A stretch of 64,000 nucleotides of DNA from positions 1-64,000 of the forward strand of contig CANIEC010000003.1 in assembly GCA_947466085.1 (NCBI GenBank), written 5' to 3'. Origin of the DNA: Rhodospirillales bacterium (GTDB taxonomy: Bacteria; Pseudomonadota; Alphaproteobacteria; Reyranellales; Reyranellaceae). Below the pieces are notes generated by a model. That model saw nothing but the letters and a program-made list of their open reading frames with translations, was not told the DNA's origin and made no database searches. The position numbers were made by a program, and so were the translations under genes. Positions 1-64,000 of the stretch are shown here, piece after piece (positions within the stretch are counted from its first letter, which is position 1; every line of letters starts with the position of its first letter).

Positions 1-117
1 AGTGCCGCGCTTTCCGCATATCTCTCCGAAATCACCGAGAAACTGATCCGTGAAGAGGTGCACGGCGAGACATCTGACGCCGAAGAGCGGGATGAGCCGA
101 AGCGGCTGGCAAAATGA
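1..117 (+). CDS. C-terminal fragment of an unidentified protein
   Basis: An open frame enters from the left edge and stops with TGA at 115-117. Only 38 residues are visible, rich in Glu, Lys and Arg, ending KRLAK. The family cannot be told from this piece. Its stop overlaps the ATG of the next gene as ATGA, so it is probably the upstream member of a translationally coupled series that continues through the nuclease, lipocalin and hypothetical genes. Confidence 0.55.
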   Translation, partial: SAALSAYLSEITEKLIREEVHGETSDAEERDEPKRLAK

Positions 118-596
118 AAGCGCGCTGCTTGTTCTCGCTCGTCGTTGCAATGTTGAGCCTGCCCGCGCTGGCCGCGGAGCCCCTGGTGGGAACCGCTTCC
201 GTCGTTGACGGCGACACCATCGAAATACACGGCCAACGAATCCGCTTCCACGGAATCGATGCGCCGGAAAGCCGGCAGGAATGCACCCGCTCCGACAGCA
301 CAACATGGCGCTGCGGCCAGCAGGCGGCATTGGCTTTGTCCGACATAATCGGTCGTTCCATAGTTCGCTGCGATCCGCGTGATCGTGATCGCTACGGCCG
401 CATCATCGCCATCTGCTTCAAGGGCAGCGAGGACCTCAATCGCTGGATGGTCGCCAGCGGCTGGGCGGTGGCTTATCGCAAATACTCGCTCGACTACGTT
501 GCCGACGAAGAACGCGCGCATCTCGCCAAGATCGGCATATGGTCTGGAACCTTTGATATGCCGTGGGATTGGCGCGCGAGGGGGATAAGACATTGA
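114..596 (+). CDS. Thermonuclease (SNase-like) family protein, exported
   Basis: A 160-residue protein with a Sec signal peptide (hydrophobic residues 5-20, cleavage likely after PALA). The mature part is one staphylococcal-nuclease-like domain: VDGDTIEIHG at 31-40, IRFHGIDAPE at 43-52 and DRYGR at 92-96. R44, E52 and R96 are the likely counterparts of the Arg-Glu-Arg catalytic triad. The late motif MVASGWAVAYRKYS is typical of small secreted SNase proteins of Alphaproteobacteria. Such enzymes hydrolyse nucleic acids in the periplasm or outside the cell. The start ATG overlaps the preceding stop, and the stop overlaps the next start. Confidence 0.85.
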   Translation: MKARCLFSLVVAMLSLPALAAEPLVGTASVVDGDTIEIHGQRIRFHGIDAPESRQECTRSDSTTWRCGQQAALALSDIIGRSIVRCDPRDRDRYGRIIAICFKGSEDLNRWMVASGWAVAYRKYSLDYVADEERAHLAKIGIWSGTFDMPWDWRARGIRH

Positions 597-1162
597 AAGA
601 TTTGCCGAAGGAGGCCCTTCTTATTCTTCTGCTGCTGACCGTTCTCGTCAGTGGCTGCACAGGAATACCGAAGGGCGTCGAGCCGGTACGTCCCTTCGAC
701 GTCCAACGCTACGAGGGCGAATGGTTCGAGATCATGCGCCTCGACCACAGCTTCGAGCGCGGACTGACGAACGTGACGGCGACCTACACGCTGCGCAGTG
801 ACGAGTCCGTCGGCGTGCTCAATAAAGGATTCGATCGCAAGAACTGCCGCTGGAAGGAAGCTGATGGTCGGGCCGTGTTCCAGGGCACGCCAGACACGGC
901 CAGCCTCTCCGTGACCTTCTTCTGGCCGTTCGCTGGTGGCTACCATGTCGCTGCACTCGACCAACAGGATTACAGCTGGGCTCTGATTGCGGGCCCCTCA
1001 CGGAACTACCTCTGGATCCTGGCGCGCCAGCCGGACCTCTCCGCCGATATCAGAAACCGCCTGGTCGATCAGGCCCGCAGCCTTGGCTTTCCGGTGGACG
1101 ATTTGATCTTGGTCGATCACGGCAAACCGGACTGCGCCCCGGGCCAACCTCCTGCAAAATGA
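593..1162 (+). CDS. Lipocalin family lipoprotein (Blc-like)
   Basis: The chosen TTG start at 593 overlaps the nuclease stop (TTGA) and follows a GGGGGATAAG ribosome-binding site. From it the product is 189 residues with a short charged N-terminus, a leucine-rich stretch and the lipobox LVSGC, so Cys22 is the likely lipidation site. An in-frame ATG at 563 would put ten charged residues in front of the signal and is less likely. The mature part is Blc-like: RYEGEWFEIMRLDHSFERG near the N-terminus, a VTATYTLR strand, and YLWILARQP near the end. Bacterial lipocalins of this type are outer-membrane lipoproteins proposed to bind lipids. Confidence 0.8.
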   Translation: MKDLPKEALLILLLLTVLVSGCTGIPKGVEPVRPFDVQRYEGEWFEIMRLDHSFERGLTNVTATYTLRSDESVGVLNKGFDRKNCRWKEADGRAVFQGTPDTASLSVTFFWPFAGGYHVAALDQQDYSWALIAGPSRNYLWILARQPDLSADIRNRLVDQARSLGFPVDDLILVDHGKPDCAPGQPPAK

Positions 1163-1728
1163 AGAGCGCGCACATGAGACAGAAAAAGTCCGTCGGTCGA
1201 GCGCAACTGCTTAAGCCGGGCCGCGGCAAGCTCGTGATCGTCAACGACAAGATGCAGCGGCGCTATCGCTACTTCCTGACGGAACCGGTCGGGCGCAATT
1301 TCGATCCGGAGTTCAAACCCGAGCTGACGCCCAAGGAAATGCTGGCGCTCGGTGTTTTCGGCGGTAAGTACATGACCGACTGCAAGAAGGAATTTCCATC
1401 GAGCTGGTTCACGCGCGCCAAGCTCTCGCCGGCATGTAGAAACAACACCCTCAATTATTTCGGGGTCGATGCAAGCAAGCCGTTATCGGTATGGCGTGAG
1501 AGCGGTTGGCTTCACGACGACGATCCGCGCGGCTGGTTCCAATGGTATTGCCGATACTTCATGGGGCGGCGGATGCCCGAGGAGGACAGACGCCAGATCA
1601 AGCGCTGGAAGGCATTTCGAAGGCACATCGCACAGATCAGACAGAACTGTGAGCCAGGCGATCCTTTTTGCAGACCGCGCCAGCGGCAGGCATTGCTGCA
1701 CTGGGCTTACGACAGTCGCATAATCTAA
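1159..1728 (+). CDS. Conserved hypothetical protein
   Basis: A 189-residue soluble protein with no signal peptide or membrane segment. It is rich in aromatic and basic residues (RRYRYFLTEPVGRNFDP, LGVFGGKYMTDCKKEFP, GWFQWYCRYFMGRRMP). The conserved look of the FGGKYMTD and WYCRYFMG blocks marks a real family, but I cannot name a function. Four cysteines are scattered and form no recognisable metal site. Its ATG overlaps the lipocalin stop (ATGA), so it is the last gene of the coupled series starting before the window. About 130 bases without a gene follow. Confidence 0.65.
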   Translation: MKSAHMRQKKSVGRAQLLKPGRGKLVIVNDKMQRRYRYFLTEPVGRNFDPEFKPELTPKEMLALGVFGGKYMTDCKKEFPSSWFTRAKLSPACRNNTLNYFGVDASKPLSVWRESGWLHDDDPRGWFQWYCRYFMGRRMPEEDRRQIKRWKAFRRHIAQIRQNCEPGDPFCRPRQRQALLHWAYDSRII

Positions 1729-1859
1729 TCGTCCCATAAGGTCTTGTGGTTACGAGAAAGACAAGTTTTTGAATTTCGAGCGCTTCATATTGATCGAGAC
1801 GGCCGGCGTCAGGCTCGCTGCAACCTTCAATGCTGCGCTTTCTCTGTAATGGCGCCGGC

Positions 1860-4067
1860 ATGAAACCCCAAGCCGAACCGTCGACCCAGGAAGTGCTCGC
1901 AGGCCTTGTCGAGCGCGTCACGTTCCACAATTCCGAGAACGGATTCTGCGTTCTCCGCATCAAGGCCCGCGGACATCGCGACCTGATCACGGTTATCGGC
2001 CACGCCGCCATCATATCCCCCGGCGAATGGGTTACCGCCTCGGGCGACTGGGTCAACGATCACACCCATGGCCAGCAGTTCAAGGCGCGCTTCATGCGCA
2101 CGTCGGCGCCAACCTCGATCGACGGCATCGAGAAGTACCTCGGCTCAGGAATGATCCGTGGGATCGGCCCGGTCTACGCCAAAAAGATGGTCAAAGCCTT
2201 CGGCGAGAAGGTGTTCGACATCATCGAGGCCGAACCTGATCGGCTACGCGAGGTAACCGGCATCGGTGCCGTGCGCGCCAAGCGGATCACTGATGCCTGG
2301 GCCGAGCAGAAGATCGTGCGGGAAATCATGGTCTTCCTGCACAGCCATGGCGTCGGAACGGCCCGGGCCGTGCGCATTTTCAAGACCTATGGCTCGGATG
2401 CCGTCCAAGTCATGACTGAAAACCCCTACCGCCTGGCTCGCGACATCCGCGGCATCGGCTTCAAGACCGCCGACGCGATCGCCATGAAGCTGGGAATCGA
2501 GAAGACCGCGATGATCCGGGTCCGTGCCGGGATTTCCTATGCCCTGACCGAGGCCATGGACGACGGCCATTGTGGCCTGCCGACCGAGGAGCTCGGGCCC
2601 CTCGCGGTGGAGCTGCTGGAGGTCGCAAAGGAACTCGTCCAGACCGCGCTCAATCTGGAATTGGCCGAGGGAACGGTGATCGCAGCCACCGTTGGCGAGA
2701 CGGCATGCGTGTTTCTGGCCGGCCTGTATCGAGCCGAGAAAGTTATCGCCGAGCGAATAACACGCCTGGTCAACGGCACCCTCCCCTGGCCGTTCATCGA
2801 TGCCGACAAGGCATTGCCCTGGATCGAGCAGAAGACCGGGCTCTCCATGGCCGAGAGCCAGATTGCCGCAATCCGGCTCTCCCTTTTGTCCAAGGTTCTC
2901 ATCATCACCGGCGGTCCGGGCGTCGGCAAGACGACGATCGTCAACTCGATCCTGCGCATCCTGGCTGCCAAGGGCGTCAATCTGCTGCTCTGTGCGCCGA
3001 CCGGCCGGGCCGCCAAGCGCATGACCGAGGCAACGGGATTCGAGGCCAAGACTATTCACCGGCTGCTCGAAGTCGATCCCAAGGGCGGCGGCTTCAAGCG
3101 CAATAGCGACAACCCGCTCGAATGCGATCTGCTGGTCATCGACGAGACCTCGATGGTCGACATCATGCTGATGCAGGCGCTGATGAAAGCCGTTCCGGAC
3201 GATGCCGCGTTGCTGATCGTGGGCGACATCGACCAGCTGCCGTCCGTCGGGCCGGGCCAGGTTCTGGCCGACGTGATCTCCTCTGGGGCAGTGCCTGTCG
3301 TACGGCTGACCGAGGTGTTCCGGCAGGCTGCCCAGAGCCGGATCATCTCCTGCGCGCACAGGATCAATCAAGGCTCGATGCCGGATCTTACCAAGCCTGA
3401 AGGAGACAGCGACTTCTACTTTGTCCAGGCCGATGACCCCGAAACCGCCGTACCGCGGATCATCGAACTGGTGAAGACGCGTATCCCGAAGCGCTTCGGT
3501 CTCGATCCCATCCGCGATATCCAGGTGCTGTGCCCGATGAACCGTGGCGGTGTCGGCGCCCGCTCGCTCAACATCGAACTGCAGAAGGCCTTGAACCCCG
3601 CCGGCGAACGCAAGGTAGAGCGCTTCGGCTGGACCTTTGCGCCCGGCGACAAGGTCATGCAGATCGAGAACGACTACGACAAGGAGGTTTATAACGGCGA
3701 CATCGGCTACGTCGACGATGTCGACCCGGACGCCGGCGAACTGATTGCCAGCTTCGACGGCCGCGCCGTCACCTACGGCTTTGGGGAACTCGATACCCTG
3801 GTGCCGGCCTATGCGGCGACCATTCACAAGAGCCAGGGATCGGAATACCCTGCCGTTGTGATCCCCGTCCTCACCCAGCATTACGCCATGTTGCAGCGGA
3901 ACCTGCTCTATACCGGTGTCACCCGCGGCAAGCGGCTGGTCGTGTTGGTCGGACAGAAGAAGGCCGTCGCCATCGCGGTGAAGAACGTTTCGGGGCGCCG
4001 GCGCTGGTCCAAGTTGAACGAATGGCTCGCCGCCTCCTCAGTCAGCTCTCGGGCCATGTCACCATGA
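1860..4067 (+). CDS. RecD2-type ATP-dependent DNA helicase
   Basis: A 735-residue SF1B helicase of the RecD2/YrrC type, which acts without RecBC. The order is an N-terminal OB-like region (about 15-85), tandem helix-hairpin-helix repeats (about 100-220, with GIGPVYAKKM and IGFKTADAIA), Walker A GGPGVGKTT near 351, Walker B LLVIDETS near 424-431, and the C-terminal 2B/UvrD-like block with THKSQGSE near 655 and LYTGVTRGKR. In-frame ATGs lie at 1830 and 1860. I prefer 1860 because homologues begin close to the TFHNSENGF block; this is not certain. RecD2 enzymes unwind DNA 5' to 3'. Here the gene lies next to recombination genes on an apparent island. Confidence 0.85.
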   Translation: MKPQAEPSTQEVLAGLVERVTFHNSENGFCVLRIKARGHRDLITVIGHAAIISPGEWVTASGDWVNDHTHGQQFKARFMRTSAPTSIDGIEKYLGSGMIRGIGPVYAKKMVKAFGEKVFDIIEAEPDRLREVTGIGAVRAKRITDAWAEQKIVREIMVFLHSHGVGTARAVRIFKTYGSDAVQVMTENPYRLARDIRGIGFKTADAIAMKLGIEKTAMIRVRAGISYALTEAMDDGHCGLPTEELGPLAVELLEVAKELVQTALNLELAEGTVIAATVGETACVFLAGLYRAEKVIAERITRLVNGTLPWPFIDADKALPWIEQKTGLSMAESQIAAIRLSLLSKVLIITGGPGVGKTTIVNSILRILAAKGVNLLLCAPTGRAAKRMTEATGFEAKTIHRLLEVDPKGGGFKRNSDNPLECDLLVIDETSMVDIMLMQALMKAVPDDAALLIVGDIDQLPSVGPGQVLADVISSGAVPVVRLTEVFRQAAQSRIISCAHRINQGSMPDLTKPEGDSDFYFVQADDPETAVPRIIELVKTRIPKRFGLDPIRDIQVLCPMNRGGVGARSLNIELQKALNPAGERKVERFGWTFAPGDKVMQIENDYDKEVYNGDIGYVDDVDPDAGELIASFDGRAVTYGFGELDTLVPAYAATIHKSQGSEYPAVVIPVLTQHYAMLQRNLLYTGVTRGKRLVVLVGQKKAVAIAVKNVSGRRRWSKLNEWLAASSVSSRAMSP

Positions 4068-4077
4068 AGACGACACC

Positions 4078-4182
4078 GTGGTAGCGCCCGGCATGCTGCA
4101 GAACCCTTCCGTCAGGAACTGGCTGGGCGGGATCCTGCCGGCCTGGACACTGCTGGATCAAGTCAGCTTCGAGGAACTTTAG
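4078..4182 (+). pseudogene. Possible decayed coding remnant after recD2
   Basis: Between recD2 and the convergent ParB operon a short frame reads coding-like residues (NPSVRNWLGGILPAW then LLDQVSFEEL) before TAG at 4180-4182. Two bases further on, another frame continues with AAVIEAVCNHAG. This pattern suits the tail of a gene that has lost its frame. I do not recognise the parent family, and a chance run of codons in high-GC DNA cannot be excluded. Confidence 0.2.
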
Positions 4183-4230
4183 AAGCCGCCGTCATCGAGG
4201 CCGTTTGTAATCATGCTGGCCCCGATGCCG

Positions 4231-5127
4231 CTAGGTCACCAAAGCCGCTTCATCGAGCGATGCCGTGGCAATGATGGCCTTGAATTCATCCAGGAAGTCC
4301 GGCTGGTTTCGGCGCAGATAACTGACCACCGCTTTGTTCCCCAAAAGCTTGGCGATATAGCCACGGGCCAGCACCATGTTCAACACGTCGCTGCCATATG
4401 ACTGCTCGATCGCCTTGAACCGCGACTGAACCAGCGACATCTCTTGTTCCATGCGCGCCATCTGCTCGGCGCTGACCCCACGAAACTTCTTCGGTCGGTC
4501 CGGATCGCACAGCTGCTCGGGAGGCGTCGCCGCCAGCAGCGCCGCCGCATAGTTCACCGAGTAGTTGTTGACCGATGCCATCAGCTCGGCGCATTCGATC
4601 TGCCGCGCCGACTTCATCTTGCGAAGGTGGCGCATCACGTCGATGGCAAAATGCTGATCCTTCAGGATCTCCACGACTTCCGGGCAAATGCCTTCCAGCA
4701 GGTCGCGCTTGCGCCGGATGGACTCGATGTTCAGGGCCAGCGCGCGGGCCAGGCGGTCCTCGGACACGCCACGCTCCAGCGCCCGCAGTAGCATGTAATG
4801 CTCCTGCACCGTCGCCAGCCGGTTAACCCGCTTGTTGTAGGTAAAGCCCTCGTCATCACGCGCGCAAAGGCACGCGATCTTATCGTAACCCAGTTCCCGA
4901 GCCGCATGCAGGCGAAGGTGACCGTCCAGGACCATGTGAAGCCCACTCCTGCGATCGGCCGCCGTCACCGACAGTGGCTCGATCAGCCCGATTTCCTGCA
5001 TCGACGCCTTGATCTGTTCGTACTTGCGCGTCGCCGTCAGGTCCTTTGGCAAGGGCCGCGACGGCAGCAGCCGGTCGAGCGCCAGTTCCAGGGGCGTCGC
5101 GTCGAAGGCCGCCGGCAGCGCGCTCAT
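4231..5127 (-). CDS. ParB/RepB-like protein (plasmid partitioning RepB C-terminal type)
   Basis: A 298-residue protein, third gene of the recombinase operon. Residues 15-80 form a ParB N-terminal domain: LDRLLPSRPLPKDL, then MQEIGLIEPL, and GHLRLHA at 69-75, which fits the GxxRxxA CTP-binding motif of ParB. Residues about 100-290 resemble the RepB plasmid-partition domain (HTH-like ALALNIESIRRKRDLL, then the helical MRHLRKMKSARQIECAELM). The start overlaps the stop of the previous gene as ATGA, implying coupled translation. No ParA gene or recognisable parS is in the window, so a role in replicon partition is not supported here. A DNA-binding or clamp-like partner of the recombinase is an inference. 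Confidence 0.75.
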   Translation of the reverse strand: MSALPAAFDATPLELALDRLLPSRPLPKDLTATRKYEQIKASMQEIGLIEPLSVTAADRRSGLHMVLDGHLRLHAARELGYDKIACLCARDDEGFTYNKRVNRLATVQEHYMLLRALERGVSEDRLARALALNIESIRRKRDLLEGICPEVVEILKDQHFAIDVMRHLRKMKSARQIECAELMASVNNYSVNYAAALLAATPPEQLCDPDRPKKFRGVSAEQMARMEQEMSLVQSRFKAIEQSYGSDVLNMVLARGYIAKLLGNKAVVSYLRRNQPDFLDEFKAIIATASLDEAALVT

Positions 5128-6008
5128 GATCCCGCTCCCCGGATCCGTTCATCCAGTTGCCTGGGCAGCGTGTCGAGGCCCTCGGCGCGCAGCAGGTTCA
5201 CGAAATTCTCGTCCGACAGCATGTTGGACAGGGCGGCGGCAATGAAGGCCAGGCGGTGCTGGACCAGGTCGGCCTTGCGAATCACCAGTTTCTGGCGTTC
5301 CACCTCCTGATTGTAGGCTCGCACCAGCGCCGTCGACGACAGTTTCCGGGACGGTGCCCCACCACGATGCTCGTAGGTCTTGCCGAGGTGCCGGCGTTTC
5401 TCGACCAGCCGCCGGGCCGTCAGCAGTTTCTTGCCGCGCAGCGCCCCGCTCTCGTAGGCACCCTGGAAAATCTCCTGCAGCCTCGCGTCGTCGTCCCCCG
5501 CCTTCACGATCGCGATCGCGGTCGCCAGCGGAATGCGCCCTGCTTCCACGGCGGTAATCAGCCGGTCCTCGCCCTTGGCAAGCAACTGCAGGATGCCGCG
5601 AACCCATGTCTGTTCCAGCGCCGTCTTGCGCGCGATCGTCGGCAAGTCGTAGCCCCGTTGCTCGAGGTGCCGGATCGTCTGCAGCAGTTCCCCCGGCCGC
5701 GGATTGCGTCGGGCGATGTTCTCGACGAGGCTCATCACGAAGGCGTCCTCGTCGCTGGCGTCCACCACCAGCGCCGGTATCGTCTTTTGCCCGAGCACCT
5801 GAAATGCCTCGACACGGCCCTGCCCGCACACCAGCACGTATCGTTCCTCCCCGCCCTCGCTGCGCGGCGTGACCGTGATCGGCTTCTTGAGCCCAAGCGC
5901 CAGGATCGACGCGACCATCTCCTGGAAGACTTTCTGGTTGCGCTCGCGCGGGTTCAGGATCTCGATCCGGTCGAGCGGAATTTCGCGGATGGAACGTTCC
6001 TCGTTCAT
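5124..6008 (-). CDS. ParB/RepB-like protein, second paralogue
   Basis: A 294-residue protein, middle gene of the operon. The ParB N-terminal domain spans about residues 5-110: IPLDRIEILNPRERN, ILALGLKKPITV, then GQGRVEA at 62-68 matching GxxRxxA, and SLVENIARRNPRPGELL, a typical ParB box II. A helix-turn-helix region follows (YDLPTIARKTALEQTWVRGI). The C-terminal half is RepB-like, with basic residues (GKKLLTARRLVEKRRHLGK). It diverges strongly from its neighbour paralogue, so the pair is old rather than a recent duplication. Both ends overlap neighbours by four bases (ATGA). Its function is unknown beyond the predicted DNA and CTP binding. Confidence 0.75.
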   Translation of the reverse strand: MNEERSIREIPLDRIEILNPRERNQKVFQEMVASILALGLKKPITVTPRSEGGEERYVLVCGQGRVEAFQVLGQKTIPALVVDASDEDAFVMSLVENIARRNPRPGELLQTIRHLEQRGYDLPTIARKTALEQTWVRGILQLLAKGEDRLITAVEAGRIPLATAIAIVKAGDDDARLQEIFQGAYESGALRGKKLLTARRLVEKRRHLGKTYEHRGGAPSRKLSSTALVRAYNQEVERQKLVIRKADLVQHRLAFIAAALSNMLSDENFVNLLRAEGLDTLPRQLDERIRGAGS

Positions 6009-7555
6009 GCAGCCCTCCGCACGCTCGCCCGCTCGGCCATGTGATACAGCGTTTCCAGCCCGTCGAACCGGTAGCCGTCCAGGATCGACCCGTTGCTCTC
6101 GCTGAGGCTTAGACGGCCGGACCCAAGGTCGATCCAGGGCAGCAGGTAGTAATCCAGCGCCGCCTTGTTCTCACGGTCCAGCCTCACCGCCACCGTGATG
6201 TCGGGGCAAAGGCTGGTGTCTAGCCGCAGCTTCCAGTTGCCGCCGCCAGCCGCGGTCTCGCGGCAGCGCGCAAGGACGATGGAGACCGTCCACTCGTCGT
6301 TAATCCGCAGCAGGTCATTCCCCGGGTCGCGCTCGACATGCCCGCCCAGGGAGACGATCTCTGCTTCGGTCCTCTGCACGATCTCGGGGTGCAGACGGCG
6401 TAGCAGGCGATTGATCTCAAGATAGCCGTAATCCCGGTCCGGCGTAAAACCCACAAGCGTGTACGCGCGCACCAGGCTGCCAAAGCGATGGCTGTAGACG
6501 CTCGACGAGGCCATCCCCTCCGTTTCGTCGATCAGGATGCCCGACAGATAGCCGCGCCCATCATAAAGAGACTTGAGGCGCGTGAGCAGTTCCTCGTCGC
6601 TGTAACGTCGCGACCGCGCCCGCACGATGCCTTGAGCCGTGTAGAACTGCACCGGCGATACGATCGCCTCGAATGCTTCGTCTTTGCGAACCCAAAGGTC
6701 GGGCGAATTAACCACCCGGCGGCGCTTCAGCTTGAATGAAACCCGATTGTAGACGTTGCTGCCAATGTACTTCTCGTTGGTCAGAACCTCGTGAACCGTT
6801 CCCCGGGTCCATCGGCGGCCGAGGTCGGTCGGGATACCCATACCGTTCAACCGCGCGGCGATATCGGCCTCGTTCACCCCGTCCTCGACAAACCAGCGAT
6901 ACATCTTCCGCACTGTCGCGACTTCTTCCGCCGGTCCCGGCCGCAACACCACGCGGTCGGTCTGCAAGCTCTTGTGCTCGCCGCGCTTCAGCTCGGCTTT
7001 GGTCTCCCCCGACTGATCGAGCAGCACACGACGCAGTCCGAACCCCGCCATCCCACCCTGGCGAAAACCCAGCTCGATCAGACGACATTGTCCGGCAAAA
7101 ACCTTGGTCGACAGTTCCCGGCTGTACTCGCCGGCCATCGCCCGCTTGACGCCCTTGACGATCGTCGACACCGGTGAGCCGTCGTTCTCGAACTGCTCGG
7201 CGCAGTAGATGACCTGGATGCCGGCCTGCTTGCAGCTGTACTCGTAGTGGGCGCTCTCGTCGGCATCCTGGAACCTGCCCCACCGGCTCACGTCGTAAAC
7301 AAGGATGAACTCGAAATCGGTGTTCTTCGCCCTGACGTCTGCCAGCAGCTGCTGCAGCCCGCTGCGGCCGCCGATATTCAGGCCGCTCTTGCCCTCGTCG
7401 GCGTAGGTGCGAACAATTTCCAGCCCATGCCGCTCGGCATATTCCTGAATCCTGTCGCCCTGGTTCTCGGTCGAATACTGCTGATGCTCCGTCGACATCC
7501 GCACGTATTGCGCGGCGCGGCGTGGCAAGGGTAGAGGGGGGCTGTTGTTCTGCAT
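6005..7555 (-). CDS. Serine recombinase (resolvase/invertase family), large
   Basis: A 516-residue large serine recombinase. The catalytic domain spans about 12-160: QYVRMSTEHQ with nucleophile Ser21, ADEGKSGL, DVSRWGRF and the long helix ending MAGEYSRELSTK. The Recombinase domain follows (VRKMYRWFVEDG, then GRRWTRGTVHEVLTNEKYIG). The C-terminal about 150 residues carry no CxxC zinc ribbon and have an uncommon make-up, so targeting may rely on other features. It is the first gene of a three-gene operon with the two ParB-like genes, joined by ATGA overlaps. The ribosome-binding site in front of the ATG is weak. Confidence 0.85.
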   Translation of the reverse strand: MQNNSPPLPLPRRAAQYVRMSTEHQQYSTENQGDRIQEYAERHGLEIVRTYADEGKSGLNIGGRSGLQQLLADVRAKNTDFEFILVYDVSRWGRFQDADESAHYEYSCKQAGIQVIYCAEQFENDGSPVSTIVKGVKRAMAGEYSRELSTKVFAGQCRLIELGFRQGGMAGFGLRRVLLDQSGETKAELKRGEHKSLQTDRVVLRPGPAEEVATVRKMYRWFVEDGVNEADIAARLNGMGIPTDLGRRWTRGTVHEVLTNEKYIGSNVYNRVSFKLKRRRVVNSPDLWVRKDEAFEAIVSPVQFYTAQGIVRARSRRYSDEELLTRLKSLYDGRGYLSGILIDETEGMASSSVYSHRFGSLVRAYTLVGFTPDRDYGYLEINRLLRRLHPEIVQRTEAEIVSLGGHVERDPGNDLLRINDEWTVSIVLARCRETAAGGGNWKLRLDTSLCPDITVAVRLDRENKAALDYYLLPWIDLGSGRLSLSESNGSILDGYRFDGLETLYHMAERASVRRAA

Positions 7556-7787
7556 CGATCGCGTGCACCGTTAATCGAAAAGTCGCGCTCGACGACACAG
7601 CTACCTTCGTCGCTCAATAATCATCAAGTGAATAGTGAGGGCGTATCTGACACTAACGAATTACCCAGAGCGCGTCGGACTTTTCACTCTGCTGCTTTCT
7701 TCACCGCACGGCTTCGCTCATCGGCAGATTCGCATTTTCTCTCGGATGAAGTGCGATCATGGTCCTTCGCTACCAGGGCGATTGATC

Positions 7788-8033
7788 ATGACCCCGCTGA
7801 AGCCAGAGATGATGACCGCCGACAAATGCCTCGCCGAGATCGGCCAGATCCTGGCACATGGCCGGGACAATCTCCGCGGCCAGAAGTCCAGCGCTTTGGC
7901 AGCGACTGTCTTGCGCCATGCCAGACCTTGCAAGTGGCGCCGAACGTCCGACTGGACTGTTCGCGCAAACGAAGCATGTCATTGGACGCGGAGGCTACCT
8001 ACTGCCTCTGCCGGTACGGGGAGGCGGACATGA
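7788..8033 (+). CDS. Small hypothetical protein, island-associated
   Basis: An 81-residue frame beginning MTPLKPEMMTADKCLAEI; its stop overlaps the ATG of the AlpA-like gene as ATGA, the same coupling seen across the island. The first 35 residues (ADKCLAEIGQILAHG then RGQKSS) resemble, from memory, a short conserved protein seen beside such recombinase cassettes. The rest is basic and low in recognisable structure, and may have shifted frame. A start at the second or third Met is equally possible. Upstream, 7556-7787 holds no gene I can support and probably carries the divergent promoters. Confidence 0.4.
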   Translation: MTPLKPEMMTADKCLAEIGQILAHGRDNLRGQKSSALAATVLRHARPCKWRRTSDWTVRANEACHWTRRLPTASAGTGRRT

Positions 8034-8257
8034 ACCGCCGGATCACCACCCGGGCCGCCACGCAACCCCGCCGCGGGCTCGATCATGACGAGGCAGCGAT
8101 TTACGTCGGCATTACCCTGGCAACTTTTGACCAGATGGTGAATGACGGCAGGCTGCCGAAGCCGAGCGAGTTCGATGGCGAGTTTGTCTGGGATCTGGTG
8201 CAGCTCGATCGGGCATTTGACCGGCTGAGCGGGCTGCGCCGAAGTTCCCTGGCTTAG
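8030..8257 (+). CDS. AlpA-like excisionase/helix-turn-helix protein
   Basis: A 75-residue protein started at the ATG after a GGGGAGGCGG ribosome-binding site. It has the layout of small AlpA/excisionase DNA-binding proteins: a winged-helix core with DHDEAAIYVGITLATFDQMV (residues about 18-37), then GRLPKPSEFDGEFVW and a terminal helix QLDRAFDRL. It ends six bases before the tyrosine integrase, a typical xis-int order. It probably acts as the recombination directionality factor or as a regulator of the integrase; that role is inferred from size and position. Confidence 0.65.
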   Translation: MNRRITTRAATQPRRGLDHDEAAIYVGITLATFDQMVNDGRLPKPSEFDGEFVWDLVQLDRAFDRLSGLRRSSLA

Positions 8258-8263
8258 CGACCA

Positions 8264-9478
8264 ATGAAGCAACGTAAGGAATATCGCATCAAACAGTCGG
8301 GGCACCGCGACGGTGTGCCCTTTTTCGATCTGATAGTGAATGGCCACAAGTATCGACTCGCCGCTACGACCCGAGACGCGGCCGGTCGCGAGGCGAAAGC
8401 ACGCTACAAGGTCATCGTCGCCGCTCGAGCCGAAGCCCCCTCACCCTATCGCCGCATTGTGAGGCCATCGCCAAGTTCGCTGCAGATGGCATTCACCGCC
8501 TATCTGGCCTCGGACACCTTCAAACTCTACAAGCGGCTGACGCAGTCACAGCGCCGTTCGCAGATCAACCAGGTGCTGAATACCAAGGTCCAAAGCGGTC
8601 AGCGTACGTTTGGCGATTCGGCGCTGCGCGATTGGCTGCACGGGCCCGAGGCCCCTGATGCAGTCCGCTACATCATGCGCACTTGCGGAACCAAGGCGGC
8701 CCAGGCCAACCACCTGCGCAAGGCCATGAATCAGTTTTTTATCTGGCTGCTCGGCGAAGAACCGCAGGCCGCCGAGGCTCGCCTGATGTTCAACATCGGC
8801 AAGCACGCTACGAACCCATGCCTTCACGTCGGCAAAGCGAAGCCCAAGCGCGGCACTGACGGCAGGCTGCGCCGGGGCTATACGCCGTTCACTGCCGAGC
8901 AGGTCGACGATTGGCTACACGCATCCAAGGACGATCCTGAGCAGAACCGGGTCGTGCGCCTGCTGCTCATGACCGGAGCGCGGCTCAGCGATCTAATCCT
9001 ACTCAACCGGCTGATGATTAAGCAGACCGACGTCGGACGGATCCTCACCTATACCTGCACCAAGGGGCGAGGCAGCGCTTTCCGCCAATCGGACAGCATT
9101 GCGGTCATTCCCATGGTACCTGAGCTGGACGCCCTGATCTCGGAGGTGCCGGCCGACCGCTTGGTCTTCATCCACTCCGCCCACGATCGCCCTTATTCGT
9201 GCACCGAGGGCCTTGGGAACCGCATTCGCGAGTGGCGGCGGGACTGCGGACTGCCCGAGGGCCTCAGCGCGCACAGCATGCGCAAGGCTGCGACCCATTG
9301 GTGGCTGCGAAATCACCGAGACTTGCTGGCGAACAATTTCAGCCTGAAAACGATATTCGGCTGGGTGACGGACAAGGAACTGGAGCGCTATACGGCTGAC
9401 TTCGACCGGGCCCAGGAGGCGCGTGGCATGCTGATCAAGCTGGCCGTCCGCCATAAGACGGGACACGGCTGCGCGTGA
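8264..9478 (+). CDS. Tyrosine site-specific integrase
   Basis: A 404-residue phage/island-type integrase. The N-terminal 200 residues hold arm-binding and SAM-like core-binding parts. The catalytic domain runs about 205-390: TGARLSDL with Arg240, TKGRG with Lys267, SAHSMRKA with His337 and Arg340, and FGWVTDKELERY with Trp367 in the second His position and nucleophile Tyr376. All key residues are present, so it should be active. It sits directly after the AlpA-like gene and about 1.9 kb from the 3' end of tRNA-Met, its likely integration site. Its C-terminal codons recur as a diverged fragment at 11034-11111. Confidence 0.85.
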   Translation: MKQRKEYRIKQSGHRDGVPFFDLIVNGHKYRLAATTRDAAGREAKARYKVIVAARAEAPSPYRRIVRPSPSSLQMAFTAYLASDTFKLYKRLTQSQRRSQINQVLNTKVQSGQRTFGDSALRDWLHGPEAPDAVRYIMRTCGTKAAQANHLRKAMNQFFIWLLGEEPQAAEARLMFNIGKHATNPCLHVGKAKPKRGTDGRLRRGYTPFTAEQVDDWLHASKDDPEQNRVVRLLLMTGARLSDLILLNRLMIKQTDVGRILTYTCTKGRGSAFRQSDSIAVIPMVPELDALISEVPADRLVFIHSAHDRPYSCTEGLGNRIREWRRDCGLPEGLSAHSMRKAATHWWLRNHRDLLANNFSLKTIFGWVTDKELERYTADFDRAQEARGMLIKLAVRHKTGHGCA

Positions 9479-9479
9479 A

Positions 9480-10358
9480 CTAACCGGCGAAGCTCAGGCA
9501 GTAGTCGCGCACCTGCTGGAGCGGGATGCGCGCGTGGCTCTGCACGATGATGAACTTGCCGCCGGGGTCCGTGCCGTTCGGCAGCCGAACCAGGCGCTCG
9601 AAATCGTCGGCGCCCCAGACGCAGGATTGCTCCGAGAACAGCTGCACATCCGACGTGTAACAGGTGTCCCACTCGGCGTGATAGTCGAACAGCGTGCCGC
9701 TGATCTCCGCCACGCTGGTGTAGAGCGAATACTCAGTCCATGGCACCTGGAACGGCTTGCGGGCCCTCCAGAGCACCAGCGACGTCATCGCGTTCACGCG
9801 GCGACCGCGCACCTGGTCGAGGGTCATCCGGGCCAGGTCGCCATGCAGGATGTTCGGCGTGACCGAGAGCCCGTGTGACCTGGGATCGTAGGGGATACCG
9901 ATCACCTCCGACGCGCTCTGCCACCAATCGTGATGCTGCTTGGGCTCCCAGCGGGACAGGGCCCGGTCATGTTGCACGAAGGTCCGTGAATCGAAGTCGC
10001 CGACGCAGCAGACATCGGAATCGAGGGTGAAGTAGCCCGCAAAGCCCAGCACCGCCGGCACATGCAGCTTCACGATCTGCTGCCGGTACCACCCGGTCAT
10101 CAAATAGAACGAGCTGAAGGCCGGGAAGAAATCGCTCTCGCGGCGCACCGTCACTTCGATGTTGGGAAAACGCGGCAGATTGGACCGCAGCAGCTCTGCA
10201 TCGCGATTGGGAGCAATGATCAGGAGCTCGAAAGGCTTGCCGTCGCGCCAATGCTTCGCCAGCGACTCGATCAGGAGACCGGCACGCTCCAGGTCGCCGA
10301 GGCGCCTGATGCTGCGCAGGGCGAGCGGGAGAATTCCTTGTCTGATCTCATAAAACAT
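9480..10358 (-). CDS. DUF6492-like (glycosyltransferase-like) protein
   Basis: A 292-residue protein that resembles DUF6492 proteins, which look like GT-A type glycosyltransferases. The region GDLERAGLLIESL gives way to FELLIIAPNRDAELL, then to GWYRQQIVKLHVP and a YFTLDSDVCC stretch with the DxD-like motif DSD. Trp- and His-rich segments (WEPKQHHDWW) follow. No signal peptide or membrane segment is visible. GGAGAG precedes the ATG. Such genes are common cargo in surface-polysaccharide regions; here it stands alone, head-on to the integrase and separated from it by one base, within the stretch flanked by the two related integrase tails. The substrate is unknown. Confidence 0.55.
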   Translation of the reverse strand: MFYEIRQGILPLALRSIRRLGDLERAGLLIESLAKHWRDGKPFELLIIAPNRDAELLRSNLPRFPNIEVTVRRESDFFPAFSSFYLMTGWYRQQIVKLHVPAVLGFAGYFTLDSDVCCVGDFDSRTFVQHDRALSRWEPKQHHDWWQSASEVIGIPYDPRSHGLSVTPNILHGDLARMTLDQVRGRRVNAMTSLVLWRARKPFQVPWTEYSLYTSVAEISGTLFDYHAEWDTCYTSDVQLFSEQSCVWGADDFERLVRLPNGTDPGGKFIIVQSHARIPLQQVRDYCLSFAG

Positions 10359-10509
10359 TCAGGGGCACACTCTCCGAAAATCGGAAGTGGAATATATGAC
10401 TGCAAGATCCGACAGAGAACTTGTGACCGTCAAGACCGACCCCATGTTGACCTTGCCGCTCGTTGTCGCATTGATCACGTTGAGATCGGCGGCCGCCGCG
10501 ACCGTATGA

Positions 10510-10815
10510 TCACGGCCGGGCCGTCCCTTTCAGCACGCGCGCCAAGCTGGCCCGCACATCGTCCGTGGTCAGTGTCGGCCCGTTGGCGGCTGCTGCCCTT
10601 TCGGAGCGGTAAAGATCGCGTCGTTCGACTTTGATCATCACGTACTCGCCAGTCACGAAATCGCTTGCCTGCAACTTGGCTATCGCGCGGCGGATCAGAT
10701 CCGTCTCCCACGTATCCAGCGACCTCGCCTCCCAATCGACGGCACCGAGAAACCGCTCGATTCGCTGAACCAGGTTGCGGCGAGACGCTGCGGTGGCACT
10801 CGGGGTGATTGCCAT
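10510..10815 (-). CDS. Hypothetical protein, accessory
   Basis: A 101-residue predicted protein from the ATG at 10813-10815. The frame stays open upstream to a GTG at 10894-10896, but the added residues are low-complexity and basic and less convincing. The body has plausible secondary structure: RRNLVQRIERFLGAVDWEA, then TDLIRRAIAKLQASD and YVMIKVERRDLY. No family is recognised. 10359-10509 and 10816-11033 contain no other gene I can support. Confidence 0.4.
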   Translation of the reverse strand: MAITPSATAASRRNLVQRIERFLGAVDWEARSLDTWETDLIRRAIAKLQASDFVTGEYVMIKVERRDLYRSERAAAANGPTLTTDDVRASLARVLKGTARP

Positions 10816-11033
10816 GGTCGGCGCAGTAGCACGGGGGCCCGTTGCATATGAGCGGGCGCGCTGTGACTTCTTTGGGCGATTGCGGGCTACCAACACGGCG
10901 CAATGCCATGCGCTACTGCGGCCAGCGGGGCGAGGAGTGCCCGACCTAGAAGGCCGTTCCCTTCGCCGACGGTCTTGATGTACGGGACCTCCCTCGCACC
11001 CGTTGCGGTGGGCGACGGTCGTCTCGATAGCGG

Positions 11034-11111
11034 GCCGACTTCGACCGGGCCCAGGAGGCGCGCGGTATGCTGATCAAGCTGGCCGTCCGCCATAAGGCGG
11101 GACACGGCTGA
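11034..11111 (+). pseudogene. C-terminal remnant of a second integrase
   Basis: Twenty-five codons and TGA encode ADFDRAQEARGMLIKLAV then RHKAGHG, almost the same as the end of the integrase at 9395-9478. The DNA matches at about 73 of 77 positions, and three of the four changes are synonymous, so this is a diverged relative rather than a fresh copy. An in-frame TAG lies just upstream and no catalytic residues remain. It is best read as scar tissue from an older insertion or a deletion between two related integrases at this tRNA. Confidence 0.7.
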
Positions 11112-11182
11112 AGAACCGGCCGCCCTTCCCGCGCTGGGTCGTGCCGGCGCGGGCTGAGATAAAATGAGAGGCTGACGAATGG

Positions 11183-11216
11183 AGCCGCCTGGAAATTCAC
11201 CGGGCGGCTATTTTTT
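11183..11216 (+). terminator. Rho-independent terminator
   Basis: A ten-base-pair stem (AGCCGCCTGG with CCGGGCGGCT, one G-U pair) closes a seven-base loop and is followed by ATTTTTT. It lies at the right end of the island after the integrase remnant and would stop rightward transcription before the tRNA-Met gene. Confidence 0.75.
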
Positions 11217-11271
11217 GTGCCCGGAGCCGCCATCAGTCGCGAGAACGGCCCCAGAACAGTCCCAGAACGTC

Positions 11272-11301
11272 AAAGTGGCCCTCGCTTTCGAGGGCCACCT
11301 T
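11272..11301 (-). terminator. Hairpin likely ending the tRNA-Met transcript
   Basis: A near-perfect inverted repeat with the core GTGGCCCTCG / CGAGGGCCAC and a four-base loop, extended by A-U and G-U pairs. Read on the minus strand it is followed by TTT and lies 33 bases past the tRNA 3' end. The short U run makes it a moderate terminator call. Confidence 0.5.
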
Positions 11302-11333
11302 AACTGCCTGATTTTCCAAAGGAAAAGACCCAA

Positions 11334-11410
11334 TGGTAGCTGGGGGCGGACTTGAACCGCCGACCCCGGCATTATGAGTGCCGTGCTCTAACCAGCTGAG
11401 CTACCCAGCC
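11334..11410 (-). tRNA. tRNA-Met (CAT), elongator type
   Basis: A 77-base cloverleaf with an encoded CCA end: acceptor GGCTGGG with CCCAGCT (G1-U72 wobble), D stem GCTC/GAGC, anticodon stem CGGCA/TGCCG around the loop CTCATAA with anticodon CAT, and T stem GGCGG/CCGCC around TTCAAGT. It lacks the three G-C pairs of initiator anticodon stems. The loop and variable region resemble elongator tRNA-Met, though a CAT-type tRNA-Ile2 cannot be excluded by eye. Its 3' end faces the integrase-bearing segment, so it is the probable attachment site of the island. Confidence 0.9.
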
Positions 11411-11469
11411 ATGGGTGGGCGCTTTTATGCGGCGGGGCCGTAATCTGTCAAGAAATGCGGCATCGTCGC

Positions 11470-12735
11470 TCAGGCCGATATTGGCGCGCCGTCCATGTCG
11501 TCCACGGCCTCTCCCAGAAAGCGCAGGATGGTCGGTGCGATGTCGACGAGGCTGGTCGTGCGGCCGGCTTCTCCCTGGCCAAAGTCGGGATGGATGAAGG
11601 TCAGGAACGGCCGGGTTTCGGCCGGTCCCAGGCCGCCATGGTGGCCGCAGCCGATTTCGGGCGTGCCCTCCCCGTCCTCGACCAGCCAGCGCGTGCCGCG
11701 GACTCCATGGTCGTTGCTCTCGTCGTGACGTGTCGTGTCTACGGCGGCGACCAGCGCGTCGGCCGTCAGACCGGTCTCGGCCAGCGCCTCGCCGGTCAGG
11801 ATCGAGCCGGCCCACGGCTCGCGGCGCATCTTCGGCAGCAGGTCTTCGACGGCGGCCCTTGCCGAGCCGATCGCGTAGATCAGCGCCGACGTGCCCTGCG
11901 AAGCGACGCCGATGTGGCCTTCCTGCAAGTCGGCCTCCAAGCCGTTCCCGGCCAGCCAATTCCCGATGTGGACGGAGCGGCCGATGGTTTCGTGGCCGTG
12001 GTCCGAGCCGACCACGAGCAGGGTGTCGAAATGGTCGTCGTGCGATTTCACTGTCGCCACGACCTTTGCCACCAGGCCGTCAGTGACCTCCAGCGCATGG
12101 ATGTGCTCGGGCGAGCCCAGCGGGTCGTGATGGAGGGTGAGATCCGGGTTGGCCAACCATAGAATTGCCAGCCTGAAATCCTCCGACGGAACGACCTCCT
12201 CGCAGAAGCGTCGCGTCATCTCGATGTCGCCGTCGAGATCGTGGCTCACGTCGAGATGGGCGTCGCCGGTAAGCGAAGCGCCGCCGGGGCCGAACGACCC
12301 TGCGCGATGCAGCACGGTGCCGAAATGATCGGGATCGAGGAAATAGGCCGCGCCCGGCGAGACGTTCGAATAGGCGACCTGCCCGCCCGAGGGCGCCAGC
12401 CGCTCGGCCATCGTGGGCACCCGCAAGGTCTGCCCGGTCACACGGCGCATGATCTGGCGGAAGGACGGCGCGCCGACATTGTGCACGGTGATCCGGCCCG
12501 CCTCGACCAGCGCCATCTGGTTGCCTTCGAGCCCATGGCGGCCGGGAAAGCAGCCGGTCGCGATCGAGGCGGCGGAGACGCGCGTGACCGAGGGAAAGAC
12601 CGCGCGATGATCGCTGGCGCGGCGGTGCCCGGCCAGCAGGCGCGCCAGGGTCGGCGTGTGGGCCTCGCTGACCCACTCGGCGCCAAGGCCGTCGCACACG
12701 ATCAGGATCGCCCTACGGGGCCGGGAAGCGTTCAT
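11470..12735 (-). CDS. Alkaline phosphatase superfamily (nucleotide pyrophosphatase/phosphodiesterase-like) protein
   Basis: A 421-residue cytoplasmic-looking member of the alkaline phosphatase superfamily. The metal ligand region AILIVCDGLGAEW (Asp15) is followed by FPSVTRVSAAS with the likely nucleophile Thr51 and GCFPGRHGLEGN. Later motifs VGSDHGHETIG and GCGHHGGLGP supply the remaining Asp and His metal ligands. This is the arrangement of type I phosphodiesterases that cleave phosphodiesters or pyrophosphates. There is no signal peptide. An in-frame ATG at 12753, six codons upstream, is a possible alternative start. The substrate is unknown. Confidence 0.75.
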   Translation of the reverse strand: MNASRPRRAILIVCDGLGAEWVSEAHTPTLARLLAGHRRASDHRAVFPSVTRVSAASIATGCFPGRHGLEGNQMALVEAGRITVHNVGAPSFRQIMRRVTGQTLRVPTMAERLAPSGGQVAYSNVSPGAAYFLDPDHFGTVLHRAGSFGPGGASLTGDAHLDVSHDLDGDIEMTRRFCEEVVPSEDFRLAILWLANPDLTLHHDPLGSPEHIHALEVTDGLVAKVVATVKSHDDHFDTLLVVGSDHGHETIGRSVHIGNWLAGNGLEADLQEGHIGVASQGTSALIYAIGSARAAVEDLLPKMRREPWAGSILTGEALAETGLTADALVAAVDTTRHDESNDHGVRGTRWLVEDGEGTPEIGCGHHGGLGPAETRPFLTFIHPDFGQGEAGRTTSLVDIAPTILRFLGEAVDDMDGAPISA

Positions 12736-12772
12736 GAGACCATGATAGACCATGCCCGGCCCCGGGGAATCG

Positions 12773-13771
12773 TCATTCCGGCTGGATGCCTGCCTGCGCA
12801 ACGATGCGGTCGCTCTTGGCCACCTCGTCGCGCACGAACTGGCGGAACTGTTCGGCCGTCGAGCCGACGGGCACCGCGCCCTGGTCGCGCAAGGCGCTCT
12901 GGACTTCGGCGGCTGCAAGCGCGCCGACCAGGCCGACACGCAGTTTGTCGACGATCTCCTTCGAGGTGCCCTTCGGCACGGCGACACCGACCCAGGTGTT
13001 GAACTCGTAGCCGGCAAAGCCCAACTCGGCCATGGTCGGCACGTCCGGCAGCGCCTCCGAACGGACCGCCGAAGTGACGGCGAGCGCGCGCAGCTTGCCC
13101 GCGCGGACCAGCGGCACCGCCGGCGGCACGCTGCTCACGGCCATGTTGATGTGTCCGCCCACGGCATCCTGCACCAGCGGGCCCGAGCCCTTGTAGGGGA
13201 TGTGGAGGAACCTGACCTTGGCCATGCTCGACAGGAGTTCGGCCGCGAGATGCTGCGGGCTGCCGCTGCCGATCGATCCGTAGCTGATCGTATTGGGCCG
13301 GGCGCGCGCGGCTTCGATCAGTTCCTGGAGGGACTGAGTCGAGTTCGCCGGTGCCACGAAGACAAGGGGGAAGGTCGCCACCAGCGTCACCGGCTCGAAG
13401 TCGGTGCGCGGATCGTAGGTCATGTTCTTGAACAGGCTGGCGTTGATCGCCATTTCACTCGCCGCGCCGAACAGCACCGTGTAGCCGTCGGCCGGCGCCT
13501 TCGCGACGCTCGCGGCGCCGATCATGCCGGTGGCGCCGGGCTTGTTCTCGATGACCACCGTTTGGCCGAGCAGGTCCGACAGACGTGCCGCCATCGCCCG
13601 CCCGGTGATGTCGGTACCGCCGCCCGGTGGATAGGGAATGATCAGCTTGACCGGCTTGGCGGGATAGATGTCCGCCCGCGCCGCCGAGGGCGCCGCTGCC
13701 GAGAAGGCCAGAAGGAGCGCCGCGAGGGAATCGCGACGCGAGAAGGGACGCTGGGTGATGTCGCTCGTCAT
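12773..13771 (-). CDS. Bug/TctC family tripartite tricarboxylate receptor
   Basis: A 332-residue periplasmic solute receptor. The N-terminus carries a Tat-like signal (RPFSRRDSLAALLLAFS, cleavage near AARA). The mature part shows Bug family marks: YPAKPVKLIIPYPPGGGTD, GQTVVIENKPGA, GAASVAKAPADGYT, LHIPYKGSGP and LPDVPTMAELG. Members bind organic acids and similar anions for TctAB-type secondary transport. No tctA or tctB lies nearby, so this is an orphan receptor, one of three in the window. The start was set at the ATG just before the Tat motif; longer frames read into the mnmA shadow. Confidence 0.85.
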   Translation of the reverse strand: MTSDITQRPFSRRDSLAALLLAFSAAAPSAARADIYPAKPVKLIIPYPPGGGTDITGRAMAARLSDLLGQTVVIENKPGATGMIGAASVAKAPADGYTVLFGAASEMAINASLFKNMTYDPRTDFEPVTLVATFPLVFVAPANSTQSLQELIEAARARPNTISYGSIGSGSPQHLAAELLSSMAKVRFLHIPYKGSGPLVQDAVGGHINMAVSSVPPAVPLVRAGKLRALAVTSAVRSEALPDVPTMAELGFAGYEFNTWVGVAVPKGTSKEIVDKLRVGLVGALAAAEVQSALRDQGAVPVGSTAEQFRQFVRDEVAKSDRIVAQAGIQPE

Positions 13772-13814
13772 GCCCGGCCTTATCCGGGCAACCGGTGACG
13801 CGGCGGTTACGGAT

Positions 13815-14954
13815 TTATGGAGAGCGTCGGATGAAGCCGCCGCCCAGGACGCGGCTGCCCGTCGCAGCATCGTACACAACGCAGGCCTGTCCGGGCGAGA
13901 CGCCGACTTCCGGCTCGGCAAAGCGAACGACCGCCCCTTCGTCCGTCAGCTCGATCTCGGCGCGACGCAACGACTGGCTGGAGCGCACGCGGACCTGCAC
14001 CGGCAGACGTCCCTCGTGAGGAGCATCCAGCCAGTTCACGTCATACAGCGTGATCTTGTCACGGCCGAGCGCCGAGCGCGGGCCGACAACGACGCGACGG
14101 GTCGCGGGCTCGAGGCGCACGACATAGAGAGGATCGTTGTCGGTGCCGTCGCGCCCGCCTAGCGCCAGACCGCGACGCTGGCCGACCGTGTAGCGCACGA
14201 TCCCCTCGTGGCGGCCCACCACGCTGCCCGCCATGTCGACGATGTCGCCCGGCTCCACGGCCTCCGGCCGCAGCTTCTGGACGACCGACGCATAGTTGCC
14301 GTTGGGCACGAAGCAGATGTCCTGGCTGTCGGGCTTGTCCGCGACCACGAGGTCGAAGCGCCCGGCCAGCGCACGCGTCTCCCTCTTGGGCAGATCGCCC
14401 AACGGGAAGCGCAGAAACTCGAGCTGCTCACGCGTCGTGCCGAACAGGAAGTAGCTCTGGTCACGCGCCGGATCTGCGCCGCGATGCAACTCCGGGCCCG
14501 CCTCGCCGATCACGCGACGGACATAGTGGCCGGTCGCCAGGGCCTCGGCGCCCAGTTCGCGGGCGGTCTTCAGCAGGTCGCGGAACTTGACGGTCCGATT
14601 GCAGGCGATGCACGGCACGGGAGTCTCACCCCGCGCATAGGCATCGGCGAAGGACTCCATAACCTCGGCGCGGAAGCGGCTCTCATAGTCCAGCACGTAG
14701 TGCGGAATCGACAGGCGCTCGGCGACCTGGCGCGCGTCCTGGATGTCTTGGCCGGCGCAGCAGGCCCCTGTTTTCCCCACCGCAACGCCGTGGTCGTAGA
14801 GCTGGAGCGTAACGCCCACCACGTCATAGCCCTGCTCCTTGAGGAGCGCGGCCGTCACCGACGAATCGACGCCGCCCGACATGGCGACGACCACGCGGGT
14901 GTCCGCGGGCGCCTTGTCGATGCCGAGGGAATTCAGGGAGGTCGCGCGGGACAT
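13815..14954 (-). CDS. mnmA: tRNA-specific 2-thiouridylase MnmA
   Basis: A 379-residue enzyme that makes the 2-thio group of s2U34 in tRNA-Lys, -Glu and -Gln in the cytoplasm, using sulfur relayed from IscS. The PP-loop SGGVDSS is at 26-32. The catalytic cysteines lie in the PCIACN motif and in [11 protein letters not shown]. The C-terminal part holds the conserved [13 protein letters not shown] block and an OB-like barrel ending [10 protein letters not shown]. The length is normal. It lies near the ISC operon that supplies its sulfur, with two lipoprotein genes in between. Confidence 0.95.
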
Positions 14955-14999
14955 GGCGGGGCCTATATAGGCCTCGCCCCCGGCCCCCGCCAGCCGCGG

Positions 15000-15515
15000 C
15001 TAGTCGCGGCGGGTGCCGCTGTCGCGCACGACCTTGGCGACGCCGTTGCGGTCGTAGACGATGGCGACCCGGTCGCCCATCTGAACGTCGCCGTCGTCGC
15101 GCTGTGCGACCGTCACGCGCTGCCCGTCGTCGCGCTGGACCGTCACCTCAATGCCGCGACGGGGTGCGTTCTGGTCGACCGCGGTCCCGGCAATGCCGCC
15201 CGCCACCGCCCCCAGCAGGCCGCCGACCACGGCGCCCCCCGCCGAGTTGGTGATCGCACCGCCGGCCACGGCACCGCCAACCGCGCCCAGGCCGCCGCCG
15301 ATCAGTGTGCCGTCGTTCACGCCGGAACCCCGGCTTCCGCGAACCTGCACTTCGCGAATGGAGACCACCCGGCCCTGCTCGCCGCGATAGCTCGCGCCCT
15401 GCGCGGAGGTGTTGACCACGCCGGGCTGAACCGCGCCGCTGCTGCCGTTACAGGCGCTCAATCCCGTTGCGAGGACGGCTGGAACGATGAGGCTTACACG
15501 CCATTTGCCGAACAT
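15000..15515 (-). CDS. Glycine-zipper outer-membrane lipoprotein (17 kDa antigen/SlyB-like)
   Basis: A 171-residue lipoprotein from the ATG after AAAGGTG; a GTG seven codons further up is a weaker start. The signal ends in the lipobox ATGLSAC. After a VVSIREVQV strand comes a glycine-zipper hairpin (about 80-118) with repeated GGxxGAVGGAVAGG-type motifs, then a basic C-terminal domain EVTVQRDDGQRVTVAQ and DVQMGDRVAIVYD. SlyB/Pcp-type proteins sit in the outer membrane and are linked to envelope integrity. The next gene upstream is a clear paralogue. Confidence 0.75.
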   Translation of the reverse strand: MFGKWRVSLIVPAVLATGLSACNGSSGAVQPGVVNTSAQGASYRGEQGRVVSIREVQVRGSRGSGVNDGTLIGGGLGAVGGAVAGGAITNSAGGAVVGGLLGAVAGGIAGTAVDQNAPRRGIEVTVQRDDGQRVTVAQRDDGDVQMGDRVAIVYDRNGVAKVVRDSGTRRD

Positions 15516-15563
15516 CTGAAGGGACACCTTTCGCACTCTTCGATCAAAACGAACGTGAGGGGT

Positions 15564-16130
15564 TCAATCCGGGGCGCGCGTCGTATCGCGCACGACCCGC
15601 GCAACACCGCGGCCATCCTGTACGACCTGTACGCGGTCACCGAGCTGGACGTCCCCGTCATCGCGCTGCGCGACGGTAACGCTCTGCCCGTCGTCACGCT
15701 GGACCGTGACCTCGATTCCGCGGCCTCCGCTGCGCTGTCCGTCAGCGATGGTGCCGGCAATCGCGCCACCCACCGTGCCGAGCAGCAGCCCGACCAGGCC
15801 GCCGCCCACCGTCTGGCTGGTGATGGCACCGATCGTGGCACCGACGCCGCCGCCGATGATGCCGCCCATCAGGGCGCCATTGCCGCCCCCGGAGCCGCCG
15901 CTGCCCGCGAGGCCAACCTCGCGAATGGAGACGACGCGGCCGGGGCCGCCGACCGGCGTGCTGTAGGCGACCTGTGTTGGCGCTCCGGGCGCAGGGACGT
16001 TCGACGGACTGCCATAGACCGGCGTACTCGAACTCACTATGCCGGGCTGAACGGCATTGGACGCACAAGCGCCCAGTCCCGCTGCCAGCACCAGCGGCAG
16101 CAGCAGTGGACGCACTCTCGTCGCGATCAT
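15564..16130 (-). CDS. Glycine-zipper outer-membrane lipoprotein, paralogue
   Basis: A 188-residue lipoprotein, started at the ATG after GGGAGGGGTCCCC. The lipobox is AAGLGAC. A Pro/Ser linker leads to RVVSIREV, a glycine zipper (GGIIGGGVGATIGAI, then GGLVGLLLGTVGGA) and a C-terminal domain EVTVQRDDGQSVTVAQ followed by DVQLGDRVQVV. Zipper and C-terminal domains match the downstream neighbour almost word for word, so the pair arose by tandem duplication. The N-terminal linkers differ more. Confidence 0.75.
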   Translation of the reverse strand: MIATRVRPLLLPLVLAAGLGACASNAVQPGIVSSSTPVYGSPSNVPAPGAPTQVAYSTPVGGPGRVVSIREVGLAGSGGSGGGNGALMGGIIGGGVGATIGAITSQTVGGGLVGLLLGTVGGAIAGTIADGQRSGGRGIEVTVQRDDGQSVTVAQRDDGDVQLGDRVQVVQDGRGVARVVRDTTRAPD

Positions 16131-16202
16131 GGGGACCCCTCCCGGATCATGGTGTGTCGCCCACATATCCGGCCAAATTGCGGCGCGTGGCAAGCGCCGG
16201 CG

Positions 16203-16409
16203 CTAGTCGCGCTCGTCGATCCAGGCGGCCTGAATCGCCTCGAGGATCTTCTCGTTCGAGCGCCCGGCATGGTCCTCGAAATCCGGCAGCTCCATCACCC
16301 AGCGGTGCAGGTCGGTGAAGCGCAGGTTGACGTTATCGACGTCGGGATGACGCTCCTCCAGCTCGATCGCGATGTCCTGCACGTCGGTCCAGCGCAGCTT
16401 GCGGGCCAT
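16203..16409 (-). CDS. iscX: Fe-S cluster assembly protein IscX
   Basis: A 68-residue acidic protein of the usual IscX length. Diagnostic blocks are LRWTDVQDIAIELEERHPD, VNLRFTDLHRWVMELPDF and the end NEKILEAIQAAWIDE. IscX binds IscS and iron and adjusts cluster assembly. It is the last gene of the ISC operon, nine bases after fdx, as in other Proteobacteria. Confidence 0.93.
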   Translation of the reverse strand: MARKLRWTDVQDIAIELEERHPDVDNVNLRFTDLHRWVMELPDFEDHAGRSNEKILEAIQAAWIDERD

Positions 16410-16418
16410 CGGTCTCTC

Positions 16419-16754
16419 CTACTTGTCGACCATCATGTTGCGGGTCGCCGCCGGAAGCTTGACCACCAGCCCGTCGAGAGCCTCCGCCATGCGGATCTGG
16501 CATCCCAGGCGCGACGTGTGCGTGAGACCGAACGCAAGGTCGAGCATGTCTTCCTCGTCGTCGCTGGCGGGCGCGAGCTTCTCGAACCAGACGTTCTCGA
16601 CCACGACATGGCAGGTCGAACAGGCGAGCGAGCCTTCGCAGGCTCCTTCGATGTCGATGTGGTTGCGGTGAGCGATCTCGAGCACCGAAAGGCCCAAGGG
16701 CGCATCGACTTCCTTGCGCGTCCCGTCCCGCAGGACAAACGTCATCTTCGGCAT
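16419..16754 (-). CDS. fdx: ISC-system [2Fe-2S] ferredoxin
   Basis: A 111-residue adrenodoxin-type ferredoxin. Cluster ligands are Cys39, Cys45 and Cys48 in [14 protein letters not shown] and Cys85 in LGCQIRMAE. The acidic [12 protein letters not shown] helix is the partner-binding surface of this class. It donates electrons for cluster assembly on IscU. The ATG at 16752-16754 gives the normal length; longer frames upstream run into hscA. Confidence 0.93.
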
Positions 16755-16773
16755 CTCTCGCTCTCTTGCTCCA

Positions 16774-18669
16774 CTACTCGCCGACCCGGCTTTCCAGATC
16801 GCCCATCGACATGCCCGACAGCGCCTCGCGGATACCGCGGTCCATCCGCCGCTCCGCGAAGGGCTTGGACAGCGTCTCGAGTGCCTCGGCCGCCGCGTTG
16901 ATCTCGTCCCGGCTCTCGCCGTCCATCGCCGTTTCCAGCCGCACCCGACCCGCATCGATCGCCGCGCGCTCGTCGCCCGACAGCAGTTTGCCATCCTTCG
17001 CGAGGGCTGCCTCCAGCGCCAGAATGCCACGCCTCGCCTCGACCCTCGCCTCGGTCAGGAGGCGCAGGTTCATATCGACCTCGGCATTGTCCATGCTGTC
17101 GTAGAGCATGTCGGCCATGTCCTCGTGGCTGAGGCCGTAGGACGGCTTCACCTCGATCCTCTGCGCCACGCCGGTCGTCCGCTCCTCGGCCGCAACCGTG
17201 AGCAGCCCGTCGGCGTCGACGGCGAAGCTCACACGGATGCGCGCCGCGCCGGCCGTCATCGCGGGGATCCCCAGAAGCTCGAAGCGTGCGAGGCTGCGGC
17301 AGTCGGCGACCATCTCGCGTTCGCCCTGGACCACATGGATCGACATGGCGCTCTGGCCGTCCTGATAGGTGGTGAAATCCTGCGCGAGCTGGGCGGGAAT
17401 CGGCGTGTTGCGCGGCACGATCTTCTCGACGATGCCGCCCATCGTCTCGAGGCCGAGCGACAGCGGCGTCACGTCGAGCAGCAGCGTGTCGCCGCCGCCG
17501 GTCAAGGCCTCGGCCTGCAGCGCGGCGCCCAGCGCCACGACCTCGTCGGGATCGATGTCGGTGAGCGGCGGCTTGCCTATCATCCCCGCGACCTTCGTGC
17601 GCACCAGCGGCACACGCGTCGAGCCGCCGACCAGTACCACTCCCTCGATGTCCGCCGCAACCATACCGGCATCGGCCAGCACGCTGCGGGAGATCTCGAG
17701 CGTGCGCGCCACGTAGGTTTCGACCATGGCGTCGAACTCTTCGCGCGTCAGAGTATGGAAGGACGGGACACCGGCAACCTCGAGACGACCCGAGGTCTGG
17801 TCGCGGTCGGAAAGCTGTTCCTTCATGTGGCGGGACAGCGAAAGCGCCGCCTTAACCGCCGTCTCATCGATCTGGTCGGCGAGGCCATCACGCTTGCGCT
17901 CATCCAGCATGCGCTCGGCAATCGTCCGATCGAAGTCGTCACCGCCCAGCGCCGTATCGCCGCCGGTGGCCAGCACCTGAAACACGCCCTTCTCGAGCCG
18001 CAGCAGTGAGAAGTCGAAGGTGCCGCCGCCCAGATCGTAGACCGCGTAGAGTCCCTCTGAGCCCTTGTCGAGTCCATAGGCCAGAGCGGCGGCGGTCGGC
18101 TCGTTGACCAGCCGGAGCACTTCGAGACCGGCCACGCGCGCCGCATCGCGGGTCGCAGTGCGGGCAGCATCGTCGAAATAGGCCGGCACGGTGATGACGG
18201 CGCGCTCGACGGGCTTTTCGAGTGCTGCCTCGGCGCGGGCGCGCAGGGCCTTCAGGATTTCGGCGGAGATCTCGACAGGCGAGCGCGCCCTGCCGCCGAT
18301 GCGCAGCTTGACCATGTCGGTCTCGCCGGTGCCTGGCTCCACCTCGTAGGGCAGCACGCCGGCCACGGCATGGAGATCAGCGGCGCCGCGGCCCATCAGG
18401 CGCTTGATCGACGCCACGACGTTGCGCGGCTCGCTGCTCACCAAAGCGCGCGCCTCGTCTCCCACCAGAACACCGCCCGCGTCGGGATAGGCCACGACCG
18501 ACGGCACGAGTGCCATGCCCGTCTCGTCGTGCAACGCCGCCGGCGTCCCGTCGCGCGCGATCGCGACCACCGAATTCGTCGTGCCGAGATCGATGCCGAC
18601 CGCCAGCGAGCCCTCGCCGGCATGCGGCAAGGGCGTTTCGCCCGGTTCGTGGATCTCCAACAAGGTCAT
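16774..18669 (-). CDS. hscA: Fe-S protein assembly chaperone HscA
   Basis: A 631-residue Hsp70-class ATPase dedicated to IscU. The ATPase domain begins [18 protein letters not shown] (from about residue 23), has the phosphate-binding [15 protein letters not shown], and [15 protein letters not shown] near 330. The substrate-binding domain follows ([17 protein letters not shown]). The protein recognises the LPPVK motif present in the IscU of this operon. Its ATG overlaps the hscB stop by four bases. Confidence 0.95.
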
Positions 18670-19178
18670 GCGTTCGACCGATCGATGTTCATGCGTCGAG
18701 CCCGCGCTTCCTCGGCGAACTTGTCGAGGTAGCGCAGGCGAAGGAGCGCCTTTCTGATGGCGCCCCTGTCGTTTGCCAAGAACAAACTCGCAAGCTCCGC
18801 CAGCGCCTTCTGGACGTCCTGGCGCGCTTCGGCAGCCAGCTTGTCGACTGCGTCCAGCGTGTCGGCATCATGCAGCGCCTCGCGCGCTTCCATGGCTTCC
18901 ATCAGCAGATCCGGGTCGTCGATCGTCTTGCCGTCACCCGGCAGGTCCACCCCCGCCATGCCGGCCATGTAGAAGGCGCGGCTCAAGGGGTCCTTCAGCG
19001 TGCGATAGGCTTCGTTCAGCGAGGCGGCTTCGGCCGAGGCCCGCGCCCGCTCATCGGGCGGCCTGGAGACGAAGCGGTCGGGATGCCACTGCCGCTGAAG
19101 CGCGAAATAGACCCGGTCGAGTGCGGCTGCGTCGAGGTCGAGCGCCGCCGGCAGTCCCAGCCGCGCGAAATGATCCAT
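18666..19178 (-). CDS. hscB: Fe-S assembly co-chaperone HscB
   Basis: A 170-residue J-protein. The N-terminal J domain carries the HPD tripeptide at 32-34 ([10 protein letters not shown]) and [19 protein letters not shown]. The C-terminal three-helix part that binds IscU follows. HscB delivers IscU to HscA and stimulates its ATPase. The length is normal and the stop overlaps hscA. Confidence 0.93.
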
Positions 19179-19183
19179 GGTCT

Positions 19184-19579
19184 TCAGACGTGGAAGGATT
19201 CGCCGCAGCCGCAGCGGCCCTTCTCGTTCGGATTCCGGAACACGAAGCCCGACTTCAGCTTCTCTTCCTCGTAGTCCATCTCGGTGCCGATCAGGAACAG
19301 CGACGCCTTTGGATCGACCAGGAGCTTGATGCCCTCGGCCTCGATGACCTCGTCCATCGGCTCCTGCTTGTCGGCGAACTCCAGCGTATAGCTGAGGCCC
19401 GAGCAGCCCTTGGTGCGCACGCCGATGCGGACACCCGCCGTCGGCTTGCCACGACCGTCAATCAGCGCCTTCACGCGCTCGGCCGCAAGCGGCGTCACCG
19501 TCATCAGCTTGGGACGGGGACGGCGCGGCCGTGGCGCGGCGGGCGCTGCCGGCTTGGATGTTTCGGTGGTCGTGGTCAT
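19184..19579 (-). CDS. iscA: A-type iron-sulfur carrier IscA
   Basis: A 131-residue A-type carrier with the three cluster-binding cysteines, Cys59 (TKGCSGLSY) and Cys123/Cys125 (RCGCGESF). A Pro/Ala/Arg-rich extension of about 24 residues precedes the fold, longer than in enterobacterial IscA; an internal Met at 26 could be the real start and would remove it. The protein receives clusters from IscU and passes them to target proteins. It sits in the standard place between iscU and hscB. Confidence 0.93.
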   Translation of the reverse strand: MTTTTETSKPAAPAAPRPRRPRPKLMTVTPLAAERVKALIDGRGKPTAGVRIGVRTKGCSGLSYTLEFADKQEPMDEVIEAEGIKLLVDPKASLFLIGTEMDYEEEKLKSGFVFRNPNEKGRCGCGESFHV

Positions 19580-19600
19580 ACGATTGGCTCCGAAAATGAG

Positions 19601-19993
19601 CTACTCGGCCTTCCTGGTCGCCTTTGCGCGATAGTCGGCGATCGCCGCCTTGATCGCGTCCTCAGCGAGGACAGAGCAGTGGATCTTCACCGGCGGCAAC
19701 GCCAGGTGGCGCGCGATGTCGGTGTTCTTGATCGTCTCGGCCTCGTCGATCGTCTTGCCCTTGACCCACTCGGTGACGAGTGAGCTGGAGGCAATGGCCG
19801 AGCCGCAACCGAAGGTCTTGAACTTCGCATCCTCGATCAGCCCATCCGGGCCAACCTTGATCTGCAGCTTCATCACGTCGCCGCAGGCGGGCGCGCCGAC
19901 CAGGCCGGTGCCGACATCCTCGGCCGTCTTGTCGAACGAGCCGATGTTGCGTGGATTCTCGTAGTGATCGATCAGCTTCTCACTGTAAGCCAT
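19601..19993 (-). CDS. iscU: Fe-S cluster scaffold IscU
   Basis: A 130-residue scaffold with ligands Cys37 (GAPACGDV), Cys63 (FGCGSA) and Cys106 (IHCSVLAE), and the HscA recognition motif LPPVK at 99-103. Clusters are assembled here from IscS sulfur and iron and then released by HscA/HscB. The length is normal and the order iscS-iscU-iscA is standard. Confidence 0.95.
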   Translation of the reverse strand: MAYSEKLIDHYENPRNIGSFDKTAEDVGTGLVGAPACGDVMKLQIKVGPDGLIEDAKFKTFGCGSAIASSSLVTEWVKGKTIDEAETIKNTDIARHLALPPVKIHCSVLAEDAIKAAIADYRAKATRKAE

Positions 19994-20029
19994 GACTCTC
20001 TCCTCAATTGTCGAGCGGCGCCCGATACG

Positions 20030-21268
20030 TCAGTGGGCAGCCCACTCGATGGACTTGATGTCGATGCCTTCCTGGGCCATCTCCCAGAGCGGGCTCATTT
20101 CACGCAGCTTGTTGACGTGGCGAACCAGCTCGTCGACCGCCGTGTCGACCTCATGCTCGGTCGTGAAGCGGCCGAGGCCGATGCGCAGCGAGGTATGGGC
20201 CATCTCCTCCTCCACGCCGAGCGCGCGCAGCACATAGCTGGGCTCGAGCGAGGCGGACGTGCAGGCGGAGCCGGAGGACACGGCCAGGTTCTTGATGCCC
20301 ATCATCAGCGACTCGCCTTCCACATACGCGAAGCTGATGTTGAGGTTGCCCGGAATGCGGTGTTCCAGATCGCCGTTGACGACAATGTCGGTGAGCTTGG
20401 CGCGCAGCCCGTTCAGCATGCGATCCTGCAGCTTCTTCAGCCGCTTGGCCTCGTCGTCCATCTCCTTCATGCAGATCTCGGCCGCCTCGCCCAGACCGAC
20501 GCAGAGCGGCGTGGGCAGGGTCCCGGAACGGAAGCCGCGCTCCTGGCCGCCGCCGACGATCATCGGCACCAGACGCACGCGCGGCTTGCGCCGGACGTAG
20601 AGCGCGCCGATGCCCTTGGGCCCGTAGATCTTGTGGCCCGAGATGCTCATCAGGTCGATGTTGAGCGCCTCGACGTCGAGCGGGATCTTGCCGGCGGCCT
20701 GGGCCGCATCGGTATGGAAGAACACCTTCCTCTCGCGGCATATCTTGCCGATCTCGGCCAGCGGCTGGATGACGCCGATCTCGTTGTTCACCGCCATCAC
20801 CGAGACGAGGACGGTCTTGTCGGTGATCGCCGCGCGCAGCACGTCGAGGTCCAGCAGCCCGTCCTGGCGGACCGGCAGATAGGTCACGTCGAAGCCCTGC
20901 TGCTCGAGATGGCGGCAGGTATCGAGGACGCACTTGTGCTCGGTGACCGTGGTGATGATGTGGTTCTTGCGGTCCTTGTAGAACTCGGCCACGCCGCGGA
21001 TCGCGAGGTTGTTCGACTCGGTGGCGCCGGAGGTGAAGATCACTTCCTTTTCGTCGGCACCGATCAGCTTCGCGACCTGGGCCCGCGCCTTCTCGGTGCC
21101 CTCCTCGGCTTCCCAGCCATAGGCATGGCTGCGCGAGCCCGAATTGCCGAACTTATGGGTAAAGTAAGGCATCATCGCCTCGAGGACGCGCGGATCCATC
21201 GGCGTCGTGGCCTGATAGTCGAGATAGATCGGCTGGTCGTTGCGCCGGATTTGGGTAATGGCTGTCAT
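20030..21268 (-). CDS. iscS: Cysteine desulfurase IscS
   Basis: A 412-residue PLP enzyme of the group I IscS type. PLP-binding Lys213 lies in [12 protein letters not shown]. The persulfide-forming Cys336 lies on the mobile loop [17 protein letters not shown]. The C-terminus ([16 protein letters not shown]) matches IscS proteins that dock with IscU. It supplies sulfur to IscU and to tRNA thiolation. GAGGGG precedes the ATG. Its upstream region holds an IscR-like palindrome inside the end of the preceding desulfurase gene, so iscS may be the first gene of its own transcript. Confidence 0.95.
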
Positions 21269-21286
21269 GCTAACCCCTCGTTACTC

Positions 21287-22417
21287 CTACGCTGCCCTGG
21301 CCCTAGAATCGGTGTGGGAAATATCCGACTGTCTTACTCGGATATATAGGTTCTGCCATGCCGCGATCAAGCGTTCGATGTCGGCGGCTTCGCTATTCCA
21401 GCCCAGGCTGATGCGGGTCGCGCAGCCTGCCTCCGCCGCCGGCACGCCCATCGCCTCCAGAACCGGCGACCGCTGTACCTTCCCGGATGAACAGGCTGCT
21501 CCGGCACTGATGCAGACGCCGACAAGATCGAACGCCATGACCTGCGTTTCGGCGGGCACGCCCGGCATCGAAATGCACGTCGTGTTGCCGATCCGGGGTG
21601 TCTTTACACCGAAAACTTTGGCTCCAGGCGCAATCTGCACAAGAGCAACCTCAAGCTGATCGCGGAGGGCCGTCACATCAAGGCCGCAAGCCGCCTGCGC
21701 GGCAGCGGCGCCAAAGCCGGCAATGCCTGCGACATTCTCTGTACCCGCACGGCGATTTGATTCCTGCCCTCCACCACGGCGATCGGGCTGCAGCGGTGCG
21801 CCGCTGCGGAGCACCAGTGCCCCGACGCCCGTCGGGCCGCCGAGCTTGTGGGCGGAAAGGCTCAGATAGTCGACGCCGAGACCATGGAGATCGACCGGCA
21901 CCCTGCCCACCCCCTGGACGGCATCGCAATGGACCAGCGCGCCGGCTGCCTGCGCCAGGCGCACGACTTCGGCAATCGGCTGCAGCACGCCGGTCTCGTT
22001 GTTCGCCAGCATCACCGACACCAGGGCTGGCTCGGCCGAAGCAGCGAGCGCGCGCTCCAGGGCCGCGAGATCGAGAACACCGTCGCCATCGACCGGAAGG
22101 ATTTCCGCCTGAGGCCCGGCACGACGCACACTGTCATGTTCGATGGCCGACACCAGCACCCGCCGCCGACCGGCACCGGACAGCGCCAGATTGTTGGCTT
22201 CGGTCCCGCCCGACGTGAAGATCGTCTCGGCCGGCAGTGCGCCTACCACGGCAGCGACTTCGCGGCGTGCCTTGTCGACGATCGCCCGTGCCTTGCGCCC
22301 CACCCCGTGGATTGACGACGGATTGCCGCCTGCCCGCAGCGCGTCGACCATGGCATCGAGCGCCGCCGGCCTCAGAGGGCTGGTGGCGTTGTGATCCAGG
22401 TAAGCGCGAGCCGACAT
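21287..22417 (-). CDS. Second cysteine desulfurase (NifS/IscS-like)
   Basis: A 376-residue group I-like desulfurase between iscR and iscS. PLP Lys191 (LSAHKLGGPTGVG) and catalytic Cys309 (SAGAACSSGKVQRSP) are both present, so it should be active. It is clearly different from IscS: it lacks the IscU-docking C-terminus and ends in an unusual SDISHTDSRARAA tail. That tail overlaps the IscR-like palindrome, so the DNA may be constrained by regulation rather than by protein function. Such extra desulfurases between iscR and iscS occur in some Alphaproteobacteria, as I recall. The specific role is unknown. Confidence 0.85.
   Translation of the reverse strand: MSARAYLDHNATSPLRPAALDAMVDALRAGGNPSSIHGVGRKARAIVDKARREVAAVVGALPAETIFTSGGTEANNLALSGAGRRRVLVSAIEHDSVRRAGPQAEILPVDGDGVLDLAALERALAASAEPALVSVMLANNETGVLQPIAEVVRLAQAAGALVHCDAVQGVGRVPVDLHGLGVDYLSLSAHKLGGPTGVGALVLRSGAPLQPDRRGGGQESNRRAGTENVAGIAGFGAAAAQAACGLDVTALRDQLEVALVQIAPGAKVFGVKTPRIGNTTCISMPGVPAETQVMAFDLVGVCISAGAACSSGKVQRSPVLEAMGVPAAEAGCATRISLGWNSEAADIERLIAAWQNLYIRVRQSDISHTDSRARAA
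21321..21345. promoter_or_regulatory. Putative IscR type 1-like operator before iscS
   Basis: A 25-base palindrome with arms ATATCCGACTG and TACTCGGATAT separated by TCT. It matches the enterobacterial IscR type 1 consensus as I recall it (ATASYYGACTR, three A/T, YAGTCRRSTAT) except at one base of the AGTC core, the two S positions and the central T-C-T. It lies 53-77 bases upstream of the iscS ATG, inside the 3' end of the other desulfurase gene. Confidence 0.5.
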
Positions 22418-22430
22418 CGGACGTTCCGGA

Positions 22431-22907
22431 CTAACTGGCCGCGGCCATCGGGGATTCGGTGTTCGCCGCGGCCGGCGCCTCGAGGAAGCGGGGCGCGAGC
22501 TTGCGCTCCAGCACGTCGAGCAGGGTCACAGAACTCAGGAACAGATGAATCTGGTTGCCGAGTTCTTCCCACAGGTCGTGCGTCAGGCACTTGCTGCGGT
22601 CGGCCCGGCAGCCGGTGGCGCCCATCTCGGTGCAGCGCGTGGCGCTGATCGGCTCGTCGACCGCCAGGATGATTTCCGACACCCTCGTGTCCGCCGAGCC
22701 CCTCGCCAGACGATAGCCGCCGCCGGGGCCGCGGACACTCTTCACCAGACCGGCCCGCCGCAGACGGGCGAAAAGCTGCTCCAAGTATGACAAGGAGATT
22801 TCCTGCCGGGTGGCGATATCCGACAGGGAAACCGGCTTTACCTGGGCGTGGCGCGCCAGATCGACCATCGCCATGACGGCGTAACGTCCCTTGGTGCTGA
22901 GCTTCAC
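22431..22907 (-). CDS. iscR: Rrf2-family iron-sulfur regulator IscR
   Basis: A 158-residue Rrf2 protein. The winged helix occupies about 1-65 with the typical MKLSTKGRYAVMAMVDLA start and the wing GPGGGYRLAR. Cluster ligands are likely Cys92, Cys100, Cys107 and His110 (RCTEMGATGC then KCLTHDLW), with slightly wider spacing than in E. coli. IscR senses [2Fe-2S] status and represses or activates the isc genes. It opens the operon; the gap to the extra desulfurase is 13 bases. Confidence 0.93.
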   Translation of the reverse strand: MKLSTKGRYAVMAMVDLARHAQVKPVSLSDIATRQEISLSYLEQLFARLRRAGLVKSVRGPGGGYRLARGSADTRVSEIILAVDEPISATRCTEMGATGCRADRSKCLTHDLWEELGNQIHLFLSSVTLLDVLERKLAPRFLEAPAAANTESPMAAAS

Positions 22908-23039
22908 AGCATCCTCCTCACGACCGGAATCGGCCGGTCTTCGCTATGGAAACGCCAAAAGTTCTTGAAAACCAAGGCGTTGCTACGATATGCCAGCGCC
23001 CCAGACAGGGGTTCTAGGCAAAACCAACTGCGCCGCTCG

Positions 23040-23072
23040 GATTTAATTAATCCTAGCGGGTTGGTCAAGTAT
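23040..23072 (-). promoter_or_regulatory. Putative iscR promoter with an IscR half-site
   Basis: On the minus strand TTGACC (23063-23068) and TAAATC (23040-23045) are 17 bases apart and read toward iscR, about 130 bases away. The -35 element sits inside ATACTTGACC, which fits one arm of the type 1 IscR motif; the other arm is degenerate. It is AT-rich compared with its surroundings. This is a weak call from sequence alone. Confidence 0.35.
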
Positions 23073-23146
23073 CGAGAATCCCCACCAAACAACCGCCAGA
23101 TCGGTTACGACCAGAGGGTCGATCAGGGTGAAGAACCGGAGTCTCG

Positions 23147-23821
23147 ATGCCTGACGTGATGTTTACCGGCCCCGAAGGTCGCCTTGAGGGCCGCTATCAC
23201 CAGAGCAAGGAAGAGCGCGCGCCGATTGCGCTGATCCTTCATCCGCACCCGCAATATGGCGGGACGATGAATCACAAGGTCGTCTTCTCGCTGTTCCATG
23301 TTTTCGTGAATCGCGGCTTTTCGGTGCTGCGGTTCAACACGCGCGGCGTCGGCCGCAGCCAGGGACGCTTCGACAACGGCATGGGCGAATTGTCCGATGC
23401 CGCCGCGGCGCTCGACTGGCTGCAGGGCATGAACGCCGACGCCAAGTCGTGCTGGATCGCCGGCTACTCGTTCGGCGCGTGGATCGGCATGCAGCTGCTG
23501 ATGCGCCGGCCCGAGATCGACTGCTTCGTCTCGGTGGCGCCGCCGGCCAATTCCTACGACTTCGCCTTCCTCGCCCCCTGCCCTTCCTCCGGTCTGATCG
23601 TCGGCGCGGAGAAGGACGAGGTGGTACCGCAGGCCGACATCCAGAAGCTGGTGGCGCGCCTGTCGCTGCAGAAGGGCATCACGGTCGAGTCCCGCACCAT
23701 CAAGGGCGCCAACCACTTCTTCCACGACTCGCTCGACAAGCTCGCGGTCGATGTCGACAAGTACGTCGCCAAGAGCCTGCTCAATCCGCCGGGTCGCGCG
23801 ACGAGCAACAAGGAGCCCTGA
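23147..23821 (+). CDS. Alpha/beta hydrolase
   Basis: A 224-residue cytoplasmic alpha/beta hydrolase of the small COG2945-like type. LILHPHPQYGGTMNHKVV near residue 30 provides the oxyanion region, the nucleophile elbow is GYSFGAW (Ser around 103), and the terminal catalytic His lies in KGANHFFHD. An Asp in GAEKDEVVP completes the likely triad. Substrates of this group are mostly undefined. CCGGAG precedes the ATG. It diverges from iscR and converges on anmK. Confidence 0.8.
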   Translation: MPDVMFTGPEGRLEGRYHQSKEERAPIALILHPHPQYGGTMNHKVVFSLFHVFVNRGFSVLRFNTRGVGRSQGRFDNGMGELSDAAAALDWLQGMNADAKSCWIAGYSFGAWIGMQLLMRRPEIDCFVSVAPPANSYDFAFLAPCPSSGLIVGAEKDEVVPQADIQKLVARLSLQKGITVESRTIKGANHFFHDSLDKLAVDVDKYVAKSLLNPPGRATSNKEP

Positions 23822-23833
23822 TCAGGGCTCCTT
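23810..23833. terminator. Palindromic bidirectional terminator candidate
   Basis: A perfect 24-base palindrome with arms AAGGAGCCCTGA and TCAGGGCTCCTT covers the hydrolase stop codon and the two-gene junction. The convergent anmK stop is two bases further on. It could fold in either transcript, but there is no U tract. Confidence 0.4.
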
Positions 23834-23835
23834 GA

Positions 23836-24918
23836 TCAAGGATCGCTGAGCCGGCCGCCCGTCATCGGACGCGGCGCGCCGGTGGTCCCTGGAAACGTCA
23901 GCGGCAGCCCGCGCAGGGAACGCACCGCAAGGAACGCGAAGGCCTGCGCCTCCAGGGCATCGCCGTCCCAACCGAGATCCCCTGCCGTCACCACCCTGGC
24001 CGCCGTTTCCTCCGCGATGGCCCGCAGCAGCGTCGGATTGCGCGCGCCACCGCCACAGATCACCCACTGCGACACCGGTGCCGGAAAGTGCCTGGCCGCC
24101 AGCGCGATGGCGCGGGCGGTACCTCGCGTCAGCGTGGCCGCCCCGTCGACGACGCTGAGGCCCTCGGCCCAGGCGTCGTTGAAGTCGCCGCGATCGAGCG
24201 ACTTGGGCGGCGCCTTCGTGAAGAAGCGGTGCTCGGCGAAGCGTTCCAGCCGTCCGCGATTGACAGTGCCCGCCGCGGCCAGCGCACCGTCCGTGTCGCA
24301 GCGTTGCCCGGCCCGGCGCGCGCACCAATCGTCGATCGGTCCGTTGCCAGGGCCCGTATCAAAGGCCAGCAGCGCCCCGTCGGCGCCGATCCAGGTCACG
24401 TTGCCCACGCCGCCGACATTTACGACGGCGAGCGGTCGCTTCAGGTCGGCCGCGAGTGCGGCATGATAGACGGGCACCAGCGGCGCCCCCTGCCCACCCG
24501 CCGCCACGTCGTCGCGACGCAGGTCGTTGACTACCCGCACGCCCAGTGCCTGCGCGAGAACGGCGCCGTCGCCGATCTGCCAAGTGAAGCGGCGGTCGGG
24601 CTGATGCGTGATGGTCTGGCCGTGGAAGCCCACGAGATCGAGCGTAGCGGGCGCGATACCCGTCTTCGTGGCCCACGCACGCACGGCAGCCACGTGCATT
24701 TCGGTGACGACCTGCTCGGCCGCTCGCGTCGCCTCCGTCTTCGCCGTGGCGCCGAACGCCGCTCGGATGATGCGACGGGCCTCGTCCGGATAAGGCACCG
24801 TCAGGGCCGGCCCGAACGCGGCCACGCGCTCGCCGTCGGTCTCGATCAGCGCCACGTCGACACCGTCGACCGAGGTGCCGCTCATCAGGCCAAGGGCCCG
24901 CAGGAAAGATGAAGCCAT
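23836..24918 (-). CDS. anmK: Anhydro-N-acetylmuramic acid kinase
   Basis: A 360-residue sugar kinase of the Hsp70/actin fold. The N-terminal [20 protein letters not shown] is the family signature and binds ATP phosphate. [12 protein letters not shown] and [13 protein letters not shown] follow, with the sugar-binding region [13 protein letters not shown]. It converts anhydro-MurNAc from peptidoglycan recycling into MurNAc-6-phosphate in the cytoplasm. It is divergent from tyrS, and the ATG at 24916-24918 gives the normal length. Confidence 0.93.
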
Positions 24919-24984
24919 GGGGGGAATGTGTTACACCCCCGGCGCCTTCAGGGACAATCAGCCAAGCAACGGACCGAGCGGAAG

Positions 24985-26238
24985 ATGTCGGGTTTCAAGT
25001 CGGATTTCATGCGCATCGTGCACGAGCGCGGCATGGTGCATCAGTGCAGTGACACCGCACGCCTCGACGAGTTGCTGTCGAGCGGCGTCCGCACGGCCTA
25101 TATCGGCTTCGACTGCACCGCCGATTCGCTGCATGTCGGCCACCTGCTGCAGATCATGCTGCTGCGCTGGTGGCAGAAGAGCGGTCACAAGCCGATCGCC
25201 TTGATGGGCGGTGGCACGACCAAGGTCGGCGATCCCTCGGGCCGCGACGAGACGCGCCAACTGCTCACGCCGGCGCAGATCGACGCCAACATGGCGAGCA
25301 TCAAGCGGAGCTTCTCCAACTACCTTACCTTCGGCGAGGGCGCGACCGACGCGGTGATGGCCAACAACGCCGACTGGCTTGAGGGCCTCCTCTACATCCC
25401 GCTGCTGCGCGACGTGGGCCGGCACTTCTCGGTCAACCGCATGCTCACCATGGACTCGGTGCGGCTGCGGCTCGAGCGCGACCAGCCGCTCTCGTTCCTG
25501 GAATTCAACTACATGATCCTGCAGTCCTACGACTTCGTGGAACTGAACAAGCGCCACAACTGCATCGTGCAGATGGGAGGATCGGACCAGTGGGGCAACA
25601 TCGTCATGGGCGCCGATCTCGGCCGCCGCATGCAGGGTGCCGAACTCTTCGCGCTGACCTCGCCTCTGCTCGCCACCGCCTCGGGCGCCAAGATGGGCAA
25701 GACGGCCGCCGGCGCGGTGTGGCTCAATCCGGAACGTCTCTCGCCGTATGATTTCTGGCAGTACTGGCGCAACACCGAAGATGCCGATGTCGGCCGGTTC
25801 CTGAAGCTGTTCACCGACCTGCCGCTGTCGGAGGTGGCGCGACTCGAAGCGCTGCAGGGCCAGGAGATCAACGAGGCCAAGAAGATCCTGGCCACGGAAG
25901 TCACCACACTCGCCCATGGCAAGCAGGCCGCCGAGAGTGCGGCCGAGACGGCCCGGCGCACTTTCGAGGAAGGGGCCAAGGCGGATACCTTGCCGACGGT
26001 CGAACTGCCTCGCGCCAAGCTGAAGGCCGGCATTGCCGCGTTCGAGCTGATGCACGAAGCCGGGCTTGCCGAGAGCAGGAACGAGGCCCGCAAGCTCATC
26101 AAGGGGGGCGGCGGTCGCCTGAACGACAAGCCGATCGCCAATGACACGGCGACGGTGGGAGAAGGCGATCTCGATGCCGAAGGGACGTTGAAGCTTTCGG
26201 CCGGGCGCAAGCGCCACGTCCTGGTGCGCGTCGTCTAG
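24985..26238 (+). CDS. tyrS: Tyrosyl-tRNA synthetase
   Basis: A 417-residue class I aminoacyl-tRNA synthetase. The HIGH motif is HVGH at 50-53 after [11 protein letters not shown], and the KMSKS counterpart is KMGKT at 236-240. The tyrosine-recognition block SDQWGNI is present. The C-terminal S4-like domain ([20 protein letters not shown]) binds tRNA. The start at 24985 follows GAGCGGAAG; an in-frame ATG at 24928 would overlap the anmK control region and adds a basic, unconserved stretch. Confidence 0.95.
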
Positions 26239-26244
26239 AAGCGA

Positions 26245-29200
26245 TCAGGGCGCGCGCTGCATCTCCGGCGACCCGATGGGCTGACCCGGCGCTTCCGTGC
26301 CGGCCTTGGACGGTAAACTGAAGACATCGCGAAGAGCACCCGGCGCCATCGCCGACATCATGTTGACGTCGGTCTTCAGGTCATCGAACGGACCATGAAG
26401 CTGGTAGGAGACGGCGAACATACCGCCGTCCTTGCCACCGGTCAGGAGCGGCCCGAGCAGCGGTACGTTGGACAGGAGATTGTTCAGTGCGAAGGCCGGC
26501 ACGACGATGCCGTTCAGCCGTGCGGAGTCATTGCCGAGGTCAATGACGCCCTGCGTCGTCAACCCGATCGACTGGCCGCTGGTGCGGCCGTTTCGGATCT
26601 GAATGACATCTCCTGCCTTGGTCAGGTTGGCGCTCAGGCTGTCGAACTGCTGCAGCGCGTTGCCCGCACTGTTCAATCCGTCGATCGCCGAATTGAGCGT
26701 GCCGATGTCGCGGCGGGGCGTCATCCTCTGGAGTCGAAAGGGGCCCATCTTGAGCGTGCCGTCGAGCGGCGGATCCGCCCAGGTGTCGTTGAACTTCCCT
26801 TCGATGTGCAGATAACCGCCGACCAGCCCATCGATCCAGCCGGCTTCGGTGAGCAGCTGGCCGAAGTCGGCGACGTAGAAAAACAGTGTGCGGCCCTGGG
26901 CGACCGGTGTGATCCGAAGGGTCGTCCCCTTGCCGCCGCCCATCGTGAGGTCCGCCGAGGCAACCCGGTCGCCAACGAGTTCAAGGCGACCATTGAGATA
27001 ACCTAGAGACCCTCGCTTCACGATGACGTTCTGCAGCTGAATCTGGGCCTTTGTGCTGGTCCGCGAGACCGAGGCCGCGCCTTTCGGTTCACGGGCGGCG
27101 ACATGGTTGCGGCTGTGCAGCATGTCACGCACACGCTGCAGTTCCAGCGCCTGCCCCTTGATCGCAATGTCGACGCCGCCCGGATGCCGCCGCCAGTCGA
27201 CGGCAATGTCGGTCTGGCCGAGCTTGACCTGCTGCAGGCTGATCTGCTGCACGCTGCTGTCGCCGCCGAATCGCACCTGCCCCTTGACCTGCAGTCCACC
27301 GCCGCGTCCATCAAGGTCGGCCGTCGTGATCTTCCCGCCAGCGGCGAGTTTCAGAGTCATGGTCGCGAGCGCCTCCGTGCCCGCCTCCTTGCTCCAGGCC
27401 AGCGGCGTGACGTCCAGTTTTGCGGCCTTCATGTCGAAACGGCCACCGACCTCGCCGGTCCCGTTGGTCGCGACCTGATAATGCAGGTTCGTGCCGATGG
27501 GGCCGGCGACGTAGGGTTCGATCGAGGGGAACCCGGCCTTCTCGACGAGGCCTGCAGGTACCGTCCCCTTCACGTCGTACCGCCGGCGGAACGGAGCCTT
27601 CGCCGCGAACATCTCGCGCCAGGTAACGTCGACGGCACTGCCGTCGAGTTTGCCCTGCCCCACCACACTCAGCTCGGAATTGCCGTACTTCACCCGCGCC
27701 GTCGCATCGGTGAGATCGACATCTCCCAATACGTCCTTCAGCGAAAAGGCGGTGAGTTGCGCGTCAGCCGCGACGTCGATCTCGGCGACGGTCAGCGCAT
27801 CGATCAGCGGGAAGCTCAACGACACGTCGACCGCGACCTGGCCGCCCAGGCGACGATGGTCGTAGAGCGTTTCCTTGGGCAGGCCGAGCCGCGGCCGCGC
27901 CAGGAAGCGCATGACGTCCTGCGCCGAGCCGGTGATCGGCAGGCGGATCGCCGCCATTTGCGGCGCTGGCTTGTCGAGCCCCGTAAGGTCGATCGTGCCG
28001 TCGGTCACCTTGAGGTTGACCGCGCCGCCGCGCGCAATGTCGAAGTGCAGATTTCCATTCTCGTAGCGGGCCTTCCCGGATACATCCCGCATCTCCGGCA
28101 TGTGCGGCATGTACCGGACGGTCAGTCCGCCATAGTCGAGAAAGGCCGCCATGCGGTCCATCTTCATGTCGGCGATATGGTCGACAGGCGCGCTCGCCGC
28201 GAACTCGGCGGCGACGTCGATGGTCCCGGCCGTGACGTTGGTGATCGCCCACCGGCGGCCGCCTTCGGCGAACTCCAACGGCCAGTAGTCAGCCAGTCTG
28301 TCGACCGGGATCTGCCGGATCTCGGCGCGGCCGGCGAAGTGACGCGTTTCGGAGACACGGTGGCCGGCGCCGGTGACGACCACCCTCGCCGCGCCGAAGT
28401 CGAAGTCGACGCGCTCGATCCGGGAGGTATGCTCGACATTGTCGATGCTGAACCGCGCATCCATCGAGCGCACCTGATGCGCCACCGGCAGGATGCCCGG
28501 CAGGGTAACGCTGCCATTGGCACCGTTGATGTCCACGGCCACCGTCTTGACCTCGCCTTTCCCCGTCCCCTCGATCTGCAGACGTCCCGAGAGGGCAAGG
28601 TCGACACCGCGGAGAATGGCGAGATCGGAAGAAAGATCGGCGAAGATCCACGGTTTGAATCCTGAGACCTTGGCCTCCAGCGAGATCCGGCTGCGATCGC
28701 GGGTGTAGACACCGGACAGCGAGAGGTCGACCGGGTCGCCATGACCGGCGAACCGGGCATTGGCCGTGATGGATACGCCTGCGGTGTCCCGCCGCAGCTC
28801 GGCGCTGGCCTGCGGCGCATTCCAGCTCAGCCCCGTTTTCAGATCCCGGATGGTGACGTCGGCCCGTTCGATCACCACCGAATCGAGCTGGCCGATCAGC
28901 GATTTGTAGTTGGGCTCTTCCAGCAGCTGGTCGACCAGGATCGATATCGCCTCGCCCTGCGCGCCGCCCTCCGGCGACGTGAAGATTCGCTGAAAGGCTC
29001 CGCCCTCGCGTGCGACGTCGGCCTCAATGACAGGCCGAATGATCGCGATCGAAGTCGGCAGGAGCATGCCCTGGACCACCGACCGAGGTTCGAACGTAAG
29101 TGCCGCCTCGGGGGCGGTGGCAATGACCTGATTCTGCCCATTCGTGAACCGAAGTCCCGTGAACGCCAGCCTGATCGGCCGGCTTATGCCGCTCCATTCG

Positions 29201-29394
29201 AAGAAAATCCGGTCGAAATCCGGATGGATGTCGTTGCCCGGTGCGTCGATCAGTCGGGCGATACGCGGCTTCATGAAATCGAGGTCGATAGGACCGGCCA
29301 TCAGCCGCATCGCCGCGACGACCACCAGCGCGGTCGTGGCAAGCACCAGACCGACCGCTATGCGAAGAACTACCCGGTAGGTCCGCTTGACCAA
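26245..29394 (-). CDS. YhdP/AsmA-like membrane-anchored protein (DUF3971 and AsmA_2 type)
   Basis: A protein of about 1049 residues with one N-terminal membrane helix (VVLRIAVGLVLATTALVVVA) and a very long beta-rich periplasmic part. Near the N-terminus it has the DUF3971-type block (RPIRLAFTGLRFTNGQNQ), and at the end the AsmA-like FVPLLGPLLTGG-type region (NLLSNVPLLGPLLTGG). Such AsmA/YhdP proteins are proposed to bridge inner and outer membranes for phospholipid transport. I prefer the TTG at 29392-29394 after GGAAGAG. An ATG at 29454 would lengthen the basic N-terminus and leave only 25 bases to the divergent glnE gene. Confidence 0.75.
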   Translation of the reverse strand: MVKRTYRVVLRIAVGLVLATTALVVVAAMRLMAGPIDLDFMKPRIARLIDAPGNDIHPDFDRIFFEWSGISRPIRLAFTGLRFTNGQNQVIATAPEAALTFEPRSVVQGMLLPTSIAIIRPVIEADVAREGGAFQRIFTSPEGGAQGEAISILVDQLLEEPNYKSLIGQLDSVVIERADVTIRDLKTGLSWNAPQASAELRRDTAGVSITANARFAGHGDPVDLSLSGVYTRDRSRISLEAKVSGFKPWIFADLSSDLAILRGVDLALSGRLQIEGTGKGEVKTVAVDINGANGSVTLPGILPVAHQVRSMDARFSIDNVEHTSRIERVDFDFGAARVVVTGAGHRVSETRHFAGRAEIRQIPVDRLADYWPLEFAEGGRRWAITNVTAGTIDVAAEFAASAPVDHIADMKMDRMAAFLDYGGLTVRYMPHMPEMRDVSGKARYENGNLHFDIARGGAVNLKVTDGTIDLTGLDKPAPQMAAIRLPITGSAQDVMRFLARPRLGLPKETLYDHRRLGGQVAVDVSLSFPLIDALTVAEIDVAADAQLTAFSLKDVLGDVDLTDATARVKYGNSELSVVGQGKLDGSAVDVTWREMFAAKAPFRRRYDVKGTVPAGLVEKAGFPSIEPYVAGPIGTNLHYQVATNGTGEVGGRFDMKAAKLDVTPLAWSKEAGTEALATMTLKLAAGGKITTADLDGRGGGLQVKGQVRFGGDSSVQQISLQQVKLGQTDIAVDWRRHPGGVDIAIKGQALELQRVRDMLHSRNHVAAREPKGAASVSRTSTKAQIQLQNVIVKRGSLGYLNGRLELVGDRVASADLTMGGGKGTTLRITPVAQGRTLFFYVADFGQLLTEAGWIDGLVGGYLHIEGKFNDTWADPPLDGTLKMGPFRLQRMTPRRDIGTLNSAIDGLNSAGNALQQFDSLSANLTKAGDVIQIRNGRTSGQSIGLTTQGVIDLGNDSARLNGIVVPAFALNNLLSNVPLLGPLLTGGKDGGMFAVSYQLHGPFDDLKTDVNMMSAMAPGALRDVFSLPSKAGTEAPGQPIGSPEMQRAP

Positions 29395-29479
29395 ACTCGA
29401 CTCTTCCGTTCCTTGACGACGACGGCACGCTTGGGCAAGCGTTCCGCCGCACATGAGAATTTACCCGTCGACACATTGA

Positions 29480-32418
29480 ATGTCTTGGCTTTCGACCGCC
29501 CGCCTACCACGTCCGCACGACCCGGAGCGGCAAGCCGTGGCGTGGACACGCTGGGATGAGCGCGCCGCGCGGCCTGACGATCCCGCGGCCATTGCGTTGC
29601 TCGACGCGCTGTTCGGCAACAGTCCCTACCTGACGGAAACGGCGCTACAGAGCCCGGGTTTTATGACCGATCTATGGCGTCATGGCCCGGACGCTGCGGC
29701 AGCCGACCTGACGGCCGAACTGGCCGCCGTGCGAAGCGAAGCCTCCACGGGCGCCACACCGGCCGAGATCGCCTCCCGGCTCCGGCGCCTGAAGCGCCGC
29801 GTGGCGCTCGCGGTCGCCGTCGCCGACATCGCCGGCGCCTGGCCGCTCGACCGCATCACCGGCCAGCTCAGCGACTTCGCCTCGGGTTGCCTGTGCGCCC
29901 TCACCGACTCGATCCTCCTCCAGCTCGAACGCGACGGACAGCTCGTGCTCGGCGGAAAACCCGAAGCCGCGGCCTTCACCGTCCTGGGCATGGGAAAACT
30001 CGGCGCCGGCGAACTCAATTATTCGAGCGACATCGACCTGATCCTCTTCTACGACCGCGATGCCCCGGCGCTGGCGGGAAACGAGCAGCTTTCGCGCCAT
30101 TTCGTGCGCGCGGCACGCTTGCTGGTCCAGCTCATGTCGGAGACATCGGCCGACGGCTACATCTTCCGCACCGACCTGCGGCTCCGTCCCGACCCTGGCT
30201 CCACCCCACTGGCCATGTCTGTCCAGGCGGCCGAACTGTACTACGAGAGCGTCGGCCAGAACTGGGAACGCGCCGCCATGATCAAGGCGCATCCCGTCGC
30301 CGGCAACGAAGCCGTAGGGGCGGCCTTCCTCGCCGACATGACGCCCTACATATGGCGCAAGCACCTCGATTTCGCGGCGATCCACGACATCCATTCGATC
30401 AAGCGGCAGATCGATGCCCATCGCGGCGGCGGCACAGTGAAGGTCATTGGCCACAACGTGAAGCTCGGCCGCGGCGGCATCCGCGAGATCGAGTTCTTCG
30501 CCCAGACCCAGCAGCTGATCTTCGGCGGTCGCAATCCCACCCTCAGGCTGCGCGCTACCTGCCCCACCCTGCGCGCGCTCGCGGCCGCCGGTCACATCAC
30601 GGAAAAGGCGGCGGACGAGCTGATCGAGGCCTACGGCTTCCTGCGCCGCGTCGAGCATCGCCTGCAGATGATCGACGACCGGCAGACCCATTCGATTCCG
30701 GCCGACGAAGCCGGCGTTGCCGCCGTCGCGACCTTCCTGGGCTACGACACGTCGGAGGCGTTCCAGGCCGCCCTGCTGCGGACCCTACGCCTCGTCGAGG
30801 GCCACTACGCCAGGCTCTTCGAGGAGGCGCCGAGCCTTGCCGGCCCCGGCGGCAACCTGGTCTTCACCGGCACCGACGACGATCCGGGCACGCTGGAGAC
30901 CCTGAAGTCGCTCGGCTTCCGCGATGCCTCGGCCGCCGCCGGCATCGTTCGCCGCTGGCACCACGGCCGCTACCGTTCGACCGCCACGGCGCGCGCCCGC
31001 GAACTGCTCACGGAGTTGATGCCCGGCCTGCTCAAGGAGCTGGGGGGCACGGCCGCGCCCGACCAGGCGCTGCTGAACTTCGACCTGTTCCTCGGCAACC
31101 TGCCCGCGGGCGTGCAGCTCTTCTCGCTGTTCAAGGCCAACCCCGCCCTGCTCGAGTTGCTGGCGACGATCATGGGCAGCGCGCCGGGCCTGGCGGCCCA
31201 CCTCGCCCGCCGCACCTTGCTGCTCGACTCGGTGCTGTCGCCCGACTTCTATCGCCCGCTTCCGCCGGTTGAGGAGATGACGGCGGACCTTTCCGCGACG
31301 CTCGCCCGCGTCGACCACGAGCAGGACATCCTCGACCTGGCGCGACGCTGGGCCAACGACCGCCGCTTCCAGGTGGGCGTCCAGCAGCTCAAGCGGATCG
31401 TGACGCCGGCCCAGGCAGGCCTCGCCTATTCGGATATCGCCGCCGCCACCATCTCCGCCTTGTGCGCTCGTGTCGAACGGCGCTTCGCGGAGACCCATGG
31501 CGGCTTCGAGGGCCAGCGCCTGGCGGTGCTGGGGCTGGGCAAGCTCGGCAGCCGCGAGATGTCGGCGACCTCCGATCTCGACCTTATCTTCGTCTACGAC
31601 ATCCCGGCCGGCATGGAGGCCTCCGACGGGCCCAAGCCGCTGTCGCCCATCCAGTACTACACGCGCCTCAGCCAGAAGATGGTAACGGCGCTCACGGCCC
31701 ATACCAACGAGGGCGCGCTCTACGAGGTCGACATGCGTCTGCGGCCGTCCGGCCGCTCCGGTCCCCTTGCCAACTCGCTCGAGGGTTTCGAGACCTATCA
31801 TGCGCAGTCGTCGTGGACGTGGGAGCATATGGCACTGACGCGCATGCGCGTGATCCATGGCCCGCAGGCACTGGTCGAACGCCTGACCGCCATCGTGAGG
31901 CACACGCTCTGCCGCACACGCGATCCGGAGACGCTGGTCCGCGATGTCGCCGACATGCGCGACCGCATCGCCCAACATGCGCCACCCAAGAGCCAGTGGG
32001 ACTTCAAGCACTTGCCGGGGGGCCTCTTCGACATCGACTTCGTCGCGCAGTACCTCGCGCTCCGTCACGCCTGCGAACACCCCGGCATCCTCATTCCGCA
32101 TCCGGCCGAGATGCTGCAGCTCATGGCGGCGGCGCAGCTAATCGACCCGACGGACGCCAACCGGCTGTGCGCCACCCGGACGCTGCTTTCGGACGTCCAG
32201 AGTCTTCTGCGCCTCACCCTCAATGGCGACGAGGCGTCGTTCGACGAGACCAAAGCGCCGGAAGGCCAGCAGCGCCTGATCGCCGCCACAGAGGGCGCCG
32301 CCGATCTCGCCGACCTGCGGGCGCGGATCGAGACAGAATCGAAGACCGTCCGTGCTATATATGAACGCATCGTGGAGGCGCCGGCCCTGGCTGCAGGCTG
32401 GCAACCGAGGAGCAGGAA

Positions 32419-32422
<4 letters not shown>
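29480..32422 (+). CDS. glnE: Bifunctional glutamine synthetase adenylyltransferase/adenylyl-removing enzyme
   Basis: A 980-residue enzyme with two nucleotidyltransferase domains. The first (deadenylylation half) has GMGKLGAGELNYSSDIDL near residue 172, the second GLGKLGSREMSATSDLDL near 685; both keep the DxD metal ligands. PII-UTase-like helical domains lie between. It switches glutamine synthetase on and off according to nitrogen status. The stop overlaps the bcp start (ATGA). The start ATG leaves about 85 bases to the divergent YhdP-like gene. Confidence 0.95.
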
Positions 32423-32883
<461 letters not shown>

Positions 32884-32930
32884 CGTGAGAAGCGGAGTCG
32901 CGTGGATTCGATCTGATGCAGTGGCCTCTC

Positions 32931-32954
32931 GGGAAGGGCGGCCTGGCCCTTCCC
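32931..32954. terminator. Hairpin between convergent genes
   Basis: A nine-base-pair stem, GGGAAGGGC with GCCCTTCCC, closes a six-base loop 48 bases after bcp and 16 bases before the end of the convergent amidohydrolase gene. It lacks a U tract, so a bidirectional terminator or a plain transcript-end hairpin are both possible. Confidence 0.4.
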
Positions 32955-32969
32955 TGAAGCCCGACGCGC

Positions 32970-33812
32970 CTACTTCTTCGCCGGCGACCAGCCGTAGATC
33001 TTCTGCAGCGAGCCGCCCATCAAGGTCGCCCGATCGCCGTCGGACAGGCGGTCGGTGACTCGGAAGGCGTCGACGCCCTCCTTGTAGGTGAGCAGCGCCA
33101 CGGCGCGGGTCCAGTCGGTGCCCCACATGCAGCGATCGAGGGTGAAGGCGTCGAAGATGCGGCCCAGCGGATCCCAGATGTCCTTGTAGGGGAACTTCTC
33201 GTGGCTGAGCGTGCAGGCGCCCGTGATCTTCACGACAACGTTCGGATGCTCTGCCAGCGCCAGCAGCTTCGGCAGCTCATGCCACGGGTCCTGCGGGGCC
33301 GGCGGCGCCATCGGCTGTTCCAGGCCGAGATGATCGATCACCAGGGTGGTGTTCGGGTTGCGCCTGGCGAGCTCGGCGACCTGCGGGAGGCGACCGCGCG
33401 CCATCAGGTTGACCGGCAGGTCGTGCTTGGCCGCGGCGGCCAGCACGCGGTTGATTCCGGGATCGGCCGCATCGGTCGAAATCTCCGGCGTGAACATGAT
33501 GCGGATGGCGACCGTGCCGTCCATCGCCGCCCAGTCGGCGATCGTGCCCTCGACCTTGGGATCGTTGGCGTTGACGGGCTTGATGACGCCGAACCGGCCG
33601 GGGTGGGCCTTCTGCACGCCCACCGCGTAGCTCTCGTCCCAGCGGTACATCGTATAGACCGAGACCAGCAGCGCACCGTCGACGCCGACCGCGTCCATCG
33701 CCTTGATCATGTCCGCGGCGGTGACCTCGGGCGGGCCTGCCAGCACGGCCGTCCACGGGCGGCCCGGGTGGTTGCGTTCGTAGCAGTGAACCTGGGCGTC
33801 GATCGTCGGCAT
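32970..33812 (-). CDS. Amidohydrolase 2 family protein
   Basis: A 280-residue TIM-barrel hydrolase or decarboxylase. The start was placed at the ATG after GGGAGAAGCGC, giving MPTIDAQVHCYERNH with the first metal or catalytic pair. Further marks are NLMARGRLPQ, VIDHLGLEQPM with the catalytic His, and MWGTDWTRAV with the conserved Asp near the C-terminus. The group includes lactonases and gamma-resorcylate-type decarboxylases acting on ring compounds. The substrate cannot be told from the sequence. Confidence 0.8.
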   Translation of the reverse strand: MPTIDAQVHCYERNHPGRPWTAVLAGPPEVTAADMIKAMDAVGVDGALLVSVYTMYRWDESYAVGVQKAHPGRFGVIKPVNANDPKVEGTIADWAAMDGTVAIRIMFTPEISTDAADPGINRVLAAAAKHDLPVNLMARGRLPQVAELARRNPNTTLVIDHLGLEQPMAPPAPQDPWHELPKLLALAEHPNVVVKITGACTLSHEKFPYKDIWDPLGRIFDAFTLDRCMWGTDWTRAVALLTYKEGVDAFRVTDRLSDGDRATLMGGSLQKIYGWSPAKK

Positions 33813-34022
33813 GCGCTTCTCCCGTGGTGAGTTGACCGACGGTACCGCCGCCCCTGTAATTGTCATCGAAATTCGCGGACACCGCCCACCATGCGGTACA
33901 ATTCCCATGGGTCGGCCGCCCGCTTCTCCGATAGGCTTGCCCGTCCCCTCTCTGTTCTCAGGCGGTTCGGAAATGGCTCTTCAACACCCCTGCAGACAAG
34001 CCGGTCCCGAGGTACGGCAGGC

Positions 34023-34496
34023 ATGACCGTCGAATCCGTACGCGCGTTCCTGTCGGCGCATGCGCCCGATCTCGAGGTCGTCGAACTGGCGGCCAGCACA
34101 GCCACCGTGGAAATGGCAGCGCGCGGCCATGGTGTCGCGCCGGCGCAGATCGCCAAGACGCTGTCACTGCGCATCAAGGATCGCAATCTGCTGGTCGTCA
34201 CCTCTGGTGATGCGCGGCTGAACAATCGCAAGATCAAGGATGTACTGGGCGGCAAGCCCCGCATGCTGGCCGCCGACGAGGTCGTTTCCCTCACCGGCCA
34301 TCCGGTAGGCGGCGTCTGCCCGTTCGGACTGGCGACCCCGCTCCCGGTCTATTGCGACGTCTCGCTGAAGGCGTTCGACGAAGTCGTCCCCGCCGCCGGC
34401 TCGACCAACTCGGCCGTCCGCATCGCGCCGGAGCGCATGGCAAGCCTCGTGTCCGCCGAGTGGATCGACGTTTGCGACAGGCCGCAAGCGCCGTGA
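34023..34496 (+). CDS. YbaK/EbsC-type aminoacyl-tRNA deacylase domain protein
   Basis: A 157-residue single-domain protein of the YbaK/ProX group, which hydrolyses mischarged tRNA. Visible marks are AKTLSLRIKDRNLLVVTSGD, NNRKIKDVLGGKPRML and GHPVGGVCPFGLATPLPVY with the conserved GGVCPFG loop. YbaK-type proteins deacylate mischarged tRNAs such as Cys-tRNA-Pro. The stop overlaps a GTG start of a small zinc-ribbon gene. Frames further upstream do not improve the domain. Confidence 0.82.
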   Translation: MTVESVRAFLSAHAPDLEVVELAASTATVEMAARGHGVAPAQIAKTLSLRIKDRNLLVVTSGDARLNNRKIKDVLGGKPRMLAADEVVSLTGHPVGGVCPFGLATPLPVYCDVSLKAFDEVVPAAGSTNSAVRIAPERMASLVSAEWIDVCDRPQAP

Positions 34497-34681
34497 CCAG
34501 GAACTGGCGACAAGCCTTCCGGGACCTGTTTGCCGTACCGGCGGAGCGCTCCGGGAGCGCGCGACATCAGGCAAGACGCATCGACCTCGGCGTTTGTCCC
34601 GGCTGTCGTGGCCTGCGCCTCACCACCAGCCCAAGGTGCGAACACTGCGGCAACACCTCGCCCGTCACGGCCGACGCCTGA
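34493..34681 (+). CDS. Small zinc-ribbon protein
   Basis: A 62-residue protein from a GTG that overlaps the YbaK-like stop (GTGA). The N-terminus is basic (TRNWRQAFRDLF). The C-terminal half carries two CxxC knuckles, CPGC near residue 35 and CEHC near 50, an arrangement typical of a zinc ribbon. The clean cysteine spacing and the coupled start support a real gene. Its partner is unknown; a role in tRNA or RNA metabolism with the YbaK-like protein is a guess from position only. Confidence 0.5.
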   Translation: MTRNWRQAFRDLFAVPAERSGSARHQARRIDLGVCPGCRGLRLTTSPRCEHCGNTSPVTADA

Positions 34682-34748
34682 CTGCGCTATCGCTCCGCCG
34701 CGTTGCGGCGGCCCTCTCTCTGAACATGCAACGGATGACGGTATTGGC

Positions 34749-35438
34749 ATGAAGGTCTTCAGCGCGATCGCCGTCCAAGGCGTGGTCGAACGGCTCGCGC
34801 GCGCCTTCGAGGAAGCACGAGACTGCAAGCTCGAATTCACGTGGGCCACTGCGCCGCTGCTCCTGAAGCGGCTCCAGGCTGGCGAGAAAGCAGACGCGCT
34901 GATCCTCAATCGTGCGACCACCGACACGCTGCTGGCCTCGGGCGGAATCGTCGCGGGATCGGACGTCGCGATCGCCAGTTCGGCCACCGCCATCGCCGTG
35001 AAGGCCGGTGCGCCGAAGCCCGACATCTCAACGCCCGAGGCGCTCAAGCGAACGCTCCTGAACGCCCGGGCGATCTCCTATACCGACCCCGCGGCAGGTG
35101 GTGCGAGCGGCATCTACTTCGCGAAGCTGCTGGAACGCATGGGCATCGCGGACACAATCAACGCAAAGACCAGGTTTCCACCGCCCTCGGGCTACTCGGG
35201 CATGTTCCTTCCGACCGGCGAGGCCGACCTTGCCGTGCAGCAGGTGCCGGAACTGCTGCATGTTCCCGGCGTCGAGATCGTCGGGCCCCTGCCCGGTGAC
35301 CTGAACATGGTCACGGTGTTCGTGGCCGGCATTCCGGCCGACAGCGCCCAGCCCGTATTGGCCGGGGCGCTGATTGAAAGCCTTCGCACGCCCGAGGCGA
35401 AGGCCCTCTTTCGCGCCAAGGGACTGGAGCCGGGCTGA
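34749..35438 (+). CDS. ModA-like substrate-binding domain protein without signal peptide
   Basis: A 229-residue type 2 periplasmic-binding fold related to ModA/SBP_bac_11 proteins. It begins MKVFSAIAVQGVVERLARA, shows DALILNRATTDTLLASGG, IAVKAGAPKPDIS and the late GEADLAVQQVPELL. The chosen ATG leaves no signal peptide; the frame upstream overlaps the zinc-ribbon gene and is unconvincing. So it is predicted to be cytoplasmic, unlike transport receptors. It could bind a small anion or serve as a sensor. It converges on the aldo/keto reductase gene. Confidence 0.65.
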   Translation: MKVFSAIAVQGVVERLARAFEEARDCKLEFTWATAPLLLKRLQAGEKADALILNRATTDTLLASGGIVAGSDVAIASSATAIAVKAGAPKPDISTPEALKRTLLNARAISYTDPAAGGASGIYFAKLLERMGIADTINAKTRFPPPSGYSGMFLPTGEADLAVQQVPELLHVPGVEIVGPLPGDLNMVTVFVAGIPADSAQPVLAGALIESLRTPEAKALFRAKGLEPG

Positions 35439-35444
35439 GCCCGC

Positions 35445-36419
<975 letters not shown>

Positions 36420-36519
36420 GGCTGCCTTCTAGCATGCGGCGACAAGGTTCTGCAGCCGCCATGGAAAACGATCCGGCTTCGCCTTATGAGAAGCCCGACG
36501 AGTTCCAACAGGGTGTGTC

Positions 36520-37206
36520 GTGGCGAGAAAGACAATCGTGAAGAAGGCTGCAGCGCCGCGGCGCAGGAAGGCCAGCCGTCCCAACCTGCCGGAACGCATT
36601 CTGGACGTCGCCGAGGAATTGTTCGGGCGCGTCGGTTATGGCGGCGCGACCACCCGCGCCATCGCCAGCCGCGCCCGCGTTAATGTAGGGCAGCTCCACT
36701 ATTACTTCGACTCCAAGCGCGCGATCTTCGAGGCGGTGGTGGCGCGGCACGGCACCGAGGTCACCGAGCGGCGGCGTCAGCTCCTGCTGGACGCAGAGGC
36801 CCGGTATCCGCGTGGCATCGTCCCGCTCGACGTGCTGGTCGATGCGCTGGTCCGTCCCCTGCTGATGGCCGAGCCGCGGGCGGGCGGGCGCCGGGCGTCG
36901 ATGCAGATGCACGCTCGCCTGTTCACCGATCCAGACGATACCGCCAGCATGGTGCGGGCCGACATCTACGACGAGACCAACGCGCTCTACGTCGCCGCCA
37001 TCCGGCGGGCCCTGCCAAAGATCCCGGCGAAGACCCTCTACTGGCGCTACTACTTCATGATGGGCGCTTACGTCTGGACGCTGCTGCAGCCCGGCCGCCT
37101 TGAGGCGATCTCCCAGGGGCGCTGCGATCCCGCGGACATGGAAGCCGCCATCCGAGAGATCGTGCCCTTCGTGTGCGCGGGCCTCTCGGCGCCGGCCGGG
37201 CGTTAG
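36520..37206 (+). CDS. TetR/AcrR family transcriptional regulator
   Basis: A 228-residue repressor. After a Lys/Arg-rich tail the HTH lies at about 22-68 (RILDVAEELFGRVGYGGATT, then VGQLHYYFDSKRAIFEAVV). The C-terminal ligand domain holds RGIVPLDVLVDALVRPLL and YYFMMGAYVWTLLQPGRL. The start is a GTG after AGGGTGTGTC. It is divergent from the aldo/keto reductase and its stop overlaps the convergent VOC gene by four bases. It may control the reductase and perhaps the hydroxylase cluster; no operator has been proven. Confidence 0.85.
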   Translation: MARKTIVKKAAAPRRRKASRPNLPERILDVAEELFGRVGYGGATTRAIASRARVNVGQLHYYFDSKRAIFEAVVARHGTEVTERRRQLLLDAEARYPRGIVPLDVLVDALVRPLLMAEPRAGGRRASMQMHARLFTDPDDTASMVRADIYDETNALYVAAIRRALPKIPAKTLYWRYYFMMGAYVWTLLQPGRLEAISQGRCDPADMEAAIREIVPFVCAGLSAPAGR

Positions 37207-37649
37207 CCCGTCTTCACGCGGCTCTTCAGGCGGCAGCGGCATTTGTCGAACTGGTGGAGCTCCACCATGTTGCCGCACGGGTCCTTGAGGAAGAGCTGCT
37301 CAGCGTCGGGACCCGTCGCGCCCTTGAGCGACCAGTAGTCCGCGCCGAGCCGGTCGAGTTCGGCCTTGGTCTCGACGATGTTCTCGACGGCCAATGCGAC
37401 ATGCGGCGTGGTCGGATCCTTGCCCGGCCCCTGGGCGAAGGGTGACGGCAGGTCGCCGCCGATCAGATGGATCTGTCCCACCTCGCCGATGTTGATCCAC
37501 ATCCCGGGAATGCCCGGAATCTCCGGCCGTCCCGTATCGTGTTCGAGACCGAGCACGCCCTTGTAGAATTTCTTGAGATCTTCGATCGTCTTGTCGTCGG
37601 CGTCGATACGCACGCCCTGATGATGAAGTTCGAGCACCTTGATGGCCAT
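37203..37649 (-). CDS. VOC family (glyoxalase/dioxygenase fold) protein
   Basis: A 148-residue vicinal-oxygen-chelate domain protein. Metal-ligand candidates are His9 or His10 (VLELHHQG), a His in GQIHLIGG, and Glu in CGNMVELHQF. Two beta-alpha-beta-beta-beta modules are visible. Single-domain VOC proteins include lyases, dioxygenases and resistance proteins. The gene is divergent from the flavin-dependent hydroxylase and the spacer carries two palindromes. Confidence 0.8.
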   Translation of the reverse strand: MAIKVLELHHQGVRIDADDKTIEDLKKFYKGVLGLEHDTGRPEIPGIPGMWINIGEVGQIHLIGGDLPSPFAQGPGKDPTTPHVALAVENIVETKAELDRLGADYWSLKGATGPDAEQLFLKDPCGNMVELHQFDKCRCRLKSRVKTG

Positions 37650-37707
37650 ATCCGCTCCTCCCGAGAGCTATCTCGTTGAGGCGAAGTATCGTGATCGCAG
37701 GTGCCAT

Positions 37708-37740
37708 GGTCAATCGACCAACACATTAGGTCACTTGACC
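37708..37740. promoter_or_regulatory. Two tandem operator-like palindromes
   Basis: GGTCAATCGACC (37708-37719) and GGTCACTTGACC (37729-37740) are near-identical inverted repeats 21 bases apart, centre to centre, which is two DNA turns. They lie in the spacer between the divergent VOC and hydroxylase genes, so one dimeric regulator bound to both could control both promoters. The nearby TetR protein is a candidate. Confidence 0.5.
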
Positions 37741-37804
37741 TGAACGCGTGACGCAAGCATCGTTGCAGCAAGAACAAGCGGCACGCCGCCGGGAGGAATT
37801 CGAT

Positions 37805-39049
37805 ATGCGGACCAAGCGGGCCGTCGACTGGACACCGTCGGCGACGTTGCCCAACACGCCGGTCTCATTCACCGGCGTCACCTACCAGGAGATGCTCGAC
37901 CGCGCCCGCGCGCTGGTGCCGGCGATCGCCGCCCGCGCCGGCGAATGCGAGAAGCTGCGCCGCCTGCCCGACGATACCGAACGCGACCTGCACCGCACCG
38001 GCCTCTTCCGCATGGTCCAGCCGGCGCGTGTCGGTGGCGCCGATCTCGATATCGGCATCCTGGTCGACACCTGCGCAGAGATCGCGCGCGTCTGCCCGTC
38101 GACCGCGTGGAACCTCGGCAATCTCTCCAGCCATCACTGGATGCTGGGCTACTTCCAGCCCGAGGCGCAGGACGAGATCTGGGACGCCTCGCCCGACGTG
38201 CTGATCGCCACCTCGCTCATCTTCCCGGCAGGGCGCGGCCGCAAGGTCGAGGGCGGCTACGAAGTCTCGGGACGCTGGCCACTCTCCTCCGGCGTCGACA
38301 ATTCCGACTGGAACATGCTGGGCTTCATGCTGCGCGAGCGCGAGGATGGCCCGCCGATCGACCAGCGGTTTGCCCTGGTCCATCGCTCCCAGTACGAGAT
38401 CATCGACACTTGGCACGCCGTCGGCCTCTCGGGGACCGGCTCGAAGGACGTCGAGATCAGGAACCTGTTCGTGCCGGATTTCCGCACGATCTCGGCCCGG
38501 TCGATGAACGGCAAGCCGCACGCCGGCTCCTCCGTCAATCCCTCACCGCTGTTCCGGCTGCCCATGCTCGCCCTCGGGCCCTACGTCCTGTCCGGCGTTA
38601 TGCTGGGCTGCGCCAAAGGCGCCTACGAGACGGTTGTCGGCGCGGCCCGTACCCGGAACGCCACGACGACAGGGCAGCCCTTCGGCGCGAGCCAGCCCGT
38701 GCAGATCAAGGTCGCCGAGGCGAGCGTGCGCATCGATACGGCCGAAGTGCTGATGCGCCGGGCCTGCGACCACGCTATGACCGTGGCTCGCTCCGGCGTC
38801 GACGCCGCCCACGCCGACAAGCTGCGATACCGGCGTGACGCCTTCTTCTCCGCCCGGCTCTGTCTCGAGGCGGTCGACATCCTGATGGGGATCGCGGGAT
38901 CGAGCGGGCTCTACCTCGCCGGCACGATGCAGCGCCTGTTCCGCGATGCGCACGCAGCCAATGCACACGTCATGTTCTCGACGGACGTCCAGGGTGCATT
39001 ATTCGGGCAACACGAACTCGGCATGGCCGGGCCACCGCCGCTGCTCTGA
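37805..39049 (+). CDS. Acyl-CoA dehydrogenase-fold flavin-dependent monooxygenase
   Basis: A 414-residue protein of the class D flavin monooxygenase group (HpaH/HsaA-like oxygenase components). The start was set at the ATG after the strong site GGGAGGAATT; a GTG 19 codons upstream is less likely. Family blocks are LFRMVQPARVGGADLD, CPSTAWNLGNLSSHHWML, SGRWPLSSGVDNSDW and SGTGSKDVEIRNLFVP. These enzymes hydroxylate aromatic or steroid substrates with reduced flavin from a separate reductase, which is not in the window. It heads a likely catabolic operon with the Liv-type transporter. Confidence 0.78.
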   Translation: MRTKRAVDWTPSATLPNTPVSFTGVTYQEMLDRARALVPAIAARAGECEKLRRLPDDTERDLHRTGLFRMVQPARVGGADLDIGILVDTCAEIARVCPSTAWNLGNLSSHHWMLGYFQPEAQDEIWDASPDVLIATSLIFPAGRGRKVEGGYEVSGRWPLSSGVDNSDWNMLGFMLREREDGPPIDQRFALVHRSQYEIIDTWHAVGLSGTGSKDVEIRNLFVPDFRTISARSMNGKPHAGSSVNPSPLFRLPMLALGPYVLSGVMLGCAKGAYETVVGAARTRNATTTGQPFGASQPVQIKVAEASVRIDTAEVLMRRACDHAMTVARSGVDAAHADKLRYRRDAFFSARLCLEAVDILMGIAGSSGLYLAGTMQRLFRDAHAANAHVMFSTDVQGALFGQHELGMAGPPPLL

Positions 39050-39096
39050 CTCGAGCGGCGGCCATAAAGAAGATCAACGTGTGGGAGGAAAGAAAA

Positions 39097-40233
39097 ATGT
39101 CACTGTCATCGTTAATCTCGAAACTGGCCGGCGCCACGGCGCTGGTGGGACTATCGGCACTCGGCGTCCAGGCACAGACGTCGGGCGAGCCGGTCAAGAT
39201 CGGCGCCATCGTCTCGGTCACCGGCGCCGGCGCCGGCCTCGGCGTGCCCGAGCGCAACGGCCTGCTGCTGGCCGAGAAGGACATCAACGCCAAGGGCGGC
39301 ATCAAGGGCCGCCCGATCAAGTTCATCATCGAGGACGACGCCTCCAATCCGGACACCGCGCTCAGCAAGGCCAACGACCTGATCTTCGGGCAGAAGGTCC
39401 AGGCGCTGCTTGGGCCCTCCCTCACCGCCAGCACCGTCGCCGTCGGCGGCGTGACCCATGCCAACAAGATCCCGCAGATCGCCTTCACCGGCATCGGACC
39501 GGCGGTCGAACGCGAGCGCAAGTGCGTGGCTCACGTGCTGCCGCCCCAGCGCCTCAACGCAACCGCGCTGCTCGAATATGCCAAGAGCATCAACGCGAAC
39601 AAGATCGGCGTGCTGCATGACGCGGGCTACGGCAACGTCGTGATGGCCGAGTTGAGGCCGCTCGCCGACAAGTACGGCGTGAAGCTGGTCGCGGTCGAGA
39701 AGTTCGAGATCGGCGCCACTGACACCACCACCCAAGCCGCAAAGGTCAAGGCCTCCCAGCCCGACGCGGTGTTCATCATCGCCACCTCGGCCACGCCGTT
39801 CCGCAACGTCAAGCAGATCCAGATCACCCAGCCCGTGGTCGCCGCGATCGGCTCCTCGTCGTACGAATATGTGAACGCGATGGGACCCGCCGCCGACAAC
39901 ATCGTGATCCCCGAGTTCGTGGTCGGCGAGGATCCGCTGCCGCACCAGAAGGCTTTCGTCGAACTCTACAAGCAGACCTACAACTCGACGCCGAAGAACT
40001 ACGAGGCGGCGGCCTGGGATGCGGCCCACATCATCGCCGCCGCCCTCAACAAGGCCGGCGCCGACGCCACCGGCGAGAAGCTGTGCGAGGCCATGAAGGC
40101 GCCGTACAGCGGCGTGCTGGCCAACTACGATTTCTCGGCCGACGACATGACCGGCATTCCGATCTCTAGCTTCATCTTCTCGAAGCTGGTCGGCGGCAAG
40201 TACACGCGCACGCCGTTCCGCGTCACGCAGTAG
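39097..40233 (+). CDS. Branched-chain amino acid-type ABC transporter substrate-binding protein
   Basis: A 378-residue periplasmic receptor (LivK-type, Leu/Ile/Val-binding fold). A Sec signal (LAGATALVGLSALGVQAQ) is cleaved near residue 24. VKIGAIVSVTGAGAGLGVPE and NDLIFGQKVQALLGPS are typical. In catabolic neighbourhoods these receptors often bring in aromatic acids rather than amino acids. GGGAGGAAAG precedes the ATG. A hairpin separates it from the permease genes, which would favour more receptor than permease. Confidence 0.88.
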   Translation: MSLSSLISKLAGATALVGLSALGVQAQTSGEPVKIGAIVSVTGAGAGLGVPERNGLLLAEKDINAKGGIKGRPIKFIIEDDASNPDTALSKANDLIFGQKVQALLGPSLTASTVAVGGVTHANKIPQIAFTGIGPAVERERKCVAHVLPPQRLNATALLEYAKSINANKIGVLHDAGYGNVVMAELRPLADKYGVKLVAVEKFEIGATDTTTQAAKVKASQPDAVFIIATSATPFRNVKQIQITQPVVAAIGSSSYEYVNAMGPAADNIVIPEFVVGEDPLPHQKAFVELYKQTYNSTPKNYEAAAWDAAHIIAAALNKAGADATGEKLCEAMKAPYSGVLANYDFSADDMTGIPISSFIFSKLVGGKYTRTPFRVTQ

Positions 40234-40242
40234 CGACCCTCC

Positions 40243-40285
40243 GCGGCGCAGGTCCCCTCGCGGGTCCTGCGCCGCGCCTTCTTTT
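40243..40285 (+). terminator. Terminator or attenuator between receptor and permease genes
   Basis: A long stem, GCGGCGCAGG with CCTGCGCCGC, extended by three more G-C pairs past a T-T mismatch, closes a five-base loop and is followed by the T-rich TTCTTTT. It starts ten bases after the receptor stop. It should end part of the transcripts and leave less mRNA for the permease. Confidence 0.65.
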
Positions 40286-40303
40286 GCGCGGAAGCATCAA
40301 TCC

Positions 40304-41191
40304 ATGACCCTGAGCCTGGTCCTGCAGGCCCTCTTCGCGGGCGTGACGAACGGCATCGTCTACGCGCTGGTCGGCATGGGCCTGTCTGCCATCTTCAAGG
40401 GCAGCCGCGTGATCAACGCCATGCAGGGCGAGTTCGCCGTCATCGGCGCCATGACGACCGTGCTGCTGCTGACCAAGGCCGGCTGGCCCTACCCGGCCGC
40501 CATTGCCGGCGGCGCAATCTCGGGCGCCCTGGTCGGCGCCTTCATCGAGGTCGCCTTCGTCCGCTTCATGGCCAGGAAGAACGCGAGCGAGGACAGCTTC
40601 CTCTTGCTCACCATCGGGCTCGCCCTCACCCTTTCGGCCAGCGTGCTGTTCTTCATCGGCCGCGACGGCCATCTGCTCCCGCCGCTCGGCGGCGAGGGCG
40701 TGCTGATCATCCTCGACGCCGTCATCCAGTTCCACGCGCTGTGGCTGATCGCCATCGGTATCGGCGCCACCCTGGCGCTACGCGCCTTCTATCACCGGAC
40801 CACGGTCGGGCTGTCGATGATGGCGGCCTCGATCGACGCCGACGGCGCGGCCACCACCGGCATCAACGTGGGCCGCATGCGTACCTTCACCTTCGTGCTG
40901 GGTGGCCTGCTGGGGGCACTGGGCGGCATCCTGGTGACGCCGCTGATCGGCGTCGACTACCAGCTTGGGCTCAACCTCACCTTGAAGGGCTTCGCTGCCG
41001 CCGTGCTGGGTGGGCTCACCAACCCGCTGGGCGCTGCCGTGGGTGGCCTCACGCTGGGGCTGGTCGAGTCGCTGGCCATCATCGGCATCTCGTCGAGCTA
41101 CAAGGACGTCGTCGCCTTCTCCGTGCTGATCGTCATCATGATCCTGATGCCGCAGGGCATCCTCGGCCGTGCCGGCCGGCGGGGAGGCTGA
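40304..41191 (+). CDS. Branched-chain-type ABC transporter permease (LivH family)
   Basis: A 295-residue inner-membrane permease with about eight hydrophobic segments. It begins LVLQALFAGVTNGIVYALVG, has the LivH block IFKGSRVINAMQGEFAVIG and the cytoplasmic loop TTGINVGRMRTFTF, and ends IMILMPQGILG. It pairs with the LivM-like permease that starts five bases after its stop. Confidence 0.9.
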   Translation: MTLSLVLQALFAGVTNGIVYALVGMGLSAIFKGSRVINAMQGEFAVIGAMTTVLLLTKAGWPYPAAIAGGAISGALVGAFIEVAFVRFMARKNASEDSFLLLTIGLALTLSASVLFFIGRDGHLLPPLGGEGVLIILDAVIQFHALWLIAIGIGATLALRAFYHRTTVGLSMMAASIDADGAATTGINVGRMRTFTFVLGGLLGALGGILVTPLIGVDYQLGLNLTLKGFAAAVLGGLTNPLGAAVGGLTLGLVESLAIIGISSSYKDVVAFSVLIVIMILMPQGILGRAGRRGG

Positions 41192-41195
41192 GCCC

Positions 41196-42149
41196 ATGAC
41201 TCCGCGCAGCCTCCTCTGGCTCGCCATCGGCCTCGTGGTCTGGGCCGTGCTCCCCTTCGTCGTGCCGCGCTACATTGCCGATCTTCTGGTCTTCACCGGC
41301 ATCTACACGGTGGCCGGGCTCGGCATCGGCCTGCTGCTCGGACACTGCGGCATCGTCAACCTGGCGCAGGCGACCTTCTATGGCCTCGGCGCCTATGCCA
41401 GCGCCTATTGCACGGTGATGATGGGCCTGCCCAGCATCGTGGGCTTCTTCGTCGGCGCGGCGATCAGCATGACCCTGGCCTATGTCATCGGCCGGCCGAT
41501 CCTCCGCCTCACCGGCTACTTCCTGGCGCTCGGCACGCTCGCCCTCAGCGCCATCGCGAGCGCTCTGTTCTTCGAGTGGGACTGGCTGACCGGAGGCACC
41601 CTGGGCATCGGCGGCATTCCCAAGCTCGACCTGTTCGGCTTCCTGCTCGACCGGCCCTCGCGCTACTACTTCTTCGTCTGGATCGTGGCCTTCGCCTGCA
41701 TGGCCGTGGCGCGCAACCTGGTCGACAGCCGCACCGGCCTCATGCTCCGCGCCATGCGCGACTCCAGCACGGCGGCGGCCGCCCTCTCGATCGACCTGCA
41801 GGCGCTACGCACCAAGGTCTTCGTCGTGTGCGCCCTGTTCGGCAGCCTGGCCGGCAGCCTGTTCGCCCACCACGCCTCGTTCGTCAGCACGCAGAGCTTC
41901 ACCGTCGACCGCTCGATCAGCTTCCTGCTGATCCCGGTGATCGGCGGCGCGACCTCGATTCCCGGGATCGTGGTCGGGGCGCTGTTCGTGACCTTCCTGC
42001 CCGAGCTGCTGAGCAAGCTGGGCGACATCCACCAGATCCTGTTCGGCCTGGCGCTGGTCTCCGTCGTCGTCCTGATGCCGGAGGGGCTGGTCGGGGCGTT
42101 CGGCAAGCTGCGGGCCCGGCTCACTAAGCGGAGCAGCGGTCATGGCTGA
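41196..42149 (+). CDS. Branched-chain-type ABC transporter permease (LivM family)
   Basis: A 317-residue permease with about eight membrane helices. LivM marks are LLGHCGIVNLAQATFYGLGA, GRPILRLTGYFLALGTLAL and MLRAMRDSSTAAAALSID. The ATG at 41196 lies five bases after the LivH stop; the frame upstream would run into livH. Its last eight bases overlap the ATPase gene. Confidence 0.9.
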   Translation: MTPRSLLWLAIGLVVWAVLPFVVPRYIADLLVFTGIYTVAGLGIGLLLGHCGIVNLAQATFYGLGAYASAYCTVMMGLPSIVGFFVGAAISMTLAYVIGRPILRLTGYFLALGTLALSAIASALFFEWDWLTGGTLGIGGIPKLDLFGFLLDRPSRYYFFVWIVAFACMAVARNLVDSRTGLMLRAMRDSSTAAAALSIDLQALRTKVFVVCALFGSLAGSLFAHHASFVSTQSFTVDRSISFLLIPVIGGATSIPGIVVGALFVTFLPELLSKLGDIHQILFGLALVSVVVLMPEGLVGAFGKLRARLTKRSSGHG

Positions 42150-42900
42150 CCCCCTCCTCGCCCTCCGGGAAGTCGGCCATTCGTTCGGCGGCCTCTCCGT
42201 CCTGCGCTCCGTCACCTTCGACGTGCCAGAAGGCGGCATCATCGGCCTGATCGGGCCTAACGGCTCGGGCAAGACCACTCTGTTCAACATCGTGACCGGC
42301 TATATCCGCCCGCTCGCCGGCACCGTCACCTATCGCGGCGCCGTGCTGGGGCGCGACACGATCCAGCAGCGCGGCCTGCAGGGGCTCGTGCGCACCTTCC
42401 AGACGCCGCAGGTCTTCGAACAGATGACGGTGCTGGAGAACGTCATGGTCGGCTGCACCAAGCTGACGCGCACCACCATGCTGCAGGACCTGCTGCGCAC
42501 CCCGGCCGCGCGCGGCCAGATGCGCGAGATCCGCGATCGTGCGGAGGCCGCCTGCGAGCGCTTCCAACTGACGGCCTTGCGTGACCTGCCAGCCGCCAGC
42601 CTCACCGCCGGCCAGCGCCGCATCCTCGAGATCGCCCGCGCCGTGGCCGGCGAGCCGCATCTGCTGCTGCTCGACGAGCCCTCCTCCGGCCTCAACGTCC
42701 AGGAAATCGACGGTCTTCGCGACTGGATCGTGCGCTTGAACGAGGAAGGCATCACCATCCTGCTGGTGTCGCACGACATGGGCCTGATGACAGTCGCCCG
42801 CACCGTGCACACGCTCTATTTCGGTGAGATCATCGCCAGCGGCGACATGGCCGCCATCCAGCGCGACCCGCGGGTCCGCGAAGTCTATCTCGGGGTCTGA
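42142..42900 (+). CDS. Branched-chain-type ABC transporter ATP-binding protein (LivG family)
   Basis: A 252-residue ATPase. Walker A GPNGSGKTT lies near residue 38. The signature is variant (LTAGQRRILEIARA in place of LSGGQ), followed by Walker B LLLLDEPSSGL and the H-loop SHDMG. The C-terminal LivG-type extension (DPRVREVYLGV) is present. The ATG overlaps the livM-like gene by eight bases. Confidence 0.9.
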   Translation: MADPLLALREVGHSFGGLSVLRSVTFDVPEGGIIGLIGPNGSGKTTLFNIVTGYIRPLAGTVTYRGAVLGRDTIQQRGLQGLVRTFQTPQVFEQMTVLENVMVGCTKLTRTTMLQDLLRTPAARGQMREIRDRAEAACERFQLTALRDLPAASLTAGQRRILEIARAVAGEPHLLLLDEPSSGLNVQEIDGLRDWIVRLNEEGITILLVSHDMGLMTVARTVHTLYFGEIIASGDMAAIQRDPRVREVYLGV

Positions 42901-42903
42901 GCC

Positions 42904-43620
42904 GTGCTGGAAGTGACCTCCGTCTCCGCCGGCTATGGCGCCCTCTCCGTCCTGCGTGACGTCTCGCTCACCGTCGGCGACGGCGAGGCCGTGGCCCTGG
43001 TCGGCGCCAACGGCGCCGGCAAGACCACCCTCGTCCGTACCGTCTGCGGCCTGCTGCGGTCCCGAAGCGGCCGGATCGTGAAGAACGGCACCGACATCAC
43101 CGCCACGCCGGCGCATGACCTGGCCAGGCACGGGCTGGCGGTGGTGCTGGAGAATCGCCGCCTGTTCGGCGAACTATCGGTGCGCGAGAACCTGATCCTG
43201 GCCGAGACGGTCGGCCGCAAGGTGCGCGGCGCCGACCTGCGCTTCTCCTGGGACGAGGTGACGGACCTGTTCCCGGTAGTGAAGGAGCGCATGACCTCGC
43301 CTGTCGAACTGCTGAGCGGCGGCCAGCAGCAGATGGTGGCGATCGCCCGCGCGCTGCTGCTGCAGCCCGACCTGCTGATCATGGACGAGCCTTCGACCGG
43401 CCTTGCGCCCAAGGTGGTGAAGGACATCCTGCTGGTCATCAAGGCGCTGCGCGAGCGCGGCATGGGCCTGCTCCTGATCGAGCAGAATGTCGGCATCGCC
43501 TCGGAGATCACCGACCGCGCCTACGTCATGTCGGTCGGCAGCATCGTCCACGAGATCGGGCCCGGCGAGTGGCAGTCCTTCCTAACCGACGAGCGGCTGG
43601 TGAAGGCCTATCTCGGCTGA
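42904..43620 (+). CDS. Branched-chain-type ABC transporter ATP-binding protein (LivF family)
   Basis: A 238-residue ATPase with Walker A GANGAGKTT (about 37-45), signature LLSGGQQQMVAIARA, Walker B LLIMDEPSTGLAP and the LivF-type end. The start is GTG four bases after the LivG stop. Together with the LivG homologue it powers the two permeases. The substrate is not known. Confidence 0.9.
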   Translation: MLEVTSVSAGYGALSVLRDVSLTVGDGEAVALVGANGAGKTTLVRTVCGLLRSRSGRIVKNGTDITATPAHDLARHGLAVVLENRRLFGELSVRENLILAETVGRKVRGADLRFSWDEVTDLFPVVKERMTSPVELLSGGQQQMVAIARALLLQPDLLIMDEPSTGLAPKVVKDILLVIKALRERGMGLLLIEQNVGIASEITDRAYVMSVGSIVHEIGPGEWQSFLTDERLVKAYLG

Positions 43621-43662
43621 CAGAGCCGCGCTACGCTCCCGAAAACAAACGGGGGAAACAGC

Positions 43663-45279
43663 GTGCAAGGCGAAGCTTCGTACGATTTCATCGTGACCGG
43701 CGCGGGTTCGGCCGGCTGTGCCATCGCCAGCCGCCTGAGTGAGGACGGCCGCTTCTCGGTTCTCCTGCTCGAAGCCGGACCGCGCGACACCTATCCGTGG
43801 ATCCACGTGCCGCTCGGCTATCACAAGACCTTCAACAATCCGAAGGTCAACTGGATGTTCGACAGCGAGCCCGAGGCCGAGCTCAACAACCGCATCATGT
43901 ACCAGCCACGCGGCAAGGTGCTGGGCGGCACCAGCTCGATCAACGGCATGGTCTATATGCGCGGCAATGCCGCCGACTATGATGAATGGCGCCAGCGTGG
44001 CTGCGAGGGTTGGGACTATGCGTCCGTGCTGCCCTATTTCAAGCGCGCCGAGGACCAGGAGCGCGGCGCCGACGAATTCCACGGCACCGGCGGGCCGCTG
44101 AAGGTGCAGGACCACCGCTGGCAGCCGACACTGGCGCGCGCGATGCATGACGCAGCCGTCCAGGCCGGCATCCCGGCCAATCCCGACTTCAACGGCGCCA
44201 CGCAGGACGGCGTCGGATTCTACCAGACCACCATCAACCGGGCCCGCCGTTGGTCGTCCGCCCGCGCCTATCTCGGCGCCGCCAAAGGAAGGCGCAACCT
44301 GACGGTCGCCACGTCCGCGCATGCGACCAAGGTGCTGATCGAGAACGGCCGCGCCACCGGCGTGGAATATCGCACGCCCCAAGGCATCGTGCGCGCCCGC
44401 GCCAACCGCGAGGTCATCGTCTCGGGTGGCGTCTACGGCTCGCCGCAGCTCCTGATGCTGTCGGGCCTCGGTCCGGCCGAGCACCTGAAGCAGCACGGCA
44501 TCGAGGTCATGCGCGACATGCCGGGCGTCGGCAGCCATCTGCACGATCATTTCAACACCTACATCGCCTATCGCTGCAGCCAGCCCGTCACCATGAACGA
44601 TCTGACGCTCAGCCTGCCGCGCCGGCTGATGGCCGCGGCGCAGTACGCGTTCGGCCGCACCGGGCCGCTGGCCAGCATGGGCCTGTTCGTCGGCGCTCTG
44701 GTGCGCAGTGACAAGCGACTGGAGCGGCCCGACCTGCAGATCAACATGTTCGCCTGGGCGATCAAGGACCGGAACAAGTCCGGCATCGTCCCGCAGCCCT
44801 TCTCGGCCTTTGGCTTGAGCCCCGTGCATCTCACGCCCTCGGGCCGCGGCACAGTGCGACTGAAGTCCGCCGATCCACTCGCCGCGCCGGAGATCAAGTT
44901 CAACTTCCTGAAGAACGCCTCAGACTTCGAAGCGCTGCTGCACGGCATGCGGCTCTGCCGCCAGATCGCGAGCCAGCCGGCATTGAGACCCTTCATCGTC
45001 GAGGAGATCCTGCCCGGCGCGAGCGTGACCAGCGAGGCCGACCTCAAGGCCGACATCCGTGCCCGCGGAGTCTCGAACCTCCACCCGGTCGGCACCTGCC
45101 GCATGGGCCATGAGGTCGATGCCGTGGTCGACCCGCAACTGCGCGTCCATGGCATCGCAGGACTGCGCGTCGCCGACGCTTCGATCATGCCGTCCATCGT
45201 CGCGGGCAACACCAACGCGCCCGCCATCATGATCGGCGAGAAGTGCGCCGACATGGTTCGCGCGGCCGCGGCAGGCTGA
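43663..45279 (+). CDS. GMC family FAD-dependent oxidoreductase (choline dehydrogenase-like)
   Basis: A 538-residue flavoenzyme. The ADP-binding motif is [18 protein letters not shown] (about 12-29), the GMC signature 1 [14 protein letters not shown] lies near 88, and the catalytic His is in [13 protein letters not shown] near the C-terminus, with the closing FAD motif [16 protein letters not shown]. It oxidises alcohols to aldehydes. The start is GTG after CGGGGGAAAC, 42 bases behind the LivF-like gene, so it is probably part of the same catabolic unit. Confidence 0.9.
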
Positions 45280-45288
45280 ACAGCGGCC

Positions 45289-46014
45289 CTACCGGCGGCG
45301 AATGCCGGGATGGAGGCTGACCATCTCGCCGGCCGCGCCCCCCGCATCGAAGGCCGCCGGTGAGATCATGCGCCCCGGACCGGCCTCCACGGTGCGCAGA
45401 TTCAGGCCGAGCCTCTCCAGTTCGCTATCGACCACGGCAGCCTTCAGCACGACCAGCCCGCGGCCGCTGCTCCGGATCACGCCGTCGCGCTCTTCCTTCA
45501 TCACGACCAGCCGGTCGGCGATGGATGCGCACATGCCCAAGGTGAAGGACGCGTTCGCGAGATGCCGCTCCTGGTGCCGGAAGCGCCTGTAGTCGGCCGA
45601 GACCTTGTAGCGGCCGAGCTCGGCACGCACCGCACCGTCGATCAGCTCTGTCAGGTAATGCGCCACCTCGACGTCCGCCGGCAGGCCGAAGAAGACGTAG
45701 CGCGCCTCGCCGGCCGCGTTCTTCTCGCGCCAGACGCGGCAATCGCAGAAGGCCGCGATGGCGCCGATGCATTCGTCGATCGGGATGCGCTTCTTCAGGT
45801 GAGTCTCAAAGACCCGCTCCTCGCACGGCGTCTCCCGGATCTCGACGTCGCTCAGCGACAGCTCGTAGCGATCGAGCAGCTCCGCCACCTTGGCCGCCGC
45901 CGACAGCGCCTCGCCCTCGGTGCAGCCATTGTCGATCGTCTTGGCCCGCAGCGCCTGGATGCGCGCCCTGAGCTTGTCGAACGACGAAGGAAATAGAGCC
46001 GGCTGTGGGGTCAC
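45289..46014 (-). CDS. DUF2786-like domain protein
   Basis: A 241-residue protein from a GTG that overlaps the preceding stop (GTGA). Near the N-terminus it has the DUF2786 pattern: LRARIQALRAKTIDNGCTEG then EALSAAAKVAELLDRYELS. The middle holds EERVFETHLKKRIPIDECIG and conserved cysteines (AFCDCRVWREK), resembling the DUF7168-type segment. DUF2786 proteins often have phage or plasmid links. The function is unknown. It belongs to a three-gene coupled unit with the small membrane protein and the VOC protein. Confidence 0.6.
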   Translation of the reverse strand: MTPQPALFPSSFDKLRARIQALRAKTIDNGCTEGEALSAAAKVAELLDRYELSLSDVEIRETPCEERVFETHLKKRIPIDECIGAIAAFCDCRVWREKNAAGEARYVFFGLPADVEVAHYLTELIDGAVRAELGRYKVSADYRRFRHQERHLANASFTLGMCASIADRLVVMKEERDGVIRSSGRGLVVLKAAVVDSELERLGLNLRTVEAGPGRMISPAAFDAGGAAGEMVSLHPGIRRR

Positions 46015-46271
46015 GGCGGCGTCACCGGACTCTTCACGCGCCTGCGGAAATGCCGGTAAAGCACAACGGCGATGCAGAGAGCCATGCCCGGCAGCGCCGA
46101 CATCACGCCGATCGATACCGCGCCCATCTCGCAGCCACCCGAATCCCCCGGCCTGCCGCAGGTGGGATCGAAAGTGTACGCCAGGGCCAGGACCATGATC
46201 GTCACCACGATGGGTGTCACGACCAGACCGAGCAGGCCGAAACCCAGGATCCGTCCGATGAGCCCGGCCAT
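46011..46271 (-). CDS. Small membrane protein, hypothetical
   Basis: An 86-residue protein with two predicted membrane helices, LGFGLLGLVVTPIVVTIMVL (about 9-28) and VMSALPGMALCIAVVLY (about 56-72). A short loop with two cysteines (TCGRPGDSGGCEMG) lies between and may form a disulfide. The tail is basic. The start shares its A with the VOC stop (TGATG) and its stop overlaps the next start. No family is recognised. Confidence 0.55.
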   Translation of the reverse strand: MAGLIGRILGFGLLGLVVTPIVVTIMVLALAYTFDPTCGRPGDSGGCEMGAVSIGVMSALPGMALCIAVVLYRHFRRRVKSPVTPP

Positions 46272-47218
46272 CAGCCGGCCGCCCGCCGGGTGGCTTCCTC
46301 GAAGCGCTTGCGGCGCATCTCCACGCGCGGATCGTCCATGTCTGGGAGCGTCGGCTCGGGCACCCAGCCGTCGCGCCCCGGCACGTAGGCGCGATTGGTC
46401 TGCAGCGGATTGCGGTTGACCAGCGGCCGCGCATGCATCGGATGACGCAGGCTGCGGACCTCGTGCTCGATCTCGAACAGCGCCTTGCCCGTGGCAGGGT
46501 CGGCGATGTGCTGGAAGCGGTACTGGTGCTGGTTGCTTTCCTCGGTCAGCAGGCCGCGTTCAACCAGCCCGCGATAGGGGCCGGAGAAATTCGCGACATA
46601 GACCTGGATATGGTGCCCGTCATAGGCCTCGGACGCGGCGTCGCTCTCGCGAAAGATCAGCTCCTGGCCGATCCCGACCGAAACATGCGCTGCAGCCCCC
46701 TCGACGCGCGCACTGGTCGTGAAAACGTCGCGATAGAAGCCGGCGATCCCCTCGGCCGAGCCGTGCGGCACGTCGAACTCGACATAGGCCATGCCCAGCG
46801 CCATGCCGTCGAAGCGCGACGACGCACCATGACAGCGGATGCGGTTGCCCCAGGGACAGGTCGTCTCGACATGGTCGTCGTGCTCGACGAAGGCGAAGCG
46901 CGTGTCGCCCAGCAGGCCCTTTACCCGGCCGAGCCGCTGCAGCAGCGCCTCGCGGTCGGGGATCACGAGGCCCACCCGTCCACGCAGGTGTTGCGCCCGG
47001 GCCATCGTCGGCAAGTGGAACTGGCTCAGCCCGACATTGACCCACATATTGTCGATGCTGGTCATCATGTAGGGATCGCGCGTGAGGCCGAGGCCACTCA
47101 TGTAGAAGACCGTCGCCAGCCCCTGGTCGGCGATCCCGAGATTGACGTGCTCCAGCGCCACGATGTTGCCCACGTCCTCGGCGCTGCGGTCGTACTGTCT
47201 GACACCCGGCTCTTTCAT
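46271..47218 (-). CDS. Two-module VOC family protein
   Basis: A 315-residue protein with two VOC-like modules. The first begins VALEHVNLGIADQGLATVFY, the second about residue 160 with MALGMAYVEFDVPHGSAEG. The metal-type motif GHHIQVYVA lies in the second module. The arrangement resembles extradiol dioxygenases, but key ligands cannot be assigned with certainty by eye. GGAGGACAGGCC precedes the ATG. It would fit a ring-cleaving role next to the hydroxylase and transporter cluster, which is inference. Confidence 0.7.
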   Translation of the reverse strand: MKEPGVRQYDRSAEDVGNIVALEHVNLGIADQGLATVFYMSGLGLTRDPYMMTSIDNMWVNVGLSQFHLPTMARAQHLRGRVGLVIPDREALLQRLGRVKGLLGDTRFAFVEHDDHVETTCPWGNRIRCHGASSRFDGMALGMAYVEFDVPHGSAEGIAGFYRDVFTTSARVEGAAAHVSVGIGQELIFRESDAASEAYDGHHIQVYVANFSGPYRGLVERGLLTEESNQHQYRFQHIADPATGKALFEIEHEVRSLRHPMHARPLVNRNPLQTNRAYVPGRDGWVPEPTLPDMDDPRVEMRRKRFEEATRRAAG

Positions 47219-47288
47219 GGCCTGTCCTCCTGAACTGGCCGAGTATAGGGGCCGGACGGCATGGCTGTCAGACGGCGATGCAGCCCGC

Positions 47289-48284
47289 TCAAACCTTGAT
47301 ATCGGCCTTCTTGATGATCTCGCCGAACGACACGCGCTCGCGCCCGATCGTCGCCTGGAAGGTCTTCGAGTCCTGGAAGCTCGAATAGTTGCCGCTCGCG
47401 ACCAGCTTCTCGTTGAGCGCCGGATCCTTGACCGCCTCGCCGATCGCGCTCGACATCCTGTCGATAGCGGCCTGCGGCGTGCCCTTGGCCGCCAGAATGC
47501 CATACCAGGCGTCCCCGCCCATCTTGCCGAGGCCCTGCTCCTTCAGCGTCGGCACGTCCGGCTTGCCGGGCCAGCGCTTCTCCCCCAGCACGGCGAAGCA
47601 TTTCAGTCGCCCCGCCGCGATGTGCGGCAAGGTGGTCGGATCGAACTGCACCTGGATCTGCCCGGACAGCAGATCGACGGTCGCCGGCGCACTGCCTTTG
47701 TACGGCACGTGGACCATCTTCACTCCGGCCTCGATGTTGAATATCTCGCCGTAGAGCTGGGTAATGGTGGCCAGACCCGCCGAGCCGAAGTTGATCTTGC
47801 CGGGATTGGCCTTGGCGTAGGCGATGAACTCCTGGAGGTTGTTGGCCGGCACCTGCGGGTTGATGCCCATGCCCATCCACGAGGTCGCGGTTCGGGCCAC
47901 CGCCACGAGATCCCTGGAAGTATCGTAGGGCAGCGGCTGGAGATGCTCCGTGATGCAGACCATCGCAGTGGTCGTGGTCAGGAACGTATAGCCGTCGGCC
48001 GGCGCGCTCTTGATGACGTGCTCTGCGCCGATCGCGCCGCTGGCGCCGGCCTTGTTGTCGAACAGGATGCTCTGTCCCAGCAGCGAACCGGCGCGCTCCA
48101 TCACGATCCGGGTCGTGACGTCTGACGGGCCTCCCGGCGGATAGGGAATGACGACGCGGATCTGCTTGTTGGGCCAATCGTTCTGCGCCGACACGATCGC
48201 CGGCGCCGCGACGAGACCCGCGGCCGTGCCGCCGAGGAAAAGACGTCGTCCGACCTTCGCCGGAGTCTTCCTACGGTTGTCCAT
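47289..48284 (-). CDS. Bug/TctC family tripartite tricarboxylate receptor
   Basis: A 331-residue periplasmic receptor. The N-terminus carries a Tat-like signal (VGRRLFLGGTAAGLVAAPA). The mature part has WPNKQIRVVIPYPPGGPSD, LFDNKAGASGAIGAEHV, VHVPYKGSAPATVDLL and KPDVPTLKEQG. No tctAB is nearby. It is the second of three orphan receptors in the window. Confidence 0.85.
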   Translation of the reverse strand: MDNRRKTPAKVGRRLFLGGTAAGLVAAPAIVSAQNDWPNKQIRVVIPYPPGGPSDVTTRIVMERAGSLLGQSILFDNKAGASGAIGAEHVIKSAPADGYTFLTTTTAMVCITEHLQPLPYDTSRDLVAVARTATSWMGMGINPQVPANNLQEFIAYAKANPGKINFGSAGLATITQLYGEIFNIEAGVKMVHVPYKGSAPATVDLLSGQIQVQFDPTTLPHIAAGRLKCFAVLGEKRWPGKPDVPTLKEQGLGKMGGDAWYGILAAKGTPQAAIDRMSSAIGEAVKDPALNEKLVASGNYSSFQDSKTFQATIGRERVSFGEIIKKADIKV

Positions 48285-48335
48285 GGTCGTTTGCCCTCCC
48301 AGGCACTTGTTTTGCCGGGAAGGCTACACCAAACC

Positions 48336-48518
48336 TCAGGAAAGGCCAGACGCCGGCTCCTCGCCGTCGCGCTCGAACGTGAAGTGATCGCGGATATGGC
48401 GGTTGAAGAACTCGCCTTTCAGGAAGGCCGCCTTCATCGCTTCACAGGTCTCTTCTGGTACGTCGCGATAGGGGTAGCGACGCCTCGACTGGAATACGAT
48501 GTCGAGCGCCCGGCGCCA
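48336..48518 (-). pseudogene. KTSC-domain gene lacking a start (truncated)
   Basis: The minus strand encodes 60 residues that match the KTSC fold: RRALDIVFQSRRRYPYRDVP, then EAMKAAFLKGEFFNRHIRDH. In full-length members these are preceded by a short N-terminus with Met. Here the frame hits TGA directly before the first Trp codon and no ATG, GTG or TTG lies between it and the domain. An internal Met would start only within the last half. So the gene is probably broken, perhaps by a small deletion next to the divergent membrane-protein gene. KTSC domains are linked to RNA or nucleotide-related proteins; the role is unknown. Confidence 0.6.
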
Positions 48519-48545
48519 TCATGGGATGCGGCAAAGGAGAGAGCC

Positions 48546-49226
48546 ATGAATTCAGAGTCCGAAAGACGCCTGCCGAGTGTCTCGCCCACCGGTCCCCTGC
48601 GTCCCTCCTTTCCCGTCTGGGGCCTGTTCGGTCGGGGGCTGCTCTATGTCGTCGGCCAGGTGCTGGTCGTTCCGGCGCCGTGGACCGTCACGGGCTTTTA
48701 CCGTTTCCTCTGCCAACACGTGTGCCTGCCGGACGGGAGACAGCTCCGCTTCGCGGGCCAGCCGGGCGACATCTGGTACATCCTGATCGGTCTCGCCGTG
48801 CTGGGATGGCTGCACAATGTCCAGCATGCCGGCGTGAGCGGCGCGCTGACATTGGCGACCATCCTTCTCACCGTCCCCGTCCTCCGCTGGTTCTGCGCCA
48901 GTGTGCGCACCGAGGATGGGCGGCTCAGCTTCTCCTTCAACGGCGAGGCGCTGGCCTGGCTCGGCTGGCACATCCTGTTCATCGTCTCCCTCCTCACCAT
49001 CATCGGCTGGGCCTGGGTCCTGAAGGCCATGATGCAGTGGATCTGCCGCAACATTAGTGGCACCGCGGGCTTCACCTTCACCGCGACGGGGCCGGCGATC
49101 CTCGGTCACGCGCTCCTGCTGATCCTGATGTGTGTGTTCATCCTGCCGATCCCGTGGGCAGTGCGCTGGTACGCCAACTGGTTTGCCAGCCAATTCTCCG
49201 TGGTCGCGCCTAACGCTGGCGGCTGA
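48546..49226 (+). CDS. Membrane protein, DUF898/YjgN-like
   Basis: A 226-residue membrane protein starting at the ATG after AAAGGAGAGAGCC. It has about five to six hydrophobic segments (LLYVVGQVLVVPAPW, IWYILIGLAVLGWL, ALTLATILLTVPVL, ILFIVSLLTIIGWAW, ILGHALLLILMCVFILPI) and repeated amphipathic stretches (FYRFLCQHVCLPDGRQLRF; MMQWICRNISG with FTFTATG). The repeat plan recalls YjgN/DUF898 proteins, but the match is by eye only. The last 17 bases overlap the convergent MFS gene. Confidence 0.5.
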   Translation: MNSESERRLPSVSPTGPLRPSFPVWGLFGRGLLYVVGQVLVVPAPWTVTGFYRFLCQHVCLPDGRQLRFAGQPGDIWYILIGLAVLGWLHNVQHAGVSGALTLATILLTVPVLRWFCASVRTEDGRLSFSFNGEALAWLGWHILFIVSLLTIIGWAWVLKAMMQWICRNISGTAGFTFTATGPAILGHALLLILMCVFILPIPWAVRWYANWFASQFSVVAPNAGG

Positions 49227-50367
49227 CCCGTCGCCACAGGCCGAACAGGCCGACGCCGAACGCGAGCGCCGCGCCGATGAGGAAGCCCGTGGCGTAGCCG
49301 CCGGTCAGCGACAGGGCCGCGCTGAACAGGAGCGGCAGGACCAGAGAACCGGCATCACCGAACGCCAGGACGGCCCCCGTCGTGGCGCCTATGCGGCCCA
49401 CGGGTGAAAGGCGCGCCACCTCGGCCAGCATCACGCCGTGCCAGCTCACCGCGGTCACGCTCAACGCCGAGGCGATCACGGCCGCGACCCAGGTGGGCCA
49501 GTCGGGATCGATCGAAGCCGTGAGCACGGCGGCAGCCGCCATGCCAACGCCCAGAAAGGCGAGCAGGGTCGCCGGCGGCACGAAACGCGAGGCGAGCCAG
49601 CCCCACCCGATGCGCGCCGGCACGGCGACGGCGATGGAGACGGAGAAAACCAGGCCCGCTCGTTCGAGGTCGTAGCCGAGGCCCCGCACAAGGTAGAGCA
49701 CGAAGAAGCCCGTGAAGAGCGACTGCAGGCCCACGAAGCTGAACATCGCAAGACAGAGGGTTCGCAGCGCCCGGTCGCGCAGGACGCCGACGACATTGGC
49801 TCCGATGTCGGCGGGCGAAAGCGGCTGGGCCGGATCGCGATCGACGTCGAAACCCGCGCGCAGGGGCTGTAGCGCCAGCGCAATGAGAACGCTGATCAAC
49901 GCGATGACGAGCAGCGCCAGCCGCCAGCCGCCTTCGACGACCAGCGCCGGCGCGACCACGCCCGCCAGCATCAGTCCAAGCGGCACGCCGCACTGCTTGA
50001 TCGAGAAGACGAGCGGCGCCAGCTTGCGAGGGGCGAGCCGGCCCAGCAGATGCGAGCTCGACGGTGTCGACACCGCCTGCCCCAACCCGCCGATGAAGGC
50101 GCCAGCCGCGAAGAGTGGCAGCCAGCCCGCGGTCATGATGGCGAGACCGATGCCGAGGGCTGCCATGCCGACCTGGGTCATGCGCACTGCGCCGTAGCGA
50201 AGGATCAAGCCGCCGCAGCCCAGTGTCGTCAGGAAGCCCGCAACCGATCCGATCGCAAGATAGACGCCGACCAACGCCGCCTCGATGCCCAGATCGACCA
50301 CGATCGCAGCGGCGATCAACGGCACCGTCGACCGCCCCAGGGTCGCGAAGGTCTGCTGTACCGTCAT
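49210..50367 (-). CDS. MFS transporter
   Basis: A 385-residue protein with about twelve membrane helices, typical of the major facilitator superfamily. The cytoplasmic loop motif is degenerate (GGLILRYGAVRMTQVGM between helices 2 and 3), and a Pro/Gly-rich fifth helix (SIKQCGVPLGLMLAGVVAPAL) suggests an exporter of the sugar or drug type. The longest frame begins with this ATG. The substrate is unknown. Confidence 0.82.
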   Translation of the reverse strand: MTVQQTFATLGRSTVPLIAAAIVVDLGIEAALVGVYLAIGSVAGFLTTLGCGGLILRYGAVRMTQVGMAALGIGLAIMTAGWLPLFAAGAFIGGLGQAVSTPSSSHLLGRLAPRKLAPLVFSIKQCGVPLGLMLAGVVAPALVVEGGWRLALLVIALISVLIALALQPLRAGFDVDRDPAQPLSPADIGANVVGVLRDRALRTLCLAMFSFVGLQSLFTGFFVLYLVRGLGYDLERAGLVFSVSIAVAVPARIGWGWLASRFVPPATLLAFLGVGMAAAAVLTASIDPDWPTWVAAVIASALSVTAVSWHGVMLAEVARLSPVGRIGATTGAVLAFGDAGSLVLPLLFSAALSLTGGYATGFLIGAALAFGVGLFGLWRRVSRQR

Positions 50368-50444
50368 CGCGCCGAGCGCGACGTAGAGAGGACTGGCGAT
50401 GAGGCTGCTCCGGCGAGGCGTCTATCGAGAGTGAAGCCGCCCGC

Positions 50445-51741
50445 TCAGAAAGCAAACAGATTGTCGCGGAATTGCGCGTGCGCGTACGCTGTGCGAACCA
50501 GGCCTCGCCGTTGCAGCTCCGGCACCAGCCCGTCCGTAATCTCCGCGACGTAGCGGCGGCTGAGCGGCCCGCTGAACATGAAGCCGTCGCCGCCCACCTG
50601 CTCCATCGCTTCTTCCATCACGTCGGCGACGCGCCGGGTCGTTCCGACCACCGGATGCTCGAAGCCGAAGCTGTAGTTGCTCGCCACCTCGCGCAGGGTG
50701 CGGCCCTGCGCCAGGAAGCGCTTCAACGTGCCCTGCTGACCGTTGGTCGTGAGCTCGGCGAGCGGCGCGTCGAGATCGAAGGTCGAGAAGTCGATGTCGG
50801 TCAGGCTTCCCATCATGGCGAGCGTCACTTCCGGTGCGGCCTCGCGCTGGGCCTGCCGGCGGCGCACGCGATCCTGCGCCTCCGCGTCGGTCTCGCCCAG
50901 GGTCGGTGCAACCACGAACAGCAGCTTGCAGCTGTCGGGGTCTCGACCCAGTGCCGCGAGACGCTCGCGCATGTCGTCGCGAAACGCCTTCATCTCGGCG
51001 ACCGTGCCGAGCGCCGCGATCACGATGTCCATGTGCCGGGCGGCGAAGGCCTTGCCCTGAGGCGAACCGCCGGCCTGCACCAGCACCGGGCGGCGGTTGA
51101 GCCGTGTTGAGCGGACCGCGCGAGGAGAAGAACCGTCCCTTGAAGTCGACGGCGTGCACCTTGGCAGGATCGACGAACGTGCCGCCCTTCTCGTCCATGA
51201 CGATGGCGTCGGCCTCCCACGACGACCAGAGCCTGGTCGCCAGCTCGACGAACTCGTCAGCCATCTCGTAGCGCAGGTCGTGTTCGAGATGCGCATCGAG
51301 GCCGAAATTCTGCGCCGCGCGTTCTGCGGTCGAGGTCACGAAGTTACAACCGACGCGGCCGTTCGACATCAGGTCGAGCGTCGCGATCAGGCGCGCCAGC
51401 AGGAACGGCGGATAGAAGCTGGTCGAGATGGTGGGCACGATGCCGAGGTGCATGGTCGCCTGGGCGATCAGGGGGACCAGCGGCAGTGGATCGTTCTTCG
51501 GCGCACGCAGGGCCCGCCTGAGATAGAAGTCCATCGACCCGCCGTAATTATCCGGGACGAAGACCGAGTCCTCGAGCAGTAGGCAGTCAAAGCAGGCGCG
51601 CTCCAGCGCCTTCGCCAGTTCGATGTGAAGATCAGGCTGCGCCCATTCGCGCGCGTCGATGCCCGACCAGGGCTGGTTCCAGCCATGCACGCCGAAACTG
51701 TTGCCGAGAAACCAGCCGAGATGGAACCGTGCTGCCGCCAA
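50445..51741 (-). pseudogene. LLM-class flavin monooxygenase (NtaA/DszA type), frameshifted
   Basis: The first 210 codons encode the N-terminal part of a NtaA/SnaA/DszA monooxygenase (FHLGWFLGNSFGVHGWNQPW, LEDSVFVPDNYGGSMDFYL, DLMSNGRVGCNFVTS). The rest, VLVQAGGSPQGKAFAARH to the natural end near 50445, continues in another frame. The switch falls near 51089-51099, where relatives read PPQGRPVLVQ, so about eight bases may be missing. A TTG start with GGAGG upstream gives the proper N-terminus. The gene is either broken or carries a sequencing error. The family oxidises aminopolycarboxylates or thiophene-type compounds with FMNH2. Confidence 0.7.
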
Positions 51742-51798
51742 GAACGTGCCTCCGCCTGTTGTCCCGGCGGAGATGCAATCGACGGAGCAGCTGAAGCG

Positions 51799-52008
51799 TC
51801 AGACCTTGACCGTCATGTCGACGGTGCGAGCCTTGTGGGCGTAGAGGTCGATCTTGGACCACATGCGGGCGAGAGCCACGTCGTCGGCTTCCTTCTCGGT
51901 CGCGTAGGGACCGTGCCACACCATGGTCTCAGGCACCGGCCTGTTCCAGTTGGCGCGGCGGTCCTCGATCTCATACTCGGCTTCGAACACGAACCACATA
52001 CCCGGCAT
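51799..52008 (-). CDS. Small conserved hypothetical protein
   Basis: A 69-residue protein (GMWFVFEAEYEIEDRRANWN, then PETMVWHGPYATEKEADDVA, then a short basic end). The pattern of Trp, Tyr and acidic residues looks like a small soluble alpha/beta protein. It lies 16 bases after prfB on the same strand and probably shares its transcript. No function is recognised. Confidence 0.55.
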   Translation of the reverse strand: MPGMWFVFEAEYEIEDRRANWNRPVPETMVWHGPYATEKEADDVALARMWSKIDLYAHKARTVDMTVKV

Positions 52009-52024
52009 TCTCGGCTCCAGTTCC

Positions 52025-53147
52025 TTACGCGGCTTCCTTGTCCTTGCCCTCGCCCACGCGGGCGGCGAGCGAGGCGGCCATGAACTCGTCGAGGTCGCCG
52101 TCGAGCACCTTCTGCGGGTCCGACCGCTCTACGTTGGTACGCAGGTCCTTCACCATCTGGTAGGGCTGCAGCACGTAGGAGCGGATCTGATGTCCCCAGC
52201 CGATGTCGGTCTTGCTGGCTTCCGCCTCCAGGCGCTCGGCTTCGCGCTTCTGCAGCTCGACCTCGTAAAGCCGCGCCTTCAGCATCTGGATCGCCTTGGC
52301 GCGGTTCTGGTGCTGCGAGCGCTCCTGCTGCACGGCCACGGCGATGCCTGTCGGCAGATGGGTGATGCGCACGGCGGAGTCGGTCTTGTTCACGTGCTGG
52401 CCACCCGCGCCCGAGGCGCGATAAGTGTCGACCCTCAGGTCCTTGTCGACCAGCTCGATCTCGATATTGTCGTCGACCTCGGGATAGACCCAGACCGACG
52501 CGAACGACGTCTGCCGCCGCGCATTGCCGTCGAAGGGCGAGATGCGCACCAGCCGGTGCACGCCGCTCTCGGTCTTCAGCCAGCCATAGGCGTTGGGACC
52601 CTCGACCTTGTAGGCGCACGATTTGATGCCGGCCTCTTCGCCCGCGCTCTCCTCGAGCCAGCTCACCTTGTAGCCGCGGCGCTCGGCCCAGCGCGTGTAC
52701 ATGCGGGCCAGCATCTCGGCCCAGTCCTGGGCCTCGGTACCGCCGGCGCCGGCATTGATCTCGATATAGGCGTTATTGGCGTCGGCCTCGCCGGAGAGAA
52801 GCGTCTCGAGACGCGCCGCCTTGGCCTCACCCGTGGCCTCGCGCAGCGCCTTTTCGCACTCGGCAATGGTGGCCTCGTCCTTCTCGGCCTCGGCCATCTC
52901 GATCAAACCGACATTGTCGTCGACTGCCGCGCGCAGGCGCTTGATCGCACCGATTGCTGCTTCGAGCTTGGTGCGCTCGCGCATCACCTTCTCGGCTTCC
53001 TTCGGATCGTTCCACAGCGCCGGATCCTCGGCGCGCGCGTTCAGCTCATCGAGACGTACGACCGCACGATCGTAGTCAAAGACGCCTCCTGAGGAGTTCG
53101 AGCGACTCCTCGATCTCGTTCACCATCGCTTGGGCTTCGGCGCGCAT
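52025..53147 (-). CDS. prfB: Peptide chain release factor 2, read through a programmed +1 frameshift
   Basis: A 373-residue RF2 once the frame is joined. Frame one gives 24 residues from the ATG at 53145-53147 (RAEAQAMVNEIEESLELLRR and RL) and stops at UGA 53077-53079. The +1 frame continues DYDRAVVRLDELNARAED and the whole factor. The stop-codon recognition motif is SPFDGNARRQTS-adjacent, and the GGQ loop is RASGAGGQHVNKTDSAVR. RF2 releases peptides at UGA and UAA. The low cell level of RF2 makes ribosomes pause at its own UGA and shift, a feedback known from E. coli. Only 21 bases separate it from the end of mrcA. Confidence 0.95.
53077..53091 (-). promoter_or_regulatory. Programmed +1 frameshift site of prfB
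   Basis: The minus strand reads AGGAGG CGT CTT TGA C. The internal ribosome-binding-site-like AGGAGG sits just upstream of the slippery CTT and the in-frame UGA, the same layout as in E. coli prfB. Joining the frames at this point gives full-length RF2. Confidence 0.9.
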
Positions 53148-53168
53148 TACGGATCCGTTTCGAACTGA

Positions 53169-55631
53169 CTAATAGGTCTCGCCAGTGCCCGAGAGACCCG
53201 GACGCCGGGGGCTGCCCGCCTGCTGCGGGCCCTGCGTGGGGTCTATAGCGGAATATGGGGCCGATCCGTCAAGCGGTGTGACCATATAGCCTTCCGACCC
53301 CGGCTCGGTGCCCGGCTTGAAGACTTCGTCGATCGTGCCGCCTTCGTAACTGAAGCGAACCATGCGCAGGCCCGGCGGAACGCGGAACGGTGTGGGCGGC
53401 TTGCCCTTGAAGACCTCCCTGGCGATCGCCTCGTAGATCGGCGCGGCGTTGCCGCCACCGGTCTCCTGCGACCCCAGCGTCCGCGGCTCGTCGAAGCCGA
53501 TATAGACACCGATGGTGATGTCGGGCGTGGAGCCCAGGAACCAGTTGTCGTGTGCGTCATTCGTCGTGCCGGTCTTGCCGGCGATCGGCCGGCCGAGCGC
53601 CGCCAGGCGACCGGCGGTGCCGCGGGTCGTGACGCCCTGCATCATGCTGACAACCTGATAGACCGACGCCGGGTCATGGAAGGGTTTGCGCGAATCGACC
53701 AGCTCGGGCGCCGCAGGCTTGCCCCCGCCCGCCGTGTCGCCGCAACCGCGGCAGGAGCGCGGTTCGTGGCGATAGACCGTCTTGCCGTTGCGGTCCTGCA
53801 CGCGATCGACCAGCGACGGCGTGATCTCGAGCGCACCGTTGGCCAGCATCGCATAGGCCATGGTCATGCGGAGCAGCGTCGTCTCGCCGGCGCCAAGCGC
53901 CATCGGCAGGTAAGCGCCCATTTGGTCGGTGACGCCAAACTCCTTGGCAACTTCGACCACGCGCTTCATGCCGACCTGCTGGGCCATGCGCACCGTCATC
54001 AAGTTGCGCGACAGTTCGAGACCGCGGCGGACGGTCGTCGGCCCCAGCATATCGCCGCCATAGTTCTTCGGCGTCCACAGCGGCTGGCCGTAGCCCGGGT
54101 CGTAGACGAACGGGGCATCGAGCACGATCGAGGCCGGCGTGAAGCCGGCGTCCATCGCCGCGAGATACACGAACGGCTTGAAAGCCGAACCCGGTTGGCG
54201 GGCGGCCTGGACAGCGCGATTGAACTGGCTGCGCCCATAGGACCAGCCGCCGGACATGGCCAGAACTCGACCGGCCTGCGTATCCATCACGACGACGCCG
54301 CCCTCGACGTTGGGCACCTGGCGCAGCGCATAGGTCTTGGGCGGATAGGGCTTGGCGTTGGCGCCGGCGGGCTTCTCGCCCTTTTCGACAACGATCACGT
54401 CGCCCACCGAGACGACGTCACGCGGGCCGCGCGGCGCGGCGCCGACCGTCTGGTTTTGCAGGGTCGGGCGAGCCCAGGTCATCTCCGCGAAGGGCACGGT
54501 GCCCTCGCCGCCGTCCGGCAGGCCGACAAGCTGGACCGACTGCGCCTCGACCTTGCTGACGACCGCGAGTTGCCAGGCTGGCGGCCCCGCCAGCGGACGG
54601 CGCTGGACGATTCGGGCGAACTCCTCTTCCCAGACGCTCATGTCGGGGATCTTGGCATAGGGTCCGCGCCAGCCGTGGCGCCTGTCATAGGCGATCAATC
54701 CGTCGCGCAGCGCAGTGTCGGCGACGGTCTGGATGGCGGGATCAAGCGTCGTGCTGACGGTCAGGCCTCCTTCGTAGAGTCCTTTCTCGCCGTAGGCTGC
54801 CATCAGGTTGCGGCGCACTTCCTCGGCGAAGAAGTCGGCCTGCGCCACCTCGGTGGCGCTGCGGCGACGATACTGAAGCTTCTCGGCCCTCGCGGCCTGT
54901 TCCTCGGCGGCCGTGATGTAGCCGTCTTCGGCCATGCGATGCAGGACGTAGTCGCGCCGGACGTAGGCTTCCTTCTCGTTGCGGATGATGTGGTAGCGGT
55001 TCGGCGCCTTCGGGAGGGCCGCGAGATAGGCGATCTCGGACAGCGACAGCTCGTCGAGCGACCGGTCGAAGTAGTTGAGGGCGGCCTGGGCCACGCCGTA
55101 ATTTCCCGAACCGAGATAGATCTCGTTCAGATAGAGTTCGAGGATGCGCTCCTTGGAGTAGGTCTCCTCAATCCGGAAAGCGAGGATGGCCTCCCGGATC
55201 TTGCGCGAGAGCGTCGCCTGGTTGGTGAGCAGGAAGTTCTTGGCGACCTGCTGCGTGAGGCCCGACGCGCCCTCCGGCCGTTTGCCCGGATTGGCGACGT
55301 TGGCCATCGTGGCGCGAACGACGCCGATGAAGTCGATGCCGGGATGGGTGAAGAAACGCTGGTCCTCGGCCGCGACGAAGGCTTCGAGCACGCGCCTGGG
55401 CATGGCGGCAACCGGCACGAAGACGCGCTTCTCACGCGCATACTCGGCCAGGAGCTTGCCATCCGCGGCATAGAGCCGGGTCAGCGTCGCCGGCTGGTAA
55501 TCGGCAAGCTGCTTGTGGTCGGGCAGCCCATGACTGAAATGCCAGAAAAGGCCTGCGACGGTGCCGGTGCCGACGATGAGAGCGGCGGTGGCAAAAGCCA
55601 GACAGATCTTGATGAAATTGAGCACGGTCAC
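53169..55631 (-). CDS. mrcA: Penicillin-binding protein 1A (bifunctional glycosyltransferase/transpeptidase)
   Basis: An 820-residue class A PBP with one N-terminal membrane helix (about 8-30). The glycosyltransferase domain shows AFVAAEDQRFFTHPGIDFIG with the catalytic Glu, GLTQQVAKNFLL and ILELYLNEIYLG. An OB-like insert follows. The transpeptidase domain has the SxxK-type serine in QPGSAFKPF, an SRN-like motif (LSRNLMTVRM) and KTGTTNDAHDNWF. It polymerises and cross-links peptidoglycan. It is 45 bases after the amidase gene on the same strand. Confidence 0.93.
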   Translation of the reverse strand: MTVLNFIKICLAFATAALIVGTGTVAGLFWHFSHGLPDHKQLADYQPATLTRLYAADGKLLAEYAREKRVFVPVAAMPRRVLEAFVAAEDQRFFTHPGIDFIGVVRATMANVANPGKRPEGASGLTQQVAKNFLLTNQATLSRKIREAILAFRIEETYSKERILELYLNEIYLGSGNYGVAQAALNYFDRSLDELSLSEIAYLAALPKAPNRYHIIRNEKEAYVRRDYVLHRMAEDGYITAAEEQAARAEKLQYRRRSATEVAQADFFAEEVRRNLMAAYGEKGLYEGGLTVSTTLDPAIQTVADTALRDGLIAYDRRHGWRGPYAKIPDMSVWEEEFARIVQRRPLAGPPAWQLAVVSKVEAQSVQLVGLPDGGEGTVPFAEMTWARPTLQNQTVGAAPRGPRDVVSVGDVIVVEKGEKPAGANAKPYPPKTYALRQVPNVEGGVVVMDTQAGRVLAMSGGWSYGRSQFNRAVQAARQPGSAFKPFVYLAAMDAGFTPASIVLDAPFVYDPGYGQPLWTPKNYGGDMLGPTTVRRGLELSRNLMTVRMAQQVGMKRVVEVAKEFGVTDQMGAYLPMALGAGETTLLRMTMAYAMLANGALEITPSLVDRVQDRNGKTVYRHEPRSCRGCGDTAGGGKPAAPELVDSRKPFHDPASVYQVVSMMQGVTTRGTAGRLAALGRPIAGKTGTTNDAHDNWFLGSTPDITIGVYIGFDEPRTLGSQETGGGNAAPIYEAIAREVFKGKPPTPFRVPPGLRMVRFSYEGGTIDEVFKPGTEPGSEGYMVTPLDGSAPYSAIDPTQGPQQAGSPRRPGLSGTGETY

Positions 55632-55680
55632 TTTCTACGCGGCGCCCGGAAGGCCTTCAATGTCGCAGGATGTCCCCGAC

Positions 55681-56523
55681 TTATGCCTTTCTTGTGGCGC
55701 CTGCCCCGAAATAGGCATCCACGGAGGCCCTCAGCGCCCGGGCGAGCGCCATCTGGTGCTGGCGCACGGTGAGCAGCTTTTCATCCTGTGGATTGGACAG
55801 ATACCCCAGTTCGACCAACGCCGCCGGGATCTCAGGCGAGGTCAGCACGGCAAAACCCGCCTGCCGATGTGTTCTCGGCAGCAGGCGGACGCCGTTGCGG
55901 GCGAAGGTAGCGACGACCGTGTCGGCCAACCGCCGGGAATCGTTCACCGTGCCGCGCTGGCTCATCGCCACCAGGGTCTGTGCCACGTTGTCCGGCTGCT
56001 CCGACAGCTTCATGCCGGAAACGACCGCCCCGGCCCGATTCTCGCGCGCAGCCAGTGCCGCCGCCTCACGATCCGTCGCCTCTTCCGAGAGCGTGTAGAC
56101 CGAGGCGCCGCGCACATCGTGGTCGCTATGGGCGTCCGCATGGAGCGATAGGAATAGATCGGCCTTGGCTGCCTGGGCCCGCGCGACGCGGTCACGCAAG
56201 GCCACATAGCTGTCGGTGTTGCGCGAGAGCAGGACTCGATAGCGATTACCGGCCAGCAACTCGCGCTGCAGATCCCGGGCGACGGCGAGAACCACGCTCT
56301 TTTCCTGGGTCCCGCGGCTGCCTAGAGCTCCTGGATCTCGTCCACCATGGCCGGGATCGAGGAATACCAGCTTCGGCTTGGCCATCGGGACAGCCGGCGT
56401 CGGCTTCCCGACCGACTTGGGCCGCCCCTTGGACGGGGCGGCCAAGGCGCCGCACGAGCCCATTCCAAGCACGCTCACGCCGGCCAGAACGGCGAGCAAA
56501 TGGCGACGACGGAAGTCGGACAT
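55681..56523 (-). CDS. N-acetylmuramoyl-L-alanine amidase (AmiC type, amidase_3)
   Basis: A 280-residue exported amidase. A Tat-like signal (SDFRRRHLLAVLAGV) precedes a linker. The amidase_3 domain runs about 50-275: FLDPGHGGRDPGALG with the first Zn His, LSRNTDSYVALRDRVA, LFLSLHADAHSD with the second Zn His, and AALVELGYLSN with the catalytic Glu. It cleaves the stem peptide from glycan during cell separation. A TTG four codons upstream is possible but has no better ribosome-binding site. It lies just upstream of mrcA on the same strand. Confidence 0.9.
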   Translation of the reverse strand: MSDFRRRHLLAVLAGVSVLGMGSCGALAAPSKGRPKSVGKPTPAVPMAKPKLVFLDPGHGGRDPGALGSRGTQEKSVVLAVARDLQRELLAGNRYRVLLSRNTDSYVALRDRVARAQAAKADLFLSLHADAHSDHDVRGASVYTLSEEATDREAAALAARENRAGAVVSGMKLSEQPDNVAQTLVAMSQRGTVNDSRRLADTVVATFARNGVRLLPRTHRQAGFAVLTSPEIPAALVELGYLSNPQDEKLLTVRQHQMALARALRASVDAYFGAGATRKA

Positions 56524-56999
56524 GGCAAACGCCAACGGAGAAAAGGATCAAAACACTTCGAATATTGTTAATCCAATACCAGAAGAAGGCTTCTAATTTC
56601 AATTTATTTCAATAACTTAAACGCTCCAATTCAGAAGACACAATCTTTTGATTGTCGGCCTGTTTCCAACCCCGTATGTTGCGTTCGCGAGCAGTCGCCG
56701 TCGTTCGTAGCGCGCCTTAGGGTCGCGCTCCGACGGCAGTTTCCGAGCCAGACTGGGCTCGCGCCCTTGCAGAAATGGGGGCGCGGCCGGTCTGCGGAGG
56801 GACTGTCAGGCAGGCGGTGGCTATCAGGAAACTCGAGGTTGGCAGGACCCTGTCGTGGTCCGGCGGCGCGAAGCTTCCCCGTCTTGGCCAGAGTTGGCCG
56901 TTCGACGGGTCGATGACGCGGCGCTCCCCTCGCACGACGGAGGCGGCATGGCCGCCGGTCGCTCGCACCGGTTGGGATCGGACGCCTCGGAGCGAGCCC
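56524..56999. other. Gene-free spacer between amidase and rne, likely rne leader
   Basis: These 476 bases hold no gene I can support. 56530-56660 is markedly AT-rich against the high-GC background and is the most likely place for the divergent promoters. The rest, up to the ATG at 57000, would be an rne leader of about 300 bases. In other bacteria such leaders are cut by RNase E to control its own level. No firm -35/-10 pair was assigned. Confidence 0.5.
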
Positions 57000-59987
57000 A
57001 TGGCAAGGCGTATGCTCATCGATGCAAGTCACCCGGAAGAGACCCGGGTCGTTGTGGTCGATGGAACGAGACTTGAAGAATTCGACTTCGAAACCGCGAG
57101 CCGCAAGCCCCTCAAGGGCAACATCTACCTCGCGAAAGTCATCCGCATAGAACCGTCGCTGCAGGCGGCGTTCGTCGAGTATGGCGGCAACCGGCACGGC
57201 TTCCTCGCCTTCTCGGAAATCCATCCCGACTATTATCAGATCCCTGTCGCCGACCGCGAACGGCTGATCGCCGAACAGCAGCGGCTGCACGCCGAGGCCG
57301 AGGAAGACGAGCCGCGGCGGAGCAACCGGATCGATCGCACCGACATCGAGGAAGCCCGCGCCGATATCATCGAAGCCGCGGCGCGCGACATCGTCAGGGT
57401 AGCTGCCGCCAGTGACGAGCCCCCGGCCACGGAGGCCCCTGTCGACGCGCCCGCGAGCGAGCCGGCTGCGGAGGCCACGGCAATCGAAGCCGTTGCAGCA
57501 GAAGCGCCAGCCCCCGAGGCGGTTCGCAGCGAAATCGTGGCGGCAGACGCCGCGCCGGTACGCGAGCCAGAGCCGCAGGCGCAGCCTGCAGAAATCCCGG
57601 TCGAGCGTCTCGACGGTCCGATTCATGCCGAAGCCGCCGAAGCACCGGTGTCCGAGCCGGCCGCCGTGCCCGCGTCCGAAGGCGAGATGACAGCCGCTGC
57701 CGAAGGTACGGAGCAAGCACCCGAACAGCCCGCCGAACCCTACGGCGAATCCTCCCCGTCCGAATCGACGGATCCGGCCGAAGCGCCGCAGCCCGACGTC
57801 ACGGTCGAGACGCTGGGCGGAGACGAGGTGGTCGAGGAGCGCGAGACGCGCGAGCGCCGCCGCCGCAACCCGATCCGCCAGTACAAAATCCAGGAAGTCA
57901 TCAAGCGCCGGCAGATTCTGCTGGTTCAGGTCGTCAAGGAGGAGCGCGGCAACAAGGGCGCCGCGCTCACCACCTACCTCTCGCTGGCCGGCCGCTATTG
58001 CGTGCTGATGCCCAACGCCGGTCGTGGCGGCGGCATCTCGCGCAAAATCTCCAATCCGTCCGATCGCAAGCGCATGAAGGAGATCCTGAGCGATCTCGAC
58101 GTGCCGCAGGGCATGGGCGTGATCCTGCGTACCGCCGGTCTCGAGCGCTCCAATATCGACATCAAGCGCGACTACGAATACCTGTCGCGCCTGTGGGATT
58201 CGATCCGCGAGATCACCATGCGCTCGACGGCGCCGGCACTGATCTACGAGGAAGGCGATCTCATAAAGCGGTCGCTGCGCGACATCTACGACACCGACAT
58301 CGCGCAGGTCCTCGTCGAGGGCGAGGCCGGCTTCCAGAGCGCCGCCGAATTCATGCGGCAGCTCGTGCCCCACCAGGCCAACAAGGTCGAGCTGTACCGG
58401 GAGCCGATCCCCCTCTTCCACCGCTATCAGGTGGAGAACCAGTTCGACGCGATGCATTCGCCGACGGTGCAGCTCCGTTCCGGTGGCTACATCGTGATCA
58501 ACCCGACCGAAGCGCTGGTCGCGATCGACGTCAACTCGGGCCGTTCGACCAAGGAACGGAACATCGAGGAGACGGCGCTGCGCACCAACATCGAAGCCGC
58601 CGAGGAGATCGCCCGCCAGGTCCGCCTGCGCGACCTCGCCGGCCTGATCGTGATCGACTTCATCGACATGGAGGAGTCGCGTCACCAGCGTCAGGTCGAG
58701 CACAAGGTAAAGGACTCGATGCGCAGCGACCGCGCCCGAATCCAGATCGGCCGCATCTCCGCCTTCGGCCTGCTCGAGATGTCGCGCCAGCGGCTGCGCC
58801 CCAGCCTGCTGGAGCACTCGACCGAGGTCTGCCCGCATTGCGCCGGTACCGGGCGCATCCGCTCGCTGGAGTCCGCCGCGCTGCACGCGCTGCGCGCCAT
58901 CGAGGAGGAAGGCGTGCGTCGCCGCGCCAGCGAGATCGCCGTCAGCGTCCCGCCGAACGTCGCGCTCTATCTGCTCAACCAGAAGCGCCATTCGCTGTCG
59001 GAGATCGAGCAGCGCTACGGCTTCACGGTCATCGTCGAGGCCGACGAAGATCTTCACGCCGCCGATTGCGAAATCGAACGGGTGCGCTCGCGCCGCGAAG
59101 ATCATCGTAGCGGCGACAGGCCGGCTCCCGAGCTGGCGCGCGCCAGCTACGAGGAGACGTCGGGTGACGAGGCGTCGCCAGACGAAGCCGAAGGCAGCGA
59201 GGCCAGCGAGGCACGCGAGGGTGACGAGCGTGACGAGGAGCGCAGCTCCGGCGAGGACGGCGAAGGCCGCCCCCGCAGCCGCCGCCGCCGCCGCCGGCGT
59301 CGCAGCAGCAGCAGCAGCAGCCGTCGTGAGGACGGCGAAGACTCCGATCGGCCGCAAGCGTCCGACGAGGCCCGCGAAGTCGATGCCGCACGCGCCAACG
59401 AGCAGCCCGTCAACGGCGACGACGACGATGAGGCCGAGGACAATGGGCCCGATGGCGACTCCGATGTCGCTCGCGCCGACGATGACGGTGCCGAGGCCGG
59501 TGCAGAGGGCGATAGTGCCGAGGGCGAGCGCAACGGCGAAGACCGGAGCGGAAGCCGCCGCCGCCGCGGTCGCCGCGGTGGTCGCCGCCGGCGCCGCGAG
59601 CCCGGCGAAGGCGAGTCGGCGCAGGGTGACGCCGAGTCCTCGGAAGCCCAGGCCGACTCCCGTGGCGATGAACTTACCCGGAACGGTCACGACACGAGCG
59701 AGCCGACCGGTGGCCACGAGCCGCCGTCCTCGCCGGCAACACCGCTCGAGAGCATACCGGTCGAGCACATTCCGGTGGAACGTGCGCCCCGCGATCCAGG
59801 CCCGCCGGTGAACGTGGAAGCGGCCCCGCCGCCTCCGCCAGCACCCGAGCCTGAGCCGGTGGTCGCCTCCGCTCCGCAGCCGATCGCCGTCCCCGAGCCG
59901 GAACCGGTCCCCACGCCTCCGCCGCCGCCGGTCCCCGTGATCGACGCGCCGCCGGAGAAGCCCAAGCGCGGCTGGTGGCGCCGCTAG
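57000..59987 (+). CDS. rne: Ribonuclease E
   Basis: A 995-residue endoribonuclease and degradosome scaffold. It starts MARRMLIDASHPEETRVVVV, as alphaproteobacterial RNase E does, after GGAGCGAG. The S1 domain (about 35-330) is split by an insertion of about 195 Ala/Pro/Glu-rich residues near 100-295. The catalytic Asp residues lie in VAIDVNSGRST and IVIDFIDMEESR. The Zn-link is CPHCAGTGR. The C-terminal third is disordered, with alternating Arg-rich and acidic blocks ([15 protein letters not shown]-type and DGDSDVARADDDG) that bind RNA and RhlB-like helicases. It ends PKRGWWRR, the GWW motif that binds PNPase in Caulobacter. Confidence 0.95.
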   Translation: MARRMLIDASHPEETRVVVVDGTRLEEFDFETASRKPLKGNIYLAKVIRIEPSLQAAFVEYGGNRHGFLAFSEIHPDYYQIPVADRERLIAEQQRLHAEAEEDEPRRSNRIDRTDIEEARADIIEAAARDIVRVAAASDEPPATEAPVDAPASEPAAEATAIEAVAAEAPAPEAVRSEIVAADAAPVREPEPQAQPAEIPVERLDGPIHAEAAEAPVSEPAAVPASEGEMTAAAEGTEQAPEQPAEPYGESSPSESTDPAEAPQPDVTVETLGGDEVVEERETRERRRRNPIRQYKIQEVIKRRQILLVQVVKEERGNKGAALTTYLSLAGRYCVLMPNAGRGGGISRKISNPSDRKRMKEILSDLDVPQGMGVILRTAGLERSNIDIKRDYEYLSRLWDSIREITMRSTAPALIYEEGDLIKRSLRDIYDTDIAQVLVEGEAGFQSAAEFMRQLVPHQANKVELYREPIPLFHRYQVENQFDAMHSPTVQLRSGGYIVINPTEALVAIDVNSGRSTKERNIEETALRTNIEAAEEIARQVRLRDLAGLIVIDFIDMEESRHQRQVEHKVKDSMRSDRARIQIGRISAFGLLEMSRQRLRPSLLEHSTEVCPHCAGTGRIRSLESAALHALRAIEEEGVRRRASEIAVSVPPNVALYLLNQKRHSLSEIEQRYGFTVIVEADEDLHAADCEIERVRSRREDHRSGDRPAPELARASYEETSGDEASPDEAEGSEASEAREGDERDEERSSGEDGEGRPRSRRRRRRRRSSSSSSRREDGEDSDRPQASDEAREVDAARANEQPVNGDDDDEAEDNGPDGDSDVARADDDGAEAGAEGDSAEGERNGEDRSGSRRRRGRRGGRRRRREPGEGESAQGDAESSEAQADSRGDELTRNGHDTSEPTGGHEPPSSPATPLESIPVEHIPVERAPRDPGPPVNVEAAPPPPPAPEPEPVVASAPQPIAVPEPEPVPTPPPPPVPVIDAPPEKPKRGWWRR

Positions 59988-60001
59988 GCGGGACCCGGAC
60001 C

Positions 60002-60961
60002 ATGCGTCGCCGCTCCCTGATCGCCGGCGCACTCGCGCTGCCGATCGGCGGTGCGGCGAAGGCGGACTCTTTTCCAAACGGCCCGTTCCGGATCATCGTG
60101 CCGTTCGGCCCCGGATCGGCCACCGACCAGAGCGCGCGCAACGTGGCCGAGGGGCTGAACAAGGCCTTCGGCGTTCCGGCCGTGGTCGAGAACAAGCCCG
60201 GCGCCAACGGTGCGATTGCGGCCGAAGTCGCCGCCAAGGCGAAGCCGGACGGCCAGACCATCTTCGTCTGCTCCAACACCGCGGCGGCCTCCAACGTCGC
60301 GCTGATGAAGTCCCTACCCTACGACCCGCTGAGGGATTTCGAGCCGGTCACGATCATCGGCCGTGCGCCGGTGTTCATGATCGTGAACCCCAAGGTCGAA
60401 GCGAAGACGGCCCAGGAGTTCGTGGCCCTGTGCAAGCGCCAGCCGGGCCGGATCAACTTCGGCTCCGGCAGCGCCTCGACCCGCATCTCCGGCGAACTGC
60501 TCAAGGCCAAGGCCGGCATCGACATGCTGCACGTGCCCTACAAGAGCACGCCGGCAGCGCTGCAGGACACCATGGCCGGGCACGTCCAGATGTGCTTCGC
60601 CGATCCGGTGACCAGCCTGCCCCAGGTCAAGGCAGGTACCGTTCGATGCCTCGGCGTCGGCAGCCGCGGCCGCTACAAGCTCACGCCCGACATTCCCACC
60701 CTCATCGAACAGGGCATCCCCGATTTCGAGCTGATGACCTGGACCGGCATCCTGATGCCGCGCGGCGTGCCGCAGCCGGTCATGGCGAAGCTGCGCGAGG
60801 CCATGCTCAAAGCCATCACCGATCCCGCCTATGTCGAGCGCCAGGCCCAGGGCGGCTCCGAGATCGCGCCCTGCTCGCCCGACGAGATGCGCCGGATCAT
60901 GGTCGCCGAGATCGAACTCTACCGCGAGATGATGAGGGTCGCCGGCATCGAGCCGGAGTGA
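60002..60961 (+). CDS. Bug/TctC family tripartite tricarboxylate receptor
   Basis: A 319-residue periplasmic receptor with a short signal (RRRSLIAGALALPIGGAAKA). Marks are FPNGPFRIIVPFGPGSATD, VVENKPGANGAIAAEVAAKA, LHVPYKSTPAALQDTMAG and LTPDIPTLIEQGIPDFEL. It is 14 bases after rne and may be read through from it, though that is unusual. It is the third orphan Bug receptor in the window. Confidence 0.85.
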   Translation: MRRRSLIAGALALPIGGAAKADSFPNGPFRIIVPFGPGSATDQSARNVAEGLNKAFGVPAVVENKPGANGAIAAEVAAKAKPDGQTIFVCSNTAAASNVALMKSLPYDPLRDFEPVTIIGRAPVFMIVNPKVEAKTAQEFVALCKRQPGRINFGSGSASTRISGELLKAKAGIDMLHVPYKSTPAALQDTMAGHVQMCFADPVTSLPQVKAGTVRCLGVGSRGRYKLTPDIPTLIEQGIPDFELMTWTGILMPRGVPQPVMAKLREAMLKAITDPAYVERQAQGGSEIAPCSPDEMRRIMVAEIELYREMMRVAGIEPE

Positions 60962-61087
60962 GATTGCCGACGGGCTGACGAAGGAAAGTCTCAGCGACGG
61001 CTGCTTCCGGGACTTTCCGGTATCAGCGCCGAGGCGTCGCACCTCGGTTGCTGGCACTCGCGGCGGAGCATCTGCAATACTTAGGCG

Positions 61088-62461
61088 ATGCAGCATTCCC
61101 AATCGTCTCCGTCGCCTGTCGACATTGCCATCGTCGGCGGCGGCGCCAGCGGCGTGCTGCTCGCGGCGCAGCTCGTCCGCAAGGCCCGCCTGCGCGTCGC
61201 CCTGATCGAGCGCGACGCCCATCCGGGGCTGGGGGTCGCCTATTCGACACACTGCCTTGGCCATCTCCTCAATGTCCGCGCCAGCGACATGACGGCCCTG
61301 GCCGACGAGCCCGACCACTTCGTGCAATGGCTGGCGCGCGACGGCCGCGGCTTCGGGCCGACGGATTTCGTTCCCCGCGCCATCTACGGCCGGTACCTGC
61401 AGGACCTGCTGGCCGACGCCATCCGGCGTGCCGACGGCCGCCTGCAGGTCATCAGGGGCCACGTCGTCGCTATTCGCCACGGGGAAGACGGTGTCGAACT
61501 CGACATCGAGGGCCACGCCCCGCTGCGAGCCCGCAAGGCCGTCCTGGCGACCGGGCATCGCCCTCCCTCGAAGGATTCCGGTGCCTATCGCGGCAATCCC
61601 TGGCGTGACGAGGCCATCGCCGGCCTCCCACCCGAGGGGTCGGTCCTGATGATCGGCACCAGCCTGACGATGATCGATGTGCTGATCTCGTTACTGGAAC
61701 ACGGCCATAGGGGCCCCATCGTCGCCCTGTCGCGGCGTGGGCTAGTGCCGCATCACCATCCGCTGGCGCCGATCGCCACGCCCGACGCCGACACGCGCGA
61801 TCTCTTCAGCGGCAGCCTGTCGCAACGCACCGCCCGGTTCCGCGCCAAGCTACGGGCGGGCCTGGGCTGGCCGGGCCTCATGCAGCTCCTGCGGCCGCAC
61901 AACAACGAAATGTGGCATGAGCTCGACCTCGACCAGCGCCGACGCTTCCTGCGTCACCTGCGCCCGTGGTGGGACATCCATCGTCATCGCGTCGCCCCGC
62001 ACATCGGTCAGCAGATCGACGCTGCCCGATCGCAGGGGCGGCTTTCGATCGTATCGGGCCGGATCGAGATCGGCCGCACGACGGACGACAAGGTCGAAGT
62101 CGCCATCATCCGTCGCGGCTCGTCGGAGCGGGAACAGCATAGCTTTGACCGCGTCATCGATTGCCGTGGCCCGCGCAACGAGGTCGACGTGCACGTGCCG
62201 CTGCATGCGCAGTTGGTGAAGGACGGAAAGCTGCGAGCCGATGCGCTGAACCAGGGTCTCGACGTCGCAGCCGGCGAGGCGCTGATCGGGCGGGATGGCA
62301 CGCCGTCGGACCGCCTCTTCGTCCTCGGCCCTCCGACCCGCGGCCGCTACACCGAGATCGTGGCGATCCCGGATATCCGCCTGCAGGCGGCGGACGTCGC
62401 CAATCGTCTGATCGGAGCCCTGCAAGCGCCATCTGGCCTTGTCGATCGTCCGGCCGCATAA
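61088..62461 (+). CDS. FAD/NAD(P)-binding protein (FAD-NAD-binding_9 type)
   Basis: A 457-residue flavoprotein-like protein. The Rossmann motif VDIAIVGGGASGVLLAAQL is at about 11-29, followed by IERDAHPGLGVAYSTHCLGH and LLNVRASDMTALADEP, the hallmark of the NAD_binding_9 group, and KAVLATGHRPPS. The later GPRNEVDVHVPL and FVLGPPTRGRYTEIVAIPDI match the group end. No enzymatic reaction is established for these proteins. It lies eight bases before the ModE-like gene, so they may be one unit. Confidence 0.75.
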   Translation: MQHSQSSPSPVDIAIVGGGASGVLLAAQLVRKARLRVALIERDAHPGLGVAYSTHCLGHLLNVRASDMTALADEPDHFVQWLARDGRGFGPTDFVPRAIYGRYLQDLLADAIRRADGRLQVIRGHVVAIRHGEDGVELDIEGHAPLRARKAVLATGHRPPSKDSGAYRGNPWRDEAIAGLPPEGSVLMIGTSLTMIDVLISLLEHGHRGPIVALSRRGLVPHHHPLAPIATPDADTRDLFSGSLSQRTARFRAKLRAGLGWPGLMQLLRPHNNEMWHELDLDQRRRFLRHLRPWWDIHRHRVAPHIGQQIDAARSQGRLSIVSGRIEIGRTTDDKVEVAIIRRGSSEREQHSFDRVIDCRGPRNEVDVHVPLHAQLVKDGKLRADALNQGLDVAAGEALIGRDGTPSDRLFVLGPPTRGRYTEIVAIPDIRLQAADVANRLIGALQAPSGLVDRPAA

Positions 62462-62468
62462 TTCCAGC

Positions 62469-62867
62469 ATGGGACGCCGACCCGCCAAGGCCGCGGCCAA
62501 ACCGGCCGACAAGACCTCCTTGCATCTCCGTATCGATTTCGGCGGCGAACGCTCGATTGGCCCCGGCAAGGTCCGCCTGCTCGAGCTGATCAACGAGACC
62601 GGATCGATTTCCGCCGCGGGTCGTGCGCTGGCCATGTCCTACCGCCAAGCCTGGCTGCTGGTCGACGAAATGAACCAGATGTTCCGCGAACCCGTCGTGA
62701 CCGCCCAGACCGGCGGCGGCGGCGGCGGCGGCACGTCGGTCACCGAAACCGGCAACGACATCGTGCGCCTCTATCGCGAGATGGAGCGGCGGGCCTACGG
62801 GGCCTCGTCGCCGGAAATCCGCTCGCTGGCCCGCCTGCTCACCCCTCCGGACGGCAAGCTCCACTAG
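62469..62867 (+). CDS. One-domain ModE-like winged-helix regulator
   Basis: A 132-residue protein with only the N-terminal LysR-type HTH of ModE. The HTH is IGPGKVRLLELINETGSISA to AGRALAMSYRQAWLLVDEMN, and the wing has seven consecutive glycines followed by TSVTETG. The C-terminal Mop-type molybdate-binding domains of full ModE are missing, so the signal may come from elsewhere. The next gene, convergent modA, has a ModE-type palindrome in front of it, which makes this the likely regulator. The ATG at 62469 was preferred over ATGs upstream. Confidence 0.75.
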   Translation: MGRRPAKAAAKPADKTSLHLRIDFGGERSIGPGKVRLLELINETGSISAAGRALAMSYRQAWLLVDEMNQMFREPVVTAQTGGGGGGGTSVTETGNDIVRLYREMERRAYGASSPEIRSLARLLTPPDGKLH

Positions 62868-62940
62868 GCCGTCGCCCGGAGGCACGGACAGGAGCGCTCA
62901 CGCCCGAACCTGCTCCTAGACGGCAGCGACGCGATGGACC

Positions 62941-63735
62941 CTACCTCAACACAGTGAATCCCTGCTTCTCGAAGAACGGCTTGGCCGCCGGCGTCCTCAG
63001 GAAGTCGACGAAGGCTTGTGCATCCGGATTGCTCGAACTGGCCAGCAGCGCCATCGGATAGATGATGGCCGGGTGCGAACCGGCAGGGAAGGCGCCGACG
63101 ATGCGGACGGCCGGATCGGACACCGCATCGGTCTTGTAGACGATGCCGAGCGGCGCCTCGCCGCGCGACACCAGTGTCAGCGCCATTCGAACGTTTTCGG
63201 CCTGCGCCACACGGTCGGAGACCGACGGCCAGACGCCGAGATACTCCAGCGCCGCCTTGCCGTACTTGCCGGCCGGCACTGCGTCGACGTTGGCCATGGC
63301 GAGGCGGCCGTCGTTGCCCAGCGCGCCACGCAGGTTGAATCCCTTGTCGATCTTGAGGTCGCTCTTGGAGTCCCTGCCGGCGACCAGCACGATCTGGTTG
63401 CCGAGATAATCCGAACGGCTCGCAGGTTTGATGAGCTTGCGCTCCGCGACATACTCCATCCACTGCACGTCGGCCGAGATGAAGATGTCAGCCGGAATGC
63501 CGCCTTCGATCTGCCGGGCCAGCGCCGAGCTGGCGGCGTAGGAAATCCTGGTGGTCTTGCCGCTCTGCCTGGTCCAGGCGGCCGACGCCTCGTCCAGAGC
63601 GTTTTTCAGGCTGGCGGCGGCGAGGATGACGACGTCCTTGCCCTGCGCGGCAGCCCGCTGCGCGAGCCCACACGCTGAAAGAACGAAGGCCGCCGCGGCT
63701 ATGCCGCAGGCGAAGACCCGACGACGACCCAGCAT
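62941..63735 (-). CDS. modA: Molybdate ABC transporter substrate-binding protein
   Basis: A 264-residue periplasmic receptor with a signal peptide (ACGIAAAAFVLSACG, ending near AAAQG; the Cys could also make it a lipoprotein). The ModA pattern is clear: VVILAAASLKNALDEAS, SYAASSALARQIEGGIPADI, FISADVQWMEYVAERKLI and the end FVDFLRTPAAKPFFEKQGF. It binds molybdate for ModBC, whose genes are not in the window. A ModE-like operator lies 25 bases before the ATG. Confidence 0.9.
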   Translation of the reverse strand: MLGRRRVFACGIAAAAFVLSACGLAQRAAAQGKDVVILAAASLKNALDEASAAWTRQSGKTTRISYAASSALARQIEGGIPADIFISADVQWMEYVAERKLIKPASRSDYLGNQIVLVAGRDSKSDLKIDKGFNLRGALGNDGRLAMANVDAVPAGKYGKAALEYLGVWPSVSDRVAQAENVRMALTLVSRGEAPLGIVYKTDAVSDPAVRIVGAFPAGSHPAIIYPMALLASSSNPDAQAFVDFLRTPAAKPFFEKQGFTVLR

Positions 63736-63759
63736 GGAACGCTCCTGTCACGAGATCGG

Positions 63760-63783
63760 CGATATATCCGTTTGGATATATCG
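63760..63783. promoter_or_regulatory. ModE-box-like operator before modA
   Basis: A perfect inverted repeat, CGATATATCC and GGATATATCG around GTTT. The TATAT-rich arms with outer CG resemble the ModE box as I recall it. It ends 25 bases upstream of the modA start, the right place to block the promoter when molybdate is plentiful. Nothing else in the spacer has such symmetry. Confidence 0.7.
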
Positions 63784-63918
63784 ATAACCCGTCGAGTCCA
63801 CCACCTGCCCGATCTCCGATGCGGTATGAACGTCGGAGGAAGCATGCCTCCCAACGGCCATGGTTCCCTGTCAGCTGGAACGGCCCCGTGCCGCCGTGCA
63901 GCGGCCGCTGGGGTCGCG

Positions 63919-64000
63919 TCAGGCGGCGTAGCGGCTTTCGCTGAGCGCCGGCCACAGCTCGTCCTTGCCGGCCCGGGCGAAGGATTCGCCGATCTTCTCG
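63919..64000 (-). CDS. C-terminal end of an unidentified protein (partial)
   Basis: On the minus strand the frame enters from the right edge and stops at 63919-63921, giving EKIGESFARAGKDELWPALS then ESRYAA. The helix-like, balanced composition looks like a true protein end, but the family cannot be named. 63784-63918 holds no other gene I can support. Confidence 0.45.
   Translation of the reverse strand, partial: EKIGESFARAGKDELWPALSESRYAA

Follow-up and report, generated by a model that had tools for sequence, protein, structure and literature searches.

Phages, plasmids, and genomic islands from many members of the Pseudomonadota carry a three-gene operon in which a large serine recombinase (LSR) gene is followed by two ParB-like genes, ParB1 and ParB2, without the usual ParA. 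On balance, we favor the view that the operon is an integration and excision module of mobile elements, in which the ParB pair would be dedicated partners of the LSR acting through their C-terminal parts. The computed basis is the operon order, its conservation, the co-inheritance of the three genes, the near-absence of ParA, nearness to provirus ends, and a graded loss of ParB parts.

The operon and its proteins

The window, a 64-kb stretch that starts at the first base of its contig, carries the operon on the minus strand at 4231-7555, as read from the ORF list (Table 1). A first-pass annotation had described three codirectional genes with ATGA at both joints, and the coordinates and the overlap letters agree, since both joints are 4-nt overlaps that read ATGA. 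The GxxRxxA motifs that it had pointed out, GQGRVEA and GHLRLHA, are likewise both found in the ParB-like ORFs.

Table 1. Features of the operon and its surroundings in the window
Feature	Positions	Strand	Remarks
ParB2	4231..5127	-	298 aa; RepB (Pfam, E 6e-49) and a divergent sub-cut-off ParB_N; motifs DGHLRLHA, RLATVQEH
ParB1	5124..6008	-	294 aa; ParB_N and RepB (Pfam); motifs GQGRVEA, ENIAR
LSR	6005..7555	-	516 aa; Resolvase and Recombinase (Pfam); PHROG 95 integrase, E 1.8e-57
28-nt repeat	8013..8040		82% to tRNA-Met 3' end at 11335-11362
Tyrosine recombinase	8264..9478	+	sub-cut-off PF00589, E 2e-5; PHROG integrases; island neighbor, not part of the module
tRNA-Met	11334..11410	-	identical over 139 bp to the end of another contig; that end begins at this tRNA

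The LSR has an N-terminal resolvase domain followed by a Recombinase domain, the layout of a large serine recombinase, and its closest folds in a structure comparison are the SPbeta, phiC31, and Bxb1 integrases. Ser21, Arg91, and Arg94, which we take to be its catalytic residues, are invariant across 39 aligned LSR sequences (the window's own and 38 relatives). It falls outside the SCC ccr recombinases as defined by the NCBIfam CcrA/B/C models (51 bits vs. 900 for CcrB). A zinc-ribbon C-terminal domain is typical of large serine recombinases, though not universal. The window LSR is without one, in line with the annotation, which had noted the lack of a terminal CxxC zinc ribbon: there is no zinc-ribbon Pfam match and no CxxC, and its five cysteines lie at 108, 118, 157, 431, and 450. 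An HNH_repeat match at 318-370 scores below the cut-off in the window LSR (16.7 bits vs. 26) and above it in the LSR of locus L136. With such a segment in the zinc ribbon's place, the LSR may still have a DNA-binding part at this position.

The first and second CTP-site motifs of ParB proteins are present in both ParB1 and ParB2, and the ParB N-domain fold is seen in ParB2. They are well conserved: GxxRxxA occurs in 164 of 171 ParB1 sequences and ENxAR in 166, and DGxxR (with a variable final Ala) occurs in 167 of 168 ParB2 sequences and R....QEH in 152. The ParB2 model has a long helix at 220-262, with a pLDDT there of about 60-80. ParB1 reaches 45.5 bits against the cut-off of 201.5 for RepB of RepABC (TIGR03454), and ParB2 is not listed among the NCBIfam matches. 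The two ParBs form a single 594-aa frame in L006; ParB1 is truncated or split between frames in seven of the 80 genome_contigs loci (L027, L034, L035, L036, L038, L068, and L070) and in genome G331.

Spread and co-inheritance

The LSR is present in 37 of 398 genomes sampled from Pseudomonadota, the window's own included. ParB1 adjoins it in 26 of the 37 and ParB2 follows in 24 of these 26, the other two being cut by a contig end. Of the other 11, five have an LSR without ParB and four a fused type; the partial LSRs of G153 and G384 were left unclassified. Among 155 LSR matches in fetched loci, some counted twice since the fetched stretches overlap, the LSR-ParB1-ParB2 order occurs in 104, so the arrangement recurs beyond chance. 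The others have ParB1 only (25, of which 24 are cut by the locus end), a fused protein (9), or no ParB (17). The distance matrices of the three proteins correlate with r of 0.86-0.89 over 76 loci, and the best of 500 shuffles reached 0.28. No Rfam match was found in seven loci, and no title found in the open-licence PMC literature names an LSR-ParB-ParB operon.

Partition is an unlikely role

ParA-like genes were found in two of 106 loci (about 1.9 Mb, not all independent) with phmmer and a looser motif; both are in plasmid records, 7.9 and 12.0 kb from the module. A stricter ParA regex, with 0 matches, was set aside because it had missed the ParA annotated in L143. Neither phmmer, run with a single ParA query, nor the KGGxGK[ST] motif found a ParA-like protein in the 64-kb window, in keeping with the annotation; a parA beside parB, as in ParABS or RepABC, occurs neither in the 106 loci nor in the window. 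A parS-like 16-mer, searched in its canonical form with up to three mismatches, appears in four of the 106 loci, three times inside ParB2 and once after it.

The ParBs might instead retain the excised circle in the cell with a ParA of the host or of another plasmid. The conserved ParB motifs and the assignment of PF07506 to the RepB partition family suit such a role, but the rarity of ParA-like genes, the placement of the few parS-like matches, and a branch that has lost the ParB_N domain make it decidedly improbable. The annotation's view that this is not plasmid partition is supported, given the scarcity of ParA, the retention of the ParBs with most closer LSR homologs, and the position of the module near predicted provirus ends; parA and parS as constant neighbors, which would have contradicted it, are not what the loci contain. 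Loss of the ParBs from most LSR homologs would also have told against it, and this is not what is seen either: closer homologs mostly keep ParB, though more distant relatives are often without it.

Association with mobile elements

Of the 65 viral contigs in which the LSR is close (at least 709 bits), 59 also carry ParB1 (at least 116 bits), and in the remaining six the sequence stops no more than 190 nt past the LSR. Where the LSR scores 498-588 bits, all 11 viral contigs are without ParB1, and one has a ParB2-like gene. In 49 of 76 IMG/VR records the module lies close to an end of the contig, vs. 24.4 +- 3.7 at random, the provirus borders there being software calls.

In L051, from an environmental Comamonadaceae MAG, 46-bp copies of the 3' half of tRNA-Val flank a 4.95-kb unit that contains the module. 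The non-overlapping ORFs of at least 60 aa in this unit are the three module genes and two small ones with no Pfam match; it contains no other recognized recombinase. Over the 15.5 and 31.5 kb compared, two pAt plasmids have only 3,904 bp in common, which comprise an HTH-type gene and the module. The T-arm-like ends of this pAt unit are dispersed sites, found as well on four pAt/pTi plasmids without this LSR. Both copies of a 51-bp repeat are present in only two of four Sphingobium plasmids. For L279, which lies 382 bp from a tRNA-Arg, a search of about 52 kb on the opposite side turned up no copy of the end of that tRNA.

The window copy appears to sit in an island that ends at tRNA-Met, and the 28-nt repeat is a possible border between the side of the LSR module and the tyrosine-recombinase element. 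Borders such as these can be explained by other integrases: the tyrosine recombinase at tRNA-Met in the window, an integrase-like ORF at tRNA-Pro in L126, and a P4-type integrase at tRNA-Thr in G300. The module could thus be a passenger in tyrosine-integrase islands, with the LSR doing another task, such as multimer resolution or segment inversion; the pAt sites present without the LSR would fit, as would the PF00589 (tyrosine integrase) matches in eight of 25 chosen viral records. Such a role is unlikely given the other 17 records, which lack PF00589, the L051 unit with no other recognized recombinase, and the module's position near contig ends. Six of these 17 have a phage tail or portal gene; in the other 11, the tests made found no portal, PHROG 4271, or tail-fiber gene. 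The phmmer search for tyrosine integrases was insensitive, missing the annotated integrase of L005.

Direct repeats were searched in 109 loci with enough flank, where control pairs gave 3/109 at 16-25 bp. Those of L051 were retained and, more weakly, those of L141/L142 (one element) and L055 (83 bp, with a P4-like integrase outside the repeats). Repeats were dropped in L131 (332-501 bp, IS-like), L138 (a self-match where both flanks overlapped), L126 (its integrase-like ORF), L064 (at contig ends), and L005/L144/L145 (the right copy lies inside an annotated integrase gene and may be a gene remnant), along with 16-24 bp matches in L009, L012, L047, L062, L087, L133, and L137. From a second set of 22 stretches, the G300 repeat was explained by the P4-type integrase, a 457-bp repeat of L284 was taken as dispersed, and short matches of L295, L133, G241, and G139 were dropped. 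A T-arm-like att site general to the LSR family was also rejected, with a background of 0.07 per kb and few loci having one near the module.

Graded loss of ParB parts and the proposed function

In one branch of the window's class, both ParB_N domains are gone and the two C-terminal parts form one protein beside the LSR. This fused protein, 275-310 aa long, was present in all four loci examined of that branch and corresponds to positions of about 196-295 of 297 in the ParB1 profile joined to about 138-290 of 300 in that of ParB2. Other branches have an LSR without any ParB, so the LSR can persist alone. The LSR tree was built quickly and has long branches, and L133 and the third LSR from L068 are placed in it without certainty. 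The retention of nothing but the tails of both ParBs in some relatives suggests that the pair works for the integrase rather than in segregating plasmids. The annotation had further suggested that LSR targeting may depend on the ParBs as a DNA clamp; as stated, this finds no support, as one branch keeps C-terminal parts without ParB_N and others have no ParB.

The same branch bears on whether the ParBs are KorB- or Noc-like CTP-dependent regulators that only repress the operon. Profile or fold comparisons match both ParBs to Noc and to the KorB repressor, autoregulation would suit overlapping genes, and a small gene lies upstream of the operon, divergently in some loci. A ParB-type repressor could hardly lose both ParB_N parts while its C-terminal parts stay in the operon, however, and we regard pure repression as fairly unlikely.

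If the operon is an integration and excision module, the LSR would be a complete serine integrase in which the HNH_repeat-like segment replaces the usual zinc ribbon. Binding to the recombinase or the synapse most likely falls to the tail of ParB1 and to the RepB half of ParB2; these C-terminal parts would probably set the site or direction of recombination, as an accessory or directionality factor. The predicted CTP-binding clamp domains at the N-termini would add a removable DNA-loading switch, discarded in some lineages. A more specific and distinctly more tentative version is a CTP-gated serine integrase, in which a heteromeric ParB1/ParB2 clamp on element DNA lets the C-terminal parts give the LSR its site or flip integration to excision. 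Were this true, a nucleotide switch would control mobility, and the branch with C-terminal parts only would represent the partner in ungated form.

Comparison with known systems

Serine integrases serve as tools for work on genomes, and to our knowledge the reversing factor is not known for most of them. A ParB pair stands beside most members of one LSR family, and the variants with two, one fused, or no ParB are a ready series for testing the partner role. The SPbeta and phiC31 integrases carry a zinc ribbon, and their partners are not ParB-like. Both have an LSR fold like that of the window protein and, in solved complexes, bind a recombination partner, the RDF (SPbeta, YokA/YotN, PDB 9dxd; phiC31, PDB 9tep).

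ParABS and RepABC, Noc, and KorB have in common with the window ParBs the ParB/Noc N-domain fold and the CTP-site motifs. Unlike these systems, loci of the window type have no ParA neighbor, and the search for the canonical 16-mer gave no parS beyond the few parS-like matches in or after ParB2; their usual neighbor is a recombinase. ParB CTP switches outside partition, as in Noc, KorB, and possibly the window operon, are an active question.

In prophage WO of Wolbachia, an LSR integrates the phage, and a methylase/ParB gene is present in all variants except sr1WO (PMC9203015). Unlike in the window operon, the WO ParB is part of that methylase/ParB gene, and the source passages describe no LSR-ParB-ParB operon. 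The module for ssrA-specific integration of Dehalococcoides genomic islands has six genes, among them a pair of serine recombinases, a single ParBc protein of 210 residues, and a Mom homolog (PMC3146451). Like the operon described here, it combines an LSR, CcrB-like in that case, with a ParBc protein in an integration module, and a repeat of an RNA gene end (ssrA) marks integration; what sets the present operon apart is that two RepB-type ParBs overlap the LSR.

Operon Organization and Protein Identity

The first-pass annotation's coupled three-gene operon was borne out, with 4-nt ATGA overlaps joining a large serine recombinase (LSR) to two ParB-like genes, ParB1 and ParB2. By Pfam, the LSR (516 aa) carries Resolvase and Recombinase domains, ParB1 carries ParB_N (the N-terminal CTP clamp) and RepB, and ParB2 carries RepB with a weak ParB_N. 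The predicted LSR structure (mean pLDDT 79.9, pTM 0.57) finds its best fold matches in the SPbeta, phiC31, and Bxb1 integrase complexes, over 315–362 alignment columns; that of ParB2 (mean pLDDT 78.2, pTM 0.46) matches ParB with a bound CTP analogue, Noc, and KorB. Profile searches were consistent with the folds, pairing ParB1 with Spo0J (E 4e-16) and ParB2 with Noc (E 4e-11).

Coordinates of the module and associated features (L-numbers are fetched contigs, plasmids, and viral contigs)
Feature	Record	Position	Strand	Remark
LSR-ParB1-ParB2 operon	window	4231-7555	-	three genes
recD2	window	1830-4067		left of tRNA-Met, with module
Tyrosine recombinase	window	8264-9478		left of tRNA-Met
28-nt copy of tRNA-Met end	window	8013-8040
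tRNA-Met	window	11334-11410		right of module, recD2, tyrosine recombinase
CxxC...CQRERR small gene	L003	6378-6803		example
CxxC...CQRERR small gene	L051	9372-9803		example
347-497-aa protein gene	L026	12739-14109		example
347-497-aa protein gene	L043	13293-14786		example; 14 others
boxA-like TTCTTTAA[CA]AAT	L031, L033, L041, L044, L061, L062, L063, L081
CGCCTTGANNGGAATCGAACCNTCGACCC sites	NC_003064.2, NZ_CP032928.1, NZ_CP109970.1, NZ_CP033024.1, NZ_CP116698.1, NZ_CP039694.1			L160-L195

Neighboring Genes and Motifs

Upstream of the LSR, an unnamed small gene encodes a CxxC...CQRERR pattern, its cluster being found in 74 of 89 loci; the two tabulated copies had no Pfam match, and several plasmid loci have a divergent small gene in its place. 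A CTCCATA/TATGGAG hairpin precedes the LSR in 20 of 79 loci (control, 0). Within 250 nt past ParB2, 8 of 71 loci carry a motif that we liken to boxA (control windows, 0), followed in several, as judged by eye, by conserved inverted repeats; an Rfam scan of seven loci, five of them carriers, gave no match. Also downstream of ParB2, an unnamed gene in 16 loci ends near TTTCGC repeats where similarity stops, and two of its proteins had no Pfam match. TniQ, TniB, or Mu-transposase genes occur near the module in L159 (1–14397, by annotation) and, by our reading, in L022, L031, and L041; additional LSR relatives occur in L031, L041, and L063. In L143 (4110–7695), three adjacent tyrosine recombinase genes, presumably a RIT-like trio, are annotated between two strawberry-notch-like genes.

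Distribution

At E <= 1e-60, the LSR was present in 37 of 398 genomes drawn from the phylum, the window's source genome included. ParB1 follows it in 26 (spread over two frames in genome G331) and ParB2 additionally in 24 of these, the other two (G157 and G237) ending at a contig edge. A single fused protein follows the LSR in four, five have no ParB, and two are partial and left unclassified; G123, one of the 26, has an additional LSR without ParB. Among the best 80 of at least 581 relatives on genome contigs, ParB1 or pieces of it lie downstream of the LSR in every case, split or truncated in seven (L027, L034, L035, L036, L038, L068, and L070). The module is also borne by plasmids of Alpha- and Betaproteobacteria and by a gut-derived “phage” scaffold (L008). 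Distances among the three proteins are correlated (r 0.86–0.89; 89 loci, 76 once near copies were removed). The record NZ_CP110863.1 (L006) is labelled a Lactiplantibacillus plantarum plasmid, yet its genes look proteobacterial, and it is probably a contaminant contig.

Reduction of the ParB Proteins and the Case Against Partition

The absence of ParA that had been remarked on held up: none was found in the 64-kb window, which begins at base 1 of its contig in an assembly of 322 contigs, and across 106 loci a combined phmmer and motif search found ParA-like proteins in two, 12.0 kb (L143) and 7.9 kb (L146) from the module, both plasmid records. No canonical parS was found around the operon start in the 106 loci.

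Within the window's class, one genus (g14; L126, L134, L135, and L140) contributes a branch in which the LSR is followed by a single 275–310-aa protein. It matches the final third of ParB1 and the C-terminal half of ParB2, with neither ParB_N part present. This branch groups with the LSR of L114 (complete in L295), which has both full ParBs (SH-aLRT 100), suggesting that ParB parts were lost rather than gained. By a quick method, ParB-less LSRs form one seven-row branch and one six-row outer group, and L136 (singly) and L035 and L038 (with damaged ParBs) fall within the main group. L068 holds three consecutive LSR operons, the last of which has a fused-type protein of weak similarity. Of the 11 most distant LSRs among 76 viral contigs (498–588 bits), none has ParB1 and one has a ParB2-like gene. 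ParB1 is linked to ParB2, since the two are naturally fused at full length in L006.

Judged from sequence, wherever ParB is reduced the C-terminal parts are those retained beside the recombinase, and the ParB_N clamp appears to be the removable part of the module. The proposal that the ParBs act on the LSR rather than in partition rests chiefly on this retention which, with the rarity of ParA-like genes, favors the earlier view that the module is not a partition system. The steps demonstrated are computational; LSR–ParB binding, CTP use, and control of direction are inferred.

Mobility

In locus pairs with 80–96% identical modules, similarity often stops about 680–720 bp upstream of the LSR and, at the other edge, just past ParB2 or a fourth gene, and beyond both edges the sequences differ for several kilobases; between L048 and L059 similarity resumes farther upstream. 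Two Agrobacterium pAt plasmids, compared over 15.5 and 31.5 kb, have 3,904 bp in common and nothing else. Both ends of this unit carry a GCCTTGANNGGAATYGAACC-like site, whose reverse complement resembles a tRNA T-arm; such sites also occur at matching places of four plasmids without the module and are dispersed over these plasmids, independent of this LSR. In L051, 46-bp copies of a tRNA-Val 3' half, 93% alike, flank the module, and the ORFs between them include no second recognized recombinase. Among four Sphingobium plasmids, 51-bp repeats flank the module in two and occur as a single copy in the other two.

Plasmids of the pAt/pTi type carry dispersed 20–30-bp T-arm-like sites with the consensus CGCCTTGANNGGAATCGAACCNTCGACCC. 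At up to three mismatches, NC_003064.2 has 17 (16 on one strand) and NZ_CP032928.1 has 15, against 0 and 1 for a reversed-pattern control. Some lie at variable-gene borders, and plasmids without the LSR have them too; they look like a cassette array of an unknown recombinase.

A pattern search of IMG/VR gave 130 matches, 118 of them coding for the LSR family; the best 80 were retained, and 76 were analysed, with four left out. The LSR lies near a contig end (limits, 3 kb upstream and 4.5 kb downstream) in 49 of the 76, versus 24.4 ± 3.7 expected, and in 26 of the 45 contigs of at least 25 kb, versus 8.6 expected. Of 25 virus records that we chose, mostly with the module close to an end, 17 lack a match to the tyrosine integrase family PF00589. 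Three of these 17 have a PHROG 4271 tail protein, two a portal gene, and L234 a tail-fibre J match; in the tests made, 11 had none of the three.

The window module lies inside an island with its own tyrosine recombinase, and its borders are putative. In the close relative L013, recD2 likewise adjoins the module (77.5% over window 1887–4027). An integrase remnant at 11033–11110, 95% like 9394–9471, sits in the tyrosine-recombinase element at tRNA-Met (8013–11472). The end of contig C16 is identical over exactly 139 bp to window 11334–11472, with a different left flank. This is an assembly fork at the tRNA, such as would arise were the tRNA without this island also present in the assembled population.

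Comparison With Known Systems

The titles and passages returned by a literature search did not name a fixed LSR-ParB1-ParB2 operon, its spread, or a graded loss of ParB parts; as far as these sources go, those three features are new. The pairing of an LSR with ParB has precedent because the ssrA islands of Dehalococcoides combine both, their integration module joining a CcrB-like LSR to a ParBc protein (PMC3146451). That module has one ParBc protein, whereas the operon described here has both ParB1 and ParB2.
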